This document shows, one piece after another, positions 1 through 34,251 of a stretch of 34,251 nucleotides of DNA. Under the pieces are notes generated by a model. The model was not told the origin of the DNA. It saw nothing but the letters and a program-made list of their open reading frames with translations, and ran no database searches. The position numbers were made by a program, and so were the translations under genes. Source of the stretch: a virus; IMG/VR virus record IMGVR_UViG_3300025933_000197, positions 1 to 34,251 of that record; one strand, given 5' to 3'. Every line of letters starts with the position of its first letter. The first letter of the stretch is position 1.

Positions 1-216
1 ATGGCGCATGAATACTCGCTCTCAGATGTGCTTGAAAGGATGTACGAAAATCAGTTGGCACTTGAAGCCGCTGTGATGGAACTCACGCTTCACCTGGAAC
101 AGCAAGGCTCAGTAGAAGTAGGTCAAAACGTGCGTGGTGCCCTAGAGACAATCGGTGAAAACGCGGGGCATATCAAGCAAGGTTTGGCTCGACTGAGAAG
201 GTCAGGCGGCAGCTAA
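1..216 (+). CDS. small hypothetical protein, 71 aa
   Basis: The ATG is the first base of the window, so its ribosome binding site and promoter are unseen and an upstream in-frame extension cannot be excluded. The product is acidic at its start and basic at its end, and looks all-helical (many Glu, Leu and Ala; a likely amphipathic helix at about residues 5-35 and another at 45-66). No domain is recognised. Codon use resembles ordinary Pseudomonas-type accessory DNA. It reads rightward into a 720-bp gap and shows no operon link to the NYN-NACHT pair. It probably belongs to the DNA that received the prophage. Confidence 0.55.
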   Translation: MAHEYSLSDVLERMYENQLALEAAVMELTLHLEQQGSVEVGQNVRGALETIGENAGHIKQGLARLRRSGGS

Positions 217-936
217 GGAACCGAGACAAATTGTGAAATGCCCCAATCTCGGCGAAACCCACACGATTGGTGGCTTATGGCAGCTTTCAGCCTCTTCGAA
301 GGCAGCTACAGACGGTGAGAAAAAAGATCTATCTCGTTTCGAAAAATGCTCCTATTCCTACGTTTTCTTCCCTTTCAACCAATGAACCCGGGGCCTCCAA
401 CCCTGCGCTGTTCATGATCGCCTGCTACGTCGCTGTGCGTTCCCGCTGCACTTCTCTTCAAATCTTTGCAATCCGTGAAACTGCCGGTCGCCTGTAGAGC
501 GTCCCGGCCCGCCTGGGCTGCGGATTCGTTTGCACTACATCTGGGATTGCACAAAAAAAGGATGCGAGCCCCGTCGGCGGGAGGGGGATAAGTGGATTTT
601 TTTACGTATTTTCCTCCATCCAAGCTTTCTGGAAAAACAATGGACTTCCCATAACATAATCGCCACATACGGGCCGACGCTGATAGTCAAGCCCGCTTTG
701 GATTTAGCTGAGTCAACAAAGGGCTTTACACCAGAGAAAGCGCCCTTTAGCAGATATATACGTGGTCGGATCGACAAACTTGGACTTGCCACTAGACTCT
801 CAGCCGCATATGCTGAACAACCGTTACCTGCGCTTATGAGCGTGACAAATAGGGATACCTTGACCTGAGCCGGTAAAACTTCGTAAATCTAAGATTTTAA
901 ACATAAAATTGTTTGCGGCTAAAATGGAATTGAATT
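217..936. other. 720-bp gap without a convincing gene; leader of the NYN-NACHT operon
   Basis: Open frames here (for example 530-868 on the plus strand) lack a good ribosome binding site and recognisable protein sequence, so I leave them out. The stretch contains T7 and A7 homopolymers near 556 and 598, and a hairpin at 718-748 whose arms are AAAGGGC and GCCCTTT, with an alternative inner stem GCTTT/AAAGC. A weak promoter-like pair precedes the NYN gene: TTGACC at 860-865, 17 nt, then GTAAAT at 883-888, a poor -10. The last 50 nt are strongly AT-rich. An attachment site or gene remnants could lie here, but none could be shown. Confidence 0.5.
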
Positions 937-1584
937 ATGTCCAGGGGTATATCGGTTACAGCACTGATCGATTGGAAATCACAGATGCATAACTGTGGTG
1001 CTGACAAACTTAGCGACCGTATAGAACAAGCATCGAGAACGCTTCAAAGGACAGTATCGGCAATAGGAAAAGCCCTAAACAAACTTGATAAAACGTCAAG
1101 ATACAAAGTAACGCTACGACTGTACCATGGCTGGAGCAAGGGTTATGAGTGGACCCCAAACCGAAGTGCCGTTGTAAGCGCTATAGCCCAGACGGATTTC
1201 TCCGTTATATCCCGCTTCCCGAACATAGTTATTAACCCAGAAATTTCCTACGGCGATTTATTGCTTTCAGGCCTATCACATAGAGTTTCAAAGTCAAAAA
1301 ACATTCACTTACCAGGTACACTAAGGGATAGAGGCGGTGACAGTGTTGGGGAAAAGATGGTTGACACTGCATTAGCATCCGACTTGTTAAGCTTGGCATT
1401 TAGCGATCCCAAGGATTGGTCTATTGTTCTAGCTGAGGACGATGACTTAGTACCACCAATATTTACTGCAGAAGCTTGGAAAGACCGTCACGGCGGAAAA
1501 GTTTACTTATTACGAAAGAGAAGCGTAGCAAAGAGTAAAGTGCTTTTGGGCGGGCTAATATTAGAGGGCGGCTGGAATGATTGA
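937..1584 (+). CDS. NYN/PIN-like domain protein, putative RNase effector of a two-gene NACHT system
   Basis: 215 aa. The fold signature is that of NYN (PIN-like) metal-dependent RNases: a first beta strand ending in an acid (VTALIDW, D12), a long variable insert, a central helix with GEKMVDTALASDL (D143, D149) and a last strand with VLAEDDDLVPPI (E167, D168-D170). These acids are where the family coordinates its metal ion. NYN proteins usually cleave tRNA, mRNA or other RNA; the substrate here is unknown. ATG 937 is chosen because it precedes the first core strand directly and a GGAA lies 9 nt upstream. The 3' end overlaps the NACHT gene by 8 nt, implying translational coupling. Codons are much more AT-rich than in the neighbouring phage, a sign of transfer. 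Role as toxic effector is inference from the pairing. Confidence 0.7.
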   Translation: MSRGISVTALIDWKSQMHNCGADKLSDRIEQASRTLQRTVSAIGKALNKLDKTSRYKVTLRLYHGWSKGYEWTPNRSAVVSAIAQTDFSVISRFPNIVINPEISYGDLLLSGLSHRVSKSKNIHLPGTLRDRGGDSVGEKMVDTALASDLLSLAFSDPKDWSIVLAEDDDLVPPIFTAEAWKDRHGGKVYLLRKRSVAKSKVLLGGLILEGGWND

Positions 1585-3796
1585 TCAAGATTTGCTACTG
1601 AACGACCTAGCGTCCTTCTCCGATTTGGGAGTAACTCCTCCTAAACTAATTGTTGAAGGCAAAGAAATTGTAGCTCGTCTTACAAGGCATGGAGACGATC
1701 TCAGCCTACGTTTCCTCGAAAATGGACAGGTCCTTGAGCGTGTTAACGATGAAAATGAAACTAAACACGCAAACTACAGAGCTCTCTTAGCTTCGGACAG
1801 ATTCGGTAATCTCAGAGACTGGGCCTCCGTTCAATTCAGCGTTTTGACAGAAGAGTCAGCTGCTCAGCCGAAGCCTATTCCGGTGCTTGGATTCTTACAT
1901 TCAGCAAATACGGTAATGGATTTTTCAGGAGTAGATGACAAACTTGAAGAGACATCCTCTAACGACACGGCAAGAATACTTCTAATTGACGGTCCAGCAG
2001 GAATCGGGAAAACCGAGTTCATAAAACAGCTCTCATTAAAAAGAGCAGCAAACTTCAAGCGCACCCAAAAACCGCTAGTTCTCCACGTTCAAAGTCGCGG
2101 CAGAGTGCTGACTTTTCTTCAAGACTTAATCGCGTTCAGCTTACAGACTTTAAGGCTCCGCGTGACTTACGACCAAGTTCCTATTCTTGTCAGGAATGGA
2201 CTAGTTACAATTGCAATTGATGGATTTGATGAATTGGGTGACCCGTCGGGATATGAGACTGCATGGGCACAGGTGGGAGAACTTATAAATCAAGTGCGAG
2301 GACACGGTAGTTTAATCCTTGCAGGGCGTGAAACATTCATTGGTCGCGATAGGCTTGTACGTGATATCAAAGCACTTAAAGCAACCGACATTATTGACTC
2401 TGTTACGCTGCAGCCTCCAAGTACTGAAGCTGCAAGTACATGGTTGAAGCATCATGGATGGACGGACGATAGATTAAAGGACCTGGATGAACTGCTTCAA
2501 CCTGGATCATTTGCTTTAAGACCCATATTTCTAAGACACTTAGGAGAGAATGGATTAATTTCCGGACTATCGGAGACGGAAGGCTCTCTCTCAAACTTAA
2601 TCAGCTTAATGATAAAGCGAGAAGCGGGAAAATTTGGCCAGCCTGTAGAAGCAGCGTTGACTAATGAGCAGCTGCAACAGTTCGTCTTAAGCTTTCTTGG
2701 CGAAATCGCAAGGGACATGGCCGACAACCAAACGGAGTCAGCAGATGAAACAACTATTAAATGGGCTGCTGAAGCAGCGTTGAATGATAGCGTACCAGAC
2801 GAGATAAGTCGCCTCCTTCAGAACCGTGCTTTAGTTATGGCATTTTTGACGGCAGACGAGCGTCCTCGTTATAGACGCTTTTCCCATTCGCAACTTCAAA
2901 ACTATTTCCTTGGCCTTGAAACCGTATCTTTAATCAAAAACAGAGAGATACCTAAATTCCTTCGCAGAAACTTATTAAGCTCTGACTTCCTCATCACCTT
3001 CTCCAACGTACTTGACGAGCTAGCTTCAAAAAACAAAGATGAACTTATCGTCTTTATGGAATCCGCCTTTCATCTACTAGACAATTACCTAGGTACCGAC
3101 AGAGGGGCGAGAAATTTATCAGCCCTACTACTCTGCTGCGCGCCCTTTGGCGAACTAGTAAATAAATTTGGATTAAAAGGCCAGCAAATTGACGATGCGC
3201 TAATACGTGGAATCGCAAGTAGTTTCACTCTTAAAAATTGCAGCATCAATCAATTAGACGTAAGAGAAGCAGATATCACCAATGTTAATTTTGAAGACTG
3301 CACAATTGGTGGGCTAGTAATTGATGACAGAAGTAAAATCAACCTTTCCCTGCGTCCGTCCTATGTTCAGATGGAGAACGAAAGCGGTAACGGAGTATCG
3401 TTAACCTCTGAATCGGAGGCGATATCAAAACTTCTGAAAAACTTTTCACCAAATGTAGAAGGCGAATCAACTGAACATGATGAGCACCCCAAGATACTAG
3501 ATCATGCAATTTTCAAACTTCTTGATCGGGCAATTCGATATCGCGGCTATTGGTTTCGAGAGGATGGCGATGATGTTTTGGCAAAAAAAATCACTGATGA
3601 TCATCTATGGCCCGCCTTGTCAGAGCTGCTTTTAAAGCATGACTTTCTGAGAAAAGAAGAGCGAGTTGCTTCAGGACGGCCATCGCATTTTTATCATGTT
3701 AAAAGACCGCAACTTTTACAAAAGATCAATACTGACCCAGATACCGCGGCGCTTTATAAGGATCTGGGAGAATTCATAGCTCTGATCGACAGCTAA
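1577..3796 (+). CDS. NACHT-type STAND NTPase, putative sensor/regulator of the NYN effector
   Basis: 739 aa. Residues 1-130 form an unrecognised N-terminal domain. The NTPase core has a Walker A at 139-146 (GPAGIGKT), a NACHT-style Walker B at 212-220 (IAIDGFDEL) and an arginine-bearing sensor strand LILAGRE at 246-252. A helical region follows to about 545, with FSHSQLQNYFLGL resembling the winged-helix end of the NACHT module. Residues about 550-584 read as seven pentapeptide-repeat-like units (ADITN, VNFED, CTIGG and similar). The last ~120 residues look like a winged helix-turn-helix. Such STAND proteins oligomerise on sensing an invader and switch on an effector; here the effector would be encoded by the overlapping upstream NYN gene. 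Low GC sets it apart from the phage. NACHT assignment is firm; the defence role is inference. Confidence 0.8.
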   Translation: MIDQDLLLNDLASFSDLGVTPPKLIVEGKEIVARLTRHGDDLSLRFLENGQVLERVNDENETKHANYRALLASDRFGNLRDWASVQFSVLTEESAAQPKPIPVLGFLHSANTVMDFSGVDDKLEETSSNDTARILLIDGPAGIGKTEFIKQLSLKRAANFKRTQKPLVLHVQSRGRVLTFLQDLIAFSLQTLRLRVTYDQVPILVRNGLVTIAIDGFDELGDPSGYETAWAQVGELINQVRGHGSLILAGRETFIGRDRLVRDIKALKATDIIDSVTLQPPSTEAASTWLKHHGWTDDRLKDLDELLQPGSFALRPIFLRHLGENGLISGLSETEGSLSNLISLMIKREAGKFGQPVEAALTNEQLQQFVLSFLGEIARDMADNQTESADETTIKWAAEAALNDSVPDEISRLLQNRALVMAFLTADERPRYRRFSHSQLQNYFLGLETVSLIKNREIPKFLRRNLLSSDFLITFSNVLDELASKNKDELIVFMESAFHLLDNYLGTDRGARNLSALLLCCAPFGELVNKFGLKGQQIDDALIRGIASSFTLKNCSINQLDVREADITNVNFEDCTIGGLVIDDRSKINLSLRPSYVQMENESGNGVSLTSESEAISKLLKNFSPNVEGESTEHDEHPKILDHAIFKLLDRAIRYRGYWFREDGDDVLAKKITDDHLWPALSELLLKHDFLRKEERVASGRPSHFYHVKRPQLLQKINTDPDTAALYKDLGEFIALIDS

Positions 3797-3813
3797 TCAA
3801 AATTCTTAACGAA

Positions 3814-3838
3814 AGCGACATCCTTCACGGATGTCGCT
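3814..3838. terminator. bidirectional hairpin terminator between the NACHT and phage late operons
   Basis: AGCGACATCC and GGATGTCGCT form a perfect 10-bp stem around a 5-nt loop (TTCAC). On the minus strand it is followed by TTTCGTTAAG, on the plus strand by TGCCTCTT, so it fits a terminator for the leftward late operon better, but may serve both convergent operons. The AT-rich 120 nt that follow, up to 3965, hold no gene that I can see. Confidence 0.75.
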
Positions 3839-3965
3839 GCCTCTTAGCCTGCTCAAACTAAACAATTAAACCTTAGAAACCAATACGCACCAATCCTCAT
3901 TCTCGCTATAAACTGGATTTCTGCAAAGCAAACTGGACGCCGATAAGACAATTATAGCGAACAAG

Positions 3966-4937
3966 TCATAAAGTAATATTTTTTAGCTTTCCGCCCAGCT
4001 GATCGGCACTGGCTGAATATCTTAGAAAATCGGCTGCATTCCCTGACACCGGTGTTGAACCATGGGTATGCTCGGCAAGTTTTTTATTCATTTGCTGCAC
4101 CAAGTTAAGCAGATCGCATACCACCTGGAATATATTTACGCTTTCGGATCCAATATAGTTTTTTGGCGCCAACAACCGCTGGCTTACCTCCGCCATGCTC
4201 TCTCGCAGCCCGCGGATTTTTTCCTCCATATTACTTCCTATCGTGGCGTTGTATTTCTGCCCCACCACCAGGTTCAAGTCTCGTCCGCTCGCCTGGTGCA
4301 GATCATCCACCGCCACCAAGCTTGCAGATCCGCCCGACAACAACTTGAGCGCACCTAGCGCCTCGATCCTCTTGGTTCCACCCACAGACTCAGTTGAATG
4401 GTCGTCTACCGTCCTGGTGTGATTCTGGAACGTCTCCGTGTTCCCCATCGCCTCCACTTCCCGCTCGATCGCCTTGTCCCGGATCTTGCCGTCCGTTTGG
4501 CGCAGCCAGTTGCCATCGGCGTCGACACGCTGCTGACAAGCTTCGCTGTGCTGCCACACTTGGTCACCCTTCGGCACGCTGGGCATGCTCAGACCGTGGG
4601 GCAGGATCGTTTGAATATAGGGCTTGTGCGGCAGGCCGTAGGCAAAGCACACCACAACCTGGGTGCCTTCCTCGGGAAAGGCATAGATGCCCATTTCCTC
4701 GCCACCGGTGGGTAGCGGCAGGGGCACGCCGGCCAAGATCGGCAGCTTGGTGTCTGGTTCACCATCGGGCCCCATGACCTCGATGTCGACCGCATAGCGC
4801 GGCCGGAAGTCGTCACAGATCCCGGCGCCGGCAGGGGCGTCGGCCACGGCGACAACCCGGGCAAAGCGTGGCAAGTGATAACCGCCGGTGAGTTCGGGAA
4901 ATTGTCGTTCTACGCTACGGCGTATTGCGTCGTCCAT
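3966..4937 (-). CDS. V: baseplate central spike protein (gpV-like)
   Basis: 323 aa. The first third has the look of the OB-fold of phage spikes (a beta-rich segment with PRYAVDIEV and a glycine/proline turn region, about 25-115). A middle region follows with repeated T/D/S-rich strands (LRQTDGKIRD through ASGRDLNLVVGQKYNATIGS), as expected for a trimeric beta-helix. The C-terminal part has a coiled helix and then EHTHGSTPV, an HxH motif like the one that binds iron at the tip of P2-type spikes. It is the last gene of the late operon and overlaps the hub gene by 28 nt. The spike sits on the hub and pierces the outer membrane when the sheath contracts. It is longer than P2 gpV (211 aa), typical of HP1-like phages as far as I recall. 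Confidence 0.75.
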   Translation of the reverse strand: MDDAIRRSVERQFPELTGGYHLPRFARVVAVADAPAGAGICDDFRPRYAVDIEVMGPDGEPDTKLPILAGVPLPLPTGGEEMGIYAFPEEGTQVVVCFAYGLPHKPYIQTILPHGLSMPSVPKGDQVWQHSEACQQRVDADGNWLRQTDGKIRDKAIEREVEAMGNTETFQNHTRTVDDHSTESVGGTKRIEALGALKLLSGGSASLVAVDDLHQASGRDLNLVVGQKYNATIGSNMEEKIRGLRESMAEVSQRLLAPKNYIGSESVNIFQVVCDLLNLVQQMNKKLAEHTHGSTPVSGNAADFLRYSASADQLGGKLKNITL

Positions 4938-5614
4938 CGGATGGCCATCTGGTTGTCGATGAGCGCCACACTGGTGATGCGCTCGCCGTGGTTGATTGTT
5001 GCACCTGGTCGCAACCCGGGAAGGGCCGCAATCATCGCGCTTTGATTACCCTGGTAGTCGTCGAACAGCTCGACCGGCAGCTGCAGCGCCGGGCGAACCC
5101 CAAAGAAGCTGTCGGCCCAACTGCCCACGAACACTTCCCCGTCGCCCTGCTGCTGCCAGATGAAGTCGGGGATATTGAAAACCCAGGCCAGGCTGTCCAT
5201 GGCCTGGTAGCCGGCGGCCAGGCAGTAGAAGAACGGCGCCTTAACGCCGGCGTAGGTACGATCCGGGACGCGAAAACGCAACCCAGTGTGCTGGCTGATC
5301 TCAACCAGGACGGCGCGCAGATCAACATGGCGCAGGTTCAGCGGCAACGGGTTGGCCAGGATCGCGGCCAGTTCACGGCAGAACAGCACCTGTTGCCCGC
5401 TGCTGGCAGTGGTGGAGCGCTCGACGTAGCCAATGAAGTGCCGCTGTAGCGTGCTGTTGTTGTAACCGATATCGAGGGTCACCAGCCCCTTGACCGCCGC
5501 TTTCGCTTGAATGGTGAACGTCGCCCGGCCTGGGCTTTTCGCGTCCAGCCGGACTTCGTTTTTGACCAGGACATAGGGCACGCCATTAATGGCCAACTCC
5601 TTGTGCAGCTTCAT
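4910..5614 (-). CDS. D: baseplate hub protein (gpD-like)
   Basis: 234 aa. The sequence is beta-rich with strands typical of the gp27/gpD tube-like hub fold (for example VRLDAKSPGRATFTIQ near 21-36 and LVTLDIGYNN near 44-53), then a segment with a short helix pattern (LRAVLVEISQHTGLRF) seen in hub proteins. It lies between the U-like gene and the spike gene, the usual D position, and overlaps both. The hub connects tail tube and spike. It is shorter than P2 gpD (about 387 aa), so one hub subdomain may be absent or reduced. Identification rests on order and general look, not on a decisive motif. Confidence 0.6.
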   Translation of the reverse strand: MKLHKELAINGVPYVLVKNEVRLDAKSPGRATFTIQAKAAVKGLVTLDIGYNNSTLQRHFIGYVERSTTASSGQQVLFCRELAAILANPLPLNLRHVDLRAVLVEISQHTGLRFRVPDRTYAGVKAPFFYCLAAGYQAMDSLAWVFNIPDFIWQQQGDGEVFVGSWADSFFGVRPALQLPVELFDDYQGNQSAMIAALPGLRPGATINHGERITSVALIDNQMAIRWTTQYAVA

Positions 5615-6162
5615 GTGCTTGCCCCGCCCAACCAGCCGTCGACCTTTTTCAGCGTTGCTTCAAAGCCGGTCAGTTCCTCCGGCCCACTGCTGGAATCGCC
5701 ACCGGTACCGCCGGTGCCACGCACTGCCCCACCCGGGCCGGACTGAGCGGTGACAGCGTTGCCCGATCGCCGCCCTTCGACTTTCTCCGGGTTCGACAGC
5801 TTTTCAGTCAGCGTGAACTGGATCAGCCATCCGCGCAGGTTGTCGTCTTCCCGGGCGCTCACGCCCTCGGTGAACTTCACCTGGCGCATGCCAAACGCGG
5901 CGGCTGTGTCGTTGACGATGCGGTAAGTCTTGAGCTGGCCACCGCCTTCGGTCGCTTCCACCAGGCGCATCAGGTCGCGCAGTTGCACCTGGTCAACGAA
6001 AGGAATCATTAGGCTGACCGTCAGGGTCTTGGGTTTGAAGCCCTTGTGCCCCTTGTCGGTGTTGCTGGTCTGACCTGACAGATCGTCGCTCTCGATGCGC
6101 AGATTGCCGGTGACCTTGAGGTTCTTCCCACGCACTTCTTGCCCGTCGAGTAGTAGCGTCAT
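5611..6162 (-). CDS. tail/baseplate complex protein (gpU-like position)
   Basis: 183 aa, overlapping the hub gene by 4 nt (ATGA) and the upstream gene by 4 nt. It begins with MTLLLDGQEVRGKNLKVTG and a beta-rich core including LTVSLMIPFVDQVQLRDLM, resembling small baseplate proteins that sit between the tube and the hub. The last 55 residues are Gly/Ser-rich and low in complexity, with AVRGTGGTGGDSSSG, before a short terminal helix. In P2 the matching slot holds U, which encodes a tail tube-baseplate connector. Function is inferred from this slot and from size; I see no catalytic motif. Confidence 0.5.
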   Translation of the reverse strand: MTLLLDGQEVRGKNLKVTGNLRIESDDLSGQTSNTDKGHKGFKPKTLTVSLMIPFVDQVQLRDLMRLVEATEGGGQLKTYRIVNDTAAAFGMRQVKFTEGVSAREDDNLRGWLIQFTLTEKLSNPEKVEGRRSGNAVTAQSGPGGAVRGTGGTGGDSSSGPEELTGFEATLKKVDGWLGGAST

Positions 6163-7091
6163 AGGCCCACCAACTCGCGGACGAAACTCAAGCCCTTCTC
6201 AGATCCCACAAGCAGCGCGCCGGCACACAGCCCCCATTCATGCCCTGGTGCTTCGCCGGCCAACAGCGCCTGGCGTAACTCGGTGGCGTTGCCTGGGCCG
6301 ATCATACGGGCGCGCGTGCTGCTGTCTGGGTTGCCATCGGCCAGCAGGGCTTTCAGATCCGCCAACTGCTGATCCCGGCCCTGCTGTTGCGCGACTTTGC
6401 GTCCGGCCAGGGCGGCAAGGTCAGCTATGGGCGAGCTGTCGGCCGCGTAGCTCTCCAGGACTGCGAGCTGGCCGGCCATGGATTGCTGCGCGGCCTTAAC
6501 CACGGTGCAACGCTCCAGGGGCAGCGCCTGCCAACGCGGCAAGGTGCCGGCGGCAGGGATCTCCCACTTTTCTGTCTCCAGTTTCGACAAGTGCCGTGCA
6601 CGGCGCTCGGTTCGCACCAGGTCGGGCATGGGCAGCAGGGCATTGAAGCGCGCCAGGCTATTGGCCAACTGATCAAAACGTGTGGCCAGGAACATCAGGC
6701 ACAGTGCGAACTGGGGACCATTGGGCCGGCCGGTGTCGCTCACATCCACCAGTTTGCCGGCCAGCTGCTGCAGCAAGTTTGGCGCCGACAGGAAACGTTG
6801 GTAACCGCGGCCCTGCCCAATGCCGCTTTGAAAAGGCGTAACTACCAGGCAAGCCGGGGCCTCGCCCATCTGATCAGCGAGTGCCGCTCGGCCTGCAGCG
6901 ATCGCACCCTGGGCGGCACCTCCCACCGGCCCGGGGCTGGTGGAGGTTTTACCGTTGAGGTCTGCCAGGCGCTTAGCGGTACTGGCCAGCTCACCGCCGG
7001 CCAGGCCCTGCGCCGCTGACAGTTGCCCCATCCATTCAGTGGCTTGGGCAGGCCAGCGCATCGTCACCGGTGTCCAGTTCATGTCAGCCAT
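6159..7091 (-). CDS. conserved phage tail-region protein of unknown function, 310 aa
   Basis: The product is mostly helical and Ala/Leu/Gln-rich, with the segment ACLVVTPFQSGIGQGRGYQRFLS near 81-103 and a small hydrophobic C-terminal segment (LCAGALLVGSEKGLSFVRELV). No signal peptide, membrane span or catalytic motif is evident. It is embedded in the late operon with a 4-nt overlap to the U-like gene and 8 nt to the fibre chaperone, so it is made together with the tail. A tail or baseplate part, a chaperone or a late moron would all fit. I recall similar unannotated proteins at this position in HP1-like Pseudomonas prophages but cannot name the function. Confidence 0.6.
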   Translation of the reverse strand: MADMNWTPVTMRWPAQATEWMGQLSAAQGLAGGELASTAKRLADLNGKTSTSPGPVGGAAQGAIAAGRAALADQMGEAPACLVVTPFQSGIGQGRGYQRFLSAPNLLQQLAGKLVDVSDTGRPNGPQFALCLMFLATRFDQLANSLARFNALLPMPDLVRTERRARHLSKLETEKWEIPAAGTLPRWQALPLERCTVVKAAQQSMAGQLAVLESYAADSSPIADLAALAGRKVAQQQGRDQQLADLKALLADGNPDSSTRARMIGPGNATELRQALLAGEAPGHEWGLCAGALLVGSEKGLSFVRELVGL

Positions 7092-7722
7092 TTGGCAGCA
7101 CCAGGGCAGGCAGCTCCGCCACTAGCTCGGCGCCGGTCGGTATTTTGCGCTGGCCCTGTTCGATCGCCTTCAATTGGTCGTAGCAGTAAGCCCAGCACAG
7201 CGAACGCCAGGTACGGAAGGCAGCACCATCGGCCTGGAACTTCGGTACCGAGGGCTCATCCGCATAGGTGATCACGTCCTTGAGGTCGTTGTAGCCGGCA
7301 GTTTTGGCGGTGGCGTCGAGAAAGGCTTGCACACTACCCACGTACTCCGCTTTGCGCTGCTCCCAGGTCAACGGCGGCGGCTCAACCGCCACAGGGCGGC
7401 CCTTCACAGCCTGGATAACTTTGCCCAGGGCCTGAGCGGCAAACAGTGCCTGGTATTCGCCCTGGGAGATTTCCAGCATCTCGCCGGACGGTGGCAAGCT
7501 GCAGTCTGGGTTGGGAACCTCAATCAGCGGCGGCGCGGCCTTCGGGTCTTTGACCTTAATCATCGGGGGTTTGGCCGTTGGATCCTCCCCCGCCATCCAG
7601 TTGGGATTCGGCACACTAATCATCGGGTGCTTCCACTTCGGATCAGCGACCAGAATAGCGCGCTCCCCGTGAGCGCGAGTGTCGTAAAAACCTGCGGTTG
7701 CGGCGTGAAAAAAGATGGTCAT
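7084..7722 (-). CDS. tail fibre assembly chaperone (Tfa-like, DUF4376-type C-terminus)
   Basis: 212 aa from the ATG at 7722, two nucleotides after the fibre stop codon; the longer frame reads back into the fibre gene and is not used. The N-terminus MTIFFHAATAGFYDT is typical of fibre chaperones. Residues about 25-75 carry an imperfect repeat built on PPMI.V.DP / PPLIEVPNP. The C-terminal ~95 residues (LTWEQRKAEYVGSVQAFLD through RTWRSLCWAYCYDQLKAIE) match the DUF4376 style seen in many tail-fibre-adjacent proteins. Its expected job is to fold or trimerise the receptor-binding tip of the fibre encoded immediately upstream. Confidence 0.75.
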   Translation of the reverse strand: MTIFFHAATAGFYDTRAHGERAILVADPKWKHPMISVPNPNWMAGEDPTAKPPMIKVKDPKAAPPLIEVPNPDCSLPPSGEMLEISQGEYQALFAAQALGKVIQAVKGRPVAVEPPPLTWEQRKAEYVGSVQAFLDATAKTAGYNDLKDVITYADEPSVPKFQADGAAFRTWRSLCWAYCYDQLKAIEQGQRKIPTGAELVAELPALVLPNG

Positions 7723-7724
7723 GG

Positions 7725-10304
7725 TTAGTACCCAGTGGCTTCCCAATAAATTTCATCTGGCGAACTGAATGGACCAGAAATGACCGAAAACTGGGCATTA
7801 CTGACGATCAAAGTGTTGGTGCCTGTCGCTGGGTCTGAGTAGAAAAGGCTGGTGCGAGAGGCAACAAGGGACACACAGCGGTTGGGGAATGCGATCGGAA
7901 AACTACGATGAGTTACGGTGTCAGAAGCGCCCATCGTGAATCCCCATTGCCGAATCAGCCCGGTCTGTGCGCACTTCCACCAGCCGTTTGGGCTCAGGGA
8001 GGCGGTGTTTTTCAAGACGGCACCTGGCACATCGGCGGTCGCTTGGGGCAAATTGGTAAGCTGGCTTCCATCACCGCTGTAGGTGCCGACAATATTCAGG
8101 TTCCCACCCTCGCTGATGGTCAGCGCGTTGTTGGTATTCCCTACATGAAACACAACGTTGGCAGGCGTGTTTGAACCGCCGCCGGACCAAACGTCCATGG
8201 ATGCCAGATGACGTTCGGCCCAGTTGGTAGCCTTCCAAATCAAATACGCGCTGCCATTGTTCGTGCTATTGATTTGCATAGCGGGGTCTCGGGAACGCCA
8301 GTCAACGAACCCGCCGGCCATAGAGGGAAAGTCATAGGTAACCGTTCCTGTCAAAAGCCCGCCACTGAGCGGTAATTTTGAGTTGTCAGCGATCGCGATG
8401 TTGGCGGTCCCATCGAACGGTACGCCGTTGATGAGACGAGGCGATGCCAGCTTTGTCGCTGTGGCGGCATTGCCCGACACAGCAATGTCATAGGTGCCAC
8501 TCAAACGGGCCTTGGGCAGCGTGCCGAGTGTCAGCGCGTTGGCATTCAAGCCCGTCAATTGCCCGCCGTCACCGAAATACGACCCCTTGATGCTCAGGTG
8601 TCCAGAGCCGTCCAAGCTAAAAGCCGAAACGGTTCCACCTACATGCATGACCACCGAAGGGACGGAGGTCGACGTGCCTCCGGCATACACCTCCATGGCA
8701 GCCAGGTGTCGCTCGCTCCAATTGGTACCCTTCCAAACCGAATACGCGGCGCCATTGGACGCGCAATCAATCTGGATCGCGGTTTGCCGCTCCTGCCAAC
8801 TGACAAATGACCCGCCGATCATAGGTGCGTTAAAACGAATGCCCCCAGTCAGCGTCCCGCCTGCAAGCGGCAGCTTGGTACCATCGCTAACCGTGACGTT
8901 TCGGCTACCATCGAACTCAATACCGTTGATCAGCCGCGCCGTTTCCAAGCGAGTGGCCGTGCCGGCATTGCCCGTGATCTGGATGTCATAGGACCCGGAC
9001 AGGTTTACCCGGGGCACTGTACCGGCTGTGAGCGCGCCGGCATTGAGGTTCACCAGTCCGCCACCGTCGCCGGAGAGTTTCCCCGTGATCGCCACACCGG
9101 CGTCAGAAACGCGCACGCCGTTGCCTGTCACGTACCCATCAGTGCCCAACCCCATAAACAAGGTTTTGAAGCCCGTGGACGAGCCGTAGCCGCCGATGCT
9201 GCCGACGACGTTACCACCGGACGTGAACGTCATCCCACGCGCCCAGGCGCTGCCAAAGTAATTGCCGGCCGCATAGACCACATCACCGATCATCGTGCCG
9301 CCGGTCAACGGCAGCTTGGTGGTGTCCTGCACCGTGATGTCCTGCGTACCATCGAAGGCCACACCATTGATAGCGCGGGGGTTGGCCAGCTGCGTGGCAG
9401 AGCCCGACCGCAAGTCAGGGTAATGGCCTACCTTGGCGGCGAAGTGATCCACCAGCGGGCCATCGATAGGCGCGACCACGCGCAGATCGTTGATCTGATT
9501 CGCGCTCACCAGGTGCGCCAGAGGGATGCAGTAATGCCAGCTGCCGTCAGTGTCCAGGTAGTCCACCTGGTTGGGGTCAAATACCACCTTCCAGTTGGCC
9601 AGCACGTCGTTCAGTTCTCGGCGCAGGGACACATGCAGCCACACCGGCGACGGCAACCCGGGCGGCGCGATCGGCAAGGCGTTGGCCAGCTCAACGCGGA
9701 TACCTTCGATGTAAGCAAGGCCAGGTTTGAGCTGATACCCGGCCGCAACCTTTTCCACCTGCAGGCCGGAACGGTAGAAGCACGCGCGACCAAACACGTC
9801 GCGGTTGCTCAGCCGCTCGCGCTCGTCGATCCCCTTGAGGCGCACAGTAAAGTCATGTTGCCAGGTGCTGGCATCGATCGTGATGCCAGTCAGCGCTTGG
9901 GCCCCGTCAAACACCACCAGGATGTTGCGGGTGACGTTGTTGCCCAACTGCTGCGGCGGGATGTTCTTACGCTTCTGCTGCAACGGCACGTAGGCCACGG
10001 CCAGCAGCACGTTCTCGGCAGTTTCCAGGCCGATCCAGTTCCAGTCAAAGTCCCCGATATCACTACCGAGCATCGAGCTGTAGACCACTTGGTTCGGGTT
10101 CACGAAGCCAATATTTTGCGGGGGGATCGTGTAGGTGTGGACGATCTGCGCCGCCGGCGGCTTCGGCGCGGCGCGATTGACCGGGCCGTTCGGATCCAGC
10201 CCGGGCACGTTGGCAAAGACAAAGCGCAGGACATCGAGGCGCTGTTGCGCGCCCAGTTTTTGGGCGATCAGGCTTTCACCTGCAAGGGTAATACTGGCTC
10301 CCAC
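7725..10304 (-). CDS. tail fibre / receptor-binding protein with repeated shaft modules
   Basis: 859 aa. Residues 1-160 resemble the collar-type N-terminal domain that anchors P2-like fibres to the baseplate (MGASITLAGESLIAQKLGA and QIVHTYTIPPQNIGFVNP). The shaft is made of repeated units of the kind INGVxFDGTxxITVxDxTKLPLxGGT alternating with GDGxxLTxLNAxALTxGTxPxxxLSGxYDI and GNAxTAT, present three or more times. The last ~100 residues (NGWWKCAQTGLIRQWGF to IYWEATGY) form the gp53-like C-terminal domain that likely contacts the host receptor. It is the longest structural gene after the tape measure and shows an internal duplication, noted separately. Confidence 0.88.
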   Translation of the reverse strand: MGASITLAGESLIAQKLGAQQRLDVLRFVFANVPGLDPNGPVNRAAPKPPAAQIVHTYTIPPQNIGFVNPNQVVYSSMLGSDIGDFDWNWIGLETAENVLLAVAYVPLQQKRKNIPPQQLGNNVTRNILVVFDGAQALTGITIDASTWQHDFTVRLKGIDERERLSNRDVFGRACFYRSGLQVEKVAAGYQLKPGLAYIEGIRVELANALPIAPPGLPSPVWLHVSLRRELNDVLANWKVVFDPNQVDYLDTDGSWHYCIPLAHLVSANQINDLRVVAPIDGPLVDHFAAKVGHYPDLRSGSATQLANPRAINGVAFDGTQDITVQDTTKLPLTGGTMIGDVVYAAGNYFGSAWARGMTFTSGGNVVGSIGGYGSSTGFKTLFMGLGTDGYVTGNGVRVSDAGVAITGKLSGDGGGLVNLNAGALTAGTVPRVNLSGSYDIQITGNAGTATRLETARLINGIEFDGSRNVTVSDGTKLPLAGGTLTGGIRFNAPMIGGSFVSWQERQTAIQIDCASNGAAYSVWKGTNWSERHLAAMEVYAGGTSTSVPSVVMHVGGTVSAFSLDGSGHLSIKGSYFGDGGQLTGLNANALTLGTLPKARLSGTYDIAVSGNAATATKLASPRLINGVPFDGTANIAIADNSKLPLSGGLLTGTVTYDFPSMAGGFVDWRSRDPAMQINSTNNGSAYLIWKATNWAERHLASMDVWSGGGSNTPANVVFHVGNTNNALTISEGGNLNIVGTYSGDGSQLTNLPQATADVPGAVLKNTASLSPNGWWKCAQTGLIRQWGFTMGASDTVTHRSFPIAFPNRCVSLVASRTSLFYSDPATGTNTLIVSNAQFSVISGPFSSPDEIYWEATGY
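8053..9047 (-). repeat. two tandem ~497-bp modules within the tail fibre gene
   Basis: The stretches 8053-8549 and 8550-9047 code for homologous ~165-aa units. Each starts with GNA.TAT and an INGV/I.FDG unit, continues through KLPLxGG, then FVxW...AxQI, SAYLIWKATNWAERHLASM or AAYSVWKGTNWSERHLAAM, and ends in YxGDGxQLTxL. FVDW lies at 8298-8309 and FVSW at 8795-8806, giving the period. Divergence between copies is marked, so the duplication is old or was acquired by recombination between fibres. Confidence 0.8.
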
Positions 10305-10313
10305 AAGAGGCTC

Positions 10314-10838
10314 CTACAGGCTGGCAACCAGCGTTTGCTGATCGTCGTTAAAGTCAGCCGCGACAATGCGCAGCGATACGGGGGTGATGGTCACGAAGTC
10401 ATAGCGTCGGCAGGTACGGCCGTACTGCTGAATCAGCACGCGCAGCAGCTCCGGGTTCTGCGACAGCTGGGAGTCGGAAAGACGCAGCATCACCACGTCC
10501 CAGTCCCGATCGGGCATGCGCTCGTCAATCTCCACGTAGCCCACGCCCAAACGCTGCAGGATGCGTTTGAGCCCCGCCGTGCTGCCGGCGTCCACCGCGT
10601 TGATAAAGGCGAACTTGACCCGCAGGCGATACAGGCTCTCCGGTTCGTCCTTGAAACGGCTTATATCCCGTTGCCAGGCCAGCAGGTCCAGCACGGTCAG
10701 GTGGCAGGTGTCGGCATCCATCTGCAACAGCGGCCACTGCAGCCAGCCTTCGACCGTCTCCCACCAGGACTGAGCAGCGCCTTTCAACTTGGCCAACTGC
10801 GGGCCATCGAGCCAAAACGGCAAATTGAGCTTGATCAT
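10314..10838 (-). CDS. I: phage tail protein I (baseplate wedge)
   Basis: 174 aa. Contains features usual for gpI: FLxxW-like aromatic start (LPFWLDGPQLAKLKGAAQSWWETVEGWLQWPL), then HLTVLDLLAWQRDISRFKDEPESLYRLRVKFAF, the conserved stretch that in P2 gpI follows the pattern LxxLAWxxxV. The ATG overlaps the J stop by 4 nt, and the fibre gene follows 9 nt after its stop. gpI with gpJ forms the wedge that links fibre to baseplate. Confidence 0.8.
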   Translation of the reverse strand: MIKLNLPFWLDGPQLAKLKGAAQSWWETVEGWLQWPLLQMDADTCHLTVLDLLAWQRDISRFKDEPESLYRLRVKFAFINAVDAGSTAGLKRILQRLGVGYVEIDERMPDRDWDVVMLRLSDSQLSQNPELLRVLIQQYGRTCRRYDFVTITPVSLRIVAADFNDDQQTLVASL

Positions 10839-12007
10839 GCCGGCACCACCTGCAGGCTTTTGATCCTGGGGATGCTCAGCTCTGACACGATGTCGGCATT
10901 GTCAAAATGCAGCGACTCAATGCCGGGGAACTGCTGGTGAAGTTCTTCGCCCAGGCGGCTGAATGAAAACCGCGACTGGGGATAGGTCAGCGTCGGCTGA
11001 TAGTCACCGGTACCACTCTCGCGGAACGCCGCACGAATGAACTGTTCCACTTCCGCCTGCAGCTTGGTGCGCTGCTCAACCGTCAGCAGTGGCCGTGGCC
11101 ACAGGGTCAGGCTCAACGCGTGCTGGGTTTCTGGCATGACCATTACCAGCAGGTCATCGCCGTGGCCATGATTGCCCTGGTCGCGAATATGCGCGTTGAT
11201 TTGCTCCAGGTACGTCGCGGCCGGCACGTCAGCATCAAACAGCACGCAGGCATTGGCGCTGCCCGGACCACGTGGGGCCCCATGCAGGAAATACACGCCG
11301 TCCGGCCGAACACCTGGGAAGGCGGAAATCATGGCGCGGTATACCGAGTCGGTGTGCCACTGGTTGACCGCCGAGAATTGGTTACGCGTACGCAAACGCA
11401 GCTGATCGTCCGGCTCAGGATCTGCACCTGGTGCAATCAACCAGCCGTCCGCGTTGACCACTTGAACGATGCCGGCAATGGGCACGGGGAGGATCGCGTA
11501 GTAACCCGGGGCCAGGTTGTAGCCGCTGCCCACGTCCTCTGCTTCTACCGGGACTTCCAGCTGCAGCACGCCGTCCGCAAAGGTCACGGCCTGGGTAGTG
11601 ATCAACTGGTAGATATGCCCGTTGATCGCCGCGGACTGCACCCTCACGCCGGCGGGCAGCTCCAAAGCACCGCCCGGTACATCGCGGGTAAACAGCAGCA
11701 CGCCTTTGGCCTTGGTCGCGCCTTTACGCTCTACGTTGACCGCCCAGGCCAGTATGTCCAGCCACTTGCCAACGGCGGTTTTCACAAAGAAGTTGGGCAG
11801 GATCGTGCCGCTGACGAAATTGATCAGCCACAGCACTGGCTTGGTCACCAGGGCGGTAATCACACGCCAGAACGGCGAATAGGCGCTGGTGTTGCTCATC
11901 TTGCTGCCCTGGGCCGCGACTTCCTTTTCCCACGCCTGGCGCAAGCCCTCCTCAGTGACTGGGATGCCGCCGTCAGCCAGGGCCTGCTTAAAATCTACGT
12001 CGCTCAC
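10835..12007 (-). CDS. J: baseplate J family protein
   Basis: 390 aa. The central domain has LPAGVRVQSAAINGHIYQL followed by VPVEAEDVGSGYNLAPG, the hallmark of Baseplate_J/gp47 proteins, and then PEPDDQLRLRTRNQF, the usual conserved [E/D]xDxxLRxR stretch. The C-terminal third has SLTLWPRPLLTVEQRTKLQAEVEQFI. It sits between the W-like protein and gpI with 4-nt overlaps, as in all P2-superfamily baseplates. It assembles the wedges around the hub. Confidence 0.9.
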   Translation of the reverse strand: MSDVDFKQALADGGIPVTEEGLRQAWEKEVAAQGSKMSNTSAYSPFWRVITALVTKPVLWLINFVSGTILPNFFVKTAVGKWLDILAWAVNVERKGATKAKGVLLFTRDVPGGALELPAGVRVQSAAINGHIYQLITTQAVTFADGVLQLEVPVEAEDVGSGYNLAPGYYAILPVPIAGIVQVVNADGWLIAPGADPEPDDQLRLRTRNQFSAVNQWHTDSVYRAMISAFPGVRPDGVYFLHGAPRGPGSANACVLFDADVPAATYLEQINAHIRDQGNHGHGDDLLVMVMPETQHALSLTLWPRPLLTVEQRTKLQAEVEQFIRAAFRESGTGDYQPTLTYPQSRFSFSRLGEELHQQFPGIESLHFDNADIVSELSIPRIKSLQVVPA

Positions 12008-12321
12008 AGGGTCACCTCGATGTCGCCAAATTTCAGCGTTTTCGCCGTGACCAGGTACTGGCCAGACTCCACTTGTTTAACAAGGGCTGTGCCCGGTACC
12101 AGGCGCTCGTCGGCCTCCACCAGCAGTTCCAGTTGTTGGATGCAGTCGCGCTGACGCAGCTTGCTGCGCTCGGCCACCAGCGTGACCAGCAAGCCGCTCT
12201 CGCGGATCATGTGCGCGATGTCCTGGGCGATGCTGGCCCGGTCCTCGATCAGCAACGGCTGACGCGATGGGTCCAACACCAGGTCGTTGTCGGCGATCAG
12301 CAGGTCGATGTATTCGCTCAT
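12004..12321 (-). CDS. DUF2590-type baseplate protein (gpW/gp25-like role)
   Basis: 105 aa, small and soluble, overlapping J by 4 nt and the tape measure by 4 nt. The pattern is that of gp25/W-like wedge proteins: an N-terminal strand pair, IAQDIAHMIRESGLLVTLVAER, and a C-terminal region with VPGTALVKQVESGQYLVTAKTLKFGDIEVTL. HP1-like phages encode DUF2590 at this point; I assign it by memory of that family and by position. It nucleates sheath polymerisation on the baseplate in phages where it has been studied. Confidence 0.7.
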   Translation of the reverse strand: MSEYIDLLIADNDLVLDPSRQPLLIEDRASIAQDIAHMIRESGLLVTLVAERSKLRQRDCIQQLELLVEADERLVPGTALVKQVESGQYLVTAKTLKFGDIEVTL

Positions 12322-14630
12322 CCGCCCACCGCCATGGCCAACATGCCTTCCAGCTCCAGCGGGTTCATCGGTTTGCCGGTGTGAATGTTGACGTTCTCCA
12401 CGTGGGTGCCCTTGTTTTGGGTTTGGTTGTTGTTCTGGATGCTGGCCAGCAAGCCGCCCCGGGGCACGGCGTCGGGCCGTTTCGGTGACAGGCTGGTCAC
12501 GGCGTTGTTGATCCGTTGCTGGCTCTGCTCGGCCTTCTCGGTCGGCTTGGACGCGGTGACCAGAGCTGGCGGTTGCGTCGGCTGCGCAACGTGTAGTTGC
12601 GGCCCGATCGGCGCCGACGCTTTTAATGCCGGCGCTGCTACCAGGGCCGGCGCCGTACGCGGGGCTTCGGGAGCGGTCAGTGGCTGGGTGATCGGCGCCG
12701 GGGTTTTCGGCACAGGTGCCAGCACCAGGGCCGGCGCTTGGGTCCGCGGCTGCAGAGCGTTGAGGGCTGGCATGGGCGGCGCCGGTGCTTTCGGAGTAGC
12801 AGCCATGACCAGGGGCGGCGCCTGGATGGATTGCTGGGGAGCGCTTACCAATTGCGGCAGCAACGGTGCCTCGACCTGAGGCGCGCTGATCGTCGGCAGG
12901 TCCGGCGCGGCCGGCATGTCGCCAAATGCCGCATCAATCTGCACACCTGGGATCTTGTTCAACATCTCGATCAAGCCGTTGATCGCGCTTTTGAAGATGT
13001 TGACGATGCCGTCCCAGGCCGCGCTGGCCATGGCTGACCAGCCGCCCATCGAATCGAACCACTCAGACAGCGCGGTCAGTTGGCCGCTGACCCACTGGAA
13101 CGCCTCGCTGTTGAGCAGCGCACTGGTCCACTCGTCCCAGTAAATGATCGCCGCCGCCACAGCCGCGACCAGGGCAACGATGCCGATCACGATCCACGTC
13201 ACCGGGTTAGCCAGCAACGCGGTATTGACCAGCCAGATCGCGCCCTGCCACAGCAACATCGCGCCTTTGACCAGGCCCATCCATGCGACCATCAGCAACA
13301 GGCCAGCCACAAAGCCGATCACCATCACGGTGTGGTACAGGAACATTGCGATGCTGCGGTAGCCCGACCAGGTGAGAGCATTCCACACCACAGTGGCTCC
13401 CAGCCAAGCCATTTTCGACAGCCCCACGGTCAGGGTCAGCAACGACATGGCGGCGGTGATCGCCAGGAACGACAGCGTGACTATCCCTATCAGCCGGGTA
13501 ATGTTGGGGAACAACTGGGTCCAACGAGTCAGCGTGCTTGCAATGCCCACCAGGCGTTCCATCAACGGTGTCAGGATCGGAATCAACGACTGGCCAAAAG
13601 CGATGCGTAGAGCTTGCACGGCGGCGCCGAACTGCTGCCACGGGTCCACCATGTTTTTGGCCATACGCTCGGCGTTCTCCAGGCCACGCACATTGCCCAG
13701 TTGCTCCATACCGTTTTTCAAGCGGCCGGTGTCGCCCAACAGTGTGGTAATCAGACGTGCCGCTTCACCACCAAAGGCGTCGCGCAGCTGCTTGCCGTTG
13801 GCTTCAATCGACAGATCCCCGAACTTGCCTTTGAGCTTGTCCAGGATATCCATCATCGGCAGCAACTTGCCCTGCTGGTCGACAAAGGACATGCCGAGCT
13901 TTTCCGACGCACCGCTGACGTTCTCAAAGAACGACTTGTAGAGACCACCGGCCTCCCCGCCATCCATAGTGCTGCCCAACGTACCCAGCACCGCCATTTG
14001 CTCGGCCAGGCTCACGCCCGCAGTGCTGGCCAGGCCGCCGGCGGCTTTGAAGGCTTCGCCGATCTGCTCGCCACTAGTGCGAAACAGCTGCACCGCCGTG
14101 GCGGTTTGGCCAGCCAGGGTTTCAACCCACTGCCCTTTCCCAATTGCGTCGGCTTGGCCTTTGAACAGGTTGTACATCGTGCCAACGTAGGTGCCCATGG
14201 TGGCGGCGTCGGCCTTAGTGGCCTTGGCCAACACGTCGCTGGCATTGGTGAACGTCGCCAACTGGTTGCCCACCAGGCCCTTGATAGCGCCTTCAATGTG
14301 ATACGCCGAAGCGACGAAATCACGGGCGTTCTCCCCATAGGCAACGGAGAATTCCAGGGACTTGCGATTCAGCGCATTCAGGGCGTCTTCAGCCACATTC
14401 AGCGATCGGACTTCGCCCAGGGCGCGGTTCATCTCTAGGGCTGGTTCCATGGATTGCGTGATACCGACATACGCGCCCGTAATGCCCGCCAGACCAAAAC
14501 CCATCGTCTTGATGTGCTTTTCGCTCTGTTCAGCCAATTCAGAAAAGCCCATCTTGACCTTGCCCAGCGGGGCAGTGACCTTATCGGTCAGGCTCAAAAT
14601 GAAGGCCAGGCGGGCGCTTTTGTCAGCCAT
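12318..14630 (-). CDS. T: tail tape measure protein
   Basis: 770 aa. The N-terminal half has the TP901-type tape measure pattern (ALEMNRALGEVRSLN, VASAYHIEGAIKGLVG, GLYKSFFENVSGASEKLG, then PWQQFGAAVQALRIAFGQSLIPILTPL). Several hydrophobic segments lie at about 373-497, as expected for the part that enters the host inner membrane. The C-terminal 150 residues are Pro/Ala-rich with about three and a half ~28-residue repeats of the form APxLVxAPxPKxPAP. It starts 6 nt after the stop of the frameshifted chaperone gene. It sets tail length; 770 aa is consistent with a tail near 115 nm by the usual rule of about 0.15 nm per residue. Confidence 0.92.
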   Translation of the reverse strand: MADKSARLAFILSLTDKVTAPLGKVKMGFSELAEQSEKHIKTMGFGLAGITGAYVGITQSMEPALEMNRALGEVRSLNVAEDALNALNRKSLEFSVAYGENARDFVASAYHIEGAIKGLVGNQLATFTNASDVLAKATKADAATMGTYVGTMYNLFKGQADAIGKGQWVETLAGQTATAVQLFRTSGEQIGEAFKAAGGLASTAGVSLAEQMAVLGTLGSTMDGGEAGGLYKSFFENVSGASEKLGMSFVDQQGKLLPMMDILDKLKGKFGDLSIEANGKQLRDAFGGEAARLITTLLGDTGRLKNGMEQLGNVRGLENAERMAKNMVDPWQQFGAAVQALRIAFGQSLIPILTPLMERLVGIASTLTRWTQLFPNITRLIGIVTLSFLAITAAMSLLTLTVGLSKMAWLGATVVWNALTWSGYRSIAMFLYHTVMVIGFVAGLLLMVAWMGLVKGAMLLWQGAIWLVNTALLANPVTWIVIGIVALVAAVAAAIIYWDEWTSALLNSEAFQWVSGQLTALSEWFDSMGGWSAMASAAWDGIVNIFKSAINGLIEMLNKIPGVQIDAAFGDMPAAPDLPTISAPQVEAPLLPQLVSAPQQSIQAPPLVMAATPKAPAPPMPALNALQPRTQAPALVLAPVPKTPAPITQPLTAPEAPRTAPALVAAPALKASAPIGPQLHVAQPTQPPALVTASKPTEKAEQSQQRINNAVTSLSPKRPDAVPRGGLLASIQNNNQTQNKGTHVENVNIHTGKPMNPLELEGMLAMAVGG
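12541..12830 (-). repeat. degenerate ~28-aa Pro/Ala repeats in the tape measure gene
   Basis: The protein segments beginning QAPPLVMA, QAPALVLA, APALVAA and PPALVTA follow each other at 27-29 residue intervals. At the DNA level the 14-mer ACCAGGGCCGGCGC recurs near 12633 and 12720, with a close variant near 12808. They add length without hydrophobic or coiled-coil content. Confidence 0.65.
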
Positions 14631-14636
14631 CAGTGT

Positions 14637-15088
14637 TTATCCGTTGAGTGCGTAGGCGATGCCGTTGGCAATGGCGATTTCCATCCGTCGCCAGTGCTCG
14701 TCCTCCAGCCACTTGGCCGTCCCCATCACCTCGGCGGTGGGTTCGGCACCGGGTAGCCAGCGACCGGCCAGGGCCACCAGTTGGCCCAGGCCGCTTTCGG
14801 TCAGTCGTTCGGCGTGGTCGAGGGCTTTTTTACGGTAATTTCAACGTCCGGGCCGTACTCCTCGAGGAGCGCGCCGGCCAGCTGCATGACCAATACCGGG
14901 TTGCCCAACTGAGCCTTGAGCGTGGCGCGCTGCTCCTGCTTAACGGTGGTCACCAGCAGGTTGTTGGCCGGCGAAACCTTGTTGGTCTGGGTCACGGCGT
15001 TGAAGTACTTGGTCACGTCCTGCGGGGTGAGGGCGAAGGTGAATTCCTTGTCGCCGACTTCCAGGGTGATATCGCATGCATCGGTCAT
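14637..15088 (-). CDS. tail assembly chaperone, long form by -1 frameshift (E-E' type)
   Basis: 150 aa if the ribosome slips back one base at A AAA AAG (14825-14831). The 88-aa common part ends ...VEITVKK and continues as ALDHAERLTESGLGQLVALA to RRMEIAIANGIAYALNG, ending at a TAA at 14637, 6 nt before the tape measure ATG. The 452-nt span plus one re-read base gives exactly 151 codons. A free-standing second gene would have no start codon. In P2 (E and E') and lambda (G and GT) the two forms are made in fixed ratio and wrap the tape measure before the tube is assembled. Slippage itself is inference from sequence. Confidence 0.8.
14801..15088 (-). CDS. E: tail assembly chaperone, short form (gpE-like)
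   Basis: 95 aa, the zero-frame product of the same message as the long form, starting MTDACDITLEVGDKEFTFALTP. That opening, an edge strand followed by [L/T]PxxxxxxYFNAVTQTNKV, is seen in E-like proteins of HP1- and P2-type phages. The frame stops with TGA at 14801, seven codons after the slippery AAA AAG. It follows Rz by 34 nt and shares its promoter. Binds the tape measure in assembly and is absent from the virion in well-studied cases. Confidence 0.82.
   Translation of the reverse strand: MTDACDITLEVGDKEFTFALTPQDVTKYFNAVTQTNKVSPANNLLVTTVKQEQRATLKAQLGNPVLVMQLAGALLEEYGPDVEITVKKPSTTPND
14825..14831 (-). promoter_or_regulatory. programmed -1 frameshift slippery heptamer A AAA AAG
   Basis: On the minus strand the zero frame reads GTA AAA AAG CCC; the heptamer A AAA AAG allows both tRNAs to re-pair after sliding back, giving GT AAA AAA GCC. 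This is the most efficient type of slippery site in Gram-negative bacteria. A downstream 6-bp stem (GGGCCA/TGGCCC, loop ACTGG, 14771-14787) starts about 37 nt after the site, rather far for a classic stimulator. Confidence 0.8.
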
Positions 15089-15122
15089 GGTGTTGCTCCG
15101 TTCAGATTTAGAAAGTGATGAA

Positions 15123-15578
15123 TCAGCGCAGGCAAACCCGGCGCACGTGGTCCTGCAGGCCCAGAATCATTTGCCGACTGAGGGCAAGCTGATCTCTGAG
15201 GGTGAAATAATTCTGTCGAGCGTCTGCTGTGAGTTCGGCGGTGCCTGCATCAGCCAAGCCGCCGGCGCTGGCCGCAGGGGGGGCTGGGACGCTGCAGGTG
15301 GCGTTGAGGCGCAGCCGCTTAAGGCCAGCGTCAACAGCGCGGCGCAAGCCGTCGTTTTCGATACGTTCATCGTTGAGTTCCTGGGTACGTTGAAGGTCGA
15401 TAGCGTCACGTTCGGCCAGCATTTCCCCGCTGATACGCGCCGCTTCGCGCAGACCGCTGGCTTCGAACAGCGCGGCGTCACGCTCGTTACGGGCGGTGTC
15501 GCGCTGGCCTTCCAGCAGATCGAATCCGAACCAGGCCACCAGGCACAGCACCAGAATGAAAATGCCTTCGCGGATCAC
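15123..15578 (-). CDS. Rz-like i-spanin (LysB type)
   Basis: 151 aa. A single N-terminal transmembrane anchor (IFILVLCLVAWFGFDLL, residues 5-21) is followed by a long charged helix (EGQRDTARNERDAALFEASGLREAARISGE and on to ~90), as in inner-membrane spanins. A Pro/Ala linker and a C-terminal helix complete it. The start overlaps the endolysin stop by 4 nt. A second lysis gene, Rz1, is nested in another frame, which is strong support. Together they fuse inner and outer membrane at the last lysis step. Confidence 0.88.
   Translation of the reverse strand: MIREGIFILVLCLVAWFGFDLLEGQRDTARNERDAALFEASGLREAARISGEMLAERDAIDLQRTQELNDERIENDGLRRAVDAGLKRLRLNATCSVPAPPAASAGGLADAGTAELTADARQNYFTLRDQLALSRQMILGLQDHVRRVCLR
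15167..15370 (-). CDS. Rz1-like o-spanin lipoprotein nested within Rz
   Basis: 67 aa from the ATG at 15370. Signal peptide MNVSKTTACAALLTLALSGC ends in the lipobox L17-S18-G19-C20, so the mature outer-membrane lipoprotein starts at Cys20. It continues with the Pro-rich segment (TPPAASQPPLRPAPAAW) usual for Rz1. The gene lies wholly inside Rz in another frame. A longer open frame back to 15481 would hide the signal peptide and is not used. Confidence 0.85.
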   Translation of the reverse strand: MNVSKTTACAALLTLALSGCASTPPAASQPPLRPAPAAWLMQAPPNSQQTLDRIISPSEISLPSVGK

Positions 15579-16108
15579 AAGCCCGCCTCACACAAAGCGG
15601 CTTCTGCGAGGCGGCGAGCATGTAGCCCTGGGATAAACACTTCCTTGCCCTGGGCGGTTGTGACGAAGGCCCACACCGGCGTTCTGCCGTCAGGCGCCCA
15701 GGCCAGCGCCTTGCAGCCGTCTTTGATGCGGCCGGCGTTGATCAGGCCCAAGGCGCGACTGGCGCACGTGCTGGCCATGCCGAAGTTGTGGCCATGGCTG
15801 CTCAAGGCGTCGAACGTGTTCTGGCCCACGTACTGATTGGTGATGCAGTCGGCCAGCTCCAGTTGGCCTTTGCTGATCACCAGCTGCTCCACCTCGTTGC
15901 AGCGAGCGTCCGACCAGTAATCCCCCACAACTACCGGGTAAGGGCTGGTGTGACGGGTGATGCCCTTGCACACGGTCGGCAGCCCTCGGGCTAGCTTGTC
16001 GGCGTAGACAGTGTTTTGGCCGTTGCCTTCCCAGGTGCCCAGGAACACCACGAGCGTAGAGCTGCAGAGCGCGATAGCGCCGGCGGCGATCTTGCCGCGC
16101 AGGCTCAT
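15575..16108 (-). CDS. phage lysozyme (muramidase) with N-terminal SAR anchor
   Basis: 177 aa from ATG 16108, chosen because GGAAGG lies just upstream and a longer open frame to 16441 would span holin and zinc-finger genes. Residues 5-24 (GKIAAGAIALCSSTLVVFLG) are a weakly hydrophobic signal-arrest-release anchor with Cys15. The catalytic triad of the R21-type glycoside hydrolase 24 follows: E27 in TWEGN, D37 in VYADK, T45 in PTVCKGIT. Several further Cys residues may rearrange on activation as in P1 Lyz. It overlaps the holin by 4 nt and Rz by 4 nt. It cuts the peptidoglycan glycan strand once released into the periplasm. Confidence 0.88.
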   Translation of the reverse strand: MSLRGKIAAGAIALCSSTLVVFLGTWEGNGQNTVYADKLARGLPTVCKGITRHTSPYPVVVGDYWSDARCNEVEQLVISKGQLELADCITNQYVGQNTFDALSSHGHNFGMASTCASRALGLINAGRIKDGCKALAWAPDGRTPVWAFVTTAQGKEVFIPGLHARRLAEAALCEAGL

Positions 16109-16311
16109 GGCTTCACCTTCCAGTCGCGCAGCATCTGGCGATACTTGGGAACCAACAGCAGGATCTGCAGCACCATGTAAACGGCAGTCAGCATGTAGGC
16201 GACAGCCGACCAGTCGACGGCCCCTGTCGCTCCAGTGGCCGCTACACCGATCGCAGGCGACGCCTTTGCCAGTGCGATGGCGGTGTCCTGGGCCGCCTGA
16301 TTCGTGCTCAT
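16105..16311 (-). CDS. phage holin, small (class II/pinholin-like)
   Basis: 68 aa from ATG 16311 with AAGGAA 8-9 nt upstream; the frame extends to 16344 but without a better start. A weak hydrophobic segment (AIALAKASPAIGVAATGATGAV) precedes a clear one (WSAVAYMLTAVYMVLQILLLV), then a basic tail (PKYRQMLRDWKVKP), the usual layout of a two-span class II holin. Paired with a SAR lysozyme, it may act as a pinholin that depolarises the membrane rather than making large holes. ATGA overlaps with both neighbours. Confidence 0.8.
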   Translation of the reverse strand: MSTNQAAQDTAIALAKASPAIGVAATGATGAVDWSAVAYMLTAVYMVLQILLLVPKYRQMLRDWKVKP

Positions 16312-16526
16312 CGCTGCATTCCTTTTTCGAAAAAAGACTGGCACGGGACACAGCGAGTCTTGCCGCCGAGCGCTTGGCGCGCTGCCGGAATCTCGTTATC
16401 ACAGTCCTGGCAGTGGGTAAGGCTTGGGCCCGCTGACTCACGCCGGGCCTGGGCCAACTGGGCGTTGATAGCCTGGTCCCGCTGACGTTGTTCCAGGGCT
16501 TGGGCGCGATCGAACGGGCAGACCAT
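16308..16526 (-). CDS. TraR/DksA-type C4 zinc-finger protein
   Basis: 72 aa. An N-terminal helix (QALEQRQRDQAINAQLAQARRES) leads to CQDCDNEIPAARQALGGKTRCVPCQ: C-x2-C, 17 residues, C-x2-C. This is the short TraR/DksA-like family, which on F plasmid TraR enters the RNA polymerase secondary channel and mimics DksA plus ppGpp. It is located between tube gene and holin, where P2-superfamily phages often keep such genes. Possible role: bias host RNA polymerase late in infection; this is inference. Confidence 0.85.
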   Translation of the reverse strand: MVCPFDRAQALEQRQRDQAINAQLAQARRESAGPSLTHCQDCDNEIPAARQALGGKTRCVPCQSFFEKGMQR

Positions 16527-16975
16527 CAGCTAATACCCTCGATCTCGGTGGCATCCAGGTACGGCACGCCGTTGATACGGATAAAGTCCGGGCTGGTGAC
16601 CTCGAACGGCACCTTGTGCTTGGTCTTCTCGCCACCTTTGGGATCGATGCTCAGCAGGCTGGATACCTTCAACTTGCAACCGAAGGCCTCAATGCGCAGT
16701 TCCTCGTCGCCTGCCTTCGCAAAAAACACCGTGTCGAAGGCATCGAGCTTGCGAAAGCTGCCGGCAGTGCGCGCCGCTTCGATCAGCAGGTTGAAGTTGG
16801 TGGAATCCAGCTCCAGTTCGCCGGCCGCTGCCACATCGCCGTCGACGTAGCCGTCAGGCACGCCCCGGGTTTGTGCAGTCTTGCTGTTGTCGGTGATATC
16901 CAGGGTGCAGCTTTCGACATGGACCAGCAGATCGCCCAGGTTCACGTCAAAGTTCTTGCCGCCAATACGTGACAT
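16526..16975 (-). CDS. tail tube protein (DUF2597-type)
   Basis: 149 aa. Sequence MSRIGGKNFDVNLGDLLVHVESCTLDITDN and the following TRGVPDGYVDGDVAAAGELELD match HP1-type tail tube proteins (DUF2597) as I recall them, and are beta-rich as the Hcp-like tube fold requires. Directly downstream of the sheath gene by 6 nt, the usual sheath-tube order. Rings of this protein form the rigid inner tube through which DNA passes. Confidence 0.82.
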   Translation of the reverse strand: MSRIGGKNFDVNLGDLLVHVESCTLDITDNSKTAQTRGVPDGYVDGDVAAAGELELDSTNFNLLIEAARTAGSFRKLDAFDTVFFAKAGDEELRIEAFGCKLKVSSLLSIDPKGGEKTKHKVPFEVTSPDFIRINGVPYLDATEIEGIS

Positions 16976-16981
16976 GGGGGG

Positions 16982-18103
16982 TTACTCCGAATCGTCGTTG
17001 GAAAGGTCCAGGGCAATGTTCGCCGTGAGGTCTTTCGGGCAGTTGTGCGGCTTGAGCTTGATGAACGCCTCAACGGCGGTTTTGCTCTTCCAAACCAGCA
17101 CGATGTCGCCGTCTTTGGGCGTTTCGATCTCGCCCGGAAACACCTCGCCGGCGAACTTGACCGACTTGGCCATGCGGCGCAGAGGGGCCATCAGCGCGTT
17201 GATGTTCACGGCCATGCTGTTGGGGGTGTTGTTCAACCGGCGATCGCCCACGCGGCGAATCAACAGCGGTCGCACCTGGCGCGCCGCCTTGTCAGCCAGG
17301 CGCAGGTACTCCACGACCTGGTAGTCGCTACCAGGTGCATCGAGCATGTTGCCGTCGCCCCAGTACACGCCCGGGTAATCGGAATAAGTCTGGGAGACGG
17401 AGAAACGCGCCTTGTCGAGTTCTGCGCGGATCGAGGACGGCAATGGCACGCCTTCGGAGTCGACAGGCACGGCGCCAAGCCCCAGCACTGCGCCGGTGGC
17501 CACTCGCATTGGGCTGTCAGCGATGCTAACGGCCGCATTGGCCAGCCGGCCGGCCAACACTCCCAGGTCGTTACCGTGCAGCTGCGGCACCACCAGGACA
17601 CGCGGCGCTGATACGCCGGCGGTGATCGCTTTTTGGGCCACCAGGTACTCGGCCCAGCTTTGGAATGGGCTTAGCGACAGGCCGGCCGTGGCCGCCATGA
17701 CGAAGGCACGACGGCCGTAGGTGTCATTCATCGACACGGCGGCGTCATGCATGGCCGACAGTTCGGCACCGTTGGCCACCGGCTTGGTGATCACCACCGC
17801 CTCGACGGAAAAGCCCTGCTGCTGGGACATCTCCAGCGCTTTGGTCCAGTCGCCGTCCGGCGCAATCGGCGCCGCCAGGCACGCCCAGCGATCGCCACCG
17901 TTCAGGCGTGCGGCAGTGACCTGGGTTTTCAGGTCACTGGCCGGTAGGCCCAGTTGCGTGTCCAGATCGCTGTCAGTGTTGAGGGCGATCAATTTGCCGG
18001 TATTTTTCGGACCGGGGCCGATGAACAGAAAATAGCGCTCGATCTCAGTCACGGCGCCTTGGCCCAGATTGAGATTGTTAACGCTGACTTTGCCAAGTGC
18101 CAT
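16982..18103 (-). CDS. contractile tail sheath protein (DUF2586-type)
   Basis: 373 aa. It begins MALGKVSVNNLNLGQGAVTEIERYFLFIG, contains SAPRVLVVPQLHGNDLGVLAGRLANAAVSIADSPMRV and VYWGDGNMLD, and ends in the C-terminal domain with LIRRVGDRRLNNTPNSMAVN. This is the HP1-type sheath family (DUF2586) rather than P2 FI. The ATG lies 11 nt after the stop of S. Hexameric rings wind around the tube and shorten on contraction. Confidence 0.85.
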   Translation of the reverse strand: MALGKVSVNNLNLGQGAVTEIERYFLFIGPGPKNTGKLIALNTDSDLDTQLGLPASDLKTQVTAARLNGGDRWACLAAPIAPDGDWTKALEMSQQQGFSVEAVVITKPVANGAELSAMHDAAVSMNDTYGRRAFVMAATAGLSLSPFQSWAEYLVAQKAITAGVSAPRVLVVPQLHGNDLGVLAGRLANAAVSIADSPMRVATGAVLGLGAVPVDSEGVPLPSSIRAELDKARFSVSQTYSDYPGVYWGDGNMLDAPGSDYQVVEYLRLADKAARQVRPLLIRRVGDRRLNNTPNSMAVNINALMAPLRRMAKSVKFAGEVFPGEIETPKDGDIVLVWKSKTAVEAFIKLKPHNCPKDLTANIALDLSNDDSE

Positions 18104-18114
18104 GCTGTGCCTCG

Positions 18115-18795
18115 TTAGCGGGGTGAGTTAAGGATTTGTTGGAACACCTGGTTAACCAGGTCGCGGGTTTCGCTTCCGCTCTGCACACCGAGAAACTGGC
18201 GTTTGGGCAGGGTGATATCCCAGCTTTGCGCGCCGGTGGACTCGGTTCGTTCGTCGTTCAAAATGCGGATCAGCAAGCCGGCCTTGGCGTAGTTCACGTG
18301 TTCTTGAATCCAGGCCACCGACGGCCTGGCCAGTGCCTTTTTGCCCTTCTGGCGAACACGAAAGCCCAGCCGGCGCAGGCGCTTGGCCTGTTTGTCGGTG
18401 CAGGCGATGCCTGGGGGGACTTTGTTCAAGCGGCGCATCTGCGCGGCGGTACGTCGCTCGCTGACGCCGTTGTGCTGCTGCGCCGCGACCCAACGGGTCA
18501 AGGCGTTTTTCCAGCCCAGCTCGGCTTCGTCGGAGCTGACGCGGGTGACCTGCAGCAGCTTGGCCAGGCCCGCTTCCATCTTCTTTTTGCCCTTGGCCGA
18601 ACCCTTGCGCTCAGCGAAGGGGGTGCCGTCGGTGTTCCGCTGCTCACGTACGCGTTTGCGGCTCATCGTCCGCACGCGCGTGGTCACTCTGTTCAGTAAC
18701 CGCCGGCGCAGTTGGGGCGGCAGCTCAAGCAGCGCCAACTGGGCGTCGACATTGAGCAAGCCCCTGACATCCAGGTCGAGCGGGTTAGCGGCCAT
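18115..18795 (-). CDS. S: tail completion / virion morphogenesis protein (gpS-like)
   Basis: 226 aa from ATG 18795 (MAANPLDLDVRGLL). A longer open frame back to 18960 lies inside the R gene and looks like non-coding sequence, so it is left out. The protein is very basic, with RKRVREQRNTDGTPFAERK near 50, a pattern typical of Phage_tail_S: R-x3-R-Q-x(F/T)-DG-x-P-[FW]. It overlaps R by 11 nt. In P2 gpS helps to complete the tail and stabilise the head-tail joint. Confidence 0.8.
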   Translation of the reverse strand: MAANPLDLDVRGLLNVDAQLALLELPPQLRRRLLNRVTTRVRTMSRKRVREQRNTDGTPFAERKGSAKGKKKMEAGLAKLLQVTRVSSDEAELGWKNALTRWVAAQQHNGVSERRTAAQMRRLNKVPPGIACTDKQAKRLRRLGFRVRQKGKKALARPSVAWIQEHVNYAKAGLLIRILNDERTESTGAQSWDITLPKRQFLGVQSGSETRDLVNQVFQQILNSPR

Positions 18796-19234
18796 TGCTG
18801 CCCACCTCGCCGTGCTCGGCAACCCACAGATCGAAAGGCACGAACGCCCAGGTCTTGCCGAACGCCTCGATCTCGCCATCAGGGTCTTCGGCCAGGTACT
18901 GCGGCTCGACGAATTCCAGGGACAGGTCCACGTCGAAGCTGTCCTGGTCGAGTGGTTCAACCGCGAACAGTGGTGCCGGCAGTTCGTGGCGGTCCCGATC
19001 GGGATCGTGGTTTTCCAGCCAACTGCCCACCAAAGCCATCAGCCTGGCCGGGTTGCCGGCGAATCGCTCCAGGGAGAACACAGCGCGGTAGCGCATATCG
19101 GCCATGTGCAGGCCGTCGCGGTCGGGCTTCCAAATCAGTTCAAGACTGACCTGTTCCGTCCAGCTATCGAACTGCTCCGGCGCCACCACGTTGCGCGCCA
19201 TCAGGAAGGCGGTCAGCGCCTGCAGTTGGATCAT
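18785..19234 (-). CDS. R: tail completion protein (gpR-like)
   Basis: 149 aa. MIQLQALTAFLMARNVVAPEQFDSWTEQ, then LELIWKPDRDGLHMADMRYRAVFSLERFAGNPARLMALVGSWLENHD, the P2_phage_GpR pattern (a conserved YxAxxxIexf followed by LxxLxxWLxxHD). The start overlaps L by 4 nt. Functions at the head-tail connector in P2. The same order L-R-S is found here without the P2 X, Y and lysis genes in between, a feature of HP1-like genomes. Confidence 0.85.
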   Translation of the reverse strand: MIQLQALTAFLMARNVVAPEQFDSWTEQVSLELIWKPDRDGLHMADMRYRAVFSLERFAGNPARLMALVGSWLENHDPDRDRHELPAPLFAVEPLDQDSFDVDLSLEFVEPQYLAEDPDGEIEAFGKTWAFVPFDLWVAEHGEVGSNGR

Positions 19235-19701
19235 TGCAGCGACGCCGTGATGCGGCCACGGCCCTGCAGGGCGCGCACGGCCTGCTGGCTGAAGGCCAAG
19301 AAGGTTTCCGCACGCTCGGGCGCTTCCTTACCGGTGCTCTCAGCGCTCTCGCGACGGGTGACGGTGGCGAACTGCGGCAGTGAGTGGCCTTTGGCGCGGC
19401 AATACACAGCCCGCTTGTAGAGCGCGATCTTATTGGCGTAAGCCCATTCTGCGGGGCTTGCCACACCTGCCGCAGCAGTAAGGCTCGACACGCCGGCGTC
19501 CTGCAGCGTCGTTTTGACGCGGGCCAGGTCAGTATTCACCTCAACCATGGCGCTTTTCAGTGTGTCGACCAGCAGCTCTACCAAGTACTCCGCCGGCACG
19601 CGCTGTTCCTTTTGGAACTCGGAAACAGAGAGGTCTGGCCAGAAACCGTCATTCTCGATCGCGTGTTCCACCAGGGCGGTAGGTTTCCCGGAAAAGCTCA
19701 T
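19231..19701 (-). CDS. L: head completion protein (gpL-like)
   Basis: 156 aa from ATG 19701 (MSFSGKPTALVEHAIENDGFWPDLSVSEFQ). FWPDLSVSEFQKEQRVPAEY and the helical segment LVDTLKSAMVEVNTDLARVK, then LYKRAVYCRAKGHSLPQF, match gpL-like adaptor proteins (compare FFPDIDPKRVRERMRLE and VFYYERAVCAMA of P2). A GTG at 19773 with a GGGGAC upstream is a possible alternative start that would add 24 residues of unlikely composition. A 99-nt gap with a run of eight G separates it from M. It closes the packaged head. Confidence 0.82.
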   Translation of the reverse strand: MSFSGKPTALVEHAIENDGFWPDLSVSEFQKEQRVPAEYLVELLVDTLKSAMVEVNTDLARVKTTLQDAGVSSLTAAAGVASPAEWAYANKIALYKRAVYCRAKGHSLPQFATVTRRESAESTGKEAPERAETFLAFSQQAVRALQGRGRITASLQ

Positions 19702-19800
19702 TGCTGGTCGCTCAAATAGGGCGGGGAGCCTGTTTTCAGTGGGACGGTCCATAAATGGGCGGCTCACTTCCACAAGTCCCCGCTGGGGGGGGGTAGTCGG

Positions 19801-20529
19801 TTATTCGGTGGCCGGGTTAGCGGCCGCTTGTTTTGCCAAGGCCTTGCGAACCTTTTTGATGCGAGTGTCGTTGCCGGCCTGGGCGTACAGCTCAGTGGAG
19901 CGCTCCAAATGCTTGAGCGCGGTCTCCCACTGCTCGGCTTCCATGGCGCGCATGCCGATCAACTTGTGGTACTTGCTCGGGATCTGCTCCGTCAGCTGCC
20001 ACTCGCCATCAACGCGGGGCAAAAGGTCGGATAGGTAGGGCTCGGGGCTGCGGCCGGCGTTGTATTCGGCGTAGGCCCATTCGCACACGGCATCGGCGAC
20101 AAAGGTCTGGATATCCCGGCGCTTGAAGCGCTCGGGCATCTGCTGACCGCCCTGTTCCATCAGGAAGTCAGCCAGCTCCAGCGCATCTTCAAACTGGGCG
20201 GTATCGAACAACCAGACCATCACCTGCACCGCGACACGGTTGGGAAAGTTCAGCCCCGACTCGCAGTAGCGCTGCACGTATTCCTGGTATTTGGGCAGCA
20301 GCTCGTCGCGCTTGAGAGCCTGGCGCCCGGCCAAGCCGTTGATCGCGCTGATGCGCACCAGGTCCTGGTCCAACGCGGCTTCCTGCAGCAACAGGTGCTT
20401 GCGCGCATTGGCTGGGCTGCTCAGGGCATCGCCTGGGGTGTAAGCCATTCCAGCAGTAGCCGCGAGCGCCGCCACTGCTGTGCTGCCCAACGCCAAGGTG
20501 CGCCGCTTGTGCGCCAGGGCCAGGCTCAC
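19801..20529 (-). CDS. M: small terminase subunit / endonuclease (gpM-like)
   Basis: 242 aa. The N-terminal basic segment MSLALAHKRRTLA and the helical core (LQEAALDQDLVRISAINGLAGRQALKRDELLPKYQEYVQRY) match the P2 gpM family, with the conserved KR(D)ELLPxYxxYV stretch. The following VMVWLFDTAQFEDALELADFLMEQG is another conserved block. The ATG overlaps the capsid stop by 4 nt. gpM recognises and cuts cos for the terminase; a TPR-like helical C-terminus is seen. Confidence 0.87.
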   Translation of the reverse strand: MSLALAHKRRTLALGSTAVAALAATAGMAYTPGDALSSPANARKHLLLQEAALDQDLVRISAINGLAGRQALKRDELLPKYQEYVQRYCESGLNFPNRVAVQVMVWLFDTAQFEDALELADFLMEQGGQQMPERFKRRDIQTFVADAVCEWAYAEYNAGRSPEPYLSDLLPRVDGEWQLTEQIPSKYHKLIGMRAMEAEQWETALKHLERSTELYAQAGNDTRIKKVRKALAKQAAANPATE

Positions 20530-21545
20530 TTCACCAGCTCCACGTTTTCAGTGAAGGCGATCTTTTCCAGCTGCTCGATCACGTAGCCTTCGTTGCGGCT
20601 GTTGTAATCCTCGACGCGGGAGCGCTTCGGATTCTCGATCGTCTGCTTACGCCAGCTGGTGTCCTGGAAGTAAATCGAGAGGTTGTCCCAACTGGTGACC
20701 AGCACCGCATTGACCGGGAAGTTCGGCACACTGAACGCCGGCAGACCGCCATAGGTGGCGATGACCTGCGCGTTTTCGATGCGCTCTTTTTCGGTCGGCG
20801 TGTCGCCTTGCTTGGTGTACAGCTTGGCCTTGTCAGCAGCGAGCAAGTCGGTGCCGATGATCGCGACCAGGTCGCCGTCTTCGCGCAGGATCTCGTCGAC
20901 CATCTGCTTGGTGTCGTGCACCAGGGCATCAAGGTTGGCGTAATCACCGCCGGCGCCCAGCATAACCTTGCCAGCGGTAGCGCCCTCCTTCAGCACCTGC
21001 TGCGGGGCCTGCTCACGCAGTTGCTGCAGCCAGCCTTTGTTCACGTCCTGCAGCTTCGGATATTTCTCCAGGTCGGTTTGCGCTGCTGCGTGGGTGCCAT
21101 GGAAACCGATAACGATCCGGTCCTGCGCGATGCGCTTTTGCACTGCAGCGGAATAACGTTCCTTGAAGTCCGGAAACTTCGCCCAGGCGTCGATCTTGGC
21201 GTATGGAAGGCCCACGTCCGACTGGGTATCAGCCAGCTCGTATTGGGTGTTATCCAGTGCCGAAGCGTCTTTGGCTTCCCGATCGGTGGTTTTGGTGTTG
21301 GTGCGGCCGGTTACCGGACCGTTCACGCCAATGAAAACCTTCTCGCCCTTGATCTCGCTGACCGGAGTGACGTTGATGCGCTCCAGGAAGTCGGCTTTCG
21401 CGGTGATCGCGTCGTTCAGTTCTTGGGCAATCGTCGGGTCAACGCTGAACATCCGAGCCGAACTTTCGACACCGTACGCTTCGGCATACGCTTCCTGCAG
21501 CTCGGCATATTGTTTGGCGCCACGGGCGCTTAATGGCTGGGCCAT
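20526..21545 (-). CDS. N: major capsid protein, P2 family (gpN-like)
   Basis: 339 aa. Starts MAQPLSARGAKQYAELQEAYAEAYG, as in P2-type capsids where the N-terminal arm is cut from the precursor. It carries FLERINVTPVSEIKGEKVFIGVNGPVTGRTNT and VIGFHGT, both conserved in the family, and ends with ENPKRSRVEDYNSRNEGYVIEQLEKIAF. One nucleotide separates it from O. HK97 fold; it builds the head with O as scaffold. Cleavage presumably uses the O protease. Confidence 0.92.
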   Translation of the reverse strand: MAQPLSARGAKQYAELQEAYAEAYGVESSARMFSVDPTIAQELNDAITAKADFLERINVTPVSEIKGEKVFIGVNGPVTGRTNTKTTDREAKDASALDNTQYELADTQSDVGLPYAKIDAWAKFPDFKERYSAAVQKRIAQDRIVIGFHGTHAAAQTDLEKYPKLQDVNKGWLQQLREQAPQQVLKEGATAGKVMLGAGGDYANLDALVHDTKQMVDEILREDGDLVAIIGTDLLAADKAKLYTKQGDTPTEKERIENAQVIATYGGLPAFSVPNFPVNAVLVTSWDNLSIYFQDTSWRKQTIENPKRSRVEDYNSRNEGYVIEQLEKIAFTENVELVK

Positions 21546-21546
21546 G

Positions 21547-22461
21547 TCAAAGCACCCGCTTTTTGGTGGTGATCACCGGGCCGGCGTTGCGGGGCAACTG
21601 GCGACCGGTCGAGGTGTTCTGCAGTGCGGAGAACTGCTTCTGCAGCTTCTCCAGTTGCACCAGAACGGCCTTATTCGACCCACCGCTACGGCGGAACTCA
21701 CGTTCTTCCTCGGCGGTTGTGACGATATCGTCTACGGCCGCGCTCACGTCGTCGATGGGTGCTTGGTCTGGTTCTGGTGCATCTGCGGCGGCGGGTTCAA
21801 TCACAGCCTGAATGCCGGCAGCGACGACAAGCAGCTGCTCCAGCAGGGCCTTGAGGGCCGTTGCGGTAGCTTCATCCATTGGGGTTTTGCTCTCAGTTGG
21901 GGTGGTGGGTTCGACGGGCTCGGCATCCGTGGCAAAGCGCTTGAACAGGCCCGTGAGCAAGCCGATCAGCTTGCCGACCTCGCTCTGCGGTTCGGCTTCA
22001 AAAGAGCCCAGCTCGACGGAGGCGGCATAGAACGAGTTTTGGTGGGTTTGCTTGGAAAAATAGAGTTCCTGGGTGCCCAGGCTGGCCGGCTCATCGGTGA
22101 CGCCCAGACCTGTCAGGTAGGCTTTTCCGCTGCCGGCGAAGTTCGGGGTGATCTCGATGCTGGAGAAGAGCTTTTGGCCCTGATCATTCAGTTGCAGAAG
22201 ACGATCGTTCGGCTTGAGCTGTGCCTCCAAGGCGATTTGCCCGGGCTCTAAGTCCTCGCCCTCTTCCACTAGGCGAACCGCAAAGACGGTGCCGTGGGAA
22301 CCGCTCCAGCGTTCGTGGTCGCACCAGATGACTGCCGTGTATTTGGATGGCTTGTAGGTTTCAGCGATATCACGCAGTTCCTGGGGAAGGATCTCGCGGC
22401 CATCGGCGGTGGTGCCGCTGGTGGCGACACGTTTCCAGTACGAAACGAGGGAACGGGGCAT
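21547..22461 (-). CDS. O: capsid scaffolding protein and protease (gpO-like)
   Basis: 304 aa. The N-terminal protease shows the catalytic triad spacing of P2 gpO: D20, H49 (IWCDHERW) and S111 (FAGSGKAYLTGLGV), compared with D19, H48 and S107 in P2. TDEPASLGT follows as in the family. The C-terminal ~110 residues (about 195-304) form the helical scaffold, including KTPMDEATATALKALLEQLL and VQLEKLQKQFSALQN. It is the first gene of the leftward late operon. An upstream palindrome and the divergent terminase gene mark the control region. Confidence 0.9.
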   Translation of the reverse strand: MPRSLVSYWKRVATSGTTADGREILPQELRDIAETYKPSKYTAVIWCDHERWSGSHGTVFAVRLVEEGEDLEPGQIALEAQLKPNDRLLQLNDQGQKLFSSIEITPNFAGSGKAYLTGLGVTDEPASLGTQELYFSKQTHQNSFYAASVELGSFEAEPQSEVGKLIGLLTGLFKRFATDAEPVEPTTPTESKTPMDEATATALKALLEQLLVVAAGIQAVIEPAAADAPEPDQAPIDDVSAAVDDIVTTAEEEREFRRSGGSNKAVLVQLEKLQKQFSALQNTSTGRQLPRNAGPVITTKKRVL

Positions 22462-22624
22462 GGACGTTAACTGCGCTCAATCGGTTGAATGAGCCGCCAC
22501 GATAGGGAGCCGCCAAGCCCCGAACAAATGGTTCACATGCGCGTTTCTCCTATATCCGCGATATAGGTGGATCGCGGAATTTAACCCCGCGTTCCCATCG
22601 TTTTCGCCGCATAGACTGCGGCCC
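22462..22624. promoter_or_regulatory. divergent promoter region between O and P
   Basis: The 163-nt gap must contain the promoters for the leftward late operon (O onward) and the rightward P-Q pair. Its main feature is the perfect 19-bp inverted repeat at 22549-22567. I did not find the P2 Ogr site pattern TGTG-N12-CACA here. No convincing -35/-10 pair is visible for either direction, which suits activator-dependent late promoters. Confidence 0.6.
22549..22567. promoter_or_regulatory. perfect 19-bp inverted repeat, candidate late-activator or operator site
   Basis: CCTATATC CGC GATATAGG: 8-bp arms around a 3-nt centre, 58 nt upstream of the P start and 88 nt upstream of the O start. It is ideally placed for a dimeric regulator. 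Candidates are the Ogr-like protein (25531) or a host factor. I saw no second copy at other gap regions. Confidence 0.65.
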
Positions 22625-24676
22625 ATGTACTACTCGACCGAAGTTAAAGAAGCCGCCAAACGCCTGTTTCTGCGCCGCTGTAAGGCCAAGGAAATTCAGG
22701 CGCAGCTCAACCTGCCCAACATCCGCATCGTCTACTACTGGATACGCCAGGGCGGATGGGAGGACATGCTGTCGGACGAGGAACCGCTGACCGCAGTCGG
22801 CCGGCGAATCACCCTGCTCCTGGACAAAGCCAGCAGCTTGACCAAAGACGAACTCAACGAGCTGGACCGGCTGACAACGGTGCGCGAGCGCCTGTTGAAG
22901 CAAACGGTCAAACCTTCGCCAGCGCCGATCGGAGAATCAGCAAGCGAACCACAGGAGCGCCGCCAGGGCGCGCGTGGGGAACGTTCGGGCCGTGGCGATA
23001 GCGGAGGGAAAAAACGCGAGAAGAAAGCCAAGAACGACATCAGCGGGCTGACCGAAGTCGACTTCCTGGATAAGTTCATCAGCAAGATGTACCGCTATCA
23101 GCAGGAGCTGTTCGCGGCCAAGCAAAACCCGCTGACGTGCCGTATCCGCAACATCCTGAAAAGCCGGCAGGTGGGCCTGACCTACTACTTCGCCGGCGAA
23201 GCCTTCATGGATGCGGTGCTGACTGGCGACAACCAGGTGTTCCTCTCGGCCAGCCGCTCGCAGTCGGAAATTTTCCGCAGCTACATCATCCAGTTTGCCA
23301 AGCAGTGGTTCGACATCGAGCTGACTGGCAACCCGATCACGCTCAGCAACGGCGCCGAGCTGCGCTTTCTCAGCACCAACAGCAGCACCGCCCAGGGCTA
23401 CCATGGCCACGTCTATGTCGATGAGTATTTCTGGATACGCGACTTCGACAAACTTAGCACCGTGGCCAGCGCCATGGGCACGCATAAGAAGTGGCGAAAA
23501 ACTTACTTCTCGACCCCCAGCGCAGTATCCCACCAGGCTTATCCGTTCTGGTCCGGTGAGGAATTCCGCAACAGCAAGCGCGGTAAGAAAGCTGGCGGCA
23601 CCTGGCCCACCGAGGCGTCTTACACCCAGGGTGCGCTGTGCCCCGATGGTCAATGGCGCAAAACCATCACTCTGGACGATGCTATCGCCGGAGGCTGCGA
23701 TCTGTTCGACCTCGAGCAACTGCAGCTGGAGTACGACGAAGACAAATTCCAGCAACTGTTCTACTGCACGTTCATCGACAGCAGCCAGAGCGCGTTCGGC
23801 CTTAAAGACCTGGAGCGATGCTATTCCGACCTGTCGCTGTGGGAGGACTACGACCCGGAACTGGATAGGCCATTCGGCAACAGCCCGGTATGGCTTGGCT
23901 ACGATCCGAGCCGTACCCGCGACGACGCCACCTGTGTGGTGGTCGCCCCACCACTGGAACCCGGTGCGAAATTCCGCATCCTGGAAAAACACAGTTGGCG
24001 TGGGCAGTCGTTCAAGTACCAGGCCGACCAAGTCAAGAAACTTACCGAGCGTTTCAATGTGCAGCACATCGGAATCGACACGACCGGTATCGGTTACGGC
24101 GTGTTTGACCTGGTGCGCGACTTCTACCCGCGTGCGACCGCTATCCATTACAGCCTTGAAACCAAAAATACTCTGGTACTCAAGGCCCAGGACACGATCC
24201 AGGGCAGTCGCATCGAGTGGGACGCCGGCTGGACCGACATCGCCCAGGCGTTTCTGACCATTAAACGCGGCACCACCACCAGCGGCCAGGTTACCTACAG
24301 CGCTTCGCGCACCGACGCCACCGGTCATGCCGATATCGCCTGGTCGATCATGCACGCCCTGTTCAATGAACCCCTCAATACCAACAAGCGGCGCCGTAGC
24401 CGCTACGTCACGAGCGGAAACAATGCCCAAGCCACGACACAAAAAGCCCCAGGCCAACCGGCAGGCGCGACAGCAGCAGCCCATGCGGGCGTTCACGTTC
24501 GGGGAACCCGAACAGGTGCTGTCCGGCAACATCGGCGAGTACCTGGGGGTGTTTCTCAGCGACGACGGCGAAATCTACAAGCCGCCGGTGTCCCGGGCGG
24601 GCCTGGCCAAGCTGCTACGCGCCAACGCGCACCACGGCGCCATTCCCAAGTTCAAGCGCAACTTGCTGTTGCGTGA
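22625..24676 (+). CDS. P: large terminase subunit, ATPase and nuclease (gpP-like), with abnormal C-terminal extension
   Basis: 683 aa. An N-terminal helix-turn-helix (AAKRLFLRRCKAKEIQAQLN), then the ATPase with the deviant Walker A KSRQVGLTYYFAGEA, and Walker B HVYVDEYFWI. The nuclease domain has WLGYDPSRTRDDATCVVV and IGIDTTGIGYGVFDLVRDFY. The family normally ends near residue ~597 after the RRRSRYVT-type tail. Here the frame stays open 254 nt into the portal gene and the last ~83 residues are Arg/Gly/Gln/Ala-rich, as an out-of-frame reading of the portal would be. A lost stop codon is likely. The motor packages DNA into the procapsid using ATP. Confidence 0.9.
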   Translation: MYYSTEVKEAAKRLFLRRCKAKEIQAQLNLPNIRIVYYWIRQGGWEDMLSDEEPLTAVGRRITLLLDKASSLTKDELNELDRLTTVRERLLKQTVKPSPAPIGESASEPQERRQGARGERSGRGDSGGKKREKKAKNDISGLTEVDFLDKFISKMYRYQQELFAAKQNPLTCRIRNILKSRQVGLTYYFAGEAFMDAVLTGDNQVFLSASRSQSEIFRSYIIQFAKQWFDIELTGNPITLSNGAELRFLSTNSSTAQGYHGHVYVDEYFWIRDFDKLSTVASAMGTHKKWRKTYFSTPSAVSHQAYPFWSGEEFRNSKRGKKAGGTWPTEASYTQGALCPDGQWRKTITLDDAIAGGCDLFDLEQLQLEYDEDKFQQLFYCTFIDSSQSAFGLKDLERCYSDLSLWEDYDPELDRPFGNSPVWLGYDPSRTRDDATCVVVAPPLEPGAKFRILEKHSWRGQSFKYQADQVKKLTERFNVQHIGIDTTGIGYGVFDLVRDFYPRATAIHYSLETKNTLVLKAQDTIQGSRIEWDAGWTDIAQAFLTIKRGTTTSGQVTYSASRTDATGHADIAWSIMHALFNEPLNTNKRRRSRYVTSGNNAQATTQKAPGQPAGATAAAHAGVHVRGTRTGAVRQHRRVPGGVSQRRRRNLQAAGVPGGPGQAATRQRAPRRHSQVQAQLAVA

Positions 24677-25427
24677 ATTCATCCCGTCCGAGGGCTGCAG
24701 CACGCAGACCATGGGACGGGCGAGCCTGGATTACATGGTGTTTGGCGAGGCGTATTTCTATCGCGATACCAATGCCTTCGGAGAAGTGCTCGAGATGCAG
24801 CACCTATCCGCTATCAACATGCGTGTGAAGGTCGACGGCGGGTTCAGGATGCTGCTGCCAGACAGTAAGTACATGGACTTTCACCAGGACGAAATCGAAC
24901 ACGTCCTGGACTATGACGTGGAACAGAACATCTACGGCGTGCCCGACTACCTGGGCGGCCTGCAGGCGCTTTTGCTCAACGAAGCGGCGACCCTGTTCCG
25001 CCGGCGCTACTACAGCAATGGCGCGCACGCGGGTTATATCTTCTACACCAACGACCCGGACCTAACCGAAGAAGACGAAGAGAACCTGCGTGCCCAGATC
25101 AGCGCCAGCAAGGGCGTGGGCAACTTCCGCTCGATGTTCGTCAACATCCCCAACGGAAAGGAAAACGCCATCCAGATCATCCCCGTGGGAGACTTCCAGG
25201 CCAAAGACGAGCTGGAGAAGGTGAAGAACATCACTCGTAACGACGTGATTGCCGCCTGGAGGATGAACCCCGCCCTGGCCGGAATCATTCCGGAGAACAA
25301 CGGGGGGTTCGGGGACATCGAGAAGATCGATCGCGTGTACACCAGCAATGAGATCAGACCGATTTGTCAGCTGTTCAATCAGTTGAACGGCACGCTCCGT
25401 CTCGACAGGAAAATATCCTGGCAATAA
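24423..25427 (+). CDS. Q: portal protein (gpQ-like)
   Basis: 334 aa from ATG 24423, preceded by GCGGAAACA. The longer open frame from 24327 lies inside P. The start MPKPRHKKPQANRQARQQQP is basic as in P2-type portals; the core has FGEPEQVLSGNIGEYLGVFL, FGEAYFYRDTNAFGEV, VPDYLGGLQALLLNEAATLFRRRYYSNGAHAGYI, and ends NPALAGIIPENNGGFGDIEKIDRVYTSNEIRP, all conserved. Length is close to P2 gpQ (344 aa). The C-terminal residues RLDRKISWQ do not look conserved to me. Forms the dodecameric DNA gate. It overlaps P by 254 nt because of the P extension. Confidence 0.92.
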   Translation: MPKPRHKKPQANRQARQQQPMRAFTFGEPEQVLSGNIGEYLGVFLSDDGEIYKPPVSRAGLAKLLRANAHHGAIPKFKRNLLLREFIPSEGCSTQTMGRASLDYMVFGEAYFYRDTNAFGEVLEMQHLSAINMRVKVDGGFRMLLPDSKYMDFHQDEIEHVLDYDVEQNIYGVPDYLGGLQALLLNEAATLFRRRYYSNGAHAGYIFYTNDPDLTEEDEENLRAQISASKGVGNFRSMFVNIPNGKENAIQIIPVGDFQAKDELEKVKNITRNDVIAAWRMNPALAGIIPENNGGFGDIEKIDRVYTSNEIRPICQLFNQLNGTLRLDRKISWQ

Positions 25428-25530
25428 GCCATAAGGCCAGCCGATAACACTGTCAAAACGCCATAAAGCAGCTATCGCCACTACAAATATGGCAAAATAG
25501 TAGCAATTGGCTGCCCTGGGGAGGGACACA
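25428..25530. other. gap after the portal gene; expected cos region and Ogr promoter
   Basis: In P2-superfamily virion maps cos lies just beyond Q, so it should be here or in the next gaps (25780-25836, 26014-26113), but no known cos sequence is recognisable by eye. The stretch is AT-rich around CAAATATGGCAAAATAG at 25484-25500, which might hold the Ogr gene promoter. No firm signal. Confidence 0.3.
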
Positions 25531-25779
25531 ATGAGAGTTGTATGCAAATGCGGAAATAAGGGCCGGATTGCGTCTAGAGAAGAGCTATCACGGGATTTTG
25601 CGAAGCTTTATTGCCAGTGCCTCGACGCAATGTGCGGGCACACTTGGGTAGCGAATCTCACGTTTTCGCACACCCTCAGCCCATCCGCTCAATCCTACGA
25701 AAGAATGCTGTTTGATCGTTTGAGGGATATGCCTAGGGCGAAACAGCGGGAGCTATTCGATCAACTTGGCGCTGCTTGA
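25531..25779 (+). CDS. Ogr/Delta-like zinc-finger late transcription activator
   Basis: 82 aa from ATG 25531, with GGGGAGGGAC just upstream; the upstream extension from 25507 is not used. The Cys pattern C5-x-C7 ... C28, C30-x4-C35 followed by GHTWV aligns with P2 Ogr, whose zinc cysteines are at 4, 7, 30 and 35 and are followed by a TF[VI] strand. The first pair here is CxC rather than CxxC. The family turns on late promoters by contacting the RNA polymerase alpha subunit. Its gene is next to the portal, unlike P2 where ogr follows D at the other end of the late region. Confidence 0.78.
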   Translation: MRVVCKCGNKGRIASREELSRDFAKLYCQCLDAMCGHTWVANLTFSHTLSPSAQSYERMLFDRLRDMPRAKQRELFDQLGAA

Positions 25780-25836
25780 TACAGACGCGCCAGCCACATA
25801 GGGTCGGCGCATGCTTTCGGTGTTATGTCAGATTTC

Positions 25837-26013
25837 TTAGTCGACGTTAGAGGGCTCAGCGAGATAACCGGCAATTCGTCGCACTTGTTTACGGTCTTTT
25901 TCAGATAGCTGTCGGTATAGCTTGATAAGGCGCACCTCCAATGCCGTCAGCTCCAGCCATTCACAACCCAACGAGTCGCGATAACTGCTTTCCAATTTCT
26001 TGCGATCCAACAT
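25837..26013 (-). CDS. 58-aa protein with a repressor-like C-terminal motif
   Basis: Read from ATG 26013 to TAA 25837, with CGGAG 9 nt upstream, so a good start. The product has a basic N-terminus (MLDRKKLESSYRDS), then a helix (WLELTALEVRLIKLYRQL) and ends with LSEKDRKQVRRIAGYLAEPSN. The last motif resembles the end of the repressor encoded next to it (LPPDDQKTVRRIVKSMA). The same helix occurs at the end of many short phage repressors, where it may mediate dimerisation. The gene is convergent with Ogr and in line with the repressor, so both may share one leftward transcript in the lysogen. Function unknown. Confidence 0.65.
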   Translation of the reverse strand: MLDRKKLESSYRDSLGCEWLELTALEVRLIKLYRQLSEKDRKQVRRIAGYLAEPSNVD

Positions 26014-26113
26014 GCGTACTGCTCCGTTATGGCATTTGCTGAATCGACGGTATTGGGCAGTTATCCCAAACGTGACGCAGCAATTTCCTTAGAGATACGC
26101 AAATTGTTACAAG

Positions 26114-26461
26114 TTAATGGCGATGTTCATCCGCCTCAGCAGCCATGGACTTAACGATTCGACGCACAGTTTTTTGATCATCAGGAGGCAAGCGCCTGAA
26201 CTGCTCGACCAGGTCCGCTTCTGCTGGATCAAGGCCCTGACTAGGTGGCGGAGATCGATGTCCAGAAAGAACGTAGCCCGCGTCAACCTTGTGCTCCGTC
26301 AATGCAGAAACGTAGCGAAGGTCCAATGAATTGGCGCCTAACTCGTAATTTTTTTGAGTTCCACGGCTGACTCCTAACAACGTCCCAAAATCCGTTTGAT
26401 TCAAACCTAAGCGCTCGCGCTCTTCTCTTAGGCGATCACCTACTCCGTCAGCTATGAGCAT
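26114..26461 (-). CDS. CI-like transcriptional repressor, short XRE/HTH type
   Basis: 115 aa from ATG 26461. A helix-turn-helix lies at about 5-60 (GVGDRLREERERLGLNQTDFGTLLGVSRGTQKNYELG). A linker SGHRSPPPSQGLDPAEADLVEQ leads to a C-terminal helix, RRLPPDDQKTVRRIVKSMAAEADEHRH. There is no S24 peptidase domain, so RecA-driven self-cleavage is not expected; induction may be non-SOS or use an antirepressor. A GTG at 26473 is an alternative start. The open frame to 26539 crosses the operator region and is not used. It is divergent from the Cro-like gene, the typical lysogeny switch. Confidence 0.85.
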   Translation of the reverse strand: MLIADGVGDRLREERERLGLNQTDFGTLLGVSRGTQKNYELGANSLDLRYVSALTEHKVDAGYVLSGHRSPPPSQGLDPAEADLVEQFRRLPPDDQKTVRRIVKSMAAEADEHRH

Positions 26462-26478
26462 TTTTTTATTCACCACAC

Positions 26479-26544
26479 TTGACCTGATCAATTTTTTGAC
26501 CAAGAATCGCCACAGACAAACAGAAACAACCACAAACAAACAGA
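26479..26544. promoter_or_regulatory. switch region between repressor and Cro with two sets of direct repeats
   Basis: TTGACC occurs at 26479-26484 and 26496-26501 (17-nt spacing) with the palindrome TGATCA between. ACAAACAGA occurs at 26516-26524 and 26536-26544, exactly 20 bp apart, two helical turns. The second pair lies just before the Cro start. These are the likely operators for the repressor and the Cro-like protein. TTGACC at 26496 could also be a -35 element for the rightward promoter, with a poor AACAGA at -10. Confidence 0.5.
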
Positions 26545-26550
26545 GTAGAC

Positions 26551-26754
26551 ATGATGCCCGCCACCATTACACCCGAGCAAGCCCGGGCCGCTCTTGATCA
26601 CAAGGGAGTGAGCATCGCGGAATTCAGCCGCCAGCACGGATTGAATAAAAATTTAGTCAGCGACCTATTGAACGGTCGGATCAAAGGTCGCCGGGGGGAG
26701 GCACATCGCGCCGCCGTGTTGCTCGGTATTAAAGACGGCGTAATTGCACAGTAA
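26551..26754 (+). CDS. Cro/Cox-like small DNA-binding protein
   Basis: 67 aa. A helix-turn-helix is seen at about 17-55: GVSIAEFSRQHGLNKNLVSDLLNGRIKGRRGEAHRAAVLLGI, a pattern used by Cro-like proteins in many Pseudomonas prophages. Start at ATG 26551 or, one codon on, ATG 26554; GAG lies 5-8 nt upstream. Its stop overlaps the next possible start (TAATG at 26752-26756). It is the first gene of the rightward early operon and likely represses the CI-like gene and controls its own operon. Confidence 0.8.
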   Translation: MMPATITPEQARAALDHKGVSIAEFSRQHGLNKNLVSDLLNGRIKGRRGEAHRAAVLLGIKDGVIAQ

Positions 26755-26783
26755 TGGTCAGATCTCTGAGGGAACAGCAGAAG

Positions 26784-27263
26784 ATGAAAAATCAGGTTCT
26801 AAAAACACGCCGGGAAGTCGTCAGTGCAATTATTTGCACCTTCGAAGGTGGCCGCGAACGCGCCGCTGCTCACATCGGCCTGCCACTCAAAAAGTTTGAT
26901 AACCACGCTTACGAGAACAACAACTGCCGCCCGCTGACGGACCTGCAGATTTTCGACCTGGAAAAAGTCACGGGCACACAGCACCTGGCTAACTACGTTG
27001 CCGCAATGTATGGCGGCATGTTCGTGCCAATCGTCCATCCGGAAAACTTGGACAACGTTGAGATGTATACCCGAGCAGTGCAGACGTTAGCCAAGCGGGG
27101 CACCGTGGATCAGATCATTGCCCAGGCGCTTGATGACGGCGTAATCACCGAGGATGAAGCCGAACTGATCCTGAATGCTCATATCTCGCACATGGCAGCA
27201 CGCACTACCGAAGTCCACGCTGCTATCGATCTGTACTGCGCCAAATCAGGGAAAGGCCAATGA
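26784..27263 (+). CDS. phage regulatory protein, CII family (CP76/YmfL-like)
   Basis: 159 aa from ATG 26784 (MKNQVLKTRREVVSAI); a TAATG-coupled ATG at 26754 would add 10 residues. The sequence has the block VVSAIICTFEGGRERAAAHIGLPLKKFDNHAYENNNCRPLTDLQIFDLEKVTG, typical of the Phage_CP76 family, in which this fold includes a helix-turn-helix. C-terminal helices include QTLAKRGTVDQIIAQALDDGVITEDEAELI. In 186 and related phages CII promotes lysogeny by activating a promoter for the repressor. Overlaps the next gene by ATGA. Confidence 0.75.
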   Translation: MKNQVLKTRREVVSAIICTFEGGRERAAAHIGLPLKKFDNHAYENNNCRPLTDLQIFDLEKVTGTQHLANYVAAMYGGMFVPIVHPENLDNVEMYTRAVQTLAKRGTVDQIIAQALDDGVITEDEAELILNAHISHMAARTTEVHAAIDLYCAKSGKGQ

Positions 27264-27496
27264 ACATTCAACCCAACACCCTGGACTACCAACAATGCGT
27301 ACAGAACGCTGCACTGGCATTTCTTGAGCGCCATCAAGCCGAACACCTGGGCGACACACGGGCACTACACCGCCGTGTAATCGATCACTTGATTGACCGC
27401 TTCAACGTGTCCGAACCAGTGGCAGACAAACTGACCGCACTCGCCTACACCGAGCTGGTGGACATCGCACGCTGTAAGCGCCCCGCCAATCCGTAA
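27260..27496 (+). CDS. small hypothetical protein, 78 aa
   Basis: Translationally coupled to the CII-like gene (ATGA at 27260). Acidic/neutral, helical, with ALAFLERHQAEHLGDTRALHRRVIDHLIDRFNVSEPVADKLTALAYTELVDI. It ends with a Lys-Arg tail (CKRPANP). No domain is recognised. It is part of the early operon before the replication gene. Possible DNA-binding accessory or a regulator; no motif allows a firmer statement. Confidence 0.7.
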   Translation: MNIQPNTLDYQQCVQNAALAFLERHQAEHLGDTRALHRRVIDHLIDRFNVSEPVADKLTALAYTELVDIARCKRPANP

Positions 27497-27520
27497 CACC
27501 TAACCCAACCAATCGCCGCC

Positions 27521-27535
27521 CCCACGTGCCGTGGG
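27521..27535 (+). other. short hairpin in the early operon
   Basis: CCCACG TGC CGTGGG forms a 6-bp GC-rich stem with a 3-nt loop in the 74-nt gap between two small early genes. The following TTTGGGTG is not a U-tract, so it is a weak terminator or attenuator at best, or a stabilising RNA structure. Confidence 0.35.
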
Positions 27536-27570
27536 TTTGGGTGAGCTGCGCCCGAAATTAAGGTTTAACG

Positions 27571-27804
27571 ATGACAAACGCCGTAATTGTCACCACACAA
27601 CTGCCCCCAGCCGAGGCCGAAGCGTTGCTGGCCAACCTGCGTGAACAGTATCGCTTGAGCCTCAACGAACACTGGTACGACGACCAATTCCGCCTCGTGG
27701 CGGCCGGTCTGCGCCACGGCGCGATTCTCGCTCACATTCCGGTTATGGCTGCGCAAAAACGCCTCATGGCAGCCCTGTCCCACAGCCTCAAAGCAGTGAA
27801 GTAA
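27571..27804 (+). CDS. small hypothetical protein, 77 aa
   Basis: Start ATG 27571 after a TTAAGGTTTAACG leader (AAGG 8-9 nt upstream). The product is soluble, with TTQLPPAEAEALLANLREQYRLSL and AAGLRHGAILAHIPVMAAQKRLMAALSHSLKAVK. I recognise no domain. It lies 4 nt before the primase-helicase and is likely co-translated. It may be a small partner of replication, by position only. Confidence 0.65.
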   Translation: MTNAVIVTTQLPPAEAEALLANLREQYRLSLNEHWYDDQFRLVAAGLRHGAILAHIPVMAAQKRLMAALSHSLKAVK

Positions 27805-27808
27805 CCCC

Positions 27809-30607
27809 ATGAAAGAAGATCTTCGCCACGACGTGTTGCAGCGCCTCCAGTCCGACTTCGGGCTCAAGCACCGCACGGGCACCGACTACATGCGCGGCGG
27901 CACCTGCCCGAAGTGCAAAAAGAAAGAGCTGTACTCCCGCTTTGACACGCCATGGATGGTGATTTGTGGCCGCCCTGAAAAGTGTGGCCACACCCTGCAC
28001 GTGAAGGAGCTGTACGACGATCTGTTTGAAGATTGGAGCAAACGTGCCCCGGCGACAGACCAACATCCCAACGCCACCGCACGCGCTTATCTGGAGTTCG
28101 CCCGAGGCTTTCGGTTTGAGCTGATCCAGGGATGGTTCACCCAGGAAACGTTCTATTCCGTTGAACACAATGCCGGCAGCGCCACTGTGCGGTTCGCCCT
28201 GGAAAAAGGCGGTTGGTGGGAACGCCTGATCGATCAGCCGCACCGCTTCGGCAAGATGAAGGCTCGCTTCAAATCCAAGGACAGCTATCGCGGCGTCTGG
28301 TGGTGCCCGCCCTGCGTCGATCTGCTTGAGGCCAAGGAAATCTGGATCGTTGAAGGGATCTTCGACGCCATTGCCCTGGTGCACAACGACATCGCTGCCG
28401 TGTCTGCAATGTCGTCCAACGCGTTCCCTGGGGACTCGCTCAGGGAACTGGTTAAAACCCGGGAAGGCGGGAAGCTGCCCAAACTGGTTTGGGCTCTGGA
28501 CAACGAACCGAGCGCAAACGCCTACACCCGGCGCTGGGTGCGCGAAGCCCGTGCCCTGGGTTTCATCTGCGAGTCCGCACAGATCCCGCAACGCGACGGC
28601 CGAAAGTCTGACTGGAACGATCTTCACCAGCGTTGGAACTTCATCCAGGACGAAACCAAACGTGCCGACCAGATCGCCAGCGACCTCAAGCAAGCTCGCC
28701 ACCAGGGCGCCCTGCTGCTGGCCGAGAGCGCGGCGGAAAAGGCATTGCTCATGTACGACTGGAACAAGCGCGGGGAATTTCACCTGGGCTTCGGGAGCCG
28801 CCTGTACTGGTTCAAGTTGGACATGGAGAAATTCAACCGCGCCATGTCCGACATTGAGGACAGCGAGAACCACGACGACCAGCTGCTGAACCAGGCGCAA
28901 CAGCGCGAAAAAGCGCTGCAGCAGTCCGGCAGCGTCGTGGAGATCGCCAACTGCTACCCCCAGGCGCTGTATTTCCAGCGAAACGAGGTAACAGACGAGT
29001 CCTGGTACTACATGCGTGTGGACTTCCCCCATGATTCCGAAAGTGTGAAAAACACCTTCACCAGCGGCCAATTGTCGGCCGCGAGCGAGTTCAAAAAGCG
29101 ACTGCTCGGCATGGCGGCAGGTGCCATGTTCACAGGCAGTGGCCAGCAGCTCGACAAGCTCATGAAGGACCAACTGTTCGGCATCAAAACCGTCTCAACG
29201 ATCGATTACGTAGGCTACAGCAAGGAATACGCCTGCTACGTCTACGGTGACATCGCGATCAAGGACGGCACCACCTACAAGGTCAACAGCGAAGACTATT
29301 TCGAGTTTGGCAAACTGCGCCTGAAAACCCTGCAGAAAGGCGTCCCGATCAAGCTGCAGCGCGAAGCGAAGGGCTTTGACGAGAAGTGGGTGCAGTTGCT
29401 GTGGACATGCTTCGGCGCCCAGGGCTTCGTCGCGCTGGTGTTCTTCTTTGGCTCGCTGTTCTGCGAACAGATCCGCGCCCGCTATCAGTCCTTCCCTTTC
29501 CTGGAAGCCACAGGTGAGGCCGGCGCCGGCAAAACCACCCTCTTGAACCTCCTTTGGAAACTACTCGGCCGCGAAGGCTATGAAGGATTTGACCCGATGA
29601 AATCCACCAAGGCTGGGCGCTCTCGTCTTATGGGCCAGGTCTCCGGCATGCCAGTGGTGTTCCTGGAAGCGGATCGCCACGGCGATGATCGGGCACACGC
29701 TAAAACCTTCGAATGGGACGAGCTGAAAGACTTCTACGGCGGCGGCACCCTGGCCACGAAAGGCGTCAAGACGGCCGGCAACGAGACGTACGAGCCACAA
29801 TTCCGGGGAACGATCGCGATCAGTCAGAACGCGGCCGTGGTCGCCCACGAAGCGATCATGACGCGGATCGTGAAGTTGCACTTTGTACGCCCGACCGTCA
29901 CGCCGGAAAGCCGTGCTGCAGCGGATCAACTCAACGCCCTGGACGGCGACACCCTCAGCCACTTCCTGTTGCGAGCCGTGGGCAAGGAATCCGCGGTGCT
30001 GGAGCTGTTCGCCCAGCGCATGCCTGAACACGAGTCGAAGTTGCGCCGTTTGCACACCCATTGCTTCGCCTGCAGCACGATCTACACCAGCGAGCAAGGC
30101 AATTGCACCAGTTGTGGCTATGACCTACGCGGCTATATCCGCGTGGAGCGCATCAGCAAAAACCACGCGCAAATGCTCTCGCTGTTGGACGGCCTGCGCC
30201 TGGTCCTGAAATTGAGCGACCCTCAAGTCGCCGCCACACAACGCCAGATCGTACGGATGGCCATTGAGCGTCAGGCCTCGATCAGCTCCGACCATGCGGC
30301 CGTGGCCGAGTTTTGGGAAGTCTACGACTACCTAGAATCCTTGAGCGAAGACCCCGTGGTCGACCACAGCACGGACCCTACCGTGATCGCTATCAACCTC
30401 AACGAGTTCTGTGAACGTGCGGCTGAACACAAACAGAAATTGGCCGACGTGGCCACGTTGCGCGACCTGCTTAAAGAGTCCCGCTCGCATAAGTTTTTGG
30501 ACAGCAACAAGGCCGTGCACAGCGCCGTGCGCGCTGCATTTAACAGCCGCAACCCGTGTTCACAACCCCGGCCGACCACAGTGAAGTGCTGGACATTTAA
30601 GGCGTAA
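27809..30607 (+). CDS. phage primase-helicase: zinc finger, TOPRIM and P-loop helicase domains
   Basis: 932 aa. Order: an N-terminal zinc ribbon (C33-P-K-C36 ... C53 ... C59GH), a TOPRIM domain with WIVEGIFDAIALV near 178-190 and LVWALDNEPSANA near 228-240 (the acidic DxD position reads D-N-E here), a linker domain, then a P-loop ATPase with Walker A GEAGAGKTT near 568-576 and Walker B PVVFLEADRHGDD near 615-627, and TIAISQN as a sensor strand. A C-terminal four-cysteine motif (HCFACSTIYTSEQGNCTSCGYDL, near 750-772) follows. It would prime and unwind DNA at the phage origin. P2 and HP1 use a gpA-like rolling-circle initiator instead; none is seen here. Possible origin sequences were not found. 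Confidence 0.87.
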   Translation: MKEDLRHDVLQRLQSDFGLKHRTGTDYMRGGTCPKCKKKELYSRFDTPWMVICGRPEKCGHTLHVKELYDDLFEDWSKRAPATDQHPNATARAYLEFARGFRFELIQGWFTQETFYSVEHNAGSATVRFALEKGGWWERLIDQPHRFGKMKARFKSKDSYRGVWWCPPCVDLLEAKEIWIVEGIFDAIALVHNDIAAVSAMSSNAFPGDSLRELVKTREGGKLPKLVWALDNEPSANAYTRRWVREARALGFICESAQIPQRDGRKSDWNDLHQRWNFIQDETKRADQIASDLKQARHQGALLLAESAAEKALLMYDWNKRGEFHLGFGSRLYWFKLDMEKFNRAMSDIEDSENHDDQLLNQAQQREKALQQSGSVVEIANCYPQALYFQRNEVTDESWYYMRVDFPHDSESVKNTFTSGQLSAASEFKKRLLGMAAGAMFTGSGQQLDKLMKDQLFGIKTVSTIDYVGYSKEYACYVYGDIAIKDGTTYKVNSEDYFEFGKLRLKTLQKGVPIKLQREAKGFDEKWVQLLWTCFGAQGFVALVFFFGSLFCEQIRARYQSFPFLEATGEAGAGKTTLLNLLWKLLGREGYEGFDPMKSTKAGRSRLMGQVSGMPVVFLEADRHGDDRAHAKTFEWDELKDFYGGGTLATKGVKTAGNETYEPQFRGTIAISQNAAVVAHEAIMTRIVKLHFVRPTVTPESRAAADQLNALDGDTLSHFLLRAVGKESAVLELFAQRMPEHESKLRRLHTHCFACSTIYTSEQGNCTSCGYDLRGYIRVERISKNHAQMLSLLDGLRLVLKLSDPQVAATQRQIVRMAIERQASISSDHAAVAEFWEVYDYLESLSEDPVVDHSTDPTVIAINLNEFCERAAEHKQKLADVATLRDLLKESRSHKFLDSNKAVHSAVRAAFNSRNPCSQPRPTTVKCWTFKA

Positions 30608-30622
30608 AGGAGAGCAAGACCG

Positions 30623-30916
30623 ATGCAGATCCAAGTGTTTATGGGCAATGCCGGCGACGGCAAAACTAGCAAGCTGCAGGGAGTACAGGACCGCCTGAAC
30701 CTCACCGGTGAGAGCGCACCGATCATCCAGGCCGGTGCATATGGGGAGGATGGCTTGTTGGAGATCCTGGAAGTTCGGGCAGCCGGTGGCCAGCGCGAAA
30801 TCCTAGTGGACGACTGCAGCCGGCAACAAATTCTGAGGGTACTGGAGTGGCAATCATGCGTTGAGCATGAGCGCGATTTTGACTGCCTGGTGATCCACCT
30901 GGCCCGCAAGGACTGA
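30623..30916 (+). CDS. 97-aa protein with Walker A and Walker B motifs
   Basis: Begins MQIQVFMGNAGDGKTSKLQ: a strand then a P-loop G8-N-A-G-D-G-K14-T15. REILVDDCS near 58-66 is a good Walker B with D63 D64. A final strand CLVIHLAR follows. This is the smallest reading of a P-loop fold and too short for a full NTPase, so it may be a stripped AAA/FtsK/VirD4-like fragment or a nucleotide-binding regulator of the primase. A ribosome binding site AAAGGAG lies 9-12 nt upstream of ATG 30623, 15 nt after the primase stop. Function unknown. Confidence 0.75.
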   Translation: MQIQVFMGNAGDGKTSKLQGVQDRLNLTGESAPIIQAGAYGEDGLLEILEVRAAGGQREILVDDCSRQQILRVLEWQSCVEHERDFDCLVIHLARKD

Positions 30917-30930
30917 CCATTTGAAAAGCA

Positions 30931-30958
30931 GTGTCGAGGAGTTGCAGCTCCCCGACAC
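30931..30958 (+). other. strong RNA hairpin between early genes
   Basis: GTGTCG and CGACAC pair, then an A/C mismatch, then GGAG with CTCC around a 6-nt loop. No U-tract follows, so it is not a classical terminator. It could protect the upstream mRNA or lower expression of the next gene. Confidence 0.5.
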
Positions 30959-30982
30959 CCAACCACCACCGAGGACTAAACC

Positions 30983-31231
30983 ATGCAAGCACAGACCCAC
31001 AGCAGCAGCGGCACGAAGGCTACCACACCGGCACGGCACCTGGTGGCCACCGCGATTATCGGCGCGGCCGTAATAGGCTACCTGGTACATAAAACGCCCG
31101 AATCACGAACCCGTCTCGAAAGCCTCAGCCAGATGGCCGACACTCTGGGCGAACTGAGCGAAACGGACGCGGCCGTGGTCGCCCAACTGCTCGCCAAACC
31201 AGCAACACGGGGTGTATCAGGCAATGTCTAA
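30983..31231 (+). CDS. small single-span membrane protein, 82 aa
   Basis: A Ser/Thr-rich polar N-terminus is followed by one transmembrane helix (LVATAIIGAAVIGYLV, about 20-35) and a soluble C-terminal part with helices (TRLESLSQMADTLGELSETDAAVVAQLLAKPATRG). GAGGAC precedes the ATG at 8-10 nt. Its end overlaps the next gene by 8 nt. No known family is recognised. An early-expressed membrane protein in a prophage could act in superinfection exclusion; this is only a guess. Confidence 0.65.
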   Translation: MQAQTHSSSGTKATTPARHLVATAIIGAAVIGYLVHKTPESRTRLESLSQMADTLGELSETDAAVVAQLLAKPATRGVSGNV

Positions 31232-31394
31232 GCGTCCTGCAGCAGCACGCGTGCGGCGCTTTCCCTGGAACATCGATCACACCAGCGTTTGCGATCAATG
31301 CGGCAATTGGCGTGTTCAGGGTAGTCACTTGAAATGCAGCCGGCAGCGCCAGCTGCAGAATGCCCACCTACGCAACCACAAGCCGAAACGGTAA
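31224..31394 (+). CDS. small basic Cys-containing protein, 56 aa
   Basis: Start at ATG 31224, coupled to the preceding gene by an 8-nt overlap; a GTG at 31212 is an alternative. The sequence MSKRPAAARVRRFPWNIDHTS is very basic. CDQCGNWRVQGSHLKC gives C-x2-C...C with a His between, so one zinc finger-like knuckle is possible. It ends in a basic tail HLRNHKPKR. It may bind nucleic acid. It is the last gene before a strong terminator. Confidence 0.6.
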   Translation: MSKRPAAARVRRFPWNIDHTSVCDQCGNWRVQGSHLKCSRQRQLQNAHLRNHKPKR

Positions 31395-31429
31395 GCCGCG
31401 TCCACCAGAAGATGCGCTACCAGATACTT

Positions 31430-31454
31430 GGCCCGGAAACGGGCCTTTTTGTTT
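31430..31454 (+). terminator. Rho-independent terminator of the early operon
   Basis: GGCCCG GAAA CGGGCC is a perfect 6-bp stem with a GNRA tetraloop, followed by TTTTTGTTT. It lies 35 nt after the last early gene and 46 nt before the integrase start, so most early transcripts should stop before the integrase. Confidence 0.9.
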
Positions 31455-31500
31455 CCGATCGTCAGACTGTCGTTACACGAGTACAGCGTTAGGGGTTTAC

Positions 31501-32685
31501 ATGAGTGGGGTCGAAGCTCGCGGTAATTCCGTGAGAATCTATTTTCAATACAACGGCGAAAAATGCCGAGAGTCGATACCAGGAGGTAACAAACCGGCCA
31601 CAGTGGCCCAGGCAAAGCGCTTGCTCGCCATCATTGAATACGAGATCGACTCCGGCACCTTTGATTACGCTCGCCACTTTCCCAACTCGGCCAGGTTGGT
31701 GGAAAACACTTTTGGTCACTACTTGGATCTGTGGTTGCGGATCAAGGCCAACAGTGTGGCGGCGTCGAGTTATCGCGGCTACGCCAACAAGGCCGAAGTA
31801 CATGTGCGGCCACGTTGGGGCAAGGTACAGATCAACGCGATTGATCACCTGGACCTGCAGGAGTGGATTCAGGGCACGTTATCCAAAACCCTCAAAAACA
31901 AAACCATCCGCGACATCATCAGCAACGTACGCCAGGTGTTCCGGCTCTATCGCACCCGGATGAAAGTAGCTCACGATCCCACCGAGGGCTTGATGGTTCG
32001 CCTCCCCGATCCGGAAGCACCGGACCCGTTTACCCGGGCGGAAATCAAGCAGATCCTGGAAACACCGACCACCCGCACCTTTGAGCTGCTGATGGTGCAG
32101 TTCATGTTGTGGGCTGGACCCCGCGTCTCCGAAACGATCGCCTTGGCTTGGGAGGACGTCGACCTGGTAGGCGGCACGGTGACCTTCCGTCGGTCGAAGG
32201 TGCGCGGCGCCTACCGCGTCACCAAAACCCGCCGTTCAATGCGCAAGGTGCGTTTGCTGGCTCCCGCGTGGGACGCGTTACGCCAGCTCGATGCGCTGAC
32301 TCGAAAGCGAAAAGCAGAAACCGTGGAGATCGTGGAGCGCGACAACAAGACCGTGCGCAAGCACACCCTGCACTTCGTATTCCTGAACACCAAAAGCGGC
32401 CTTCCGCATGCCAACGACTTTGTCGTGCGTGACCGTTTCTTTAAGGCACATCTGCAGGCGGCAGGGGTTCGCTATCGCGGGCCAGGCCAGTGCCGGCATA
32501 CGTACGCCAGTCAGTTGCTGACGACGGGTATTGCCTCAATCGATTGGATCGCAGAACAGATGGGACATACCAACGGCAATATGATCCGTCAGCACTACGG
32601 GACTTGGATCAATGAGGACGGCCCGGACGTGGTCGGCATGCTGCAACTGGCGTTGAAGCTTTCGCCGCTTACAGCTCCACACTAA
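31501..32685 (+). CDS. int: tyrosine-type site-specific integrase
   Basis: 394 aa from ATG 31501, with TTAGGGG 5-8 nt upstream; the longer frame from 31360 runs through the terminator and is not used. Residues 1-60 are the arm-type binding domain of the DUF3596 kind (GNSVRIYFQYNGEKCRESIPG). A core-binding domain lies at about 62-165. The catalytic domain has R208 (WAGPRVSE), K242, R332-H333 (GPGQCRHTYAS), H356 (MGHTNG) and Tyr366 (IRQHYGTWI). The His of the HxxR box is replaced by G329, as in some members of this group (RNPYQTRHT type). It integrates and excises the phage. Its stop overlaps the 3' end of a flanking gene by 17 nt. Confidence 0.93.
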   Translation: MSGVEARGNSVRIYFQYNGEKCRESIPGGNKPATVAQAKRLLAIIEYEIDSGTFDYARHFPNSARLVENTFGHYLDLWLRIKANSVAASSYRGYANKAEVHVRPRWGKVQINAIDHLDLQEWIQGTLSKTLKNKTIRDIISNVRQVFRLYRTRMKVAHDPTEGLMVRLPDPEAPDPFTRAEIKQILETPTTRTFELLMVQFMLWAGPRVSETIALAWEDVDLVGGTVTFRRSKVRGAYRVTKTRRSMRKVRLLAPAWDALRQLDALTRKRKAETVEIVERDNKTVRKHTLHFVFLNTKSGLPHANDFVVRDRFFKAHLQAAGVRYRGPGQCRHTYASQLLTTGIASIDWIAEQMGHTNGNMIRQHYGTWINEDGPDVVGMLQLALKLSPLTAPH

Positions 32686-32907
32686 ACTCGCGTAACCCCA
32701 CCGCATCGGCAAATCGCCCTACAGCCGTCAGGCTGGCCCAGGTACGCAGCGCTTCGCGGCGCGAACGTACTGCCAACCAGCGGCTGTTAGTCCCCCCAGT
32801 CGGATAGCCAGCGTCCACTGGTCCTCCTGGCGGCTGACCAGCGTATCGCGTACTGCGCCGCCCTCCACCAGGGTGCGCAGTGCTTCTTCTTGAATTCCAT
32901 TGGGCAT
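32669..32907 (-). pseudogene. frameshifted short accessory gene at the prophage right end
   Basis: From ATG 32907 the frame reads MPNGIQEEALRTLVEGGAVRD through QWTLAIRLGGL and then stops out of register after ~60 codons. Another frame from the G6 run (32792-32797) reads NSRWLAVRSRREALRTWASL, then VGRFADAVGLREFSVEL to TAA 32669. One more G in this run would join the two into an ~79-aa protein with the look of small proteins found on Pseudomonas plasmids and integrative elements. Either a real inactivating frameshift or a homopolymer sequencing error. Another frame is open over the whole region (from 32917), but its first half looks like non-coding sequence. Confidence 0.6.
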
Positions 32908-32909
32908 GG

Positions 32910-33200
32910 TTAACCATGCCTCCTGACTCGCTCAGTGAAGTCGTTGACCTGCGCAGGCGTCAGGCAATTCAACTTACCGAACGTCACCAGGTGCTGGATC
33001 ATCGCTTCTTGACTGCCGGGTTCCTGAGCGACCATGCGCCGACAGGTCTTCTCCAGGATCAACCGCGCCAGCTCCGGGTTCTCTACCCGTGATGCATCGA
33101 AGGCCTGCGCGATGGCAACAGCCAACTCTCCGAGATCCGGGTTCTTACGCTGCAGAGCCCGTAAAGCCGTCATTTGCCGTGCGGTGATGGGTAACGACAC
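32910..33200 (-). CDS. hypothetical protein, 96 aa
   Basis: GTG 33200 is the chosen start because AAGGAAG lies 6-7 nt upstream; a GTG at 33224 would add 8 residues. The protein is helical: LPITARQMTALRALQRKNPDLGELAVAIAQAF, then LARLILEKTCRRMVAQEPGSQEAMIQHLVTFGKLN and VNDFTERVRRHG. No domain is recognised. It ends 2 nt before the frameshifted gene's ATG, so the two form one transcription unit. Likely part of the accessory element hosting the prophage. Confidence 0.65.
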   Translation of the reverse strand: MSLPITARQMTALRALQRKNPDLGELAVAIAQAFDASRVENPELARLILEKTCRRMVAQEPGSQEAMIQHLVTFGKLNCLTPAQVNDFTERVRRHG

Positions 33201-33285
33201 GTGTATCTTCCTTATTAGCCACACTCAGGCCAAGCGCAGCGGTAATGGTAGACCAGCCTGGCGGAGTGTGGTTTCCACCGGGCGC

Positions 33286-33309
33286 AAAAAAGCCCGCCGG
33301 AGCGGGCCT
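33286..33309 (-). terminator. Rho-independent terminator
   Basis: On the minus strand GCCCGC TCCG GCGGGC forms a 6-bp stem with a tetraloop, followed by TTTTTT. It ends transcription from the 33358-33576 gene and separates it from the 96-aa gene. Confidence 0.9.
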
Positions 33310-33357
33310 TGATGTGGGGGCCTTTTGAACATAAGTGGCGTTACTCGAAGCTGCTGG

Positions 33358-33576
33358 CTACTCTTCTGCCTGCCAGCGACCACCTACGTATTCGCCTTTA
33401 GGCGGCTCAGGATTAACCTTTCGTCCTAAAACATAGCATGCAACGACCGCCCGCTCGCCCGTACCTGGTTCGGCCGAGGACACAACTGCGACTATGCGCC
33501 AGCCCTCCTGAAGCGCTTCGTTAACCTCTGTAACGCTGAATAGCTCTTGAACTTCATCCACTTCATATAGTTGCAT
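33358..33576 (-). CDS. hypothetical protein, 72 aa
   Basis: ATG 33576 has an ideal AAGGAG 5-6 nt upstream. The sequence MQLYEVDEVQELFSVTEVNEALQEGWRIVAVVSS and VVACYVLGRKV forms an alpha/beta pattern like small proteins with the motif VNxxLxxGWxIVAV (DUF1737-like), in which the short domain is thought to be a binding or sensory module. Function unknown. It has its own terminator downstream and may be transcribed with the 201-aa gene upstream, 69 nt away. Confidence 0.75.
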   Translation of the reverse strand: MQLYEVDEVQELFSVTEVNEALQEGWRIVAVVSSAEPGTGERAVVACYVLGRKVNPEPPKGEYVGGRWQAEE

Positions 33577-33645
33577 AACAACTCCTTGTTGCCATTAGCC
33601 GCACCGAATCAGCGCGGGGGAATTACCATCCTCGATCCAGCATCG

Positions 33646-34251
33646 CTATTGTTGGCGGCTTTTCCTTTCCCGCTCATCTAAGTCAGCCATAACATCACGC
33701 ATGCTTTGATCGCGATCCCATTCGCCTGGAAGAGGTGCATCATCCGGTAAGCCTGCGTATATGCGAAGTTTCTTAACCAGGTCAGAAGCCTGTAAACCTA
33801 ATACAGCGTATCCCCGTCTCCTTGTCCAAAAAAACTCGGGATGATCGGGGGGGTCGTAATTGAACTCCTGTATTCCGCGAAGCTTTCCGTGTAGCTGATC
33901 TTGTTGATCGGGAATTCTGAGAATTGCGTACATGAGATCTTTGGGCAATAGCTTCCAGTCGACATCAAGTTCAAGTGGACTAAATACGGGGAAAGCAGTT
34001 GTCGATTCATAATGACCGTCTTGGCCTGCAGGCTGCCCCTGACATGTGCCATCGTCGATGCTCACGTCGAAGCAATGAGACGCGAACCGGTCCAAATGCG
34101 AAACAACAATAATCCCCAGGTATGTCGTGTTCTGGTTAACCGCCTTGCGCTTAGCCCACCATTCCTTAATGAGCACAAAAAAATTTCCGAGCAAGACACC
34201 GCTAATACCTGCGGCAGCGGAGATGATCGCTGAAACATTCCCTGCGTCCAT
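33646..34251 (-). CDS. membrane-anchored hypothetical protein, 201 aa
   Basis: The ATG is the last three bases of the window (reverse complement), so upstream signals are unseen. One N-terminal transmembrane segment (VSAIISAAAGISGVLLGNFFVLI, about 6-28) is followed by a basic turn (KEWWAKRKA) and a soluble domain, LGIIVVSHLDRFASHCFDVSIDD, PVFSPLELDVDWKLLPKDLMYAILRIPDQQDQLHGKL and QASDLVKKLRIYAGLPDDAPLPG. It resembles small membrane proteins of accessory regions; I cannot name the family. Lower GC than the phage. Complete if the ATG is the true start. Confidence 0.7.
   Translation of the reverse strand: MDAGNVSAIISAAAGISGVLLGNFFVLIKEWWAKRKAVNQNTTYLGIIVVSHLDRFASHCFDVSIDDGTCQGQPAGQDGHYESTTAFPVFSPLELDVDWKLLPKDLMYAILRIPDQQDQLHGKLRGIQEFNYDPPDHPEFFWTRRRGYAVLGLQASDLVKKLRIYAGLPDDAPLPGEWDRDQSMRDVMADLDERERKSRQQ

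Follow-up and report, generated by a model that had tools for sequence, protein, structure and literature searches.

A short open reading frame directly behind a phage primase-helicase gene encodes a protein of only 97 residues with a Walker A and a Walker B-like motif, and it raises the question of what so small a P-loop protein is kept for. An earlier note on this DNA had called it a mini P-loop protein and had offered three roles for it, namely, a nucleotide sensor, a dimeric mini-ATPase, or a decoy subunit. We addressed this question by homolog survey, structure prediction, and analysis of selection. "The window" here means the whole 34,251-nt stretch analyzed (IMG/VR virus record IMGVR_UViG_3300025933_000197).

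The mini gene and its neighbors

The open reading frame runs from an ATG to a TGA codon, as the ORF listing and translation show, and 15 nt separate its ATG from the stop codon of the primase-helicase gene (Table 1). It is a real gene and not a product of chance, because its product (P0001) found relatives on 114 viral-contig stretches and matches PHROG 7795 and because the median pN/pS in its branch is 0.16. The PHROG 7795 match joins residues 1 to 96 of P0001 to positions 1 to 96 of the 98 in the profile (E = 1.8e-21), and PHROG 19520 gave a weak match (9e-4). Neither PHROG carries a function in the PHROG library. P0001 matched no Pfam family and no PADLOC profile up to an E value of 1 (0 PADLOC families).

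Table 1. Features of the replication module in the window
Feature	Position	Strand	Evidence
Toprim primase-helicase, 932 aa, PHROG 1139; carries a Walker A, GEAGAGKT	27809..30607	+	Pfam/PHROG, sequence
Shine-Dalgarno-like AAAGGAG, overlapping the TAA stop of the primase gene (30605-30607)	30606..30612	+	Sequence
Mini P-loop-fold protein, 97 aa, PHROG 7795	30623..30916	+	ORF, PHROG match, AlphaFold pLDDT 89
Walker A GNAGDGKT, residues 8-15; lysine variable among close relatives	30644..30667	+	
Walker B-like ILVDD, residues 60-64, followed by Cys65	30800..30814	+	Sequence
Hairpin, 28 nt, GTGTCGAGGAGTTG/CAGCTCCCCGACAC, 14 nt past the mini-gene stop	30931..30958	.	Sequence
Next gene, 82 aa, PHROG 6684 (function unannotated)	30983..31231	+	PHROG match
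Tyrosine integrase, closing the module	31360..32685	+	Profile matches

Literature searches returned nothing on this protein family. A search of the PDB by sequence gave nothing convincing: RecA fusion chains were listed without any stretch that passed alone, and the remaining entries were weak. The link between PHROG 7795 and PHROG 19520, the P-loop fold, and the motif losses described below come from this work and not from prior annotation.

A family of short proteins behind phage primases

When a diverse alignment replaced P0001 as the query, relatives were found on 277 viral contigs; we kept 80 of the 114 stretches from the P0001 query and 80 of these 277. A search of genome contigs gave 25 family loci, all titled Pseudomonas. 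The family was matched in 51 of 398 genomes of a Pseudomonas genus sample, in 8 of 148 of a family-rank sample, and, in the search for relatives beyond Pseudomonadaceae, in 2 of 369 and 2 of 398 of class- and phylum-level samples, respectively, each being a sample and not a census; a limit to Pseudomonadaceae is at most suggested by these counts. Plasmids held no relative at an E value of 0.01.

Extraction from 265 loci yielded 266 members and 227 distinct proteins. Of the latter, 224 are 80 to 115 residues long and were aligned, and three were left out for length, one of 75 residues (L203), one frameshifted (L205), and one truncated where its contig stops (L234). That the mini gene is a fragment of a longer gene, which the earlier note had named as an outcome that would undo its reading, is ruled out by these lengths and by our seeing no member inside a longer gene. 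We also dropped the idea, raised by profile matches over residues 33 to 96, that the C-terminal half is the whole family joined to a swapped N terminus; the full-length proteins have a diverged N terminus. Distant members connect the two PHROGs: L237 and L244 match PHROG 19520 (7e-28 and 8e-44, respectively), and L242 matches both.

The placement after a primase-helicase gene that had been described for the window was borne out across the family, with a primase homolog upstream in 262 of 266 members and within 200 nt in 239. The four exceptions are L003, L082, and L121, whose surroundings are rearranged, and L146, which has an unrelated stretch upstream. A homolog of the PHROG 6684 type lies within 400 nt downstream of the mini gene in 148 of the 266.

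A predicted four-strand P-loop fold

AlphaFold gave a confident monomer model of P0001 (pLDDT 89.1, pTM 0.81) with strands at residues 2 to 6, 34 to 36, 59 to 65, and 90 to 95 and helices at residues 16 to 27, 42 to 54, and 67 to 79. The Walker A motif, the ILVDD stretch, and the last strand singled out earlier are thus present as claimed in the translation and in the model. L247, a distant relative with canonical motifs, was modeled with the same order of elements (pLDDT 86.0, pTM 0.76). Both models have four strands in a β-α-β-α-β-α-β arrangement, below the five-strand core, and P0001 ends two residues after strand 4.

Foldseek gave weak E values, with nothing below 0.001 (best values, 0.016 for P0001 and 0.004 for L247), and its top rows were mostly AAA+ ATPases, thymidine kinases, or replication ATPases. 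With VIA-align, L247 matched clamp loaders (Z 8.1, root mean square deviation 2.6, 88 residues aligned; residues 46 to 149 of yeast RFC and 43 to 140 of the T4 clamp loader) and a thymidine kinase (Z 7.9, 2.9, 82 aligned), while the best for P0001 among the matches listed was dynein residues 4038 to 4130, an AAA module (Z 8.4, 2.8, 90 aligned); these matches span the whole models, although a Z of about 8 can reflect a mere common arrangement and families outside the matches listed may resemble the models as well. The aligned clamp-loader stretch, ending at RFC residue 149 and T4 residue 140, may be read as running from strand 1 to strand 4. The fold is accordingly best described as a predicted mini P-loop of the ASCE/AAA+ kind, β1-(P-loop)-α1-β2-α2-β3(Walker B)-α3-β4, ending after the sensor-1 strand, with a strand order that we infer from the structural matches and not from coordinates.

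Compared with the ATPase core of AAA+ proteins and clamp loaders, the family has strands 1 to 4 with Walker A and Walker B in register, but the modeled protein lacks the fifth strand, the lid, sensor 2, and the arginine finger region. Thymidine kinases of the TK1 type have a similar strand arrangement, yet the mini protein is about half their length and has no room for the remaining kinase domain; Pfam gave no full-length thymidine kinase match for P0001 up to an E value of 1, and L237 matched only at 0.18, under the cutoff. The ATP site is gone from some of the AAA modules of dynein. Those modules form part of a very large ring protein, whereas the mini protein is separate and small. A 2020 article (PMC7758060) gives the minimal P-loop domain as five β-loop-α elements, and against that minimum a natural four-strand version would be unusual. 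The designed P-loop prototypes of about 50 residues (PMC10119929) are built round one Walker A; they are artificial, whereas the mini family is natural and has a Walker B and four strands.

The Walker motifs are canonical in deep branches, and Walker A is often lost near P0001

Distant members (L237, L242 to L245, and L246 to L265) carry a canonical Walker A, such as GPAASGKTT, GPQGSGKTT, or GEMATGKTT, together with a Walker B in the form IDEC, LIDDC, or LADDC, the exception being L262, with GGMATDKT. Both motifs fall within the same ~90 residues, which upholds the description of a stand-alone mini P-loop protein. Bridging proteins (L263 to L265) combine a canonical GEMATGKT with a C-terminal half that resembles that of P0001. 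That the family was never a P-loop family and that GNAGDGKT arose by drift is very improbable, even with many members lacking the motif and no Pfam family for P0001, and is largely refuted by the canonical deep branches and bridging proteins, with Walker A and B in register, and by the match of both models to P-loop domains over their full length.

Closer to P0001, the GDGKT of Walker A varies to GDGQT, GDGNT, GDGHT, GDGRT, and GDGKA, and the relative UFJF_PfPro and its kin have no P-loop. We divided the aligned proteins into canonical, window (that of P0001), and decayed (sister) groups by a rule of our own based on residue 63 and locus number. The pattern GxxxxGK[ST] occurs in 23 of the 24 proteins of the canonical group, in 62 of the 97 of the window group, and in none of the 103 of the decayed group, and in P0001's own branch a canonical Walker A is found in 68 of 103 distinct genes. 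Asp63, the acidic Walker B residue at the end of β3, is present in P0001 and in 96 of the 103 genes of its branch; in the decayed group, 102 of 103 proteins have L or M there, a count that is circular by construction, since residue 63 helps define the groups. The tree supports the grouping independently because it was built without the Walker A columns. It comprises 86 representatives and 90 columns, and many of its forks are open and long branches meet; canonical motifs lie on every deep branch except that of L262, and a derived clade of 70 rows holds 31 from P0001's side, with mixed motifs, and 39 without the motif. The Walker A reported in the note is exact in P0001 and canonical in nearly all of its deep relatives, but loss of the motifs in relatives, which it had set as a test of its reading, is what the data show: Walker A is gone from many close relatives and from the whole sister group. 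One phage (L161) has tandem family copies, canonical at 4648 to 4938 and decayed at 5001 to 5309.

Selection appears to have shifted away from the P-loop

We counted codon changes by parsimony on a FastTree tree of the 103 distinct genes of P0001's branch. Codon 14, for the Walker A lysine, has changed 13 times against a median of 2 and is the joint sixth-fastest of the 97 codons; the residue is K in 74 of the genes and N, Q, R, H, or I in the other 29. The codons for Gly13, Cys65, Trp76, His92, and Arg95 show zero changes, and Cys65, right after Walker B, is C in 223 of the 224 aligned proteins, even where the ATP site is gone. Mean identity in the P-loop and in α3 is 0.67 versus 0.39 in the canonical group, 0.81 versus 0.90 in the window group, and 0.30 versus 0.81 in the decayed group, so that the apparent constraint flips between the two elements across the groups. 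Median pN/pS values of 0.28, 0.16 (2,243 pairs), and 0.20, respectively, make all three groups look to be under purifying selection.

As a control, we read the helicase Walker A of the upstream primase. It was found in 250 of 266 members, with 245 canonical by our first pattern; the other 5 were pattern errors and proved canonical on rereading. In the 16 members where it was unreadable, the reasons include short loci, rearranged surroundings, and broken primase frames. Because the primase's own motif is intact wherever it can be read, the loss of the mini-protein motif is not general prophage decay.

The mini gene is optional in Citexvirus

The Citexvirus vB_PaeM-D14A has the mini gene between its primase gene and the next gene. 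In three other members of that genus (Dobby, Sirocco, and a PACL phage), the primase gene is followed directly by that next gene, with the mini gene cleanly missing, and a profile search of 13 phage loci (L268 to L280) found the family in D14A only. The Dobby and D14A primases are identical at 894 of 907 residues, so the primase needs no mini protein in Dobby, and the gene is an optional one, not an essential one. Direct repeats of 51 nt, which are 88% identical and hold the ribosome-binding site, lie on either side of it in D14A (L268:4957-5007 and 5289-5339), an arrangement which suggests that the gene is exchanged by recombination between leaders.

A probable partner of the replication module

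We propose with moderate confidence that the mini P-loop fold now serves the phage replication module as a noncatalytic partner or regulator that does not depend on nucleotide. The ancestor would have bound nucleotide, as the deep branches, given their canonical motifs, probably still do. In P0001's branch, nucleotide binding would no longer be what selection keeps; the protein would function through the conserved α2, α3, β3, and β4 as a small partner or regulator, most likely of the primase-helicase encoded just upstream. Several facts stand against this reading. P0001 and the 68 of 103 branch genes noted above retain the full Walker A, and some members of the branch may therefore still bind nucleotide; Asp63 is likewise retained in 96 of 103; the structural matches have weak Foldseek E values and a Z of only about 8; Dobby, Sirocco, and the PACL phage do without the gene; and L003, L082, and L121, in their rearranged surroundings, have no upstream primase homolog.

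The retained motifs lend something to the rival that P0001 is an active NTP-binding protein or nucleotide sensor, which binds and perhaps hydrolyzes NTP and controls the helicase according to its nucleotide state: P0001 has an exact GxxxxGKT and the Walker B Asp, Gly13 never changes, and deep relatives are canonical. We nevertheless consider it unlikely. Lys14 is replaced in 29 of 103 close genes, and the sister group, with neither Walker A nor the Walker B Asp, is still under selection. The sensor and the working mini-ATPase proposed in the note are thus improbable as the selected function in P0001's branch, Walker A being lost in relatives (68 of 103 genes retain it, 0 of 103 in the sister group), though P0001 itself retains the motif.

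A shade less probable again is an accessory anti-host or decoy gene (a moron), in which a cut-down AAA+ core jams a host AAA+ or replication protein or counters defense, the primase site being a landing place. The clean presence or absence in near-identical Citexvirus genomes, the flanking repeats, and an AAA+-like fold without a lid would all suit such a gene, and a lost ATP site would be in keeping with mimicry. However, morons usually move about, and 262 of 266 copies remain behind a primase homolog; P0001 also has no PADLOC match, and for that reason we rejected a defense function as well.

Beyond the partner reading, we advance more tentatively, as something a little short of probable, that the family is a natural, free-standing four-strand P-loop protein of about 90 residues, under the five-strand minimum, whose deep branches bind nucleotide and of which one lineage has become a nucleotide-free adaptor or decoy. 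If so, the conversion has been caught midway: within the family the ATP site ranges from whole through half lost to absent, and L161 carries an intact copy next to a decayed one. The family is also a clear case of an enzyme-type site lost from a protein still under selection, beside a replication enzyme that keeps its site. Two PHROG families of unannotated function gain a predicted fold and a common history, and the family offers a natural test set for the minimum working size of a P-loop, in which the intact and decayed relatives can serve as controls for each other.

Surroundings of the module

The neighbors in the window (a CII-like regulator, a portal, and the integrase) and the phage relatives UFJF_PfPro and vB_PaeM-D14A (Peduoviridae) suggest that the window comes from a P2-like prophage of Pseudomonas. 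Among the 259 members whose sequence reaches far enough, 208 have a match to the hairpin (at most 6 substitutions) downstream of the mini gene, in most cases within 20 nt. Its 28 variants show G-C/A-T exchange at pairs 1/28 and 10/19, but pairs 4/25 and 7/22 are mismatched (A-C or C-A) in many. Rfam gave no match over positions 26000 to 34251, hairpin included, up to an E value of 0.5.

Elsewhere in the window, two overlapping ORFs of 215 and 739 aa on the plus strand (937-3796) are a possible defense pair; the longer has a NACHT-like match (1.6e-5) just under Pfam's cutoff, and the shorter has a weak match to PADLOC HEC-09 (2.3e-5). Beyond the integrase gene, an ORF on the minus strand (33646-34251) matches the PADLOC candidate defense protein PDC-S67 (3e-74).
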